A stretch of 48,135 nucleotides of DNA from Methylomicrobium sp. GTDB taxonomy: Bacteria; Pseudomonadota; Gammaproteobacteria; Methylococcales; Methylomonadaceae. The translations under genes were made by a program, and so were the position numbers. A model generated the notes under the pieces. It was given only the letters and a program-made list of their open reading frames with translations. It ran no database searches and had not been told where the DNA came from. Position 1 is the stretch's first letter; every line of letters begins with the position of its first letter. The stretch is from assembly GCA_018333785.1 (NCBI GenBank), contig JAGXSU010000086.1, positions 1-48,135 of the forward strand, written 5' to 3'. Below are positions 1 through 48,135 of the stretch, one piece after another.

Positions 1-515
1 GCTAAAATGCCCGAGCCGCAGCCGTAGTCAATCACAACTTTATCAGTTAAATCATGGCTTGCCAGCCATTCCAGGCAGAGCGCTGTGGTCGGATGTGTGC
101 CTGTACCGAATGCCAGTCCAGGGTCGAGAGTGAGGCAAACCGTTCCGGGTTCAAGTTGTTCCTGGCCGGTAGGGCAGACCCAGAGCCGGTCGGCAAATTT
201 CATGGGCTGATAATAATCCATCCAGCTGCGCTCCCAAGCCTGATCTTCCAGTTTTTCATAGGACCATTGAGAAAGTCCGCTGTTAAACTGTTCATTGATC
301 TGTGATTTTATCTGCTCCAGATCGGACTCAAGTTCAAACAAGGCAATGACCCGGGTATTAGGCCAAATGATCGTTTCGCCGGGCAGCGGTTCATAGACCG
401 GTTTATCTTCGGCATCCATGTAGGTTACAGAGACCGCGCCGATTTCACTAAAATAATCAGCGAGTTCAGGGGCTGTATTTTCATTGGTGGTAACAGATAA
501 TTGGTGCCAGGCCAT
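1..515 (-). CDS. prmA: Ribosomal protein L11 methyltransferase (N-terminal part, cut by window start)
   Basis: PrmA methylates ribosomal protein L11 in the cytoplasm using S-adenosylmethionine. The minus strand from an ATG at 513-515 reads MAWHQLSVTT and continues open to base 1, giving about 171 residues of a family that is usually near 290. The N-terminal substrate-recognition region is present, followed by the LTLDPGLAFGTGTHPTT segment and the start of the SAM-binding motif (VIDYGCGSGILA), both hallmarks of PrmA. The C-terminal half of the methyltransferase lies outside the window. It follows accC on the same strand, a common acc-prmA neighbourhood, but a terminator-like hairpin ends only about 16 bases before its start codon and no strong Shine-Dalgarno is visible. 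Confidence 0.93.
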   Translation of the reverse strand, partial: MAWHQLSVTTNENTAPELADYFSEIGAVSVTYMDAEDKPVYEPLPGETIIWPNTRVIALFELESDLEQIKSQINEQFNSGLSQWSYEKLEDQAWERSWMDYYQPMKFADRLWVCPTGQEQLEPGTVCLTLDPGLAFGTGTHPTTALCLEWLASHDLTDKVVIDYGCGSGIL

Positions 516-530
516 GTATTTTCACATTCT

Positions 531-558
531 AAAATACAAAAGCAGACGGATGTCTGCT
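531..558 (-). terminator. Hairpin with T-rich tail just upstream of prmA
   Basis: Perfect 7-bp inverted repeat (AGCAGAC / GTCTGCT, 541-547 with 552-558, loop of 4). On the minus strand it is followed by TTTGTATTTT, the form of an intrinsic terminator. Only about 16 bases separate the tail from the prmA ATG, so it could end readthrough from accC or act as an attenuator in the prmA leader. Confidence 0.55.
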
Positions 559-881
559 CTTAAGGGTTAACTTCAAAATAATGGCTAAAACTTAAAATTC
601 CATTATGCGGTGATTAATTGGAGGGCTATTCGGTTCAGCCGTTTTATCAAGGAAGGGATGCCTGAAATCGATGGTGTTAGAAGTTATACCCATCCTAGAT
701 CGAAATCCAGCATCGGGGTGCCCGTCAAAGGACGCCGCATATACATCTCTGTAGGTTCTATGCCAGCATCCCTGCTGGCAAAGCCTTTGCCGAACAACCC
801 GTTGCTTCCTTAGGCGCTGCCGAAATTTGAAGTGCGAAAGGTATATAATAAGTTCGCATAGAGCACAGTAAGAGTGTCTTA
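559..881. other. Non-coding stretch between prmA and accC
   Basis: No convincing gene is seen. It contains a perfect short palindrome (TGCCAGCA / TGCTGGCA, 761-780) of the kind found in dispersed repeats. A TATAAT-like box lies near 844-850 on the plus strand, but no plus-strand gene follows it. Confidence 0.4.
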
Positions 882-914
882 TTTAAAAGGCGCATCTTTT
901 TTGAGGGATGCGCC
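882..914 (-). terminator. Intrinsic terminator after accC
   Basis: An 8-bp perfect stem (GGCGCATC / GATGCGCC, 889-896 with 907-914) with a 10-base loop is followed on the minus strand by TTTTAAATAAG. It lies 33 bases beyond the accC stop codon and probably ends the aroQ-accB-accC transcript. Confidence 0.75.
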
Positions 915-947
915 GAATAACAAAGGATCAAGCAGCCTGTTTCATCG

Positions 948-2294
948 TCAGGAGGTCATGCCTAGTTTTTTCTCAAGATAATGAATATTCCTTTGACCAC
1001 TGACAAAGCCCTGGTCGGTCATAATATCCTTGTGCAATTCGATATTGGTTTTGATGCCGTCGATGATGATTTCACTTAAAGCCGTATTCATTCTGGCGAT
1101 GGCGCTGTTTCTGTCATCACCATAAGCTATCAGTTTTCCGATCATCGAGTCATAGTAAGGTGGTACTTTATAGCCGTTGTAAATATGCGTTTCGCAACGT
1201 ATACCCGGACCGCCCGGCATATGGAACTGATTGATGGTGCCGGGGCAGGGCATGAATGTCTTTGGGTCTTCAGCGTTCAATCGGCATTCAATGGCGTGGC
1301 CGCGGAATATTACCTGATCCTGGGTAACTGAAAGTGGTAAGCCATAAGCAATTCGCAGTTGTTCTTTTACAATATCAAATCCGGTAATCATCTCGGTGAC
1401 CGGATGTTCAACCTGGACTCGCGTGTTCATTTCAATGAAAAAGAATTCACCTTTTTCGTATAAAAATTCGAAAGTACCGGCGCCCAGATAGCCGATGTCG
1501 CGGCAGGCTTTTGCGCATAACTCACCCATCCGGTTGCGTTGTTCTTCAGTAATTCCCGGCGCTGGGGCTTCTTCCACAACTTTTTGATGTCTGCGCTGCA
1601 TGGAGCAATCCCGTTCACCCAGATGAATCGCATTACCATGCGAATCAGCCATTACCTGAAACTCAATGTGCCGGGGATCTTCCAGAAATTTTTCCATGTA
1701 AACCGTGCCATTACCGAAAGCGACCTCGGCCTCGGCTTTGGTCATCGTAATGGCATTAATCAATGCTGCTTCGGTATGGACGGTTCGCATGCCTCGGCCG
1801 CCACCGCCGCCTGCAGCCTTGATAATGACCGGATAACCGATCTCCTGAGCCATCTTGAGATTTTTCTTGTTGTTATCGCCAAGCGGGTCGCCATTACCGG
1901 GAACACAGGGGATGCCTGCAGCTTTCATGGCTTTTTTGGCAGATATTTTATCACCCATCAAGCGTATGGTTTCAGGGTTTGGGCCAATGAAAACAAAGCC
2001 ACTCTGCCGGACTTTTTCCGAAAAATCGGCATTTTCGGATAAAAATCCATAGCCGGGATGGATCGCTTCGGCGTCGGTGACCTCAGCCGCACTGATGATG
2101 GCCGGAATGTTGAGATAGCTTTCACTGGATGATGCCGGGCCGATGCAGACTGATTCATCCGCGAGACGGACATGTTTCAAGTCACGGTCTGCAGACGAGT
2201 GGACCGCGACCACTTTAATGCCCATTTCGCGACAGGCGCGCAAAATACGCAGAGCAATTTCGCCTCTATTGGCGATGACAATTTTATCGAACAT
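948..2294 (-). CDS. accC: Acetyl-CoA carboxylase, biotin carboxylase subunit
   Basis: AccC carboxylates the biotin carried by AccB using ATP and bicarbonate, the first half-reaction of malonyl-CoA synthesis for fatty acids in the cytoplasm. The 448-residue product has the usual length. It opens with [17 protein letters not shown], the family N-terminus, followed by an ATP-grasp domain with the glycine-rich loop [12 protein letters not shown] (about residue 160) and the catalytic-region motifs [17 protein letters not shown] and [12 protein letters not shown]. It lies 20 bases after accB, so the two are co-transcribed. No defect is seen. Confidence 0.98.
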
Positions 2295-2314
2295 GATCGG
2301 GCACCTAAGTGTGG

Positions 2315-2770
2315 TTATTCAATAACGAATAAAGGTTGGTCATATTCGACAGGTTGTCCATTCTCGACCAAAATTTGAGTGATAGTCCCGCTCTTGTCGG
2401 CCTCAATTTGATTAAGAATTTTCATTGCTTCAATAATGCATAAAGTATCACCCGCTTTAACGGTATGACCTACTTCGACGAAAGCCTTGGAGCCGGGTGA
2501 CGCGGAGCGGTAAAAGGAACCGACCATTGGCGATTTTACAATGTGACCGCTTATTTTGTTTTCAACGGGTGCCGCAGCAGGAGCGGGCGCAGACGTTGCG
2601 GCAGGGGCCAGATTGATCGCTGTGGGTGCTTGCGGGGCAGGTGCATAGGCAACCGGCGCGCTGGAATAACGGCTGATTCTTACGGACTCTTCACCTTCGC
2701 TTATTTCTATTTCTGCAATGTCTGATTCTTCGATAATCTCGATCAGCTTTTTTATTTTTCTTATATCCAT
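2315..2770 (-). CDS. accB: Acetyl-CoA carboxylase biotin carboxyl carrier protein
   Basis: AccB carries the biotin that AccC charges and the carboxyltransferase discharges. The 151-residue product has an N-terminal segment ([16 protein letters not shown]), an Ala/Pro-rich flexible linker (about residues 38-72) and a C-terminal biotinyl domain with the biotin-accepting lysine in [12 protein letters not shown] (about residue 116). The usual sequence is EAMKMMNQIEAD, so the two residues after the lysine differ conservatively. It follows aroQ by only 5 bases and precedes accC, the standard aroQ-accB-accC order. Confidence 0.97.
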
Positions 2771-2775
2771 TGTCT

Positions 2776-3222
2776 TTAATGTCTCTTGGCTAGTATCTCA
2801 TGAGCGGCTTTAAGAGCCAGTTCGTACCCGATTGCCCCCAGTCCGCAGATAATGCCTTCGGCTATATCTGAAAAATAGGAGTGTTTTCTAAACGGTTCAC
2901 GGGCATGTACGTTAGATAGATGAACTTCTATAAACGGAATTTTTGTAGCAAGTAAAGCATCGCGTAAAGCAACGCTGGTATGAGTAAAAGCGGCAGGATT
3001 AATGATGATAAAGTCTATCTTATCGGCAAAAGCCTGATGGATAAGCTCCACCATCTGATGTTCAGCATTATGCTGATAGAAGTGCAGGGAATGGCCCATG
3101 TCCGCCGCTTGCAACTCTAAGGTATTTTGAATGTCTTTCAGGGTCTGATGGCCATAAAGTGATGGTTCTCGGACGCCCAGTAAATTTAGATTAGGTCCAT
3201 TGAGGACGAAAATTTTAGACAT
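2776..3222 (-). CDS. aroQ: Type II 3-dehydroquinate dehydratase
   Basis: AroQ converts 3-dehydroquinate to 3-dehydroshikimate in the shikimate pathway. The 148 residues match the family length. It has the N-terminal motif [18 protein letters not shown] with the active-site tyrosine, [19 protein letters not shown] with catalytic Asn/His-region residues, and [14 protein letters not shown]. It is the first gene of an operon with accB and accC. A TATAAT box about 25 bases upstream on the minus strand (near 3244-3250) is a plausible -10 element, but its -35 is weak. Confidence 0.97.
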
Positions 3223-3307
3223 TAAGGTAAGGTTTGAAAATTATTATAATTATTGGGTAATTTTCCCTAATTTACGTGAATTTGTCTATAACTATGTCTT
3301 TCGTTAA

Positions 3308-3338
3308 AGAAAATTCGTTAACTTGCGGCTAAGTTAAC
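3308..3338 (-). terminator. Perfect inverted repeat, probable terminator of the dsbD-tlpA unit
   Basis: GTTAACTT / AAGTTAAC (3317-3324 with 3331-3338) is a perfect 8-bp stem with a 6-base loop, followed on the minus strand by GAATTTTCTTT. It lies 77 bases past the tlpA stop. The stem is AT-rich, so a protein-binding palindrome near the aroQ promoter is an alternative. Confidence 0.45.
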
Positions 3339-3414
3339 AGCTATTAAAATAAATTTCACTTGCAAAGGTTCATGTGTTCCGCAGTTCAGGGGTTATCCAA
3401 ATTAATGGCGAATC

Positions 3415-3927
3415 CTAAAGCAGAGGCTTGATCAGTTTGATGAGATCTTCTTTTGAAAAGGGACCGGCCTGCCTGTGAATGAGTTGGCCATCCCGGTTAA
3501 AGACCAAGGTGAAGGGTAGAATGCCGGCAATATTGCCCATTTGCTGGGCCAATGCCATGGCCTGATCACCGCCAATAAGCATAGGATAATTGGTTTCCAG
3601 GGTATTGAGATACGTCTCAACGGTTTCCTTTTCTTCAAGTGCTATGCCGACAAATTGCAGTCCTTGTTCACCGTATTCTTTTTGTAATTCGACAAACTCC
3701 GGGATTTCCTTGCGGCAAGGCGGGCACCAGGTTGCCCAAAAGTTAACTACGATTAGCTTGCCGTGCCATTCGGTCAAGCTGTGTGTTCGGCCCGCTAAAT
3801 CCGGAAAACTGAAGCCGGGTAAGGCCGACGATTCAACTTTGCTTTTTTTATCAGTGAGTTGGTTGACATAAATGCCGGCTGCTAACCCGCAGAAAGCGAT
3901 AGCCAGGATGATCAGGGATTGTTTCAT
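3415..3927 (-). CDS. TlpA/ResA-type thiol-disulfide oxidoreductase, membrane-anchored
   Basis: This is a 170-residue thioredoxin-fold protein facing the periplasm. An N-terminal hydrophobic segment (about residues 4-22) serves as an anchor or signal. The redox motif is WATWCPPCRKEIPEF, with a CPPC active site at about residues 68-71, and a cis-Pro region occurs in GILPFTLVF. The start ATG overlaps the dsbD stop as TGATG, so translation is coupled. DsbD would supply its electrons, and roles in cytochrome c maturation or disulfide reduction are typical of this family. The exact client cannot be told from sequence. Confidence 0.92.
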   Translation of the reverse strand: MKQSLIILAIAFCGLAAGIYVNQLTDKKSKVESSALPGFSFPDLAGRTHSLTEWHGKLIVVNFWATWCPPCRKEIPEFVELQKEYGEQGLQFVGIALEEKETVETYLNTLETNYPMLIGGDQAMALAQQMGNIAGILPFTLVFNRDGQLIHRQAGPFSKEDLIKLIKPLL

Positions 3928-6188
3928 CAGTTAACCTGCTGCAAGGATTTTATAAAGGTTTCAGCATCCTGATAACCGATAATGCGCTGATTGCTTTTTT
4001 CTTGATGGCCGGGGCCAAAAAATAAAATAGCGGGCGGTCCGATAAGATTGAATTTCTTCAGTAAAGCTTGATCCGCTTCGGAGTTTTGAGTCACATCTGC
4101 TTGTAAAAGGACGAATCGTGATAATTGCGCCCTGACGGCAGTATCGGTGAAGGTGTAGTTTTCCATCTCTTTACAGGAAATACACCAGTCAGCATAAAAA
4201 TCCAGCATAACCAGTTGGTTGTTGGCGTTTGCCAGATCGATTTGGCGTTCTAATTCCTGCAGGGAGCCGATGCGTTGAAACAGGTTTTTTTGAGCCGCAG
4301 GAGTCGCCGCATTGGCTTGAGCGATGTTCAGGTTTTCCAGTGGCTTGACCGGGTTATGATTGCCCGCGCTTAAGCCAATCAGTAATAAAACCCCGTAAAT
4401 CAGCATGACGACGCCGGTGCCTTTCCACAGTTTTTGCCAGCCGCCTGCATTTTCAGGCAAAGGATCGATGGCATTGAGGTAAATCGCCGGGATTATCAGC
4501 AGAATAGCCCAGAAAAACATAGCAACTGAAGGCGCGATGATCCGTTCAAGCATCCATAACGCCATAGCCAGCATGATGACCCCGAACACCGCTTTGGTTG
4601 AATTAAGCCAGCGGCCCGCTTTGGGAAGCAGTTTTCCTGCCGAAGCACCGACCAGCAGCAAAGGGATTCCCATGCCGAAGCCCATTGCAAATAAGGCCGA
4701 TCCACCCAAGACCGCATCCCCGGTCTGACCGATATAAATCAAAGCACCGGCCAGTGGTGCCGCAACGCAGGGCCCAACGATCAGAGAGGATAGCGAACCC
4801 ATGATGGCCGCACCCCAAAGTGAGCCGTCGCGATGTTGATTGCTGGAATCATGGATTTTAGCTTGCAGTGATTTGGGGAGTTCCAATTGGTAAAAACCGA
4901 ACATCGACAAGGCAAGTAAAATAAAGACGGTGCTGAATGTGCCGACGATCCAGGGTTGCTGAAACGTGGCTTGCAGATTGCTGCCGAATAAAGCCGCCAA
5001 AACGCCAAAGAGCGTATAAGTCGCTGCGGAAGCAACAACATAGCTTAAAGAAAGCAGAAAAGCTCGTTTCGTCGAAAGCGTTTGGCCCTGGCCGACGATA
5101 ATGCCGGACAGGATAGGTATCATCGGAAAAATGCAAGGTGTGAAAGCCAGCAGCAGTCCAAAACCCAAAAAGCTCGCCAGGGTCAGCCAGAAACTGTCAT
5201 GTTGCATGGCTGAGACAATACTGTCCTGTTCAGACTGGGGAGGATTGCCCGGTTTTGGGGGTTCTGCCGGAGCCGATAGAGAGGTTGCCGACAACACCGG
5301 CAAGTTCAATTCTACGATTTTTTCCATGGGCGGGTAACAGACGCCCCGGTCGGCGCACCCCTGGAATTTAGCTTTTAATTTAATGGCTTGAGCGGCTGCG
5401 GTCGTTCTGATGAGTGGAGCAGTGAGTTTCAATTCTCCGTACAGGGTTTCCACCTCGCCAAAAGCTTCGTCAAATTTTGGTTTACCATGCGGCAACTCAA
5501 AAACGCCCAGCTTCACATCCTCTGAACCCATAATTTCCAGCTGAAATTTTTCTCGGTACAAATAATAACCGTCAGCAATTTGCCAGGTCAGCTCCAGCCG
5601 GTCAGGGGCTGCAACTGTTGCGAAAAATGGAAATGCCTCATCCGGTGGCAGCAGTTCATCCTGGAAAAAGCGTTGCTTGATGCCTCCCAGGCTGTCTAGC
5701 AGGGCGTTTGTCGATGGCGGGGTGCCGGTAGATTGAACGGCACCGGGAATGGCAATAGTCAGCGTTGTTTTTTGCGGCGGATAGCAGATCCCGGCATCCG
5801 CGCAGCCCTGATGCTGAACCTGAAGTTGTAAAGAGGTGGACGTTGTATCGATTTGACTGATAGGCACTGTAATATCTAGGGCTTGCCGGTGCGTGATGAC
5901 CTCGCCGAAAAATTCGTCATTATAGGTGTGACCTTCCGGAAAAGCCGGTTCGCCCAGCTTGATTGCCGGTGTCAACGATGCCATCCGGATTTTATTTTGA
6001 TAAAGGTAATAGCCTTCAGCAATTTCAAAACTGACTATCAGCTTATCCCGATCAGCCGCCTTGGCTGATAATTTGAAAGCCTGTTCAACGGGCAAAAGAT
6101 CGCTTTCTGCCAAGGCTGATGCCTTAAAAGCAATCAAACATAAAAGAAAAAAAGAAATTATTCTGAAGTTAAACATTGATCGATCCAT
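3927..6188 (-). CDS. dsbD: Thiol:disulfide interchange protein DsbD with two N-terminal alpha domains
   Basis: DsbD passes electrons from cytoplasmic thioredoxin across the inner membrane to periplasmic thiol proteins. The product is 753 residues, against about 565 in E. coli. A signal sequence is followed by two similar alpha-type domains (about residues 30-150 and 180-298), each ending in a matching cysteine motif (CADAGICYPP and CADRGVCYPP). Then come the membrane beta domain with its paired cysteines (FTPCIFP and VGPCVAAP) and a C-terminal thioredoxin-like gamma domain with WCISC. All expected redox cysteines are present. An alternative ATG at 6176 begins MFNFRIISFF and gives a tidier signal peptide. 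It overlaps the end of cutA and is coupled to tlpA. Confidence 0.95.
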   Translation of the reverse strand: MDRSMFNFRIISFFLLCLIAFKASALAESDLLPVEQAFKLSAKAADRDKLIVSFEIAEGYYLYQNKIRMASLTPAIKLGEPAFPEGHTYNDEFFGEVITHRQALDITVPISQIDTTSTSLQLQVQHQGCADAGICYPPQKTTLTIAIPGAVQSTGTPPSTNALLDSLGGIKQRFFQDELLPPDEAFPFFATVAAPDRLELTWQIADGYYLYREKFQLEIMGSEDVKLGVFELPHGKPKFDEAFGEVETLYGELKLTAPLIRTTAAAQAIKLKAKFQGCADRGVCYPPMEKIVELNLPVLSATSLSAPAEPPKPGNPPQSEQDSIVSAMQHDSFWLTLASFLGFGLLLAFTPCIFPMIPILSGIIVGQGQTLSTKRAFLLSLSYVVASAATYTLFGVLAALFGSNLQATFQQPWIVGTFSTVFILLALSMFGFYQLELPKSLQAKIHDSSNQHRDGSLWGAAIMGSLSSLIVGPCVAAPLAGALIYIGQTGDAVLGGSALFAMGFGMGIPLLLVGASAGKLLPKAGRWLNSTKAVFGVIMLAMALWMLERIIAPSVAMFFWAILLIIPAIYLNAIDPLPENAGGWQKLWKGTGVVMLIYGVLLLIGLSAGNHNPVKPLENLNIAQANAATPAAQKNLFQRIGSLQELERQIDLANANNQLVMLDFYADWCISCKEMENYTFTDTAVRAQLSRFVLLQADVTQNSEADQALLKKFNLIGPPAILFFGPGHQEKSNQRIIGYQDAETFIKSLQQVN

Positions 6189-6484
6189 TGCAGGTAATCA
6201 GGCGCGCCATTGTCGACAGTGACCGCGATGATTTCGGGAAGTTCATAGGGATGATGGCACTTTATCAGCTCAGCGATGCGGGGGTAAAAGTCAGTGCGCG
6301 TTTTGATCAGTAATAAATGTTCATCGGCTGTTTCTATCTTATCTTGCCAACGGTACACCGATGTCAGGCCGGGTAATAGGTTGACGCAGGCGGCCAGATT
6401 TTGATTAACCAACAGATGGGCCAGTTTTGTTGCGCTTTGCTGATCAGGACAGGTACAAAAAATAATCTGGTAATTTTGGGGCAT
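6158..6484 (-). CDS. cutA: CutA-type divalent cation tolerance protein
   Basis: This 108-residue protein is of usual CutA length and has the family motifs FCTCPDQQSATKLAHLLV near the start, LAACVNLLPGLTSVYRWQ, and the C-terminal HPYELPEIIAV. CutA proteins are cytoplasmic trimers linked genetically to copper tolerance. In E. coli cutA lies next to dsbD, as here, where the end of cutA overlaps the start of dsbD by about 31 bases. Its biochemical role is not settled in the family. Confidence 0.96.
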   Translation of the reverse strand: MPQNYQIIFCTCPDQQSATKLAHLLVNQNLAACVNLLPGLTSVYRWQDKIETADEHLLLIKTRTDFYPRIAELIKCHHPYELPEIIAVTVDNGAPDYLQWIDQCLTSE

Positions 6485-6582
6485 GGCAAACCCTGAAGAG
6501 GGGGTTGGTAGAATATTGTTCTGGAAATTAAATCGGGTTCTCCTTATATTGTACCCCGTGACTTTATCAAAAGGTGTTTTTA

Positions 6583-7023
6583 ATGAGAGCTTTCCAAGGC
6601 GTTTTTTTGCTGATTTTGCTCATTCCGATTATTGAAATTTATCTGTTAATTTCTGTAGGCGGCCTGTTGGGTGTTTTTCCTACCGTACTTCTGGTGGTAT
6701 TGACGGCCGTATTGGGTGCGGCTTTGTTAAGGCGGCAAGGATTTGAGACCTGGCAGCGCTTTCAGGCGTCAATGTCGCAAGGCATTGTTCCTGCTTATGA
6801 ACTGATCGAAGGACCATTACTGCTGATTGCCGGAGCTTTGCTGTTAACGCCGGGCTTTTTTACCGATGCAGTCGGATTTATCTGCCTGGTGCCTCAGTTG
6901 CGCAGAAAAATTGCCCGTTACATCATTGAAAATCACTTGATCGATGGCAGCGTTTTCTCAGCCGCAGCCGGTTCGAAAAGGGAAAATCAGGTGCTGGAAG
7001 GTGAATATAAGAAGGAAAAATAA
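6583..7023 (+). CDS. fxsA: FxsA family membrane protein
   Basis: The product has 146 residues from the ATG at 6583. That start is preferred over an upstream in-frame GTG at 6574, because AAGGTG at 6571-6576 is placed to serve as its ribosome-binding site. It has hydrophobic segments at about residues 5-45 and 74-95, with the family features PIIEIYLLISVGGLLG, LRRQGFETWQRF and ALLLTPGFFTDAVGF. In E. coli FxsA eases exclusion of phage T7 by F plasmid. Its normal role in the inner membrane is unknown. It is transcribed divergently from cutA. Confidence 0.92.
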   Translation: MRAFQGVFLLILLIPIIEIYLLISVGGLLGVFPTVLLVVLTAVLGAALLRRQGFETWQRFQASMSQGIVPAYELIEGPLLLIAGALLLTPGFFTDAVGFICLVPQLRRKIARYIIENHLIDGSVFSAAAGSKRENQVLEGEYKKEK

Positions 7024-7072
7024 ATCGATTATAGCCGGAAAGGAAACTACATCCTTGTAGTGTGATTGCTGA

Positions 7073-7342
7073 TTATTCTTTGGGAGTTTCTGATTCTTCA
7101 GTTGAACTTTCAGGATTCGCAGGACCGTCCGGCGTCAGGGTGCTTTTGTTCAGTCCTGAATAAACGGGACACCATCCTGAATAAGCCGTGGCTATCAATA
7201 TCATACCCACTAAAATTAACAGTATCTTTGCGGTAAAGAGTGAGGCTAAAACCAGAGCCGCGCCGCCCATCATGCGATATTTCTTTTCCGGAACGCCGAT
7301 GTTGTGTTCAAATTTAGCCATTCGCTTGACATCAAAATTCAT
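7073..7342 (-). CDS. DUF2892 / YgaP-type small membrane protein
   Basis: This 89-residue protein is read from the ATG at 7340-7342 (MNFDVKRMAKFEHNIG). GAGGGG lies 7 bases upstream as a ribosome-binding site, so the earlier in-frame GTG at 7349-7351, which overlaps that site, is rejected. The pattern of a short N-terminal part with NIG, a hydrophobic hairpin (about residues 25-58) and a WCPVYSGLN motif is that of DUF2892 inner-membrane proteins. The acidic, Pro/Ser-rich tail is unstructured. Function is unknown. It is convergent with fxsA. Confidence 0.8.
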   Translation of the reverse strand: MNFDVKRMAKFEHNIGVPEKKYRMMGGAALVLASLFTAKILLILVGMILIATAYSGWCPVYSGLNKSTLTPDGPANPESSTEESETPKE

Positions 7343-7412
7343 TATGATCACCCCTCAATTGTTTTTTTATTAAAATTATAGGCAACTGTTATTCTTTAAA
7401 GTCTATGCCTTC

Positions 7413-7628
7413 TCAGTTGGGGAAGACAGTTGGCGCTTTAACATGACAAGTTACAGTTTTGAGCTTTTTACAAACTTCATTAACAATGGTTAATACTTTC
7501 AACAGTGCCCGAATCAATCCAGGCACACCCAATATCGATGACAATAAACCATCGATCTGATTTCCAACAACAAACCATTCATGCCGTTGGTAACCGAGTG
7601 TAAATTCACGCGTCAATTTACCCGGCAT
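7413..7628 (-). CDS. Hypothetical small protein (doubtful)
   Basis: A 71-codon open frame starts at an ATG with only a weak upstream GAAG. The translation has a basic/hydrophobic pattern with the segment GLLSSILGVPGLIRALLKVL, which could be an amphipathic or membrane helix, and a short cysteine-containing tail. I do not recognise it. It fills the gap between the DUF2892 gene and uvrD and could be chance coding. Confidence 0.25.
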   Translation of the reverse strand: MPGKLTREFTLGYQRHEWFVVGNQIDGLLSSILGVPGLIRALLKVLTIVNEVCKKLKTVTCHVKAPTVFPN

Positions 7629-7684
7629 TTCTTCAATTGGCCCTCAAATATACACAGCTAAAAAAAATGTGCAAGCGATAACAG

Positions 7685-9853
7685 ATGGACATCACAAATA
7701 TCATTAATCCTTTAAATGATGCCCAGAGACAAGCGGTTTCTGCCCCTCTTAAGCCTATTTTGGTGCTCGCAGGAGCGGGCAGTGGTAAAACCCGGGTCTT
7801 AGTGCATCGCATTGCCTGGCTGATTCAGGTGGAAGGGGTGTCGCCGCACAGTATTTTGGCGGTCACATTTACAAACAAAGCAGCGGCGGAAATGCGTACG
7901 CGTGTCGAGAGTCTGCTGGGTATTTCGGCGCGCTCGATGTGGATTGGTACGTTTCACGGCTTGGCGCACCGGCTATTGAGGCGCCATGCGCAACAGGCCG
8001 GATTGCCGGAATCGTTTCAGGTCATGGATTCGGATGATCAGCTCAGAGTCATTAAGCGGATTTTAAAGAGCTTGAATCTGGATGATGCGCGCTGGCCGCC
8101 CAAGCAGGCCCAATGGTATATCAATGCTCAAAAGGACGAGGGCGTTCGTGCCCGGCATATGGCCGATACCGGCGATTTTTATCTTAGCCAAATGCGGGCG
8201 GTTTACCGGATGTATGAAGAAATTTGTCAACAATCGGGACTGGTAGATTTTGCCGAGCTATTGCTGCGAGCTCATGAGTTACTGAGGGATGTTCCCGATG
8301 TTTTGGCGTTTTATCAATCACGATTTTTGCATGTGCTGGTCGACGAGTTTCAGGATACCAACACCATTCAATACGCTTGGTTGCGACTTTTAACCGGGGG
8401 TAAGGATAATCTGTTTGTCGTGGGCGATGATGATCAGTCCATCTATGGCTGGCGCGGTGCCAAGATAGAGAATATCTATCAATTTCAACAGCACTATCCG
8501 GGGCATAAGGTCATTAAACTGGAGCAGAATTACCGCTCCACCGGGCATATATTAAAAGCCGCTAACCATGTGATTGCCCGTAATGAAGGACGGATGGGGA
8601 AAGAGTTGTGGACCGACTCCGGGCTGGGCGATCTGATTTCTTTGTATTCGGCATTCAACGAACAGGACGAAGCCTATTTTGTCGTGGAGCGGATTCGAAA
8701 ATGGGTGAACGAAGGGGGTGCGCGCAGTGATGTCGCGATTTTATATCGCTCCAATGCGCAATCCCGTCAGTTCGAAGAACGTTTGATGAACACCGGGACG
8801 CCTTACCGCGTTTATGGGGGCTTGCGCTTTTTCGAGCGGGCCGAGATAAAAAATGCGCTGGCTTATTTAAGGCTGATAGCCAATGCTGAAGATGATGCTT
8901 CATTTGAACGCGTGGTTAATACACCTGCCCGGGGCATAGGCGCAAAAGCACTGGATGATTTGCGCCTGTTTGCCCGTGATCAACGCTTGTCTTTATGGCA
9001 GGCAACGGAGGCATTAATCGCTCAGCAACGGTTGACACCCAGAGCTTCCGGTGCTTTGGCCGGTTTTCTGAAGTTGATCGGTAAAATGGCGGCAGAGACC
9101 GCGTCCCTACCGTTGTTTGAAAAAGTTAAATATGTTGTCGAGCATTCCGGTGTAATTGAACTCTATCAAAAAGAAAAAGGCGATAAAGGCGAAGCCCGCG
9201 TAGAGAACCTGGAAGAGCTGGTCAACGCGGCGAAAGCCTATGTTTTTGATCAGGACAACGAAGAGCAAATGGGCGAACTCGATTTGTTTTTGGCTCATGC
9301 TGCCTTGGAATCGGGTGATATGCAGGGCGACGATTTTGAAGACTGCGTTCAACTGATGACGCTTCATTCAGCAAAAGGGCTGGAATTCAATTTGGTTTTT
9401 GTCGTAGGGATGGAAGAAGGATTATTTCCGTCTCAACAATCGGTCGAAGATGCCGGACGTTTGGAAGAAGAAAGGCGGCTATGCTATGTAGGTATGACCC
9501 GGGCCAAGAAACAATTGATTTTGACCTATGCCGAATCACGCCGTATCTACGGTCGTGAAACCAATCCCAGGCCGTCGCGGTTTTTAAAAGAGATTCCTGC
9601 CGACACGCTACAGGAAGTGAGGCTCAGAGCTCAGATAAGCCGTCCGGTTACAGCCGTTTCTAAACTGTCTGATGCGAATAATGCGTCCGCTTCATTCAGG
9701 TTGGGCCAACGGGTTAGCCATGAAAAATTTGGGGAAGGAGTGGTGTTGCAAATTGATGGCAGTGGCGACCAGGAAAGGGCGCAGATCAATTTCAGCGATG
9801 CCGGGATGAAATGGCTGATGTTGGCATACGCCAATCTTCAGCGGTTGCATTAA
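7685..9853 (+). CDS. uvrD: DNA helicase II (UvrD)
   Basis: UvrD is a 3'-5' SF1A helicase for nucleotide-excision and mismatch repair. The 722 residues are the usual length. Motif I is AGAGSGKTRVLVHR, motif II LVDEFQDTN, motif III VGDDDQSIYGWRGA, motif IV LEQNYRST, motif V MTLHSAKGLEFNLVFVVG and motif VI RLCYVGMTRAKK. The C-terminal region ends with the conserved VSHEKFGEGVVLQIDGSG fold. The start MDITNIINPLNDAQRQAV fits the family N-terminus. No LexA box was recognised upstream. Confidence 0.98.
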   Translation: MDITNIINPLNDAQRQAVSAPLKPILVLAGAGSGKTRVLVHRIAWLIQVEGVSPHSILAVTFTNKAAAEMRTRVESLLGISARSMWIGTFHGLAHRLLRRHAQQAGLPESFQVMDSDDQLRVIKRILKSLNLDDARWPPKQAQWYINAQKDEGVRARHMADTGDFYLSQMRAVYRMYEEICQQSGLVDFAELLLRAHELLRDVPDVLAFYQSRFLHVLVDEFQDTNTIQYAWLRLLTGGKDNLFVVGDDDQSIYGWRGAKIENIYQFQQHYPGHKVIKLEQNYRSTGHILKAANHVIARNEGRMGKELWTDSGLGDLISLYSAFNEQDEAYFVVERIRKWVNEGGARSDVAILYRSNAQSRQFEERLMNTGTPYRVYGGLRFFERAEIKNALAYLRLIANAEDDASFERVVNTPARGIGAKALDDLRLFARDQRLSLWQATEALIAQQRLTPRASGALAGFLKLIGKMAAETASLPLFEKVKYVVEHSGVIELYQKEKGDKGEARVENLEELVNAAKAYVFDQDNEEQMGELDLFLAHAALESGDMQGDDFEDCVQLMTLHSAKGLEFNLVFVVGMEEGLFPSQQSVEDAGRLEEERRLCYVGMTRAKKQLILTYAESRRIYGRETNPRPSRFLKEIPADTLQEVRLRAQISRPVTAVSKLSDANNASASFRLGQRVSHEKFGEGVVLQIDGSGDQERAQINFSDAGMKWLMLAYANLQRLH

Positions 9854-10546
9854 TAAAGGGCGAGACAACAGCCAGGCCGATAGAAAACGTAATCCGGAGA
9901 TTATTTAACCTACTATTGTAATGAAACATTAAGATTTCTATGTTCTAATTGCTGCAAAAGGTAGGGAAAATCAAATAATATCGCATTAATAGAAGCTTTT
10001 AGTCAGACCGATCAAAAGTTTCCGGATTATAAAGGGATGGCGTAATCAATGAATAATGCCCGAATCAATCATATCCCCTAAAGATATTCAGTTAAGCTAA
10101 TATTCATTTTTATTGCCGGTTAGTTCTACTTTATCAGATTAGAAGAAAGATCGTCATATCCGCCTGGAAGCGGTTATCCAGTGCCATGGGTGGGGGACTT
10201 CGAACCCTCTATGGAGCCTGGATTCGCTTCGCGGTCTGACGGCTCCGGCAATCCAGGCAGGAATGACGACCTTCGGTCATGTGAAACCTGAAATCTTACA
10301 AAGTAGAATTAGCTTCTGCGATTTATTTAAAAAACAAAAGTGATGCTCTAGGTAGGTTGAGGTTGAGGTTGGGGAAAGCAACTCGACATGACCATGGCGT
10401 TAATTGATGGGATGCAAAAGGCTGGCAACCCAACCTTCGCGGAACAATTACGGAAATAAATCAATGTTAAGCGTCAGACTATTTGCTGTTTGACTGGAAA
10501 AATCAACGATAGAGGGTTTGCTCTTCTCAACAGATTATCATCTGTC
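9854..10546. other. Long non-coding region upstream of the exopolysaccharide island
   Basis: About 690 bases without a convincing gene. It contains the MITE-like element at 10121-10311 and a repeat-like tract at about 10350-10435 (a GGTTGAGGTTGAGGTTGG run, then a CCATGGCGTTAATTG motif found again near 21381 as CCATGGTGTTAATTG). The remainder is AT-rich and shows nothing I recognise. Confidence 0.5.
10121..10311. mobile_element. MITE-like element, 191 bp, with 20-bp terminal inverted repeats
   Basis: The left end TAGTTCTACTTTATCAGATT (10121-10140) and the reverse complement of the right end TAATTCTACTTTGTAAGATT (10292-10311) match at 17 of 20 positions. Both ends carry TA, as expected for TA-targeting elements. 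There is no ORF inside. The interior contains the dispersed core seen elsewhere in the window (CGTCATTCC, GGAGCCGTCAGACCGC, AAGCGAATCCAGG on the minus strand). The right end recurs almost unchanged at 31678. Confidence 0.65.
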
Positions 10547-10575
10547 TTAGAAAAGACTTTATCATTAGCTATAAT
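10547..10575 (+). promoter_or_regulatory. Candidate sigma-70 promoter of the exopolysaccharide island
   Basis: TTAGAA (10547-10552), a 17-base spacer and TATAAT (10570-10575) lie 32 bases before the export-protein start. The -10 is perfect and the -35 is modest. This is the only good promoter seen ahead of the first five genes. Confidence 0.5.
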
Positions 10576-10607
10576 AAATTTTTAAGCCTGATCTTATGGA
10601 GCGTTCA

Positions 10608-11186
10608 ATGCAGTTAAAGCCGTGGTTTTTTGGGTTGGTTTTTTCGTTGATGCTGGTTGGCACGACTCAAGCAACAGCAGAGGAAGCAGGGTATGAGCCT
10701 GGGACTTACAAAGTCGAGCCGGGTGATGTGTTAACTATTTCCGTTTGGAAAGAAGAGGGTTTGCTGCAAGAAGTACTCGTCAGGCCGGATGGTGGTATTT
10801 CGTTTCCTTTAGCGGGAAACATCCAGGCTCAAGGCAAAACGCTGGAACAGATCGAATCTATCATCAGTCAGCGGCTGGCTGATTATATTGCCGACCCAGT
10901 TGTGACGGTTTCAGCCAAGCAACTGTTCGGTAACAAGGTGTATGTCATCGGTAAAGTCAACAAACCCGGCGAATATCCCATCAACAGGCCGACGGATGTG
11001 ATGCAGGGCTTAGCTATGGCGGGTGGAATGACGCCTTTTTCCGCAGTCAATAGTATCGTTATTCTTAGACGTCACGCCGATGGACAGCAAGAAGCCTTTC
11101 CTTTTCGCTACGGTGATGTCGAAGACGGAGATGATCTGGACCAAAACATTGTATTGCAACCCGGTGATGTGATTGTCGTACCTTAA
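10608..11186 (+). CDS. Polysaccharide export protein (Wza-like, PEP-CTERM/exosortase type)
   Basis: This is an outer-membrane/periplasmic polysaccharide export protein of 192 residues from the ATG at 10608. That start is chosen over the ATG at 10596 because GGAG at 10598-10601 is then a correctly spaced ribosome-binding site. A signal peptide (MQLKPWFFGLVFSLMLVG, cleavage near ATA-EE) lacks a lipobox cysteine. The Poly_export domain follows (YKVEPGDVLTISVWKEEGL, VLVRPDGGISFPLAGNI), then a SLBB domain (VYVIGKVNKPGEYPI). It is shorter than Wza and matches the exosortase-linked export subfamily. It heads a run of five export and assembly genes. Confidence 0.9.
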   Translation: MQLKPWFFGLVFSLMLVGTTQATAEEAGYEPGTYKVEPGDVLTISVWKEEGLLQEVLVRPDGGISFPLAGNIQAQGKTLEQIESIISQRLADYIADPVVTVSAKQLFGNKVYVIGKVNKPGEYPINRPTDVMQGLAMAGGMTPFSAVNSIVILRRHADGQQEAFPFRYGDVEDGDDLDQNIVLQPGDVIVVP

Positions 11187-11233
11187 TCTAACAATTATTC
11201 AATGACGGAAGTGGTTGCCCGAGGGATAATTTT

Positions 11234-12550
11234 TTGAATATGTCGTCTCACCTTCTAAGAAATCCGCTAGGAAAAGTTCTGCTCATTCTGGCTTGCCTGC
11301 CCTTGCCGGGGCAGGCAAGAGAATGGTATGCGCAGCCGTCTACCAGTTTGCGCACTTTTTATGATGATAACTTGCTGTTATTGCGTGAAGACCAAAAGTC
11401 TGATGTGTTTGGCGCTACCTTATCCGCCAAATCAAAATTTGGTGTGCGCTCAGAAATTTACGATATCGGTGGCGATGCCCGGGTGGACATCAACCGCTAT
11501 GAAGCAAAAGACAATATTGACAGTGAAAATTTCTTTTTCAACGGTTTCAGCACTTACAATCTGACCGACAGGAACCAGTTGGGGTTGAAAGGCAATTACA
11601 CGATGGATAATAGCTTGCTTTCTGAATTTGATGGTTCAGGTTTAGTGCAGGCGTTGGTTGAAAGAACCACCTGGACAATTGATCCCAGTTGGACTTATAG
11701 GCTCACTGAGCGCTCCAGCCTGACCGGCAGCTATAATCATACCGACGTATCATTTGGCGATAATGCCAGTAGTAATAATTTGACCAGCTATGTGACCGAT
11801 TCAGCTACCCTTAATTACTCATTGCAATGGACTGAAAGGCTATTGTGGTACAACGCCGTAAGTGCTTTAAGGTTTGATGTGCCCGAGACAACTACAAGTG
11901 CCCCGGCAAGTTTTGGTCCTATTCTAGGTACCTCGGATATTACCAGTGGATCGGTCAGTGATATGTATACGTTTCAAACCGGTGTCCGGTTTAATATTAC
12001 CGAGACCTGGGACAGTGAACTGATGGCCGGTGGCCGTTGGACAGAAGTCGAGAGTACGCAATTCCAGGTGTTCAAACCAAATGCCAACCCTCAACTTGAA
12101 ATCCTTACAAGCGGTGACCCTAACCCTCAATCCTCCAGCGGTCTGGGCTACCTGTTAACCGCCGGCACCACCAAACGCTTTGAAAAAAGTTCGATTGGTG
12201 CCCGTTTCTACCAGGATGTCAGGCCTACTGCTAACGGTGTGCTCCAGGAATATATGGGGTTGACGCTGGACGGTGAGCACCGTCTCACTGAGCAGCTAAA
12301 GCTCAATTTGACGGCTTCAGCCACTCAACAGACGTCTGCTGCCAATGAAAACCAGCCCAGTCGATTTGACAGAGACGCTTACTCCGTTGAACCCAAGCTC
12401 AGTTGGTTAATCGATAGGCATATGACCTTAAGCGGCGGTTACCGTTACCGTTCGCAGGAATTTACGGCTAATAACTCAGGTGTACAAGAATCCAACAGCG
12501 TTTATTTTCAATTCAACTATCAATGGGATAAATTTGCGACTTCCCGTTGA
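11234..12550 (+). CDS. Exosortase-system outer-membrane beta-barrel protein
   Basis: The 438-residue product starts at a TTG with GAGGG eight bases upstream; the first ATG is two codons later. A signal peptide (about residues 1-30, ending QAREWYAQP) is followed by many alternating amphipathic strands rich in Tyr/Thr/Asn and closing in an aromatic, strand-like C-terminus (VYFQFNYQWDKFATSR). This matches the PEP-CTERM-associated outer-membrane family usually found between the export protein and the chain-length determinant. It may form the outer-membrane pore for the polymer, but its function is inferred from context. Confidence 0.8.
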   Translation: MNMSSHLLRNPLGKVLLILACLPLPGQAREWYAQPSTSLRTFYDDNLLLLREDQKSDVFGATLSAKSKFGVRSEIYDIGGDARVDINRYEAKDNIDSENFFFNGFSTYNLTDRNQLGLKGNYTMDNSLLSEFDGSGLVQALVERTTWTIDPSWTYRLTERSSLTGSYNHTDVSFGDNASSNNLTSYVTDSATLNYSLQWTERLLWYNAVSALRFDVPETTTSAPASFGPILGTSDITSGSVSDMYTFQTGVRFNITETWDSELMAGGRWTEVESTQFQVFKPNANPQLEILTSGDPNPQSSSGLGYLLTAGTTKRFEKSSIGARFYQDVRPTANGVLQEYMGLTLDGEHRLTEQLKLNLTASATQQTSAANENQPSRFDRDAYSVEPKLSWLIDRHMTLSGGYRYRSQEFTANNSGVQESNSVYFQFNYQWDKFATSR

Positions 12551-12628
12551 TACCAATCCGATGTGGGCCTAGCGCTTAACTACGAAATTTTTAATTTATC
12601 ATCCAACACAGACCAAAGAAGACAGCGT

Positions 12629-14374
12629 ATGGAAGAAGAGAACACCAAAGGCTTGCAGGATTACGTAGCCATGTTTAAACGGCAACGCGGAAAGCTGTTG
12701 CTGATAGCCTCAGGATTGTTTTTATTGACGATCATAGTGGCTATCAGCTTGCCCTCTGTTTACAAGGCAACGGCCACAATCCTGATTGAACAACAGGAAA
12801 TCCCGCCCGATTTGGTGCGTTCAACGGTAACCAGTTATGCCGATCAACGGATTCAGGTCATCAGCCAGCGAGTCATGACCTCTGCCAATCTCAAACGCAT
12901 CATCGACAAATTCGGTCTGTATGTGGATGAACAGAAAGCGGATCCGTTGAGCGTGGTTCTTGAAACGATGAAGGAGGATATTCAGCTGGAAATGGTCAGT
13001 GCCGATGTCGTCGACCCGGTAAGCGGCAGGCCAACACAGGCGACCATTGCTTTTACCTTGGCATTCAGCAGTAAATCCCCCAAAATCGCACAGGAAGTTG
13101 CCAATGAGCTGGTCAGCCTTTATCTTGACGAAAACCTGAAAAGACGTTCGGAAGTCGCGGCTGAAACCACCAGTTTTCTGGGTCTGGAAGCAGACAAATT
13201 GAGTGAGCAAATCGCCAATCTGGAAACGGAATTGGCCATTTTTAAAGAAAAAAATGCGAGCAGCCTGCCAGAATTGCAAAACTTTAACATGCAGTTGATG
13301 GATAAAACCGAGCAACAAGTGATTGAAGTTGATCGTCAAATCAATGCCTTAAACGAACGTAAAGTTTATCTCGAGGCGGAGTTATCCCAGCTAAATCCAA
13401 ACACCAATATTTATTCTGCAACCGGTGAGAGGATATACGGTTCTGAAGACCGTTTAAAAGCCCTGGAAGCAGAGTTTATTGCATTAAGTGCGCGTTATAG
13501 CGGCAATCATCCGGATATAACCAAAACAAAAAGGGAAATCGAAGCGCTGCGTAATGAAGTCGGCGCAACGGACAATGGCGAGTTGCTCACTCAATTGACC
13601 AGCAAACGCGCTGAGTTGGCAACATTAATAGACCGTTATTCTGAATCCCATCCGGATGTCAAAAAACTAAGAAAGGAAATAAGCAGCCTGGAAGCACAGT
13701 TGAATCGACCGCTATCGGTCTCTGTGCCCAAATCGACAGCCAAGCCGGATAACCCGGCTTATATTCAACTCAAAGCGCAACTGGAAGCGGCCGAGTCCGA
13801 ATTGAGGGCACAACGGATTTCGAAGGAGTCGCTCAGGCAAAAATTGAGCGATTATGAAAAAAGTATTCTGCAAGGACCTCAAGTGGAGCGGGAATACCAG
13901 TCTCTGATGCGAGATTATGAAAATGCGACGGTTAAATACCGCGAGGTCAAAGCCAAACAGATGGAAGCGGATATGGCGCAAGCCATGGAAAAAGACCGCA
14001 AAGGCGAGCGCTTTTCGTTAATCGAGCCCCCAATGTTTCCTGAAGAACCTTTTAAACCCAACCGTAAAGCCATTGTTTTTCTGGGCTTGATTCTTTCGAT
14101 AGGCGGATCGTTTGGTTTTGCTGTGGTCAAGGAGAGTCTGAGCAATGCCATTTTCGGTTCGAGAGCTGTGCTGGCGGTTACTGGTCTGGCTCCTCTGGTG
14201 GTATTGCCTTATATTCAAACAGACGAAGATATTTCAAAAAATAAAAGTGCAAAACTGAAGATTGTTTTGTCAATAATCGGAGCCCTCATTGCCGTGATCC
14301 TCTTTTTTCATTTGGTCATAAAGCCATTGGATGTGCTCTGGTATGTCGTCATGAGAAAGTTAGGTTTGGGGTGA
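12629..14374 (+). CDS. Polysaccharide chain-length determinant (Wzz family, exosortase type)
   Basis: This inner-membrane polysaccharide co-polymerase controls chain length. From the ATG at 12629 (MEEENTKGLQDYVAMFKRQR) it has 581 residues; the in-frame GTG at 12563 adds an unlikely leader. It has a first membrane helix (about residues 21-42), a long periplasmic coiled-coil region (about 190-450) and the proline-rich motif before a second helix (IEPPMFPEEPFKPNRKAIVFLG). The two tracts ALSARYSGNHPDITK and TLIDRYSESHPDVKK are internal repeats. A third hydrophobic segment lies near the C-terminus. No kinase domain is fused; the kinase is the next gene. Confidence 0.88.
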   Translation: MEEENTKGLQDYVAMFKRQRGKLLLIASGLFLLTIIVAISLPSVYKATATILIEQQEIPPDLVRSTVTSYADQRIQVISQRVMTSANLKRIIDKFGLYVDEQKADPLSVVLETMKEDIQLEMVSADVVDPVSGRPTQATIAFTLAFSSKSPKIAQEVANELVSLYLDENLKRRSEVAAETTSFLGLEADKLSEQIANLETELAIFKEKNASSLPELQNFNMQLMDKTEQQVIEVDRQINALNERKVYLEAELSQLNPNTNIYSATGERIYGSEDRLKALEAEFIALSARYSGNHPDITKTKREIEALRNEVGATDNGELLTQLTSKRAELATLIDRYSESHPDVKKLRKEISSLEAQLNRPLSVSVPKSTAKPDNPAYIQLKAQLEAAESELRAQRISKESLRQKLSDYEKSILQGPQVEREYQSLMRDYENATVKYREVKAKQMEADMAQAMEKDRKGERFSLIEPPMFPEEPFKPNRKAIVFLGLILSIGGSFGFAVVKESLSNAIFGSRAVLAVTGLAPLVVLPYIQTDEDISKNKSAKLKIVLSIIGALIAVILFFHLVIKPLDVLWYVVMRKLGLG

Positions 14375-14452
14375 TTTTAAAAAGCGGGTCCCAAATAACT
14401 TAACGTTCTTGTACCAAGAATCAAGAAACCATCAACTTCATCAGGAAAGCGA

Positions 14453-15268
14453 ATGGAAAGAATACATAAAGCGCTTGAAAAAGCGCGAGAACAAAGAAAT
14501 CGACCGGGTAACAAGCCGATCCCGCGTGCCGGCAAATCGAATTATGTGACCGCTGCTGCCGTCCAGGAAATCAAATATACCCAAACCCAGACAGTAGAAA
14601 TTTCCCAGCAAACACTTAAACAAAACCGGGTCGTTGCGCATCTTAAAGATAACGAAACGGCGGACTTGTTCAAGATTCTAAGAACCAAAGTCTTGCAGCG
14701 GATGAGCATAAATGGCTGGAATATGCTGGCGGTTACCAGTCCTACTGCGGGTGTTGGCAAGTCGCTCACTGCGGTCAATCTGGCGATCAGTCTGGCAATG
14801 GAAGGCAATCATTCGGTGTTACTGGCGGATCTGGATTTACGGAGGCCGAATATTCATCACTATTTCGGGATTTCCTCGCCTAAAGGTATCGTCGATTATT
14901 TCACCGAAGATGTGCCTATCAATGAGTTGTTCATTAATCCCAGTATTGAACGGCTGGTGCTCTTGCCGGCGGGCAAGCCGATCAGGCAATCCTCCGAATT
15001 GCTGGCCACACCCAAAATGTTGAATCTGGTCAACGAGTTGAAACATCGCTATTCAGACCGGTTGATTATCGTCGATCTGCCGCCGTTGATGAGTTCCGAT
15101 GATGCAATGGTTTTTTTACCTTATGTCGATGCCTGTCTACTTGTGGTGGCGGAAGGTTTGACGACTAATTCCGAGATTGAGCGGAGTCTACAGTTAATCG
15201 AAGAGAAAAAATATTTGGGATCAGTATTGAATAAATCTGCTGAAATCTGGTCTCCGGCAGCGTATTAG
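14453..15268 (+). CDS. Exosortase-associated tyrosine autokinase (CpsD/CapB-like)
   Basis: This cytoplasmic bacterial-tyrosine-kinase partner of the chain-length determinant has 271 residues. After a basic N-terminal part (MERIHKALEKAREQR) comes the kinase domain with Walker A (SPTAGVGKSLTAVNLA), Walker A' (LLADLDLRRPN) and Walker B (LIIVDLPPL). The C-terminus (IWSPAAY) has one tyrosine rather than the usual Tyr cluster, as in the PEP-CTERM kinase subfamily. Three bases separate it from the next gene. It probably switches polymerisation or export on and off by autophosphorylation. Confidence 0.88.
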   Translation: MERIHKALEKAREQRNRPGNKPIPRAGKSNYVTAAAVQEIKYTQTQTVEISQQTLKQNRVVAHLKDNETADLFKILRTKVLQRMSINGWNMLAVTSPTAGVGKSLTAVNLAISLAMEGNHSVLLADLDLRRPNIHHYFGISSPKGIVDYFTEDVPINELFINPSIERLVLLPAGKPIRQSSELLATPKMLNLVNELKHRYSDRLIIVDLPPLMSSDDAMVFLPYVDACLLVVAEGLTTNSEIERSLQLIEEKKYLGSVLNKSAEIWSPAAY

Positions 15269-15271
15269 CCT

Positions 15272-16204
15272 ATGTATCAAGACTTTTTCGGATTCAAAGA
15301 AAAACCGTTTTCACTGACGCCAGATCCTGATTTTCTGTACTTGAGCAAACAGCACAGAACCGCATTAAACATGTTGGAATATGGCTTGCACAGTCAGGCC
15401 GGTATTACCGTCATAAACGGTGAAGTTGGCTCAGGGAAAACCACGCTGGTCAGGCGAATTCTTCAGGAAATAGATCAGGACATTACGGTAGGCCTGATAT
15501 CAAATGCACATAACGCATTCGGTGATTTACTGCAATGGGTGCTCAATGCGTTCGAGCTCGACACCTCCGCTACCGACAAGGCTTCACGGTATCAGACGTT
15601 TGTCGACTTTTTGGTAAGTGAATACGGTCAAAACAGACGTACGGTCCTGATTATTGATGAGGCCCAAAATCTTGACATGCAGACGTTAGAGGAATTGCGT
15701 TTGCTTTCCAATATAAACGCTGATAAGTACTTGTTATTGCAGCTTATTCTGGTAGGGCAACCGGAGCTGCTGGAATTGATGCAGCGGCCCGAATTAAGAC
15801 AGCTCGCTCAGAGAGTGTCTGTCGACTACCGTTTAACACCCCTAAAATACAAAGAGACGCTTGAATATATTCAGCATCGATTGGCTGTAGCCGGCGGTGC
15901 ACCGAACGTTTTTGATAAATACGCCATGGCGGTTATTTATTACTACAGCCAGGGTATTCCAAGACTCATCAATACCTTGTGTGATTTTTCACTGGTTTAC
16001 GGTTTTGCCGAGGAAATTCAGCCCTTGACGATGCCGCTGGTGCTGGATGTCATCAGGGATAAGCTGCAAGGCGGCATATTTCCTGCTCCCGAAAAAGAAA
16101 CCAATGAAATGGCAAAAGTAAGAGCGCTGATTTTGCAGCAAAAAGGTATCGATATTGGCCTGTTGCAACAGGATGAGGACGAAGAGGAATTAAAATCCTT
16201 ATAG
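15272..16204 (+). CDS. Exosortase-associated AAA ATPase (ExeA/GspA-like)
   Basis: This 310-residue cytoplasmic ATPase begins MYQDFFGFKEKPFSLTPDPD, the diagnostic start of ExeA-like ATPases. It has Walker A in INGEVGSGKTTLVRR (about residue 50), Walker B in VLIIDEAQNLD (about 125) and sensor-like motifs LILVGQPEL and YYYSQGIPRLINTLCD. The C-terminal tail is acidic. In PEP-CTERM polysaccharide clusters such an ATPase regularly follows the tyrosine kinase, as it does here. Its exact role in export is not known. Confidence 0.9.
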   Translation: MYQDFFGFKEKPFSLTPDPDFLYLSKQHRTALNMLEYGLHSQAGITVINGEVGSGKTTLVRRILQEIDQDITVGLISNAHNAFGDLLQWVLNAFELDTSATDKASRYQTFVDFLVSEYGQNRRTVLIIDEAQNLDMQTLEELRLLSNINADKYLLLQLILVGQPELLELMQRPELRQLAQRVSVDYRLTPLKYKETLEYIQHRLAVAGGAPNVFDKYAMAVIYYYSQGIPRLINTLCDFSLVYGFAEEIQPLTMPLVLDVIRDKLQGGIFPAPEKETNEMAKVRALILQQKGIDIGLLQQDEDEEELKSL

Positions 16205-16328
16205 CGGCGGGCACCTTTAAACCTGCTTGAACTTGCCTGTATTCAGAGGGCATGGACGCAAACTAATCAGGGTGGGTCAGCTCGGAGCGCCTCACAATCG
16301 AACTGTTCAACTTTCGAAAAGGCCATCT

Positions 16329-16357
16329 GTTGGGTTAAGGCTATCGCCTAACCCAAC
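16329..16357. repeat. Palindromic intergenic repeat
   Basis: GTTGGGTTAAGGC (16329-16341) pairs with GCCTAACCCAAC (16346-16357) apart from one bulged A. It is a REP-type hairpin lying between the export block and gmd. It has no T-tail and could still slow transcription. Confidence 0.6.
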
Positions 16358-16411
16358 CTACATTTGAATAGTTACAAATTTTATTAATTCAATACTTACA
16401 GGTTAATATAC

Positions 16412-17500
16412 ATGGCTAAAACAGCATTAATTACCGGCATTACCGGACAAGACGGCGCCTATCTGGCTGAGTTTCTGCTCAAGAAAGGCTATGTCGTGCA
16501 TGGGATCAAACGCCGCGCCTCATTATTCAATACCAATCGAATTGACCACCTTTATCAAGACCCGCACATAGAAAATCGTAATTTCATCCTGCATTATGGT
16601 GACTTGGTCGATTCAAGCAATCTGGTGCGCATCGTTCAGCAAGTTCAACCGGACGAAATTTATAACCTCGGTGCGCAAAGTCATGTTGCGGTTTCGTTTG
16701 AATCGCCTGAATACACGGCCGATGTCGATGCTATTGGCACCTTGAGAATTCTTGAAGCCATCCGTATTTTAGGGCTGGAAAAAAAGACCCGGTTTTATCA
16801 GGCTTCAACATCCGAATTGTTTGGCCTGGTTCAGGAAATTCCGCAACGGGAAACGACGCCGTTCTATCCGCGTTCACCTTACGCGGTAGCAAAAATGTAT
16901 GCATACTGGATTACCGTGAATTACCGGGAAGCTTATGGAATCTACGGTTGTAACGGTATCTTGTTTAATCACGAATCACCGTTACGGGGTGAAACCTTTG
17001 TAACCCGTAAAATTACGCGGGCTATCGCAAGAATCAAGCTGGACCTGCAGGACTGTTTATATCTTGGCAATCTTGATTCTTTGAGAGATTGGGGCCACGC
17101 TAAAGATTATGTGGAAATGCAGTGGTTAATGTTGCAACAAGAACAACCGGAAGATTTTGTCATTGCCACCGGAGTTCAATATTCGGTAAGGCAATTTGTT
17201 GATGCTGCCGCCAAGGAATTAGATATTGCTATTCGCTGGGAAGGCGAGGGTGTTGATGAAAAAGGGTATAACGAAGCCAACGGAAAATGCATTGTAGCCG
17301 TTGATCCGCGTTACTTCAGGCCGACAGAAGTTGAAACGCTGTTGGGCGATCCGACAAAAGCCAAGGAAAAATTGGGATGGACACCGAAAATCACCTTCCA
17401 TGAATTAGTCGCTGAAATGGTCAGAGAGGATCTTAAAGATGCCGAGCGTGATGAACTTTGTCAACGTCAAGGTTATAAAACCTTTAATTTCCATGAATAA
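16412..17500 (+). CDS. gmd: GDP-mannose 4,6-dehydratase
   Basis: Gmd converts GDP-D-mannose to GDP-4-keto-6-deoxymannose, the first step to GDP-L-fucose, in the cytoplasm. The 362-residue product has the NAD(P)-binding motif [16 protein letters not shown], family motif [18 protein letters not shown], catalytic residues in STSELFG and [15 protein letters not shown] (YxxxK), and the [13 protein letters not shown] region. The next gene finishes the pathway, so GDP-fucose is the expected product. A second, weaker block is the loss of a link to export genes by a 208-base gap. Confidence 0.97.
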
Positions 17501-17545
17501 ACGGGCTATTTTGCTGACTTAACTTTCTTATAAGAGTGAAATGCT

Positions 17546-18502
17546 ATGGATGCGAACATTAATAAAGCGGTTATCGACAAACAAACCAAAATCTATGTGG
17601 CGGGACATCGCGGGTTAGTGGGCTCTGCGATTGTCAGAAATTTGGAAGGTAAAGGCTATACCCATATTGTCACTCAAACCAGGCTTGAGCTGGACCTGAT
17701 GGATTCAGCCGCAGTGAACCATTTTTATGAAACCGAAAAACCCGAAGTCGTTATTGATGCGGCGGCGAAAGTCGGTGGAATTTATGCCAATAATACGTAT
17801 CCTGCCGAATTCATTTACAGCAACCTGTGTATCCAAAACAACTTGATTCATGGCGCTTACCAAGCCGGTGTCAAAAAGTTTGTATTTTTGGGTTCGTCCT
17901 GTATTTATCCCAAAATGGCTCCCCAGCCATTGAAAGAAGAATATTTATTGACCGGTCCTTTGGAACCCACCAACGAATGGTATGCGGTGGCTAAAATTGC
18001 CGGCATTAAAATGTGTCAGGCTTACCGAAAACAGTACGGTTTTGATGCGATCAGCCTGATGCCGACCAATTTGTATGGGCCCGGCGACAATTTTGACTTG
18101 CAGAATTCCCATGTACTGCCTGCGCTGATCAGAAAATTTCATGAAGCCAAGGAAAGCAATGCCGAGTCAGTGGTGATTTGGGGTACGGGAACGCCGATGC
18201 GGGAATTTTTGTATGTTGATGATATGGCCGATGCGTCAGTTTACCTGATGGAGAATTACTCGGATCTGGATATCGTCAACGTGGGAACCGGTCAGGATGT
18301 GACCATTAGAGAATTGGCAGAAACGATACAGAAAGTGGTTGGTTTTACCGGAAATCTCGAGTTTGATGAGACCAAACCTGATGGAACACTGCGTAAATTG
18401 TTGGATGTTTCTAAATTGAGCGCCGAAGGCTGGCAAGCGAAAGTGCCTTTAGAGCAGGGCATAACCCAGCTTTACGATTGGTATCAGAAAAATCTGGCTT
18501 AA
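17546..18502 (+). CDS. fcl: GDP-L-fucose synthase
   Basis: Fcl epimerises and reduces the Gmd product to GDP-L-fucose using NADPH. The 318 residues have the usual length. The nucleotide-binding motif is [14 protein letters not shown] (about residue 18), followed by [25 protein letters not shown] and the catalytic [20 protein letters not shown]. The start [15 protein letters not shown] is slightly longer than usual. It lies 45 bases after gmd in the same direction. Confidence 0.97.
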
Positions 18503-18512
18503 AGAGCAGTAG

Positions 18513-18542
18513 GCCGGGCTAGCTCTATAGAACCAGCCCGGC
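18513..18542 (+). terminator. GC-rich hairpin after fcl
   Basis: GCCGGGCT / AGCCCGGC (18513-18520 with 18535-18542) is a perfect 8-bp stem with a 14-base loop, starting 10 bases past the fcl stop. It lacks a T-tail, so it may be a terminator of another type or a repeat. Confidence 0.4.
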
Positions 18543-18782
18543 TGGCATGACTGCTTATTCGCTACTTCCCCCCTGGAATTGACAACAACTTTGGCGGTTA
18601 TGTCTATACTTTCGGGAGTTTAGCCGCGAAGGTGGGTTAGCTTATAGTCCCGTAGATTGGCTTAGCTCACAGAGCCTAACCTAACAATCGAAGCTGAAGG
18701 TCTATCAGTTGGGTCAGACTTTAGCTCTACCCCCGCCAACGCTGAATAATTACATTCACTTTAAGTTACACAGGAATACATC

Positions 18783-19991
18783 ATGCAAGCATCAGAGACC
18801 AAAGTATGCGTTATCGGTTTAGGCTACATTGGCTTACCTACCGCTTCGTTACTCGGTACAAAAGGATTTGAGGTATTTGGTGTCGATACTTCTGAGCATG
18901 TCGTCGATACCATTAATCAAGGCAAAATTCATATCGTTGAGCCCGATCTTGATATTCTGGTCAAGTCAGCGGTTCAATCCGGTAATCTCAAAGCAGGGCT
19001 TAAGCCGGTAGAAGCTGATATTTTTATTTTAGCGGTGCCCACCCCCTTTAAAGACAATCACATTCCGGACCTTTCCTATGTGGAAGCCGCGACGCGGGTG
19101 ATAGCGCCCTATGTCAAACCCGGCAATATCGTTATTTTGGAATCGACCAGTCCGGTGGGAACAACCGATGATGTCGTGGCCAAAATCCTCAAGGAAAATG
19201 GACATAATGTGGGCAGGGATGTTTATGTCGCGCATTGCCCTGAGCGGGTGCTTCCCGGCAGAATTTTGACCGAATTAGTCGAAAACGACCGGATCGTCGG
19301 CGGCATTAACGCAATTTCTACCGACAAAGTGGTTGAGTTTTATCAAACCTTTGTGCGGGGTGAAATTCTGGCGACAGATGCCAAGACGGCAGAACTAAGT
19401 AAGCTCAGTGAAAACTCATTTCGAGATGTCAATATTGCCTTTGCCAATGAGCTTTCCTTGATTTGCGATAAGGAAAATATCAATGTATGGGAGCTCATCA
19501 AGCTGGCTAATCGGCATCCTCGGGTTAATATCCTGCAACCCGGGCCGGGTGTCGGCGGGCATTGTATCGCGGTTGACCCCTGGTTTATCGTCGCGCGAGC
19601 GCCTGAGTATGCCAGGCTGATAAAAACAGCCCGCGAGGTCAATGATGCCAAGCCGCATTGGGTCATTGAAAAGGTCAAAGCCAGCGCCGACAAGTTTAAA
19701 AATCCCGTCATTGGTTGCTTAGGGCTTGCCTTTAAAGCCGATGTGGACGATCTGCGCGAATCTCCAGCCGTTGAAATCGTCAAACACATTCAGGAACAAA
19801 ATATCGGTGAAGTGCTGGTTGCCGAACCTAACTTGGCTTCGCATAAAGCATTTGATTTACTGCCTTATCAAGAAGTCATAACAAGGTCCGACATTATCTT
19901 GCTGTTGGTTGATCATAAACCGTTCAAGAGCCTTAAAGCAGTGGAGCTGAAAGAAAAAATTCTGATCGATACCCGTGGTGTCATCAAGTAG
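18783..19991 (+). CDS. wecC: UDP-N-acetyl-D-mannosamine dehydrogenase
   Basis: WecC oxidises UDP-ManNAc to UDP-ManNAc uronic acid using NAD. The 402-residue product has the NAD motif CVIGLGYIGLPTASLLG, a central domain with LESTSPVGTTD and HCPERVLPG, the SENSFRDVNIAFANELS segment, and the catalytic-cysteine motif GPGVGGHCIAVDPWF (about residue 260). The C-terminal UDP-binding domain includes CLGLAFKADVDDLRESPA. With wecB downstream it gives a complete UDP-GlcNAc to UDP-ManNAcA route. Confidence 0.95.
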   Translation: MQASETKVCVIGLGYIGLPTASLLGTKGFEVFGVDTSEHVVDTINQGKIHIVEPDLDILVKSAVQSGNLKAGLKPVEADIFILAVPTPFKDNHIPDLSYVEAATRVIAPYVKPGNIVILESTSPVGTTDDVVAKILKENGHNVGRDVYVAHCPERVLPGRILTELVENDRIVGGINAISTDKVVEFYQTFVRGEILATDAKTAELSKLSENSFRDVNIAFANELSLICDKENINVWELIKLANRHPRVNILQPGPGVGGHCIAVDPWFIVARAPEYARLIKTAREVNDAKPHWVIEKVKASADKFKNPVIGCLGLAFKADVDDLRESPAVEIVKHIQEQNIGEVLVAEPNLASHKAFDLLPYQEVITRSDIILLLVDHKPFKSLKAVELKEKILIDTRGVIK

Positions 19992-20078
19992 AAAACTTTT
20001 CGTCAGTCGATAGCCCTACGACACGCTCAGTGCGTTTAGGAAAGGCTAGGGTCAATGCCGTTGAGTTAAGCGTATTTT

Positions 20079-20101
20079 GTAGGAGCGGGCCATGCCCGCG
20101 A
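20079..20101 (+). repeat. REP-type palindrome with GTAG head
   Basis: GTAG followed by GCGGGC-CAT-GCCCGC (stem 20085-20090 with 20094-20099) has the layout of the GTAG-headed REP sequences linked to RAYT transposases. Its loop holds an ATG that happens to be in frame with wecB, which extends that frame falsely. Confidence 0.65.
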
Positions 20102-20172
20102 ATGAACTACTTACTGATTTTTTTAACCAACCAAAGCACATTCAGTCCATCACCCGGCAAGAGAGTAAAAGC

Positions 20173-21309
20173 ATGACATTAAAGGTACTCACCGTATTCG
20201 GCACACGTCCGGAAGCCATAAAGATGGCGCCTGTGGTATTGGCGTTGCAACAAGCCCAAGGTATCGAGTCGTTAGTGTGTGTTACTGCTCAGCACAGACA
20301 AATGTTGGATCAGGTTCTTAATCTGTTTGTCATAAAACCGGATTATGATTTGGATCTTATGGCGCCCAATCAGGATTTATTTGATATTACGGCCAAAGTA
20401 TTACTGGGTTTGCGCGATGTACTCAGGCAGGCTCGCCCTGATGTGGTGCTGGTGCATGGTGATACGACGACGTGTTTTGCTGCCGGTCTTGCCACCTTTT
20501 ATGAAAACATCAAATTGGGTCATGTCGAAGCGGGTCTTAGAACGGGCAATTTGCGCGCGCCTTTTCCGGAAGAGGCTAATCGAACGTTGGTGAGCCGTTT
20601 AACGGATTATCATTTTGCCCCAACCCAGTCCTCTAAAAACAACTTACTGGCCGAAGGCGTTGAAGAAGAAACCATTGTTGTAACAGGAAATACTGTGATT
20701 GACGCATTGTTGATTGTCAGGGATAAAGTGACGGCTCAGCCTGAGGACGTATGGCGTGATCATTTTGGTGAAGCTCTTTACACAACGGTGGTCAATAAGC
20801 AGCGAAAACTGATTTTGATTACCGGCCACCGGCGTGAAAATTTTGGACAAGGATTTATCGATTTATGTAATGCGATTAAAGAGCTGGCACTAAAACATAG
20901 CGACTGGGATTTGATTTATCCTGTTCATCTCAATCCGAATGTGCAAAAACCGGTCTATGAGATTTTGGCGGATTTACCCAATGTCTATTTGATAGCTCCG
21001 CTTGATTATGAGCCTTTTGTTTGGATGATGAACCAAAGCGATCTTATTCTGACCGATTCCGGCGGCATTCAGGAAGAGGGTCCATCGTTGGGTAAGCCGG
21101 TTCTGGTAATGCGGGATGTGACTGAAAGGCCTGAAGCAGTTGATGCCGGGACTGTTTTATTGGTTGGCACTAACAAAGAAAAAATTGTTAACGGTGTGGA
21201 GACGGTTTTGCAGGATAAGGCGATTTATGCGCGAATGTCAAAAGCGCACAATCCCTATGGGGACGGTAATGCGTGTGCCTTGATAGTCAAAAAACTATTG
21301 GAAAGATAA
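20173..21309 (+). CDS. wecB: UDP-N-acetylglucosamine 2-epimerase (non-hydrolysing)
   Basis: WecB interconverts UDP-GlcNAc and UDP-ManNAc in the cytoplasm. From the ATG at 20173 (MTLKVLTVFGTRPEAIKMAP) it has 378 residues, the usual length. The in-frame ATG at 20092 lies inside a REP hairpin and is rejected. Motifs include VTAQHRQMLDQVL, VHGDTTTCFA, GHVEAGLRTGN, FPEEANRTL, ITGHRRENFG and the C-terminal DSGGIQEEGPSLGKPVLV. It provides the substrate of wecC, so the exopolysaccharide may contain ManNAc or ManNAcA. Confidence 0.96.
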   Translation: MTLKVLTVFGTRPEAIKMAPVVLALQQAQGIESLVCVTAQHRQMLDQVLNLFVIKPDYDLDLMAPNQDLFDITAKVLLGLRDVLRQARPDVVLVHGDTTTCFAAGLATFYENIKLGHVEAGLRTGNLRAPFPEEANRTLVSRLTDYHFAPTQSSKNNLLAEGVEEETIVVTGNTVIDALLIVRDKVTAQPEDVWRDHFGEALYTTVVNKQRKLILITGHRRENFGQGFIDLCNAIKELALKHSDWDLIYPVHLNPNVQKPVYEILADLPNVYLIAPLDYEPFVWMMNQSDLILTDSGGIQEEGPSLGKPVLVMRDVTERPEAVDAGTVLLVGTNKEKIVNGVETVLQDKAIYARMSKAHNPYGDGNACALIVKKLLER

Positions 21310-21794
21310 CGCGCATCAACGAAACATCGGTTATGCACAGCCTATATTGAGATTGGTGATAGCTAGCCCAACATTTCAAGGCCATGGTGTTAATTGTTGA
21401 GTTGCTAAAAGCGGGCAACTCTACCTACCTAATAGTGACCTTATTTTCTATTGTAATTCATCAGCCATTTAGCCAGGATGAAGTGAAACGGAATCCGGGA
21501 TTTTCGGAGCACCAAGACAGCCTATAGATGGATCATCAAGAGGCGGCTAGCAAAATAAGCCACCAGCTTTATTGGGCATTATATTTTTTACTGTAATTCA
21601 TCTGCCCTCTTCCAAGTGATCCCGCCTTTCGGCATAATCTTGGCGGACACATTGTTATCCCTGTATAACCGGGCAATATCAGGCAATGATGCAGGCAATC
21701 CCTGACGTTAAGAAAACTAAACGCAAGTTAGCCTAATTATTATTAAAACGGATTTAGGAACGCAGTTAATAACCCCAAAAATTATGGAAGTTTT
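21310..21794. other. Non-coding region between wecB and the exosortase gene
   Basis: About 485 bases with no gene seen. It holds a CCATGGTGTTAATTG tract (21382-21396) shared with 10391 onward, a repeat tract at 21471-21499 (AGCCAGGATGAAGTG then GGAATCCGGG) of a type common in gammaproteobacteria, and two near-identical TGTAATTCATC segments about 140 bases apart (near 21452 and 21592). Confidence 0.5.
21471..21499. repeat. Short intergenic repeat (GGATGAAG...GGAATCCGGG type)
   Basis: The tract is AGCCAGGATGAAGTG followed by AAACGGAATCCGGG, a degenerate copy of a palindromic repeat I recognise from many gammaproteobacterial genomes. Only one copy is evident here. Confidence 0.45.
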
Positions 21795-23384
21795 ATGAAA
21801 TTGAATTATGCACTTTTGATCGCGGCAACATTAATTGCCTTGTTAATCGGCGTGATCTTCGGCGATGCATTGCTTACTATGGTCGGTCGATGGGAAAGCG
21901 AAGAATACAGTCACGGTTACCTGATACCGGTTATCTCGTTTTGGTTTGTTTGGGAAAACAGATCGGCATTAGCCAAAATGCAATTCGAACCCCAATGGCT
22001 GGGCGTGGTCTTTGTCCTTTTAGGTCTGCTGATTGGTTTTATGGGTAATTTGGCTACATTGTCCATCATTAGCCAGTACGCATTTTTACTGGTTTTGTTT
22101 GGCATGTGTCTGGCTTATACCGGTTGGAAGGGCATCAGACTGCTCTGGTTTCCACTGGTCTATTTAATCTTCATGATTCCATTGCCGAATTTTTTATACA
22201 ACAATCTGTCCTCAGAGCTGCAACTCATCTCTTCTCAAATCGGGGTCGCGGTTATACGGTCCTTTGGCATCAGCGTATTTTTAGCCGGCAATGTCATTGA
22301 TTTAGGTAACTTTCAGTTACAAGTGGTCGAAGCCTGCAGCGGATTGCGTTACCTGTTTCCTCTCGCCAGTTTCTGTTTCCTATGCGCTTATTTTTTTAGA
22401 GCCAAATTATGGATGCGCATTTTGATTGTGCTATCAACATTGCCCATCACCGTATTTATGAACAGTTTCCGTATCGGTGTCATTGGTGTTCTGGTCGATA
22501 ATTGGGGCATTGAGCAAGCGGAAGGGTTTCTTCATGACTTTGAAGGCTGGGTAATTTTTATCGGCTGTCTGGGCATTCTATTTATCGAAATGTGGTTATT
22601 GGTCAAGATTTTTTATAAAGGCAAGAAATTTTCAGAGGTATTCGTGATTGGCGCCCAGCCACTGGACGCACTGGATATTCCTGAAGAAGCCGAGCAGGTT
22701 CATGGCGAGCAGCGGCAAACCTTTTTTACCGGATTGCCAAAACCATTTCTGACAGCCCTGGTGATTTTAATCATTGCCGCCCCTATTTCAATAATTGTGG
22801 GGGATCGCGAGGAAATCGTGCCCCAACGTTCGCGCTTTACCACGTTTCCTTTGGCGATTTCAGACTGGAAAGGCGTGGAAGTAGGTATGGGTCAGCAATA
22901 CATCGACGAACTTAAGTTTGATGATTACATCATTGCAAACTATACAAAACCGAATGAAGTCTCACCGGTCAATTTTTACGTCGCTTATTACACCTCTCAG
23001 CGGCAGGGCGCTTCTGCGCATTCACCCAAATCGTGTATTCCCGGTGACGGTTGGCGTATTGGGGAATTTACCCAACGAAGCTTACCGGGAGCAACCATGT
23101 CTGATGGCAGCCCGATACGCGTCAATCGGGCAGTTATCTCGAAAGGGGAAAGTAAGCAACTCGTTTACTACTGGTTTCAGCAACGAGGCCGGAATATAAC
23201 CAACGAATATCTGGTTAAATGGTATCTTTTCTGGGACGCGTTGACGCGTCAAAGAACCGATGGTGCGCTGGTCAGATTAGTTGTAGCATTGCCGGAAAGC
23301 CGTCCTACAGAGGAAGGCGACAAGATACTCGAAGCGTTTATTAAAGACGTGCATGGACAGTTGCCGGTTTATATTCCCAACTAA
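21795..23384 (+). CDS. xrtD: Exosortase D (VPLPA-CTERM type) fused to an EpsI-like domain
   Basis: Exosortases are inner-membrane cysteine transpeptidase-like enzymes that sort proteins with C-terminal PEP-CTERM-type signals, usually together with exopolysaccharide. The 529 residues comprise a multi-helix membrane domain (about 1-270) with YSHGYLIPVISFWF near the start and the catalytic triad candidates Cys in VVEACSGLRYLFPL (about 181), Arg in MNSFRIGVIG (about 226) and His in FLHDFEGW (about 247). A periplasmic EpsI domain follows (about 315-529, with SHAHSP-like SAHSPKSCIPGDGW). This fused architecture is that of the VPLPA-CTERM-specific type, and a VPLPP-CTERM protein occurs at 40486-42420. 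The name rests on domain pattern and that substrate. Confidence 0.88.
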   Translation: MKLNYALLIAATLIALLIGVIFGDALLTMVGRWESEEYSHGYLIPVISFWFVWENRSALAKMQFEPQWLGVVFVLLGLLIGFMGNLATLSIISQYAFLLVLFGMCLAYTGWKGIRLLWFPLVYLIFMIPLPNFLYNNLSSELQLISSQIGVAVIRSFGISVFLAGNVIDLGNFQLQVVEACSGLRYLFPLASFCFLCAYFFRAKLWMRILIVLSTLPITVFMNSFRIGVIGVLVDNWGIEQAEGFLHDFEGWVIFIGCLGILFIEMWLLVKIFYKGKKFSEVFVIGAQPLDALDIPEEAEQVHGEQRQTFFTGLPKPFLTALVILIIAAPISIIVGDREEIVPQRSRFTTFPLAISDWKGVEVGMGQQYIDELKFDDYIIANYTKPNEVSPVNFYVAYYTSQRQGASAHSPKSCIPGDGWRIGEFTQRSLPGATMSDGSPIRVNRAVISKGESKQLVYYWFQQRGRNITNEYLVKWYLFWDALTRQRTDGALVRLVVALPESRPTEEGDKILEAFIKDVHGQLPVYIPN

Positions 23385-23416
23385 GTTTGAAAAAAGATTG
23401 TCAAACGTCCCTTTTT
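23385..23416 (+). terminator. Probable terminator after the exosortase gene
   Basis: GTTTGA / TCAAAC (23385-23390 with 23401-23406) is followed by GTCCCTTTTTT. The stem is short, so confidence is moderate. It begins right at the stop codon. Confidence 0.45.
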
Positions 23417-23445
23417 TAAGCACTTTTCGCGTTACCCTAAACTCT

Positions 23446-23530
23446 GGGTGGGCAGATGGGTAGTGTGGATAAGCGACAGCGCATCAACCTTTAACAGCAT
23501 TTACGAATGCGGTTATCGCTTTATCCGCCC
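23446..23530. repeat. Dispersed repeat, copy A
   Basis: It contains GGCAGATGGGTAGTGTGGAT, then AAGCGACAGCGCATC and an AACAGCATTT tract. It is nearly the same as 46416-46482 over about 67 bases with around six differences by eye. The right end (TTATCGCTTTATCCGCCC) is complementary to the GGATAAGCG part, so a long hairpin is possible. Confidence 0.65.
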
Positions 23531-23827
23531 TAAAACGGTATTTCATTTACCGGGGCGTCACCAACTTTTAACGCAAAAACTGCCTTTTTTAAGAGGCAGG
23601 AATTAGCTTGTGATTTGTCGGACCGGAATTTTGGAACGTTATTTACACATTCTTGTTTATCCGGAAAAGCATTTGGCAAAAGTCTAGCGTCATGATTCGC
23701 AGGCTTTAAGAAATCAGGCAATTATTGTTCTGAAACGGTTAAATTTGAGTTTAAGGCGTGTAGTTTTACTATTGACTTTGCTTCGATTTGGCGTTGATGA
23801 AATTATTTCCTCACAAGAGGTGGCGCT
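23531..23827. other. Leader region of the glucan phosphorylase gene
   Basis: About 300 bases upstream of the phosphorylase. A small hairpin (CTGCC...GGCAG around 23580-23600) is visible. A 63-codon minus-strand frame here looks like chance coding. No promoter stands out with confidence. Confidence 0.35.
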
Positions 23828-26356
23828 ATGACTACGCCTAGAAATTTTCCGGCCCAACTGGCTGAAAAGCTGGATGGTCTTCCTGAATTAGCGCTCGATT
23901 GTAATTTTTCCTGGAGTCATCGAGCTGATGCGATCTGGCAGGAGCTGGATGCCGATTTGTGGCAACAAACCCGTAACCCCTGGTTAGTTCTGCAAACCAC
24001 CTCCAACAAACGCCTTGAAGAACTGGCTAATAACGAAACGTTCTGCAAGAATCTAAAAAGCATTGTCGGTGATTACAGGCAATCGCTGAGTGAAGAACGA
24101 TGGTTTCAACGCGAATTGCAGGCTACCGCAAAAGTCAAGCAAGTCGCTTATTTCAGCATGGAGTTTGGCCTCAGCGAGGCATTGCCGATTTATTCAGGCG
24201 GCTTGGGCTTGCTGGCTGGCGATCATCTAAAAGCATCAAACGATCTCAGGCTTCCACTCATCGGCGTTGGATTGCTGTATCAAAACGGCTATTTTCGTCA
24301 GGCCATCGATCAAGACGGCAATCAAATCGCGCTCTACCCTTCCAGTGACACGGGCGATCTTCCGGTTTGTCCGGTACGAAACGAAGAAGGCGAATGGCTG
24401 CGTATTCAGCTTTATACGCCGTCGCGATTGTGGGTTCGTGTCTGGCAAGCGCAAATCGGCAGTATCAAACTGTATCTTTTGGACACCAATGATCCGATCA
24501 ATCATCCGGTTGACCGCTGTATTACAACCGAATTGTATGGGGGCGGACCGGAACATCGCCTGACTCAGGAAATTTTGTTGGGCATTGGGGGTTGGCGTGT
24601 ATTGAGAGCCATGGGCATCAAACCGGATGTCTGCCATCTCAATGAAGGGCATGCGGCATTGCTGGTGTTGGAGCGGGCCAGAGATTTTATGGAAGAATTT
24701 CATCTTGATTTTGAAACCGCATTGGCCGTGACGCGTGCCGGTAATCTTTTTACCACCCACACACCGGTTGAGGCAGGTTTCGACCGGTTCAGTCCGGAAT
24801 TGATCACCCGTTATTTGGGACATTACGCGCAATCGCTCACTATTTCGCTGGAAACGCTAATCAATCTGGGCCGAAATCCTCATGAAGCGGCCAGCGAACA
24901 ACCGTTTAATATGGCTTATCTTGCCATTCATGGCAGCGCAGCCATTAACGCCGTCAGTCGTTTACACGGTGAAGTAAGTCGGCGCATTTTTAGTCCCTTA
25001 TTTCCGGGATGGCCTCTTCCTGAAGTACCGGTGGGGCATATTACCAATGGCGTCCATGTGCCAACGTGGGACTCAATGGATGCCGATGAACTCTGGACTA
25101 ATTTATGTGGAAAAAGCCGCTGGTATTGCGAGCATGAACATCTGGCGGAAAAGTTTGATCGTGTCAGCGACGAGCAAATCTGGACGTTACGTGCCAAAAA
25201 TCGCAGACGCCTGGTTGACTATGTGCGCAATGAGTATGCAAGAGAACTCAATACTCAAAGCATGATCTCCGAAGCCGAACGGCAAGATCGCGTATTACGC
25301 CTGTTCGATCCTAATGTCATGACGATTGGTTTTGCACGCCGATTTGCCACCTATAAACGGCCTAATTTACTGCTTACTGATCCGGACCGGCTCGCCGCGA
25401 TACTTACCAACCCGGCTCGCCCCGTCCAGCTCGTTATATCAGGTAAAGCGCATCCTGCCGATCAGCCCGGACAAGCGCTGATCAAGGCGTGGTATCAGTT
25501 CATGCGCAGGCCTGAAATTCGCGAACGGGCCATTTATTTAAGCGATTACGATATGATTACCGCCGAATATTTGGTGCAAGGCGTCGATCTATGGATTAAT
25601 ACCCCGCGCAGACCCTGGGAAGCGTGTGGTACCAGCGGCATGAAAATCTTAGTCAATGGCGGTTTAAATCTATCCGAACTCGACGGCTGGTGGGCTGAAG
25701 CCTACACACCCGAAGTCGGCTGGGCGTTAAACGGCCTGGAAGATGAACTGGCCGATCCATCACAAGCGGAAATCCTGTATCAACATCTTGAAAAGACCAT
25801 TATTCCTCATTTTTATGATCACGATCCAGCCGGTATACCGAGACGCTGGGTGAATTTTATCCGGGCAAGCATGTCGATGCTGACACCCTATTTTTCCGCC
25901 AACCGGATGGTTCGCGAATATACCGAAAATTACTACCTTCCTCTGGCAGTCGGCTATAACAAGCGGATTGCCGATAATGTCAAACTGGGAAAAGCATTAC
26001 AGCACTGGCAAAAACGGATCAAGGAACTGTGGACAAAAATCCATGTGGAAAACCCGGTAGCCGAACAAATCGAAAACACGTATCGCTTTAGCCTGATGCT
26101 TTATCTGGGGGATCTTGAAGCAAAAGATGTCTGCGTAGAATTATTCTCAGAACCGGCAGAACAAAAAGCGTTTGAACTGATCCCCATGCAAATTGAGCAT
26201 GCAATTCCAGGTGCCGTTAACGGCTACCTCTACAGCGCAGTTATTGCCGCAAACCGGCCCATTTCTGATTACACGCCCAGAATCCGGCCGAATAATCCAG
26301 ATTGCATTATCCCTCTTGAAACCGGGCTCATCCACTGGGTGAAAATGCCGAGGTAG
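23828..26356 (+). CDS. glgP: Alpha-glucan phosphorylase
   Basis: This enzyme releases glucose-1-phosphate from glycogen or maltodextrin using pyridoxal phosphate. The 842 residues fit the bacterial alpha-glucan phosphorylase family that carries a short N-terminal DUF3417 region (about 15-120) rather than the animal-type enzyme. Key motifs are YFSMEFGLSEALPIYSGGLG (about 107), HLNEGHAALL, FTTHTPVEAGFDRF, GHITNGVHVPTW and the lysine that binds PLP in ACGTSGMKILVNGGLNLS (about residue 605). AAGAGGTGG-like bases (23813-23823) form its ribosome-binding site. Codon use resembles the flanking core genes rather than the dab genes that follow. Confidence 0.95.
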   Translation: MTTPRNFPAQLAEKLDGLPELALDCNFSWSHRADAIWQELDADLWQQTRNPWLVLQTTSNKRLEELANNETFCKNLKSIVGDYRQSLSEERWFQRELQATAKVKQVAYFSMEFGLSEALPIYSGGLGLLAGDHLKASNDLRLPLIGVGLLYQNGYFRQAIDQDGNQIALYPSSDTGDLPVCPVRNEEGEWLRIQLYTPSRLWVRVWQAQIGSIKLYLLDTNDPINHPVDRCITTELYGGGPEHRLTQEILLGIGGWRVLRAMGIKPDVCHLNEGHAALLVLERARDFMEEFHLDFETALAVTRAGNLFTTHTPVEAGFDRFSPELITRYLGHYAQSLTISLETLINLGRNPHEAASEQPFNMAYLAIHGSAAINAVSRLHGEVSRRIFSPLFPGWPLPEVPVGHITNGVHVPTWDSMDADELWTNLCGKSRWYCEHEHLAEKFDRVSDEQIWTLRAKNRRRLVDYVRNEYARELNTQSMISEAERQDRVLRLFDPNVMTIGFARRFATYKRPNLLLTDPDRLAAILTNPARPVQLVISGKAHPADQPGQALIKAWYQFMRRPEIRERAIYLSDYDMITAEYLVQGVDLWINTPRRPWEACGTSGMKILVNGGLNLSELDGWWAEAYTPEVGWALNGLEDELADPSQAEILYQHLEKTIIPHFYDHDPAGIPRRWVNFIRASMSMLTPYFSANRMVREYTENYYLPLAVGYNKRIADNVKLGKALQHWQKRIKELWTKIHVENPVAEQIENTYRFSLMLYLGDLEAKDVCVELFSEPAEQKAFELIPMQIEHAIPGAVNGYLYSAVIAANRPISDYTPRIRPNNPDCIIPLETGLIHWVKMPR

Positions 26357-26493
26357 ACTTGATGCCCCAAATTCAAAGGGTAGCCGGCAGTAGCTGTAGG
26401 CTGCATCAAATATGCCGGGTTCATTTTTACGCGCAATAAGCGGCTGAGACAAATAGCAAAAGAGCGCCGGATCGGTTGATAGTTTGTTGCTTT

Positions 26494-26677
26494 GAGTTGC
26501 TGCTGCAGTTGAATATGAGTTTGCAACTGACGAATTTGCACAGACAAAGCCCGATTGGTAGGTATGAAGCATTTGTGCCGCCCTGGTCAGGTGGCCGACC
26601 TTGGCAACCCCCCAGAAATAGAAGAAGTGATGAAAATTAAGCTTTTCTAAGCTTAATTGTTCTATTTTATAGAACAT
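26494..26677 (-). pseudogene. Remnant of a LysR-family (NhaR-like) regulator, frameshifted in its helix-turn-helix
   Basis: The minus strand reads LEKLNFHHFFYFWGVAKVG then HLTRAAQMLHTYQSG, the start of a NhaR-like LysR DNA-binding domain. The recognition helix then shifts frame: removing one G of a GGG (at about 26549-26552) restores LHTYQSALSVQIRQLQTHIQ, a normal LysR continuation. Beyond about 26494 no LysR similarity is seen, so the effector domain is gone, and the rest of the space up to the phosphorylase stop cannot hold it. LysR regulators often sit divergently beside dab operons, so this was probably the local regulator. Confidence 0.75.
26658..26676. promoter_or_regulatory. Palindromic operator candidate, upstream copy
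   Basis: TGTTCTAT-TTT-ATAGAACA is a perfect 8-bp inverted repeat with a 3-base spacer, in the divergent space between the LysR remnant and dabB. Its centre is 31 bases from that of a second, imperfect copy downstream. Confidence 0.6.
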
Positions 26678-26688
26678 TATTTTATTTT

Positions 26689-26707
26689 TGTTATATTTTA
26701 CAGAACA
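26689..26707. promoter_or_regulatory. Palindromic operator candidate, downstream copy
   Basis: TGTTATAT-TTT-ACAGAACA has the same spacer and six of eight arm positions pairing. It is one copy of a tandem pair with 26658-26676 (31 bp, about three helix turns). It overlaps the -35 of the candidate dabB promoter. Confidence 0.5.
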
Positions 26708-26725
26708 ATTATTTGCGAATAATAT
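26698..26725 (+). promoter_or_regulatory. Candidate promoter of the dabBA operon
   Basis: TTACAG (26698-26703), a 16-base spacer and TAATAT (26720-26725) lie 30 bases before the dabB start. The -35 lies within the downstream palindrome, which would suit control by a protein bound there. Confidence 0.4.
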
Positions 26726-26754
26726 GGCGTCAATAAATTTATTTGGAGATCGCC

Positions 26755-28365
26755 ATGAAATTGTTCGACCTGTTTAGCGCGGCTTGCGCAATAGCTCCCG
26801 CTTTGATCATGCTATTTGTTGCCTGGAGTGCGGGCTCCCTGCGGGGGGATCCCGACGATAATGGCAGAGGCCTCTGGGCTTTATTCACGTTTATGTCCAG
26901 TCTGGCTTTCCTGAGCACGCTGTTCACATTGAGTTTGCAGATTTTCGCCCCGCCTATTGGCGAAGGACCACTTAGCGGTTATGTGCCGGGACTGACGGTG
27001 AACGTGCTCGGCGGTCTGATCGCCGTGCTTGTCCAACTGCTGGGTATGGTGATTGGGGGATTCTCTGCACGCTATTTACAAGGCGAGCCCGATCAGATGC
27101 GCTTCATTGCAGGATTTGCAGGCGTTTTGGCAGCCGTGCATGTCCTGTTGCAGGCCAATCATTGGCTTGTGCTGATTGCGGCCTGGGCGCTAGCTGGCAA
27201 GGCCCTTCAAGGCTTGCTATGTTTCTACCCGGGGCGGCCCTTTGCTCTACTGGCCGCGTACAAGAAGCAAATTGCCGACCGAGCGGCTGATGCCTTACTC
27301 ATCATCGCTGCGGCATCGGCTTATCTGGACGTAGGCAGCGGCTCCATTTCTGACCTGTTGCGGCAGGTCGGTACCGAAGACGCTTCAATGGCATTGGAGA
27401 TCAGTGCTGTTTGCCTTGTACTGGCTGTGATCTTACGCACCGCGTTGTTGCCCGTTCACGGCTGGTTGATCCAGGTCATGGAAGCACCGACGCCAGTTTC
27501 AGCGCTACTGCATGCCGGGGTGGTTAATCTGGGAGGGTTTATCCTCATCCGCTTCTCCCCTCTGTTGGATGCGTCTTCGATCGCCCGCTGGCTGCTTGTG
27601 ATATTCGGGCTCGGCACCGCGCTGCTGGCTGGCTTCGTCATGCTGACGCGCATCAGCATCAAGGTTCGCCTAGCGTGGTCCACGGTCGCGCAGATGGGCT
27701 TCATGGTGCTCGAATGCGGCCTTGGGCTTTACCAACTGGCCATAATGCACCTGATCGGGCATTCGCTATACAAAGCCCACACCTTCCTTTCAGCTTCCAT
27801 GATCGTGCGGCAAACACGGTTACGGATGCTTCACGTTACAACCCCAACAAGACGAATCAGCCTGCTGGTGGCTCCACTGCTTTCATTTGCAGTTGTCGCG
27901 CTGGTGCAAAACCTAGTCCGCAGCACCGGCACGATCTGGCCTTGGTGGTGGAGTATCGTCCTTGCAGTGGCTTGGGCTCCCATGTTCTGGCTGCCTCTTA
28001 AAGTCGATGATGCGGCTCCGCCCACCTGGTATCGACTGCTTGCAGGCATTGGCATGTTGGTACTTCTGATGCTGGCGGCACTGCTGGCTCATGCCGTTCC
28101 TCTGGGGATAGGCAGCTCACCCCATCATTCGGCCGGCATCGTGGCCTTGGCAGGCATGAGCCTCATGTATGTGGGACTTGCGACTTTGCAGTGGCATCAG
28201 GGCTGTTGGGGCACATGGCGGCGGTGGAGCTATGCGGGGTTCTACATCGATGAGTTCTATACCCGCCTTGCGCTGAGACTGTGGCCAACAGGCTGGTTGA
28301 GCGCTACCTATCTCGCACGACAGCCTGACAGGTTGGCTACCGAAGCGACCAATGGCAAGCAATAA
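26755..28365 (+). CDS. dabB: DabB, membrane subunit of the inorganic-carbon transporter (NuoL-like)
   Basis: DabB is a proton- or cation-conducting membrane protein related to Complex I subunit NuoL. It energises DabA, so that CO2 is taken up and held as bicarbonate. From the ATG at 26755 (GGAG at 26745-26748; the in-frame TTG at 26743 is rejected) it has 536 residues with about a dozen hydrophobic segments. The core motif LLPVHGWLIQVMEAPTPVSALLHAGVVNLGGFIL is the antiporter-type signature. It lies 24 bases before dabA. The gene is GC-richer than its neighbours on either side. Confidence 0.92.
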   Translation: MKLFDLFSAACAIAPALIMLFVAWSAGSLRGDPDDNGRGLWALFTFMSSLAFLSTLFTLSLQIFAPPIGEGPLSGYVPGLTVNVLGGLIAVLVQLLGMVIGGFSARYLQGEPDQMRFIAGFAGVLAAVHVLLQANHWLVLIAAWALAGKALQGLLCFYPGRPFALLAAYKKQIADRAADALLIIAAASAYLDVGSGSISDLLRQVGTEDASMALEISAVCLVLAVILRTALLPVHGWLIQVMEAPTPVSALLHAGVVNLGGFILIRFSPLLDASSIARWLLVIFGLGTALLAGFVMLTRISIKVRLAWSTVAQMGFMVLECGLGLYQLAIMHLIGHSLYKAHTFLSASMIVRQTRLRMLHVTTPTRRISLLVAPLLSFAVVALVQNLVRSTGTIWPWWWSIVLAVAWAPMFWLPLKVDDAAPPTWYRLLAGIGMLVLLMLAALLAHAVPLGIGSSPHHSAGIVALAGMSLMYVGLATLQWHQGCWGTWRRWSYAGFYIDEFYTRLALRLWPTGWLSATYLARQPDRLATEATNGKQ

Positions 28366-28389
28366 AACCTTTTTGAGGAGAGCAAAATC

Positions 28390-30969
28390 GTGAATACCAT
28401 CGACACCAATAGCGCCAATATTTCTGAAGGAGCCGACCCTTTGTATCATTCTGCCTCTTTCCAAGACCACTATGAGCCGCACGCGGACAAGGTAACTGAA
28501 GCTCAAATCGATGCAGCCTGCGAGAAAGCCTGTCAGGCCATCGCGCCTGCATGGCCATTGGACCGCGCCATCGCAGTCAATCCGCACTGGGGGCGGATCA
28601 ATCGTCCTCTGCGGCAAGTCGCGGCACGTATGGCGTTGCTTGGAAGTATCAAGGTATTTCCCACGCGCGAATACTTGCGCGAAGCTTGGGCCAAGGGCCG
28701 CATAACCCAACAAGACCTATTTTATGCGCTAGCGACACTGCAGCACGGTGAAGATTGCGCAGATCAATGTATCGATGCCTTGGAACAGACGCCGGAGCTC
28801 GTGCAACTGCCACTGCTCATCGATGCGCTGGATGACGATCCGGCACGTCACACGCGTCTTTCCTGGCGGCAGGCAATTACCCAGCAGGTGAGTCAGACCT
28901 GCGCAGCTTTCTTTGACGAGCATCAGGCCGATTGGCAGCCCGTCCGAGGGCAGGGGCTCTATGTCTTCTGGCGGGATACTCTGACTCATGACCATGGGAT
29001 CGGCATGTTGATGGGCTTGCCCAATCTCGGCAAGGGATTGAGCGCGTTGCCCGCGACACGGCGAGATGCAGAGAAATGGGCCATGAATCGCCTAGGCCTT
29101 CCAGAGTGCGCCTATGCTGATTATCTGGAGGCTGTGCTGTTGACTGTCAATGGATGGGCGTCCTGGTGCGCCTATCTGGGGTGGCAGGCGAAACAGGAAG
29201 GCCGAAGCGACGATCATCTGCGTGACCTGCTGGCCATTCGGTTGGCCTGGGGTGCCGTTTTGCTTGAGTGCAAAGCCGGTTCATCCGCACAACATGCCTT
29301 TACCGCCTTGCATAAGACCTGGAGCCATGCCACGGTGTTGCTGGCGGACGCGGAACGTGCGTTGTGGGTCGATGAAGTTTGGCAGTTTGCTCTGGAGGCA
29401 GGTTATCAGCGACAACTGGCGATCAATCTCAGCATCGCTTCTCTCCGCCATACCCTTAAGTCGTCTCGATCGGAAGTCGAAGTGCAGGCCGCTTTCTGCA
29501 TCGACGTCCGCAGCGAGCGACTCCGTCGTGCCCTGGAAACAGCGTCGCCGTCGATACAGACCATCGGCTTTGCGGGCTTCTTCGGGCTACCCATCGCTTA
29601 CACACCGTTTGCGACGAACGCCCGCCGTCCTCAACTGCCGGGACTTCTTGCGCCGACATTGGAGGTTTCGGACTGTGTCGTGGCCGAGGAATCCGCAGGC
29701 AATGAGACTTCGGCCTGCGAGCAGTTCGCTGCCAAGCAGGCCCGTCTGCGCAGTTTTGCCTGGTCGACACAATGGCAGGCCAATAGTCGCTGGCCTGGGG
29801 CCGCGTTTTCTTTCGTTGAGGCCGCAGGATTAAGCTATCTAGGCAAACTGGCGGGCTGGTTGATCCCCTCTGAGCAACCGCGTCCCCATGACGATCTGGC
29901 TGGCATGCCTGCGCGCTACCGTTCGCTGTGCCGGCCAGCGCTGACCGGTCTCGATCTAAGCGACAAAGTGAATCTCGCCGCCAGAGTCCTGCACGCTATG
30001 GGGCTCGATCATGACCTGGCACCGCTAGTACTGCTGGTCGGCCACGGTAGCCAGAGCGTCAACAACGCTCACGCGGCGGCCCTCGACTGCGGCGCGTGCT
30101 GCGGCCAGACGGGTGAAGTGAATGCCCGCGTACTGGCACAACTCCTCAACGATACTGCCTTACGCGCAGGCTTGGCAGATAAGAATATCACCATACCGTC
30201 GGAAACCGTGTTTCTGGCTGCATTGCACAACACCACGACCGATGAAGTCGAATGGTTCGACCAGGACTTGCTGCCGTTTCAAGCGCTGGAAAGGTTCGGA
30301 CGCGTGCAGTCGGCTTTCGATTGCGCTTGTGATCAGGTAAGACGCGAGCGCGCACCCGGACTGTCGCTGGATCCGCGCGGCGGGCATGCATATCTGTTGG
30401 AACAGGTGCGTCGCCGAGCCAATGATGGCGCACAGACACGCCCTGAATGGGGCTTGGTCGGCAACGCCTCGTTCATCATCGCGCCCAGAAGCCTTACCCA
30501 ACACATTGTGTTGGATGGACGCACATTCCTGCACGACTACGATGCACAGAACGATCCAGACGGCAGCATACTGGAATTGCTGATGACTGCACCGATGCTG
30601 GTCACGCATTGGATCAACTGGCAATACCACGCGTCCACTTGCGATCCGGATCGTCTCGGCAGTGGCAACAAAGTGCTGCATAACGTGGTAGGTGGTCACA
30701 TCGGTGTTTTCGAAGGTAACGGCGGTGATTTGCGAATCGGCTTGTCCAAACAATCCTTGCACAATGGGAAGCAATGGATGCACGAACCGTTGCGTCTGAC
30801 GGTAGTCATCGATGCGCCAAGAGTCGCTATCGAGCGCGTGATTCAGCAGCACACCGTGTTGCAACAACTGATCAATCACGGCTGGTTGCACTTGTGGCAT
30901 TTCGGTGAAAAGGGACTCAGCCGTTACTCCGTCGGCGAATGGGATCAGCTCGGACTGATGACTCAATGA
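28390..30969 (+). CDS. dabA: DabA, beta-carbonic-anhydrase-like subunit of the inorganic-carbon transporter (DUF2309)
   Basis: DabA is a large peripheral protein that, with DabB, converts CO2 to bicarbonate in one direction. The 859 residues start at a GTG with GAGGAG about 9 bases upstream. The zinc-site motifs of the family are present: Cys and Asp in AAFCIDVRSERLRRALE (about 370 and 372), and His and Cys in LVGHGSQSVNNAHAAALDCG plus the CGACCG tract (about 551-570). The NPHWGR-like motif near residue 64 and the C-terminal HNVVGGHIGVFEGNGGDLR are family features. A 60-base sample (28561-28620) is 65% GC by hand count, against 43% in a kdpA sample (32281-32340). Confidence 0.95.
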   Translation: MNTIDTNSANISEGADPLYHSASFQDHYEPHADKVTEAQIDAACEKACQAIAPAWPLDRAIAVNPHWGRINRPLRQVAARMALLGSIKVFPTREYLREAWAKGRITQQDLFYALATLQHGEDCADQCIDALEQTPELVQLPLLIDALDDDPARHTRLSWRQAITQQVSQTCAAFFDEHQADWQPVRGQGLYVFWRDTLTHDHGIGMLMGLPNLGKGLSALPATRRDAEKWAMNRLGLPECAYADYLEAVLLTVNGWASWCAYLGWQAKQEGRSDDHLRDLLAIRLAWGAVLLECKAGSSAQHAFTALHKTWSHATVLLADAERALWVDEVWQFALEAGYQRQLAINLSIASLRHTLKSSRSEVEVQAAFCIDVRSERLRRALETASPSIQTIGFAGFFGLPIAYTPFATNARRPQLPGLLAPTLEVSDCVVAEESAGNETSACEQFAAKQARLRSFAWSTQWQANSRWPGAAFSFVEAAGLSYLGKLAGWLIPSEQPRPHDDLAGMPARYRSLCRPALTGLDLSDKVNLAARVLHAMGLDHDLAPLVLLVGHGSQSVNNAHAAALDCGACCGQTGEVNARVLAQLLNDTALRAGLADKNITIPSETVFLAALHNTTTDEVEWFDQDLLPFQALERFGRVQSAFDCACDQVRRERAPGLSLDPRGGHAYLLEQVRRRANDGAQTRPEWGLVGNASFIIAPRSLTQHIVLDGRTFLHDYDAQNDPDGSILELLMTAPMLVTHWINWQYHASTCDPDRLGSGNKVLHNVVGGHIGVFEGNGGDLRIGLSKQSLHNGKQWMHEPLRLTVVIDAPRVAIERVIQQHTVLQQLINHGWLHLWHFGEKGLSRYSVGEWDQLGLMTQ

Positions 30970-30991
30970 TTTACTTTACGGGAGGATGATC

Positions 30992-31245
30992 ATGAATCAA
31001 CAAACAGGCTTGCAACGCGATTACACCGGGGATAGTATCGAAAATAATCGATGGGACGAGTCCGCAACCTATTTCAGCCATCTCGATGCGCTGGAGGCTT
31101 AAGCACTGTTGATCCTGCTCGAGGTCGCGGCGGAAGGCCGCGCCTGCGCCCCTTGGGATCCAGCAACTCCTATCAATCCGTCACTCTGTTGGAAGCTAGC
31201 GCCAGCGTCAAAACGGTCACTTCAGGCACCCATGCCGGACTATTA
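30992..31245 (+). pseudogene. Interrupted ORF after dabA
   Basis: An ATG at 30992 with GGAGGA just upstream opens a 36-codon frame (MNQQTGLQRDYTGD..., ending LDALEA). It stops at TAA (31100-31102), yet the same frame continues open with ALLILLEVAAEGRACAPWD and on into the IS3 remnant. This looks like a third gene of the dab operon with a premature stop and a lost 3' end. I do not recognise the protein. A genuine 36-residue peptide is an alternative. Confidence 0.4.
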
Positions 31246-31661
31246 CGCGTCATCTATCGCCGACAGCGTGGGCGACGGCAAGAGCAACCTGATCGGTCGC
31301 CAGTTCGCTGTTTTCGTGTTCATAAACTTGCCAACCAACGATCTTGCGGCTGAAAATACCCATGAACAAATACCGGTAGAAAAACGGGCCTTTGAAGAGG
31401 CTGGCCAAATAGGTGATATCTCAACTCGCCAGTTGTTTGGGTGCCGTCGCGTTGATGGCTTTGGGCTTGTTTAGCTCGACAGGCATGACGGTGACTCACT
31501 TGTTTCGCCTCGCGAAGAATGCGGTAAATTGTCCACTCCTACACATAATACTCGCCGCGTTGCAATACTTTACTAAGCGCTTGATCTTTAAATTCTTCAC
31601 TATAACGGGGTTGCATTTTGTACCTCTATAAAATTATAGAGGCGACAACTATCCAGCTACA
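31245..31661 (-). mobile_element. Decayed IS3-family insertion sequence remnant
   Basis: On the minus strand an ORF starts at 31614-31616, MQPRYSEEFKDQALSKVLQR, as in IS3-type OrfA, and breaks after 25 codons. It then jumps to OrfB-like WTIYRILREAKQVSH and, after a frameshift, DITYLASLFKGPFFYRYLFM with GIFSRKIVGWQVYEHENSEL. A deletion removed the middle of OrfA and the start of OrfB, and the second catalytic Asp is Gly (codon at 31358-31360; usual DIFSRK). The terminus TGTAGCTGGATAGTTGTCGCC (21 bases, ending at 31661) is probably the IS end. A cTCTATA hairpin (31623-31642) precedes OrfA. The element is inactive. Confidence 0.75.
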
Positions 31662-31677
31662 GAGTGCTTACCCGATC

Positions 31678-31730
31678 TAATTCTACTTTGTAAGATTTCA
31701 GGTTTCACATGACTGAAGGTCGTCATTTCG
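31678..31730 (+). mobile_element. Truncated copy of the MITE-like element
   Basis: TAATTCTACTTTGTAAGATT here is identical to the reverse complement of the right end of the element at 10121-10311. The match continues to about base 31730 with two differences over 52 bases. No second terminal repeat is found, so it is a truncated copy. It starts 17 bases past the IS3 remnant end. Confidence 0.65.
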
Positions 31731-31822
31731 GCATGGATGGTTCGAAGCTCGCCATCCAAGGCACTGGGAGCGGACACAATAGGCCGTTAAAAGTTTTACA
31801 TTTTTTTTACAGCCTCTTTCAT

Positions 31823-31843
31823 CATTTTTACGACTTTTTTATC
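31823..31843 (+). promoter_or_regulatory. T-rich tract resembling the E. coli KdpE operator
   Basis: CATTTTTA-CGA-CTTTTTTATC is laid out like the T-rich KdpE-binding site of E. coli kdpFABC as I recall it (CATTTTTA-TA-CTTTTTTTAC). It lies about 85 bases before the 26-codon ORF. A second T-rich tract (ACATTTTTTTTACAG) is at about 31798. kdpDE is encoded just downstream in the same operon. Confidence 0.4.
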
Positions 31844-31928
31844 TCGTTCTCTGTACATTTAACTGCAGCCGATTCAGGGTGTTTGCGTCAGTTTCAGACG
31901 TTGATGTAATTTTCAAAGAGGTGTGGCT

Positions 31929-32009
31929 ATGAATGTAAGCTATCGAGTCGATCTCTTTACGATAGGCCGTCTATGGGGCGTTCGCAACAAGTTGCGGAGG
32001 AGGCAGTGA
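31929..32009 (+). CDS. Small ORF (26 codons) overlapping kdpF, possible leader peptide
   Basis: ATG at 31929 is preceded by GAGGTG at 31918-31923, a strong ribosome-binding site five bases away. The frame encodes [18 protein letters not shown] plus RNKLRRRQ and stops at TGA (32007-32009), which shares its A with the kdpF ATG (TGATG). The peptide is short with a basic C-terminus (RNKLRRRQ) and no membrane helix. I do not recognise it. Good Shine-Dalgarno spacing and coupling make it more likely translated than chance. Confidence 0.5.
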
Positions 32010-32098
32010 TGAGTTGGGTTTATCTTTTGAGCGGCGGTTTTGCACTGACCGTGCTGGTTTATCTGGTCTTGGCTTTGTTTTATCCGGAGAAATTCTGA
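32009..32098 (+). CDS. kdpF: KdpF, small subunit of the K+-transporting ATPase
   Basis: KdpF is a single-helix peptide that stabilises KdpFABC in the inner membrane. The 29 codons match the E. coli length of 29. The sequence is [20 protein letters not shown] followed by LALFYPEKF: one hydrophobic helix and the usual YPExF end. The stop overlaps the kdpA start (TGATG). GCGGAGGAGGC at 31995-32005 provides a strong ribosome-binding site. Confidence 0.93.
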
Positions 32099-33921
32099 TG
32101 ACCGCACAAGGTTTTCTGCAAATTTCAATTTACTTTATCGTATTGCTTGTCTCGGTCAAACCATTGGGTATTTACATGGCGCGAATCTATCAAGACGAGC
32201 CCGCTGTTTTGAACCGCTGGTTTTCCTGTGTCGAAATGCGGATTTATCGGCTTTGCGGCATCAAACCGGATTTGGACATGCGTTGGCAACACTACGCCTT
32301 AGCCTTGCTGGTTTTTAATTTACTGGGTTTACTAGTGGTTTATGGCTTACAGCGTTGTCAAGATCTGTTACCGCTGAATCCGCAACGTTTTTCTGCGGTA
32401 GCCCCGGACTCAGCCTTCAATACCGCGGTGAGTTTTGCTACAAACACTAACTGGCAGGGTTATGGCGGCGAAAACACGATGAGTTATCTCACTCAAATGC
32501 TCGGTCTGTCGGTACAGAATTTCCTGTCTGCCGCCAGCGGCATGGCGGTGCTCGTGGCCTTAATAAGGGGTTTCAGCCGACGAAACAGCAACAGTATCGG
32601 CAATTTCTGGGTGGATGTGACCCGTAGCACGCTGTATATCTTGCTGCCGCTGTCGTTTATTCTGGCTTTGGTGCTGGTCAATCAGGGAGTGGTGCAGACG
32701 TTTAAGCCTTATGCATCGGTAAGCTTGCAGGAAGTACTCACTTATCAAACGCCCAAAGTGGATGAATACGGTAAAGCTGTGGCCGATGCAGAAGGCAGGC
32801 CGCTCACCGAAATAGTAACAGTAAGCGAACAAAACCTGGCATTGGGGCCGGCGGCATCGCAAATCGCCATCAAACAACTGGGTACCAACGGCGGCGGCTT
32901 TTTTAGCGTCAACTCTGCTCATCCGTTTGAGAATCCGACACCGCTGACTAACTTTCTGGAAATGCTGGCCATTCTTTTAATACCCGCGGCACTGTGTTAC
33001 ACCTTCGGCTTGATGATAGGCGATACCCGGCAAGGCTGGTTAATACTCGGGGTAATGACGCTGGTATTAGCCGCTCTGGTTTTCGTGGCGGTGTCGGCCG
33101 AGCAAAACGGCAATCCGCTATTAACCGCTTCTGGTGTTGATCAACGTGCCTCGATTCAGCAAGCCGGCGGTAATATGGAGGGCAAGGAAGCCCGATTTGG
33201 TATTGCCAATTCGGCCTTGTGGGCTGTGCTGACCACGGCAGCGTCCAATGGTTCGGTCAACTCCATGCACGATTCCTTTACGCCGATTGGCGGTATGGTA
33301 CCGATGTGGTTGATGCAATTGGGAGAGGTGATCTTCGGAGGGGTGGGTTCCGGCCTATACGGAATGATTGTGTTTGCAATCGTTGCGGTATTTATTGCCG
33401 GTCTGATGATAGGTCGTACCCCGGAATATCTGGGTAAAAAGATAGAAGCCTATGAGATGAAAATGACGGCGCTGATCATTCTGATCCCCCCGTTTCTGGT
33501 CCTGGGCGGGACAGCGCTGGCATTGATGACCGATGCCGGTAAAGCCGCTATTTTCAATCCGGGGCCTCACGGTTTCAGTGAAGTGTTATACGCTTTCTCT
33601 TCGGCAGGCAACAATAATGGCAGCGCATTCGGCGGTCTGGCGGCCAATGTGCCGTTCTACAATTTTATGCTTGGGCTGGCGATGCTGATTTCCCGCTATG
33701 GCTTAATGATACCGGTGCTGGCCCTTGCCGGCTCTCTGGCGGCCAAAACGATTGTGCCGGTCGGAGCCGGTACTTTGCCCACTCACACCCCCCTGTTTGC
33801 TGTGTTGCTGATCATCACGGTGGTGATGGTCGGCGCGTTGACCTTTGTGCCGGCACTGGCTCTAGGTCCTGTCGTCGAGCACCTGCAAATGACCGGTCAT
33901 TACTCTTTTAACGCCAGGTAA
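32098..33921 (+). CDS. kdpA: K+-transporting ATPase subunit A (KdpA)
   Basis: KdpA is the potassium-channel-like subunit that selects K+. From the ATG at 32098 ([17 protein letters not shown], overlapping the kdpF stop) it has 607 residues. Upstream in-frame starts fall inside kdpF. The four filter regions are seen: [55 protein letters not shown] and [13 protein letters not shown]. About ten hydrophobic helices fill the rest. No defect is visible. Confidence 0.97.
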
Positions 33922-33925
33922 TACT

Positions 33926-35998
33926 ATGACTAGCCCATCCGTTTCTACGTCTTTGATTAACCGACAACTATTTCAGCAAGCTTTGATCGATGCATTTGCC
34001 AAACTCACGCCAAGGCAGCAGTGGAAAAACCCGGTAATGTTTGTAGTCTACCTGGGCAGTCTGCTGACCAGTATTTTGTGGTTGCAAGCATTAAATGGTA
34101 AGAGTGATGAATCCGCCGGTTTTATCCTGCATATTTCGCTATGGCTTTGGTTTACCGTGCTATTTGCCAACTTCGCCGAAGCGATAGCCGAGGGTCGCAG
34201 TAAAGCCCAAGCGGCATTTTTACGCACCGCCAAGCGCGATATTGCCGCCAAAAAACTCGATGAACCCCGCTACGGCAGCAACTATTCCAAAATTGCCGGT
34301 TCCAGCTTGCGTAAAGATGATGTGGTGTTGATTGAAGCCGGAGATTATGTGCCGGGCGACGGCGAAGTGATAGAGGGGGTGGCGTCGGTAGACGAAAGCG
34401 CAATCACCGGCGAAAGCGCGCCGGTGATCCGCGAGTCGGGCGGAGACTTCAGTTCCGTTACCGGCGGCACGCGGGTCTTATCCGATTGGCTGGTCGTGAA
34501 GATTTCCACGAATCCCGGTGAAACCTTTCTGGATCGGATGATTGCTATGGTGGAATGCGCCAAACGCCAGAAAACTCCCAACGAAATCGCGCTGACCATT
34601 CTGCTGGTGGCTCTGTCCTTAGTCTTTCTGATGGCGACGGTAACGCTGCTGCCTTTCTCTTTATACAGTGTCGAAACTGCCGGTGCCGGTTCCCCCATCG
34701 GCATTACCGTGCTGGTAGCACTTTTAGTTTGTCTGATTCCTACCACCATCGGCGGTTTGCTGTCGGCTATCGGTGTTGCAGGTATTGGCCGGATGATGCA
34801 AAAGAATGTCATCGCTACTTCAGGCCGCGCCGTCGAAGCCGCCGGTGATGTTGATGTGCTGTTGCTGGACAAGACCGGCACCATTACCTTGGGTAATCGT
34901 CAAGCTTCAGGGTTCTTTCCTGTTAACGGGATTACCGATAAGGCATTGGCGGATGCCGCACAATTGGCCTCATTGGCTGATGAAACCCCGGAAGGCCGCA
35001 GTATCGTCGTGCTTGCCAAGCACAAAAACGGTTTACGTGAGCGGGATATTCATTCGCTGGGAGCGACTTTTGTTCACTTCAGCGCTCAAACCCGGATGAG
35101 CGGCGTCAATTTGCAAAGTCGTCAGATTCGCAAAGGCGCGGCGGATTCTATTCGTGCTTATATTGAAGAACAAGGGGGCAAGGTTCCACAAGAACTTAAA
35201 TCGCTGGTTGACGATGTGTCGCGTCGCGGCAGTACGCCCCTGGTGGTCTCGGAAGGCATGCAAGCTTTGGGGGTGATTGAGTTGAAAGACATCGTCAAGG
35301 GCGGCATCAAGGAGCGGTTTATTGAATTACGGCAGATGGGTATCAAAACCATCATGATCACCGGTGACAACCGGTTGACGGCTGCCGCCATTGCCGCAGA
35401 AGCCGGTGTCGACGACTTTCTGGCGGAAGCTACACCGGAGGCTAAACTCAGCTTGATTCGCCAATACCAGTCTGATGGCTGCTTGGTAGCGATGACGGGG
35501 GACGGCACCAATGACGCTCCGGCCTTGGCGCAAGCTGATGTGGCGGTGGCGATGAACAGCGGTACTCAGGCCGCAAAGGAAGCAGGCAACATGGTGGATC
35601 TGGATTCAAACCCGACCAAGTTGATCGAAATAGTCGAAACCGGCAAGCAAATGCTAATGACTCGTGGCGCGCTGACTACATTCAGCATTGCCAATGATGT
35701 CGCTAAATACTTTGCGATCATTCCTGCCGCTTTTGCTACAACCTATCCTGGCTTGAATGTACTGAATGTGATGGGATTAGCCACGCCATCCAGTGCAATT
35801 CTCTCGGCCGTGATTTTCAATGCGTTGATCATCATTGCCCTGATTCCGTTGGCCTTGAAAGGGATTAAATACCAGCCGGTAGGCGCCGAAAAACTGCTGC
35901 AAAACAATTTGCTGGTTTATGGGCTTGGTGGTTTGATCGTTCCGTTTGTCGGCATCAAGGGGATTGATCTTCTTTTAGTTGCAATGAATCTGGTGTAA
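33926..35998 (+). CDS. kdpB: K+-transporting P-type ATPase subunit B (KdpB)
   Basis: KdpB is the ATP-hydrolysing P-type ATPase of the Kdp pump. The 690-residue product has the actuator motif [17 protein letters not shown] (about residue 155), the phosphorylated Asp in [13 protein letters not shown] (about 312), the nucleotide-binding KGAADSIR region and the hinge motif [17 protein letters not shown] (about 520). The ATG follows kdpA by 4 bases. All catalytic motifs are intact. Confidence 0.98.
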
Positions 35999-36010
35999 GA
36001 GGAAGCCTCT

Positions 36011-36601
36011 ATGTCTATTTATTTAAAACCCGCCGCAATGCTGTTTATGCTATTGACACTGATTACCGGGGTTATTTATCCCGGTCTTGTCACCGCACTG
36101 GCCCAACTCATGTTTACTGAACAAGCCAACGGCAGCCTCATCATCAATGAGCAGGGGCACGCGAAAGGTTCAGTATTGATCGGTCAGCCGTTCACGGCAA
36201 ACCGATACTTTTGGGGGCGTCCCTCAGCCACCGGACCTCACCCTTATAATGCAGCGGCGTCTGCCGGCTCCAATCTGGGGCCGACCAATCCGGCATTAAT
36301 CGATGCCGTTTCTGCCCGCATCAAGGCATTGCAAGATGCCGACCCCACCAATAAAGCACCGGTTCCGGTGGATTTGGTGACGGCCTCTGCGAGCGGCCTT
36401 GATCCTCATATCAGTGTTGCTGCGGCAGCGTATCAAATCAATCGTATCGCCAAAGCACGACAAATTGACGCAGTCAAGCTGCGTGAACTGGTTGATGCGT
36501 TGACTGAAAACCGTCTGTGGCAGGTGTTTGGGGAGCCGAGAGTCCATGTCTTACGGTTGAATGTGGCTCTGGATGAATTGAAACGTAAATCCGGACAGTA
36601 A
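36011..36601 (+). CDS. kdpC: K+-transporting ATPase subunit C (KdpC)
   Basis: KdpC is the assembly subunit, with one N-terminal membrane helix (about residues 5-30) and a periplasmic domain. The 196 residues include GSVLIGQPFTANRYFWGRPS and GSNLGPTNPALIDAV, typical family motifs, and SASGLDPHISVAAAAYQI. It follows kdpB with a GAGGAAG ribosome-binding site at 35999-36005. Confidence 0.96.
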   Translation: MSIYLKPAAMLFMLLTLITGVIYPGLVTALAQLMFTEQANGSLIINEQGHAKGSVLIGQPFTANRYFWGRPSATGPHPYNAAASAGSNLGPTNPALIDAVSARIKALQDADPTNKAPVPVDLVTASASGLDPHISVAAAAYQINRIAKARQIDAVKLRELVDALTENRLWQVFGEPRVHVLRLNVALDELKRKSGQ

Positions 36602-36613
36602 GGATTGGGAACG

Positions 36614-39343
36614 ATGTTGAATAATGAGCGTCCCGATCCTGACCAATTATTAGCACGCGTCGAACGTGATAATGCCAAAGCCCGTCGAGGGCGTTTAAAA
36701 ATATTCTTCGGTGCGGCGGCCGGCGTCGGCAAAAGCTACTCAATGCTGCTCGCCGCAAGGGAGCGGCGTGCTGAAAATCTTGATGTGATGGTCGGTCTGA
36801 TCGAAACCCATGGCCGAAAGGAAACCCAGGCATTACTTGAAGGGTTGGATATTTTGCCGACCCGCAGAATCAACTACAGAGGGGCCGTATTACAGGAATT
36901 TGACCTTGATGCGGCTTTGAAACGTCGGCCTGGCATCATTTTAGTGGATGAACTGGCACATACCAATGCGCCGGGGTGCCGGCATCCTAAACGTTGGCAG
37001 GACATACACGAACTGCTGGAGGCGGGGATCGATGTTTACACAGCGCTCAATGTACAACATTTGGAAAGCCTCAATGACGACATTGGCCAGATTTCCGGTA
37101 TAAGGGTCAGGGAAACGGTGCCGGATACTGTATTTGAAGATGCCGATGAGGTGGAATTGGTTGATCTTCCTCCGGATGAATTATTGCTGCGACTCAAAGA
37201 AGGCAAGGTTTATTTGCCCCAACAGGCTAAAGATGCGGTTCATCATTTTTTTCGCAAAGGCAATCTGATTGCTTTGCGTGAATTAGCCTTGCGGCAGACG
37301 GCCAACAGGGTGGATGCACAAATGCTGGATTATCGCGAAGGTCATGCGATACGGGAAGTCTGGCAAGTCAATGAACGCATTTTGGTTTGTATTGGTCCCA
37401 ACCCTCTGGCCGAACGACTGGTCCGGGCGGGTAAACGCTTGTCCGCAAGTTTACGAGCAGAATGGGTTGTTGCCTATGTAGAAACACCTGTTCTGCAACG
37501 CTTACCTTCTGTAAAACGCGATGGCGTGCTGCGCATCTTACGCTTGGCGGAACAACTTGGCGCAGAAACTGTGACGCTGAGTGCGCCTGAAATGAGCACT
37601 GCCATTATCCGTTTTGCCCGTGAACGCAACATCAATAAAATAGTGGTCGGTAAACCCAGTCGCCGGGGCTGGAAACGCTGGTTATTGGGTTCTGTTGTCG
37701 ACGTACTGATCAGCCATGCCCATAACATCAATATTTACCTGCTCGGCAGCCCGCAAAAGGAGGATGAAACGGAACTCGAAGTGTCGCTGTTCAAAAGAAC
37801 ACCGCTTCCTGGTTTGCGGCAACGCCTGCCGTCCAGAACTCAAAAACGTTACCGCGGCTATATCTCGGCATTGGCTGTTACAATGATCAGCACCTTGATT
37901 GCGAGTCTCATGTTTGGCAAACTGGAACTTGCCAACTTGGTCATGGTGTATCTTCTCGGCATTGTGTTTGTCGCTACCCGTTTTGGGCAGGGAGCCTCAA
38001 TTCTCGCTTCGCTGTCGGGAGCTGTCATTTTCGATCTGCTGTTCGTGAAACCCTTTTACAGTCTAACGATAGCCGATAGCCAGTATCTGATTACACTTTT
38101 AACCATGCTGGTCGTCGGGTTGGTGATCAGCAACCTGATGACGAATGTCCGTTCCCAGGCGAAGGTGGCCTCTCATCGCGAACGCCGCGCAGCAGTGTTG
38201 TATGCGATCAGCAAGGAACTGGCCAGTAGCCAAAGCGAGGAGGAAGTGGTGAGGACAGCGGTGCGCCATTTATATTCCGAATTCAGCAGCCGTAACGTTA
38301 TTTTGTTTCCGGATCCTGAGGGACGGGTGGTTTATCCACGGCAGATCGGTATCGCCGAATCACTGCATGGCTGCGATCTGAGTGTCGCCCAATGGGTTCT
38401 GGATCACAACGAAATGGCGGGGCAGGGTACCAATACATTACCGGGCTCCGAGTCTATCTACTTTCCCATTCAGAATGATGACAAGGTGCTGGGCGTTCTG
38501 GCTATGCTGCCTGTTAATCTCAGGCGGATATTCTTACCCGAGCAGCAAAAACTGCTGGAAACGTTTTTACGGCAAATCGGCCAAGCGATAGCGCGAATTC
38601 GCCTCGCCGAGCAGGCCAAGATCACGCAACTGCAGATAGAAGCCGAACGCTTACGAAATTCACTACTCAGTGCAATTTCACACGATTTAAGGACTCCGTT
38701 GGCAACCATTATCGGCTCGGCCAGTACGCTTTTGGAAGAGGACAAACATCTGCATAGACAAGACAGACTTGAGCTCAGCCGCTCCATAGTCGATGAAGCC
38801 GGCCGAATGTCTAATCTGATTAATAACATTCTGGACATGGCCAGGCTCGATGCCGGAATGGAGGAACTCAATAAAGAGTGGCATCCGGTTGAGGAAATTA
38901 TCGGTACCGTATTGACGCGCATACAAAAGCAATTATCAGGACGTAGAGTCAAAGTCAATCTCCCTCCGGGAATGCCAATGGTCTATGCCGATGCAGTGAT
39001 GATAGAGCAAGTGTTGATCAACTTGCTGGAAAACGCAGTCCGTTATACTCCGGCGGGCAGCGAACTGGCTATTGACGTGGAAGTCAGCCCGAATAAAGTG
39101 GAAATTGCTGTCGCCGATCATGGACCGGGAATACCCAAAGGCATGGAAAACCGGTTGTTTGAAAAGTTTTATCAGGGTCGCCATGAAGCCGCACAAAGCG
39201 GGGTGGGTTTGGGTCTGGCGATCTGTCGTGCCATCGTCGAGATTCATGGCGGTAAGATACAGGCTCAGAACCGGCCCGGCGGAGGGGCGGTGTTTACTTT
39301 TGTTTTACCCGTCGATCAATTACCCCCGGTAATAGACCACTAA
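36614..39343 (+). CDS. kdpD: Sensor histidine kinase KdpD
   Basis: KdpD senses potassium limitation and phosphorylates KdpE. It has 909 residues from the ATG at 36614 (AAGGA at 36600-36604; an in-frame TTG at 36605 is less likely). An N-terminal KdpD domain has Walker A GAAAGVGKSYSML (about 34) and Walker B VDELAHTNAPG. A universal-stress-like domain follows, then four membrane helices (about 415-520), a GAF-like domain, HisKA with the phospho-accepting His in SAISHDLRTPLATIIGSA (about 697) and an ATPase domain with NLLENAVRYTP and VADHGPGIPKG. No degeneration is seen. Confidence 0.97.
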   Translation: MLNNERPDPDQLLARVERDNAKARRGRLKIFFGAAAGVGKSYSMLLAARERRAENLDVMVGLIETHGRKETQALLEGLDILPTRRINYRGAVLQEFDLDAALKRRPGIILVDELAHTNAPGCRHPKRWQDIHELLEAGIDVYTALNVQHLESLNDDIGQISGIRVRETVPDTVFEDADEVELVDLPPDELLLRLKEGKVYLPQQAKDAVHHFFRKGNLIALRELALRQTANRVDAQMLDYREGHAIREVWQVNERILVCIGPNPLAERLVRAGKRLSASLRAEWVVAYVETPVLQRLPSVKRDGVLRILRLAEQLGAETVTLSAPEMSTAIIRFARERNINKIVVGKPSRRGWKRWLLGSVVDVLISHAHNINIYLLGSPQKEDETELEVSLFKRTPLPGLRQRLPSRTQKRYRGYISALAVTMISTLIASLMFGKLELANLVMVYLLGIVFVATRFGQGASILASLSGAVIFDLLFVKPFYSLTIADSQYLITLLTMLVVGLVISNLMTNVRSQAKVASHRERRAAVLYAISKELASSQSEEEVVRTAVRHLYSEFSSRNVILFPDPEGRVVYPRQIGIAESLHGCDLSVAQWVLDHNEMAGQGTNTLPGSESIYFPIQNDDKVLGVLAMLPVNLRRIFLPEQQKLLETFLRQIGQAIARIRLAEQAKITQLQIEAERLRNSLLSAISHDLRTPLATIIGSASTLLEEDKHLHRQDRLELSRSIVDEAGRMSNLINNILDMARLDAGMEELNKEWHPVEEIIGTVLTRIQKQLSGRRVKVNLPPGMPMVYADAVMIEQVLINLLENAVRYTPAGSELAIDVEVSPNKVEIAVADHGPGIPKGMENRLFEKFYQGRHEAAQSGVGLGLAICRAIVEIHGGKIQAQNRPGGGAVFTFVLPVDQLPPVIDH

Positions 39344-39352
39344 GCTAAAACC

Positions 39353-40045
39353 ATGGCCAAAACTGTCTCAGTAATTATCGTAATCGAAGATGACCCTGCC
39401 ATTCGCCGTTTTTTGCGTACCGGGCTAAGTAGCCAGGGCTTTTCGGTGTTTGAGGCTGACACCGGAAAGCAAGGCATCATCGAAGCGGGTATCCGAAAGC
39501 CCGATCTTATCATTCTGGACTTGGGTCTACCGGACATGGACGGCTCGCAGGTTATCAAAGCCATCCGGGAATGGTCATCGATACCCATCATCATTCTCTC
39601 GGCACGCAGCAGTGAACAGACCAAAATCGATGCGCTAGATGCAGGGGCTGACGATTATTTGACCAAACCATTTGGTTTCGGCGAGTTGTTAGCCAGGATT
39701 CGCGTTGCCTTACGACACGCTTCTCGCTCATTGGCGTCAGAAGCCGAGGTCTTTACCAGCGGTAATCTGAAAATCGATGTGTTGAATCGGATAGTCAATG
39801 TTGACGGTACAGAAGTGCATTTGACTCCGATTCAATTTCGATTATTGTCAGTGTTAGTCCAACATGCCGGAAAGGTTCTAACCCATAAACAAATTCTCAA
39901 AGAGGTGTGGGGGCCTTCATACCAGGAAAACGCTCATTATCTTCGAATCTACATGAGCCAGCTGCGCCACAAGCTGGAAACCGATCCAACCCAGCCCCAG
40001 CATTTGTTAACTGAATCCGGTGTAGGCTATCGCCTGAAGCTTTAA
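39353..40045 (+). CDS. kdpE: Response regulator KdpE
   Basis: KdpE is the OmpR-type activator of the kdp operon. The 230 residues comprise a receiver domain with EDDPAIRRFLRTGLSS, the phospho-acceptor Asp in LIILDLGLPDMDG (about residue 61) and the Lys in LTKPFGFGELLARIR, and a C-terminal winged-helix domain (LTPIQFRLLSVLVQHAG and LRIYMSQLRHKLE). It is the last gene of kdpFABCDE, and a terminator follows about 95 bases downstream. Confidence 0.97.
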   Translation: MAKTVSVIIVIEDDPAIRRFLRTGLSSQGFSVFEADTGKQGIIEAGIRKPDLIILDLGLPDMDGSQVIKAIREWSSIPIIILSARSSEQTKIDALDAGADDYLTKPFGFGELLARIRVALRHASRSLASEAEVFTSGNLKIDVLNRIVNVDGTEVHLTPIQFRLLSVLVQHAGKVLTHKQILKEVWGPSYQENAHYLRIYMSQLRHKLETDPTQPQHLLTESGVGYRLKL

Positions 40046-40140
40046 CCTATCAATGAGCACTCGCCAATCGAAATTTTTATGTAAGGGTTTGTGCTCGCTT
40101 CCGGCTAAGCTTATGTCAGCGGGCCATTCGCCCGCCGTCT

Positions 40141-40177
40141 GCGAGCCGGTTTAACCCTGGCCGGCTTGCATTTTATT
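40141..40177 (+). terminator. Intrinsic terminator of the kdp operon
   Basis: GCGAGCCGG pairs with CCGGCTTGC (40141-40149 with 40161-40169, one G-T pair) and is followed by ATTTTATT. An extra hairpin GCGGGC...GCCCGC lies just before it (about 40118-40134). Confidence 0.65.
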
Positions 40178-40215
40178 AGCACTGTTCTCGTGAAGCGTTT
40201 AACGTTTGGAAGAAG

Positions 40216-40305
40216 CGTCATCCCGACAGGGTTTACCTAAGCCGCTAGACTGCGTAAGTGAATCCAGGACATAAGGACGTTCTATGGCCTTTGCCATCCT
40301 CAGAC
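40216..40305 (+). repeat. Dispersed repeat, degenerate copy
   Basis: CGTCATCCCGACAGGG then GCCGCTAGACTGCGTAAG and GAATCCAGGACATAAGGACG matches the core in 48048-48135 and, on the other strand, in 43151-43245. It is the most diverged copy and shows no ORF. Confidence 0.55.
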
Positions 40306-40440
40306 ACCCGGATCTTTAGAGCAAGTGAATTTCTATCAGCGCTGATAAAACATCATAAAAAGTAAACAGAGACATTCGGAAAGCCGAAATCGGAGTTGGG
40401 GTTCAAGCCGATTTTAACGGTCAATACTCATCCTTCGGCT

Positions 40441-40473
40441 AAAAGAAAGCGCTGGAACCGAAGCCAGCGCTTT
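40441..40473 (-). terminator. Strong intrinsic terminator of the metallophosphoesterase gene
   Basis: A perfect 10-bp stem AAAGCGCTGG / CCAGCGCTTT (40446-40455 with 40464-40473), loop of 8, followed on the minus strand by CTTTT. It lies 13 bases past the gene's stop codon. Confidence 0.85.
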
Positions 40474-40485
40474 AAGGTTGAGTGA

Positions 40486-42420
40486 TTAACGTTTAACTCT
40501 CGAGAAACCCAATAGGCCTAACAAGCCACTGCCCAATAGCCAAAGGGCAGGTGGGAGTGGGACAGGCTTAACGGAACCATTGTCGGTGATGAATAAGCTG
40601 ATCGTATCGCCGTAAACGCGGCGCTCGGTTCCCAGCAGGTTGTATTCATCGTCCAGCAACGGGAAGCTGTAAACCGGGATCAACTCCAGTAAATCGTATC
40701 CGTCGTCGCGTTGATAGAGATTGACTTCCAAATGACCGTAATGCTTGCCACCTGCGACCAATTGCTCGACTCCGTTGATGATATCCCATACTTCGGCTTC
40801 GTGTTCGTCAGCGGACCATTGACTGAACGGATTGTACTGTAAACGGTTATCATCGAATCCGGGACTGTTTCTTCTTTCCCCTCTCAGTCCATCGCCCGCG
40901 ACACCGACATCGTAGTAGTAAACACCGATGCCGTCGCCATTTTCATCAACGAAACTTCTTTCGAACATTTCGCTATGACCGCTCAATACTGCCGCGACGC
41001 CGAATTGTTCGAACATCGGTTGATATTGACGCAGCGGAGTGCCGCCCTGTCCGCTGGATTGTTGATGATTCATCGGAAGTCCGTGTTCGCCATCGCTGTA
41101 AGGTGCGTGATGAAATTGTACGAAAATGACTTGACCCTGTTCGCGGGCTTGTTCAAGCTGGGCGCGTGCCCATTCCGATTGGGTTGAGCCGGGGTTGAAA
41201 TCGGATAGATCATTACCACCGAACGACTCGTACTGCTCTCTTGAAAAATTGTTTTGTGTGTCGGTACCGGGGCCGGTATATTCTTGACCAGTCAACTTCG
41301 GTGGCTGACCCGTTCCACCGTAATTTTGCGGGCGGTCATCGGGCTCGCCATTCGAACTGTCCAGCGTGATGATGGTGACCGGGCCGTAGTCGGTCCGGTA
41401 ATAATTTCCTTGGTGATTGGACGTACCGTTTTCAGGCATATCGAAATAGGTTTTATATTTTTCGCGTCCGAACTTTGGGCCGAACATGTTGTTGCCGAAA
41501 GTAGAATCGTTAAACGTACCGTAACCGCCATTCAAGGCACCGAAATTTTCCCAATTGCCCATCGCCGGGAGGATCGCACGCTTTGTCAGCACGTCGTCGA
41601 ATTCTCCGGCATTATGTTTAAAGAACTCATCCCATCCCGGTTGGTAGCCGCCGCCTTGCACCAAATCCCCTGGCATCATGATAAAGTCGGGATTGCGCGA
41701 GTCGATGATGGCCATGTTATGTTTATAGCCTTCGGTTTCAGTAACGGCATAACGTAATACCTGGTTTGCGCCGCTGCCGCTGGTGCCGAATTGCGTCGCC
41801 CATTGGCTATTGGACAGAGAAGGGCGGTTGCCTGAGGCGATTGTTCCGGGCTGCCATTCTCGGTGCGTGGATCGGCCAAGCGGTTCGGTCTCGCTGTCGG
41901 ACATTGCGATGAAACGGATATGCTTCCAGTCCTGAGCAGTCGGAGCCGTTTTGAATTCACGCGTAAATACGCTGGCGCCTTGTGTGACCGTGTAAGTATA
42001 GGTGCTGTCGGGTTGCAATCCGCGTACATCAACCGAGTGTTTGTAGTTGTCGCTAGAGGACAGCCAAGAGCCCTTGTCGAGACCCGTGATCGATTGATTG
42101 AGTTCTGCTTGGGTATATTGCAGTTTCGCTTGATACGCAGGCGAACTGCCAAAATTCAACGAACTCGTTAAACCGGGACCGTCTATCTTGAGGGAACCGC
42201 TTTGATTCGATTCGGTAAACCAGGTGAACAGCATGCCGTCCGAGCCGGGCTGTTGCAGGTAGGGCAATACCCGAAAATCCTCGAGCGCGAATGCATTTTG
42301 CGCCGTGCCGATACCCATCAAAGTCAGGGCGATTGCTGAGCCCAAAGCCTTGCGGGAACAACTGCGGGTAAACGAAGCACCGTTCGTGTCTACCAAAGTA
42401 TGTTCAATTTTGTTATTCAT
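40486..42420 (-). CDS. VPLPA-CTERM metallophosphoesterase-like protein
   Basis: A 644-residue secreted protein from the ATG at 42418-42420; an upstream TTG/GTG extension to 42444 is less likely. It has a signal peptide (about residues 20-45), a fibronectin-type region typical of purple acid phosphatase starts (about 50-130) and a calcineurin-like phosphoesterase domain with IRFIAMSDSETEPLGR, IMMPGDLVQGG, PAMGNWENFG, FVQFHHAPYSDGEHG and VLSGHSEMFERS. The C-terminus is VPLPPALWLLGSGLLGLLGF plus SRVKR, a VPLPA-CTERM sorting signal, so it is a likely substrate of the exosortase D at 21795. Several usual metal-ligand histidines are replaced (GNWE for GNHE, GHSE for GHxH). Confidence 0.85.
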   Translation of the reverse strand: MNNKIEHTLVDTNGASFTRSCSRKALGSAIALTLMGIGTAQNAFALEDFRVLPYLQQPGSDGMLFTWFTESNQSGSLKIDGPGLTSSLNFGSSPAYQAKLQYTQAELNQSITGLDKGSWLSSSDNYKHSVDVRGLQPDSTYTYTVTQGASVFTREFKTAPTAQDWKHIRFIAMSDSETEPLGRSTHREWQPGTIASGNRPSLSNSQWATQFGTSGSGANQVLRYAVTETEGYKHNMAIIDSRNPDFIMMPGDLVQGGGYQPGWDEFFKHNAGEFDDVLTKRAILPAMGNWENFGALNGGYGTFNDSTFGNNMFGPKFGREKYKTYFDMPENGTSNHQGNYYRTDYGPVTIITLDSSNGEPDDRPQNYGGTGQPPKLTGQEYTGPGTDTQNNFSREQYESFGGNDLSDFNPGSTQSEWARAQLEQAREQGQVIFVQFHHAPYSDGEHGLPMNHQQSSGQGGTPLRQYQPMFEQFGVAAVLSGHSEMFERSFVDENGDGIGVYYYDVGVAGDGLRGERRNSPGFDDNRLQYNPFSQWSADEHEAEVWDIINGVEQLVAGGKHYGHLEVNLYQRDDGYDLLELIPVYSFPLLDDEYNLLGTERRVYGDTISLFITDNGSVKPVPLPPALWLLGSGLLGLLGFSRVKR

Positions 42421-42784
42421 TGAGTGATCTCTCTTTATAACCAAACAGGGGAGAAAAAGGAAAAAGCCGGTATTGCTCTACAGAGCACAGGCCTCTTGAT
42501 GGAAAATGACGCAGAGAGGCAACGACCCGGAAAGCCGAGATTCCGGGTGTGAACTGCGTCACAAAAGGCACTGTAAGAGCGAAGTGTGAAAAAACTGTTA
42601 ACGTTTGGTAACGGTTTTGTGAAATGTGATACGTCCTTTTGGCTCGTTGAAATTCACGTACGGCGTCGATCGTTTCCTTGTCGTAAATTCCTGTAGGATC
42701 TCCTGCCAACAAGCCCCGCAGCTTAAGCCTTTGTTGCAGACGGCGAACGATGTCCGCATATAGCACGACGGACTGATCTGCCAC
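42413..42784 (-). CDS. Short ORF with a peptidoglycan-binding motif; fragment or chance extension
   Basis: The minus-strand frame has ADIVRRLQQRLKLRGLLAGD then TGIYDKETIDAVREFQRA, a PG_binding_1 repeat (about residues 10-48), then unrelated sequence to 42413. Its only near start is a GTG at 42782-42784, and the frame is open a further 45 bases upstream to a TAA. Its stop overlaps the phosphoesterase start by 8 bases. The tail overlaps a CRP-like palindrome, suggesting only the first part was ever coding. It looks like a truncated gene with the 5' and 3' ends lost. Confidence 0.4.
   Translation of the reverse strand: MADQSVVLYADIVRRLQQRLKLRGLLAGDPTGIYDKETIDAVREFQRAKRTYHISQNRYQTLTVFSHFALTVPFVTQFTPGISAFRVVASLRHFPSRGLCSVEQYRLFPFSPLFGYKERSLNE
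42548..42563. promoter_or_regulatory. CRP-like palindrome upstream of the metallophosphoesterase
   Basis: TGTGA-N6-TCACA (TGTGAACTGCGTCACA) matches the consensus half-sites of the CRP/FNR superfamily exactly with six bases between. It lies about 128 bases before the phosphoesterase ATG. A CCCGGAA/TTCCGGG hairpin is adjacent (42526-42547). Confidence 0.5.
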
Positions 42785-43506
42785 CGTTGCGCTGACCGGT
42801 TCCGATTTGCTTGTCAGTCGCCCCGATTTGATGCTTTACAAGATCTGATAAGCGGACTGATGAAAACTTTTTTCGGGATTTTGGCGGCAGTGATTGGCTA
42901 TGGCTGACATCAACAATTCGGTACTTTGCTAGGGCGTCAGGTCGAATGTATCCTTTTCTTGTTGATTGGCGTAGGTAATAAAGCCCTCAATCAACCACCT
43001 AAACCCACTAAATTTGCGGGGGTGTGCAGATACGGCTGGAGATTCATTTTCTTAAGGCTTGTAACAATGCTGTCATTTTAACGGCTTAAGATGGGTTTAA
43101 TTAACCCTATGGTTGATTTACTAGTTGATGTCGCCCCGGCACCGATTGGCGGGGTCCGGATGACGTTGTTCTTTGACATTTTTGTGACCTGGATTCGCTT
43201 ATGCGGTCTAACGGCTCCGTCAATCCATGCTGGATTGGCGGTATTGATACCAATTCCTGATCACTCTTTATTGGATGTCTACCGTATTAATGGTAAACAG
43301 GATCTCAGCGTTTTCTACTCATTACATTAGCCTGACCTAATTGTTTATAAGTGTCACAGTGATAAATTCCAACTTGAGTGACGGATTATTCTTTAAGTCA
43401 ACACGGGATCCATCGATTGGTGAACAAGATTCTCCGTTTCAATTCCAAATCATCTGCACGTCTAAAGTGGCTAGTGAGATGAACCTCTCTGGTTATTTTT
43501 AACACC
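42785..43506. other. Intergenic region between the phosphoesterase unit and the GGDEF/EAL gene
   Basis: About 720 bases. It holds a minus-strand copy of the dispersed repeat (43151-43245). A 79-codon frame at 43091-43330 overlaps that repeat and is not coding. The rest shows no gene or RNA that I recognise. Confidence 0.5.
43151..43245 (-). repeat. Dispersed repeat, reverse copy
   Basis: The reverse complement reads CATGGATTGACGGAGCCGTT then AGACCGCATAAGCGAATCC, AGGTCACAAAAATG and AACGTCATCC. It is nearly identical to 48058-48135 and similar to the core inside the element at 10121-10311. Confidence 0.65.
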
Positions 43507-45258
43507 ATGCATTCCAGCGAATTAATAAACAACGGTAAGGGCTTATCGACGGTAAGGGTACTGCACCACTATGTGGAGCCTTTTTATGAGTCGGACTTGG
43601 CAGTTCAGGTGCTGGATTGTTTTATTAATGACAAAACCTTATTTGCCAGCGCCATTATCGATGACATGGGAAAACCGGTGGGGCTAGTTGAGAGAGGGCG
43701 CATAACCGAGATTTTTTTAAAACCCTTTGCCCGTGATCTGAACCATAAAAATCCGATCAAAAACATGATGGATAAAGAACCCATCATTATTGATATAAAT
43801 ACCTGCATTGATGATTTGGCACAGATAATCATCGAATCCGGCATGAGGCATATGGTAAACGGGGTCATCATCGTCGAAAACGGTCTGTATTCAGGAATGG
43901 CAACCGGACATGCCTTACTGGAAGAGATTGCCCAAAGAAAGCAACGCGATCTATTTCAGTTGGCTCATTACGATCAACTGACCGGTGTACCGAATCGATT
44001 GCTGTTTAAGGATCGTTTACAGCAAGCTTGCCTGAGTGCAAAACGCACAAAAAAGTTGGTGGCATTGATTTTCGTTGATTTGGATCGCTTCAAATTTATT
44101 AACGACACGATGGGTCACAGTGCCGGTGATCAATTACTCATTGTCGTTTCGGATCGTCTGCAACAGTGCCTTCGGGAATCCGATACTTTAGCGCGTTTGG
44201 GTGGCGATGAATTTGTCGTTGTTCTGCAAAATCTTGAAAGTATTGTTGATGCGGAAAAGGTTGCCGAATTGATAGTCGCCAAAATACGAGAGCCGATGCA
44301 ACTTTGTAATCGCAGTTTAAGCATTTCAGCAAGTTTGGGGGTTGCAATTTATCCTCTGCATGATGAGAACCTTGACGGCTTGATTCAAAAAGCCGACGCG
44401 GCCATGTATGAAGTAAAACAACAGGGCAGAAATACCTATCAGATTTATTGTGACACCCTGACTTTCGGGATGATCGAAAAAAATAAACTGGAAAGTCGGC
44501 TGAATAATGCCTTGGAAAATGATCAATTCTTTCTGGTTTATCAACCCCAGGTAGATGTCATAGAAAATAAAATGGTAGGAGTCGAGGCTTTATTGCGGTG
44601 GAAACATCCGGAACTGGGCTTGGTTCCACCTATCAAGTTCATTCCCATTGCTGAGGATACCGGACTCATCCACTCAATCGGCGAGTGGGTGTTGTATAAC
44701 GTGGGCAGGCAACACCGAGAATGGACTGAGCAAGGAATGCCACCTGTGAAAATTGCAGTCAATATTTCACCTTTACAATTTCGGCAAAAAGGCTTTTGCG
44801 ACTTGATTAAAGCGGTTATTGATGAAACGAGTATTGATCCTCAGTACCTTGAATTGGAACTTACCGAAGGTTTGATGATGACCAACACGGAATATGTCGC
44901 TCAAACGTTGGCACAGCTAAGGGAAATAGGTATCAAATTGGCTATAGACGATTTCGGAACCGGTTATTCCAGCTTAAGTTATCTGCATAAATTTGCTGTT
45001 GACCGGATCAAAATTGATCAGTCTTTTATTCGAAATATCTCCAAGACGTTAGCTAATCAAGCGATAGTTCGTGCGATTATGGCGCTGGGCAATAGTCTGG
45101 ATATAGAAATGATAGCGGAAGGGGTAGAAAGCATGGCTGAACTTGATGCCATTAAACAGTTTGATTGTCAGGAAATTCAAGGTTATCTGATATCCAGGCC
45201 AATACCTGCGAGCGAATTAATCGTCTGGTATCAAAGCTACGTGAAACAGCAGCATTGA
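43507..45258 (+). CDS. GGDEF/EAL c-di-GMP turnover protein with a CBS-like sensor region
   Basis: This 583-residue cytoplasmic protein can make or degrade cyclic di-GMP. Residues about 1-140 form a CBS-pair-like region (VLDCFINDKTLFASAIIDDM; MVNGVIIVENGLYSGMATGH) that may bind a nucleotide. The GGDEF domain (about 155-310) has an intact RLGGDEFVVVL, and RESD five residues before it is a typical inhibitory I-site. The EAL domain (about 335-575) keeps GVEALLRWKHPE, LELTEGLMM, IDDFGTGYSSLSYL and AEGVES, so both activities could be present. No membrane helix is visible. It stands alone in the region. Confidence 0.93.
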   Translation: MHSSELINNGKGLSTVRVLHHYVEPFYESDLAVQVLDCFINDKTLFASAIIDDMGKPVGLVERGRITEIFLKPFARDLNHKNPIKNMMDKEPIIIDINTCIDDLAQIIIESGMRHMVNGVIIVENGLYSGMATGHALLEEIAQRKQRDLFQLAHYDQLTGVPNRLLFKDRLQQACLSAKRTKKLVALIFVDLDRFKFINDTMGHSAGDQLLIVVSDRLQQCLRESDTLARLGGDEFVVVLQNLESIVDAEKVAELIVAKIREPMQLCNRSLSISASLGVAIYPLHDENLDGLIQKADAAMYEVKQQGRNTYQIYCDTLTFGMIEKNKLESRLNNALENDQFFLVYQPQVDVIENKMVGVEALLRWKHPELGLVPPIKFIPIAEDTGLIHSIGEWVLYNVGRQHREWTEQGMPPVKIAVNISPLQFRQKGFCDLIKAVIDETSIDPQYLELELTEGLMMTNTEYVAQTLAQLREIGIKLAIDDFGTGYSSLSYLHKFAVDRIKIDQSFIRNISKTLANQAIVRAIMALGNSLDIEMIAEGVESMAELDAIKQFDCQEIQGYLISRPIPASELIVWYQSYVKQQH

Positions 45259-45447
45259 TAGGGACAATAAGGTGGAAGGCTTTTCAATTTAATTGAGCCT
45301 GCCTGCGTTCTTTTGGTATCCGGACCCAATTCGTTACGCTGGTCATAAATCGGTAACAAAGATCAGGCAAACTTTAACGGCTGAAAAAAGCGGTTGCTCG
45401 ACTGGCCGGCCAATTTAAACAAATCACTTACGAATAAAACGGAGTCC

Positions 45448-46290
45448 ATGGAACTCTCGGTTTTAACGCTGAACCTGCATACTTACCAGCAACATCCCCG
45501 TCATTGCTGTTTTGACACGATGCATCAGCATGAGCGGGAAGTGCATATCATCGCTGAAGCCATTGCTCATCTGCAGATAGATGTCATCGGTTTTCAGGAA
45601 GTTGGCGAGTACATGTACGATCCTGTTACCCATCCTTACGGTGAGTCACCGTCGAACATGGCTTTTAGGATTTGTAATAAATTGCGGAGCTGGGGACTTT
45701 GGTACCACCTTCATCAGGATTGGAGCCATATCGGCTTTTATCGCTGGCGAGAAGGTACTGCTATTTTGAGTCGCTATCCTATGCACCATAATTATTCGGC
45801 TTATGTTTCCAGAGACCACCGCCGAGACAATTACCTGTCCCGAAACGTCACGTTGTCCTGTATTGATGTGCCGTGGTTTGGGTTATTACATGTTGCCAAT
45901 GTCCACTTGAGTTGGGCGCATCATGGCTTTTTTGAAGAATTTTATAACCTTAAACAATTAATCTATTCGCGCCTGCATTTTGGTGTCAGAGCGGATTTGA
46001 TAGTAGGTGATTTCAATGCCCCTGCCGGCGAACAGGCGTATCAAGCTATTGTTGGCAATGGGGAATATGTGGATCAATATTACAGTGTGCATCCGCAGCG
46101 TTTTTACCAGCCCAGCTATCATGGCCAAATAGACGGCTGGAAAAACGAAAGTCCCAAGCGTATCGACTATATCTTTAAACGCAACGGTAACGCCATGCAT
46201 ATCAGGACGATGGATTTAATTTTCAATGATCATTTCTATCCTATCGTTTCAGATCATTTTGGTTATTTGGCCCGATTCGACCTCTTTTGA
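45448..46290 (+). CDS. Endonuclease/exonuclease/phosphatase-family protein
   Basis: A 280-residue protein from the ATG at 45448 (GGAG four bases before it; an upstream in-frame TTG is rejected). Motifs are those of the EEP superfamily: VLTLNLHTY, GFQEVGEY with the metal-binding Glu, LHVANVHLSW, VGDFNAP with Asp/Asn, KRIDYIF and the final SDHFGYLARF with the catalytic His. Its substrate (DNA, phosphoester or lipid) is not evident. No signal peptide is seen. Confidence 0.85.
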   Translation: MELSVLTLNLHTYQQHPRHCCFDTMHQHEREVHIIAEAIAHLQIDVIGFQEVGEYMYDPVTHPYGESPSNMAFRICNKLRSWGLWYHLHQDWSHIGFYRWREGTAILSRYPMHHNYSAYVSRDHRRDNYLSRNVTLSCIDVPWFGLLHVANVHLSWAHHGFFEEFYNLKQLIYSRLHFGVRADLIVGDFNAPAGEQAYQAIVGNGEYVDQYYSVHPQRFYQPSYHGQIDGWKNESPKRIDYIFKRNGNAMHIRTMDLIFNDHFYPIVSDHFGYLARFDLF

Positions 46291-46619
46291 GCTTAATCAT
46301 GCTTGATTAGCAAGCTGTCCATGAGGTCTGGATTTCGGCAATTCCCCGGCAATCCCTGATCGGGGCAAGATTTGCCGAAATGCCGCGGTCGGCTGCGGAT
46401 AAAGAGTTACCGTCAGGGTGGCAGATGGGTAGGGTGGATAAGCGACAGCGCATCCACCTTCAACAGCATTGACGGATGCGGCTGGGGAGTTCATTTTCCG
46501 GGTTGATGCCAAGCCTTCATTAACGTTAGAGCTGAAATATCATTAAAATCAGGTAATCACTTACATGACAACAACATCGTGCCGGGTCAAAGCCCTTCAA
46601 TTATTCCCAAATCGCATCA
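46291..46619. other. Intergenic region before eutB
   Basis: About 330 bases, with the dispersed repeat copy at 46416-46482. A short minus-strand frame lies across it and is not coding. No clear promoter or ribosome-binding site for eutB is seen. Confidence 0.45.
46416..46482. repeat. Dispersed repeat, copy B
   Basis: GGCAGATGGGTAGGGTGGAT then AAGCGACAGCGCATC and AACAGCATT, as in 23446-23512, with about six differences. It has the GGTGGAT...ATCCACC palindrome that copy A has partly lost. Confidence 0.65.
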
Positions 46620-48026
46620 ATGTATAAAACGCGTGTTGCCCATTTATCCTACGATTTTAGGAATTTGCGAAACCTGATGGCCAAAGCGACGCCGGCGCGG
46701 TCGGGCGATTATCTGGCCGGTGTGGCAGCCGTCAGTAATCTGGAACGCGTTGCTGCCCAATTTGTGCTGGCTGATGTGCCGCTTAAACAGTTTCTCAATG
46801 AAGCACTGGTGCCTTATGAACGGGATGAAGTCACACGTCTGATTATTGACGAACATGATCAGGCTGCATTTGCCCCTGTTAGCCACCTGACCGTAGGTGA
46901 TTTTCGCAACTGGTTATTATCTGAACATGCCACAACAGAGACGCTTTCTGCTATTTCAAAAGGCTTGACGCCGGAAATGGTAGCGGCCGTGTCTAAAATC
47001 ATGCGTATCCAGGATTTGATTCTGGTTGCCAAAAAATGTCGGGTGATTACCCGTTTCCGTAATACCATCGGCCTGGAAAACCGGTTTTCGACGCGTTTGC
47101 AACCCAATCATCCCACTGATGACCCGGCCGGCGTTGCGGCCAGTTTGCTGGACGGTTTGCTCTATGGCTGCGGTGATGCCGTTATCGGAATCAACCCGGC
47201 CACCGATAATCTTGAGGCGACCTTGCGCTTGTTGCACATGCTCAACGATGTCATCGAACGTTATCAAATTCCGACTCAAGCCTGTGTGTTGGCGCATGTC
47301 ACAACAACACTAAAAGCCATTGAACAGGGTGCTCCGGTCGATTTGGTCTTTCAGTCCATTGCCGGGACGCAAAAGGCCAATGACAGTTTCGGTATCAATT
47401 TAAGTTTATTGAAAGAAGCACACTCTGCAGCATTGGAACTGAAACGGGGCCCGCTGGGTAACAACTGCATGTATTTTGAAACCGGGCAGGGCAGTGCGTT
47501 ATCAGCGAATGCTCATGAAGGGTTGGATCAACAAACCTGCGAAGCCAGAGCTTATGCCGTTGCGCGAAAATTTTCACCGCTGCTGGTCAATACCGTGGTC
47601 GGATTTATAGGCCCCGAATACCTTTACGATGGGAAACAGATTATCCGCGCCGGTTTGGAAGATCATTTTTGCGGTAAATTATTGAGTCTGCCCATGGGCT
47701 GCGATGTCTGTTACACCAATCACGCCAAAGCCGATCAGGATGATATGGATATGTTGCTTACGCAATTTGCCATTGCCGGCGGCACCTTTGTCATGGGCGT
47801 ACCCGGTGCCGATGATGTCATGCTCAATTATCAATCCACATCGTTTCATGATGCGCTGTATGTACGTCAACTGATGGGTTTGCGACCGGCGCCTGAATTT
47901 GAACAGTGGCTTCAACAACACGAAATTTTTAACGCGTTTAATCAGTTGCAACAAAAGTCTGACGTGCCTGAACTGTTTAAATCGTCATTACAAAAGCTGC
48001 CTAAATTAAGGCTATGTTCGCGTTAG
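46620..48026 (+). CDS. eutB: Ethanolamine ammonia-lyase large subunit
   Basis: EutB is the catalytic subunit of the adenosylcobalamin-dependent enzyme that splits ethanolamine to acetaldehyde and ammonia. The 468 residues (E. coli 453) show SGDYLAGVAAVSNLERVAAQ near the start, FSTRLQPNHPTDDPAG, GCGDAVIGINPATDN, CVLAHVTTTLKAIEQGAP, LVFQSIAGTQKANDSFG, YFETGQGSALSANAHEG, NTVVGFIGPEYLYDGKQIIR and MGCDVCYTNHAKADQDD, all EutB hallmarks. A weak ribosome-binding site precedes the ATG. The small subunit EutC is needed for activity, but no eutC start is found in the 109 bases left in the window. Confidence 0.95.
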   Translation: MYKTRVAHLSYDFRNLRNLMAKATPARSGDYLAGVAAVSNLERVAAQFVLADVPLKQFLNEALVPYERDEVTRLIIDEHDQAAFAPVSHLTVGDFRNWLLSEHATTETLSAISKGLTPEMVAAVSKIMRIQDLILVAKKCRVITRFRNTIGLENRFSTRLQPNHPTDDPAGVAASLLDGLLYGCGDAVIGINPATDNLEATLRLLHMLNDVIERYQIPTQACVLAHVTTTLKAIEQGAPVDLVFQSIAGTQKANDSFGINLSLLKEAHSAALELKRGPLGNNCMYFETGQGSALSANAHEGLDQQTCEARAYAVARKFSPLLVNTVVGFIGPEYLYDGKQIIRAGLEDHFCGKLLSLPMGCDVCYTNHAKADQDDMDMLLTQFAIAGGTFVMGVPGADDVMLNYQSTSFHDALYVRQLMGLRPAPEFEQWLQQHEIFNAFNQLQQKSDVPELFKSSLQKLPKLRLCSR

Positions 48027-48047
48027 TAGTTGAAAGTAAATAAACAC

Positions 48048-48135
48048 CGTCATTCCGGCATGGATTGCCGGAGCCGTTAGACCGCGTAAGCGAATCCAGG
48101 TCACAAGGATGTGAAAGCCCAACGCCATCCATGGC
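48048..48135 (+). repeat. Dispersed repeat, forward copy, cut by window end
   Basis: CGTCATTCCGGCATGGATTG then CCGGAGCCGTTAGACCGCGT and AAGCGAATCCAGGTCACAAGG. It shares most bases with the reverse copy at 43151-43245. The right end runs past the window. Confidence 0.65.

Follow-up and report, generated by a model that had tools for sequence, protein, structure and literature searches.

Results and discussion

A small open frame before kdpF

What is the short open reading frame that stands directly before kdpF in a Methylomicrobium sp. genome? The window, that is, the whole 48,135-nucleotide stretch of DNA that was analysed, contains a kdp operon in which the ORF list and its translation place an open 26-codon frame ahead of kdpF. 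The original prediction took this frame for a possible Kdp leader peptide, positively charged, that could sense ionic conditions during translation or bind the KdpFABC complex. The features of the locus are given below.

about 31793-31842, forward strand: T-rich region, putative KdpE-like operator (read from the sequence)
31918-31923, forward strand: GAGGTG, ribosome site of the small ORF, 5 bases before its ATG
31929-32009, forward strand: 26-codon frame, most likely a decayed remnant of a kdpF-upstream microprotein gene (slot, phase, no transmembrane segment, 1.4 bits on the family HMM)
31995-32003, forward strand: CGGAGGAGG, Shine-Dalgarno sequence of kdpF, read in frame as RRR (from the sequence)
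32009-32098, forward strand: kdpF, 29 codons (Pfam PF09604, 23 bits against a cut-off of 21.2, E 7.4e-5)
32098-33921, forward strand: kdpA (Pfam PF03814, 813 bits)
33700-33702, forward strand: KdpA codon 535, GGC, Gly (E. coli Gly495); Trp in most microprotein-bearing relatives
33926-35998, forward strand: kdpB (Pfam)
36011-36601, forward strand: kdpC (Pfam)
36605-39343, forward strand: kdpD, start set mechanically (Pfam)
39353-40045, forward strand: kdpE (Pfam)

The rest of the operon, from kdpB to kdpE, was intact. The translation signals that had been predicted for the small ORF were recovered: its GAGGTG is well placed, and its stop codon TGA (32007-32009) shares one A with the kdpF ATG, giving TGATG at 32007-32011. 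The ORF also lies downstream of the T-rich block, as had been described. The block was likewise seen across 15 aligned upstream regions (weakest in L047), and we take it, from general knowledge and the original prediction, to be a putative KdpE-like operator. The predicted basic tail is present in the peptide but is no independent feature. Codons 23-25 (CGG AGG AGG) are the Shine-Dalgarno sequence of kdpF, and the end of the ORF is basic because of this overlap.

A lone short frame has no edge over chance at this locus, since a mechanical list gave 169 ORFs of at least 20 amino acids over positions 29000-40000. The window ORF goes beyond chance because relatives keep a frame at the same place, in the same phase relative to kdpF, with its ribosome site and first codons. 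A riboswitch or other known RNA element at the slot was rejected, as no Rfam family matched up to E 5 in 30900-32600, upstream of kdpF. For Caulobacter, the available text of one study describes kdpF as unannotated and preceded by a structured 5′ UTR of ~100 nt, and notes no further gene there (PMC8552747).

Farther upstream, at 28390-30969 on the forward strand, stands a gene of the DabA family, whose product is a probable inorganic carbon transporter subunit (866 bits). Between this gene and kdp, fragments on the reverse strand at 31253-31616 resemble, weakly and below threshold, an integrase core domain (E 0.03) and a transposase HTH (E 0.034); they are perhaps a decayed insertion sequence.

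A family of transmembrane microproteins encoded before kdpF

KdpA was found in 26 of 61 Methylococcales genomes, the window's genome among them. Seventeen of these 26 kdp loci carried a 30-codon frame with its ATG at −89 from the kdpF ATG and an ATGA overlap with kdpF. Its product is hydrophobic, with the consensus MDxxYLxLxxxFFxVTxxLVYGCExLRGQS. Using the 17 members as seed, we iterated a family HMM over 20-60-codon ORFs from 206 kdp upstream regions at E 0.01; KdpF-like frames were removed from the matches by pattern, on both strands. Matches were obtained in none of the reverse-strand ORFs of these regions and in 152 of the 206 regions, which is not a count of independent genomes because the Methylococcales set and the named-genome set, the latter picked by similarity to the window's KdpA, have at least five loci in common. 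By sample, the matches comprised 17/26 Methylococcales loci, 69/80 named-genome loci from the KdpA scan, and 66/100 Pseudomonadota loci.

The wider family is a single-transmembrane microprotein, 26-34 residues long in 145 of the 152 members, with the pattern MDxxYLxLxxxFFALTxxLxxxCERL. This transmembrane pattern was conserved across phyla; the record titles of the 80 named-genome loci include beta- and deltaproteobacteria, Nitrospirae, Rokubacteria, Planctomycetes, Chloroflexi, Omnitrophota and Brocadia. Three members (L152, L178 and L228) carry long hydrophilic C-terminal tails and reach 49-54 residues in all.

The Pseudomonadota sample was drawn evenly, taking 100 of 107 genomes with kdpA and leaving out the window's own genome, G308, G150, G154, G356, G184 and the fragmented G145. 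Among its 34 loci without an HMM match, 22 belong to two gammaproteobacterial families, f13 (0/12 matched) and f16 (0/10); KdpF of f16 ends as E. coli KdpF does. Re-reading by script identified five further frames in this sample that are family-like though missed by the HMM, and a sixth (L192) was recognised by eye only. These six weak presences were called from the DNA before the KdpA residue was looked up, and are counted apart.

Plasmid-borne kdp loci also carried the family. At E 0.1, 13 of 20 matched, a figure for which the fair count is 9 of 16 because a family member had served as query in finding four of the 20 loci. The matching plasmids came from Rhizobium (two), Azospirillum, Caballeronia, Sinorhizobium meliloti 1021, Acetobacter, Methylocystis, Burkholderia, Novosphingobium, Cupriavidus, Deinococcus and Streptomyces (two). 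Plasmid loci of Rhodococcus and Phocaeicola had hydrophobic frames in the slot without an HMM match, and were counted as bearers in the KdpA-residue comparison below. The kdp loci examined from E. coli, Moraxella, Lactiplantibacillus, Halobacterium and Picosynechococcus gave no family match with the HMM at E 0.1; for E. coli, this agrees with the earlier remark that the classical kdp operon is not known to have such a gene.

Substitutions were compared within 12 disjoint pairs, taken from 48 members of thirty codons. In-frame pN/pS was 0.36; the two other frames gave 1.04 and 1.42. Differences at the three codon positions numbered 49, 37 and 86. At the sequence level, these values demonstrate a protein-coding family under purifying selection.

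The gene is closely coupled to kdpF. Among the 143 members with a usable kdpF, the overlap was 4 nt in 70 and 1 nt in 8, and the microprotein gene ended within −4 to +16 nt of the kdpF start in 133. Eight members lie 25-250 nt upstream of kdpF, and two lie after it. In the latter two, the Pseudomonadota loci L202 and L207 (code f12), the order is swapped, with the microprotein frame between kdpF and kdpA.

These results bear on the original prediction, which was partly supported. There is indeed a slot for a small gene, coupled to kdpF, between that gene and the kdp promoter region. The slot withstood the refutation that had been proposed, namely a frame not conserved in relatives that keep the kdpF start and upstream sequence, because its frame is conserved in relatives. 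The positively charged, ion-sensing leader was not supported: the basic tail is a Shine-Dalgarno sequence, and the family is a hydrophobic single-transmembrane protein with selection at the amino-acid level. An aside in the same prediction, that the peptide might bind the KdpFABC complex, is the reading that we favour for the intact family, where such binding is putative.

Relation to known small proteins

One close comparison is with KdpF itself (PF09604/TIGR02115), which is likewise a single transmembrane helix of ~29 residues encoded by an adjacent gene of the same operon. KdpF, however, ends in a (P/A)E.F-like motif, whereas the microprotein ends in CERL or similar, and both are present at most microprotein-bearing loci. 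A KdpF duplicate or paralogue was rejected on profile comparison, which detected no homology between the two (hhalign probability 3.5). Thirteen members were scanned against Pfam and NCBIfam; none reached a cut-off or hit KdpF, and seven gave sub-threshold hits to unrelated models (best E 0.0096). The window ORF likewise had no KdpF-family hit in these scans. One member tried against the PDB matched no chain.

Family members are already present in databases under an automatic product name. The RefSeq entries WP_191287747.1 (Mycetohabitans) and WP_206366234.1 (Caballeronia), called "potassium ABC transporter ATPase", are members of 34 residues, for which this name is ill-fitting since they are short transmembrane peptides. 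The Mycetohabitans member overlaps the annotated kdpF by 4 nt. In other records, the member is named a hypothetical protein or left unannotated. In the literature, the product name turned up in an oral-integron study, as far as the available text of that study goes.

Extra kdp genes beyond kdpFABC include KdpG of cyanobacteria and KdpQ of haloarchaea, which we take to occupy other places in the operon. Two kdp loci from these groups, one cyanobacterial and the other haloarchaeal, were examined and had no family match. As gene names in the literature, kdpX, kdpG, kdpH and kdpQ had unrelated uses. Searches of open-access main texts found no account of a microprotein gene upstream of kdpF, and the available text of five papers on small proteomes and small proteins contains KdpF itself or nothing relevant (PMC11364881, PMC9650054, PMC10117765, PMC12350097, PMC10903887). 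As far as could be seen, a kdp operon with an extra conserved microprotein gene has not been described, and small accessory transmembrane proteins are a known kind. CydX and AcrZ, short transmembrane helices encoded with or for a large membrane complex, are set beside the microprotein here by kind, partly from general knowledge and partial sources; in the case of the microprotein, the interaction is putative.

A KdpA residue that tracks the microprotein

A KdpA tree of 61 rows was built by a quick method, leaving out the partial loci L025 and L026 and five duplicates. On the best tree, microprotein presence changed six times, and three of these changes were forced by well-supported branches; tree support was modest, with three independent loss pairs on well-supported branches. 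For the six loss events, change was looked for at KdpA columns at least 90% conserved among bearers. A single column had changed every time, and each time from Trp to Gly. It corresponds to Gly495 of E. coli, which lies beside Arg493 at the vestibule for K+, and to Gly535 in the window. On the 61-row tree, Trp was present in 43/43 bearers and Gly in 18/18 non-bearers, including the window.

Of the remaining 333 conserved KdpA columns, none changed in more than four loss events; for 190 KdpB N-terminal columns and 13 KdpF columns, the maximum was two (53 of the 61 rows for each of these two proteins). When 1000 random sets of six bearers were drawn, a change to the same residue at an invariant column reached at most 3/6 (11 sets) and never 6/6. 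Under a looser measure, which counts a change of any kind at a column with 90% conservation, 6/6 was reached by one of the 1000 sets and 5/6 by four.

The KdpA column was chosen from the data, and a second sample supported it with exceptions. Across the 99 non-duplicate rows of the Methylococcales and named-genome sets, 72 of 80 bearers had Trp, the others having Pro (three), Thr (three), Ala (one) or Leu (one), and 18 of 19 non-bearers had Gly. The exception, L096, has Trp without a microprotein match, and no kdpF was found there either. In the Pseudomonadota sample, a bulky residue (W, F, L or I) occupied the site in 45/65 bearers and 0/27 non-bearers (Fisher 8e-11, not corrected for kinship); one present and one absent row without a readable KdpA site stand outside these counts. 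With the six weak presences included as bearers, the figures were 46/71 and 0/27.

Since 13 of the 65 Pseudomonadota bearers have Gly at the site, the link is one-way outside the Methylococcales tree: a bulky residue implies the microprotein. This rule may itself fail outside the sampled groups, because the distant non-bearing plasmid loci of Lactiplantibacillus, Halobacterium and Picosynechococcus have Leu or Val at the site.

Two non-bearers, M_L022 and M_L024, have very long KdpA end branches (0.57 and 0.53; median 0.12). Non-bearer rows as a group had more changes at conserved KdpA columns (median 11 versus 4), a comparison in which the rate of each organism is uncontrolled.

Linkage to kdp and a possible accessory subunit

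A six-frame search of the 61 whole Methylococcales genomes with a 36-sequence family alignment matched 16 genomes, once each and always directly before kdpF, and gave no match in the 35 genomes without kdpA. It missed one of 17 known members (G051). A second copy in the window's genome was rejected, with no match at E 0.01 in a whole-genome search. One Chloroflexi member searched against plasmids yielded 103 records in four genera, all of them weak, with E 0.1 or worse among the matches listed. Four of the plasmid records were opened; the three annotated ones have the member just before kdpF, and the fourth is from Caballeronia.

Two Caballeronia copies stand apart. One (L112, 1501-1602) has neither kdpF nor kdpA after it, and the kdp locus of its plasmid carries a separate family copy. 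Another, on a different plasmid (L332, 1501-1605), lies 500 nt after a KUP/HAK/KT potassium transporter gene. With no kdp genes next to them, these copies show that the family is not bound strictly to KdpFABC, and they leave room for a wider role in K+ transport. The L332 member sits before a sodium:proton antiporter gene on the other strand.

What comparison across genomes demonstrates is a coding family, its near-restriction to kdp, its coupling geometry and its co-change with KdpA. We consider it probable that this microprotein is an unrecognised accessory Kdp subunit that contacts KdpA and that has decayed in the window genome. Linkage and co-change are strong in Methylococcales and one-way elsewhere, with off-kdp copies in Caballeronia. 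The microprotein helix would be made in step with KdpF, would presumably pack against KdpA near E. coli position 495, and might stabilise or tune the pump, as KdpF does for the complex. In its available text, one paper describes KdpF as a single transmembrane helix with a stabilising effect on the complex, and places a cardiolipin between KdpA and KdpB of E. coli, at their interface, with one of its chains reaching toward the tunnel (PMC8385062). We speculate that the peptide helix takes the place of such a cardiolipin in other bacteria.

A broader version of this proposal is put forward tentatively. KdpFABC may be a five-protein complex widely in bacteria, in which a transmembrane microprotein on KdpA affects K+ passage or stability, and the E. 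coli form may be derived. The binding site would lie beside the vestibule and tunnel, around E. coli Arg493-Gly495-Val496, and the E. coli pump of the structures would be one without the microprotein and with a small residue at this site. KdpFABC serves as the model for a P-type pump that works together with a joined, channel-like subunit. When the window's KdpA was searched against the PDB, 25 entries with three distinct sequences were returned, all of 557 residues, the E. coli length. If many other Kdp pumps have an additional helix close to the K+ vestibule, studies of their mechanism, stoichiometry and expression lack one component. The joint loss of the peptide and one KdpA side chain is a natural experiment that offers a direct two-mutation test.

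The microprotein might also be real and act on the sensor KdpD or on K+ transport generally rather than bind KdpA, a reading that we regard as unlikely. The Caballeronia copies away from kdp, one of them near a KUP transporter gene, fit it, as does the presence of KdpD in nearly every kdpA genome of the Pseudomonadota sample, because of which KdpA and KdpD are inseparable as partners there. Against KdpD, however, the residue that tracks the microprotein is in KdpA, coupling is tight to kdpF, and one genome (G220), a single case, has kdpA and a family-like frame with no KdpD match.

Still less probable is a translated leader that couples or regulates kdpF translation and whose peptide sequence is of little weight. 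The ATGA or TGATG overlap in 78 of the 143 usable cases would suit such a leader, and the window retains all translation signals despite its changed peptide. A leader of this kind would show selection on its signals and not on its amino acids, whereas the intact family, with its pN/pS of 0.36, is under purifying selection on amino acids. The transmembrane pattern shared across phyla, the copies that do not adjoin kdpF and the co-change in KdpA also argue against it.

The window copy as a probable remnant

In contrast to the intact members, the window ORF has lost the hydrophobic core. It occupies the same slot in the same phase as the −89 frames and is nine bases shorter, so by position it belongs with the family; by transmembrane core and HMM it does not. 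Its ribosome site and first five codons aligned with those of ten relatives (z 6.1), whereas codons 6-21 did not (z 0.2). It scored 1.4 bits on the family HMM, its hydropathy was 0.41 against 1.73-3.16 in the family, and its core contains four charges against 0-2 in all 152 members. Reading by eye found no hydrophobic frame among the other frames of the window, and an intact gene hidden there was rejected. On the KdpA tree, the window's neighbours L020 and L009 have the microprotein gene.

Because its transmembrane segment is lost, the window ORF is most likely a decayed remnant of the microprotein gene and not a functional member. Decay would have removed the transmembrane-coding middle and spared the ribosome site, the start and the stop-start overlap, and KdpA would have come to carry Gly as in the other losers. 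The presence of this Gly beside a remnant that can still be read suggests that both changes were close in time. On the five-protein proposal, the window would represent an early stage of loss. The remnant may still be translated, probably has no protein function, and at most brings ribosomes to kdpF. The window "leader" is thus probably a fossil, and a wrong annotation is avoided.

It is highly improbable that the transmembrane gene has evolved here into one for a new, soluble, basic peptide. Although the frame's 26 codons are open and its translation signals good, no relative among the ten compared has the new middle; L020 and L009, the nearest neighbours on the tree, carry the transmembrane form; and an open middle of 16 codons is unsurprising by chance. 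Hardest of all to credit is an assembly or sequencing error in a species with an intact gene: the window does come from one draft assembly of a single strain, in 201 contigs. Its middle, however, is an unrelated sequence and not one displaced by a single base, and the Gly of the losers stands independently in KdpA, where an assembly error leaves it unexplained.

Two other loci with altered frames were noticed by eye. L051 is another likely relic, in which a family-like end (SKGLRGKL) persists only in a shifted frame. In L003 (the same as L056), the first part seems to contain a frameshift that is later compensated, yet the frame keeps a score of 36.8 bits.
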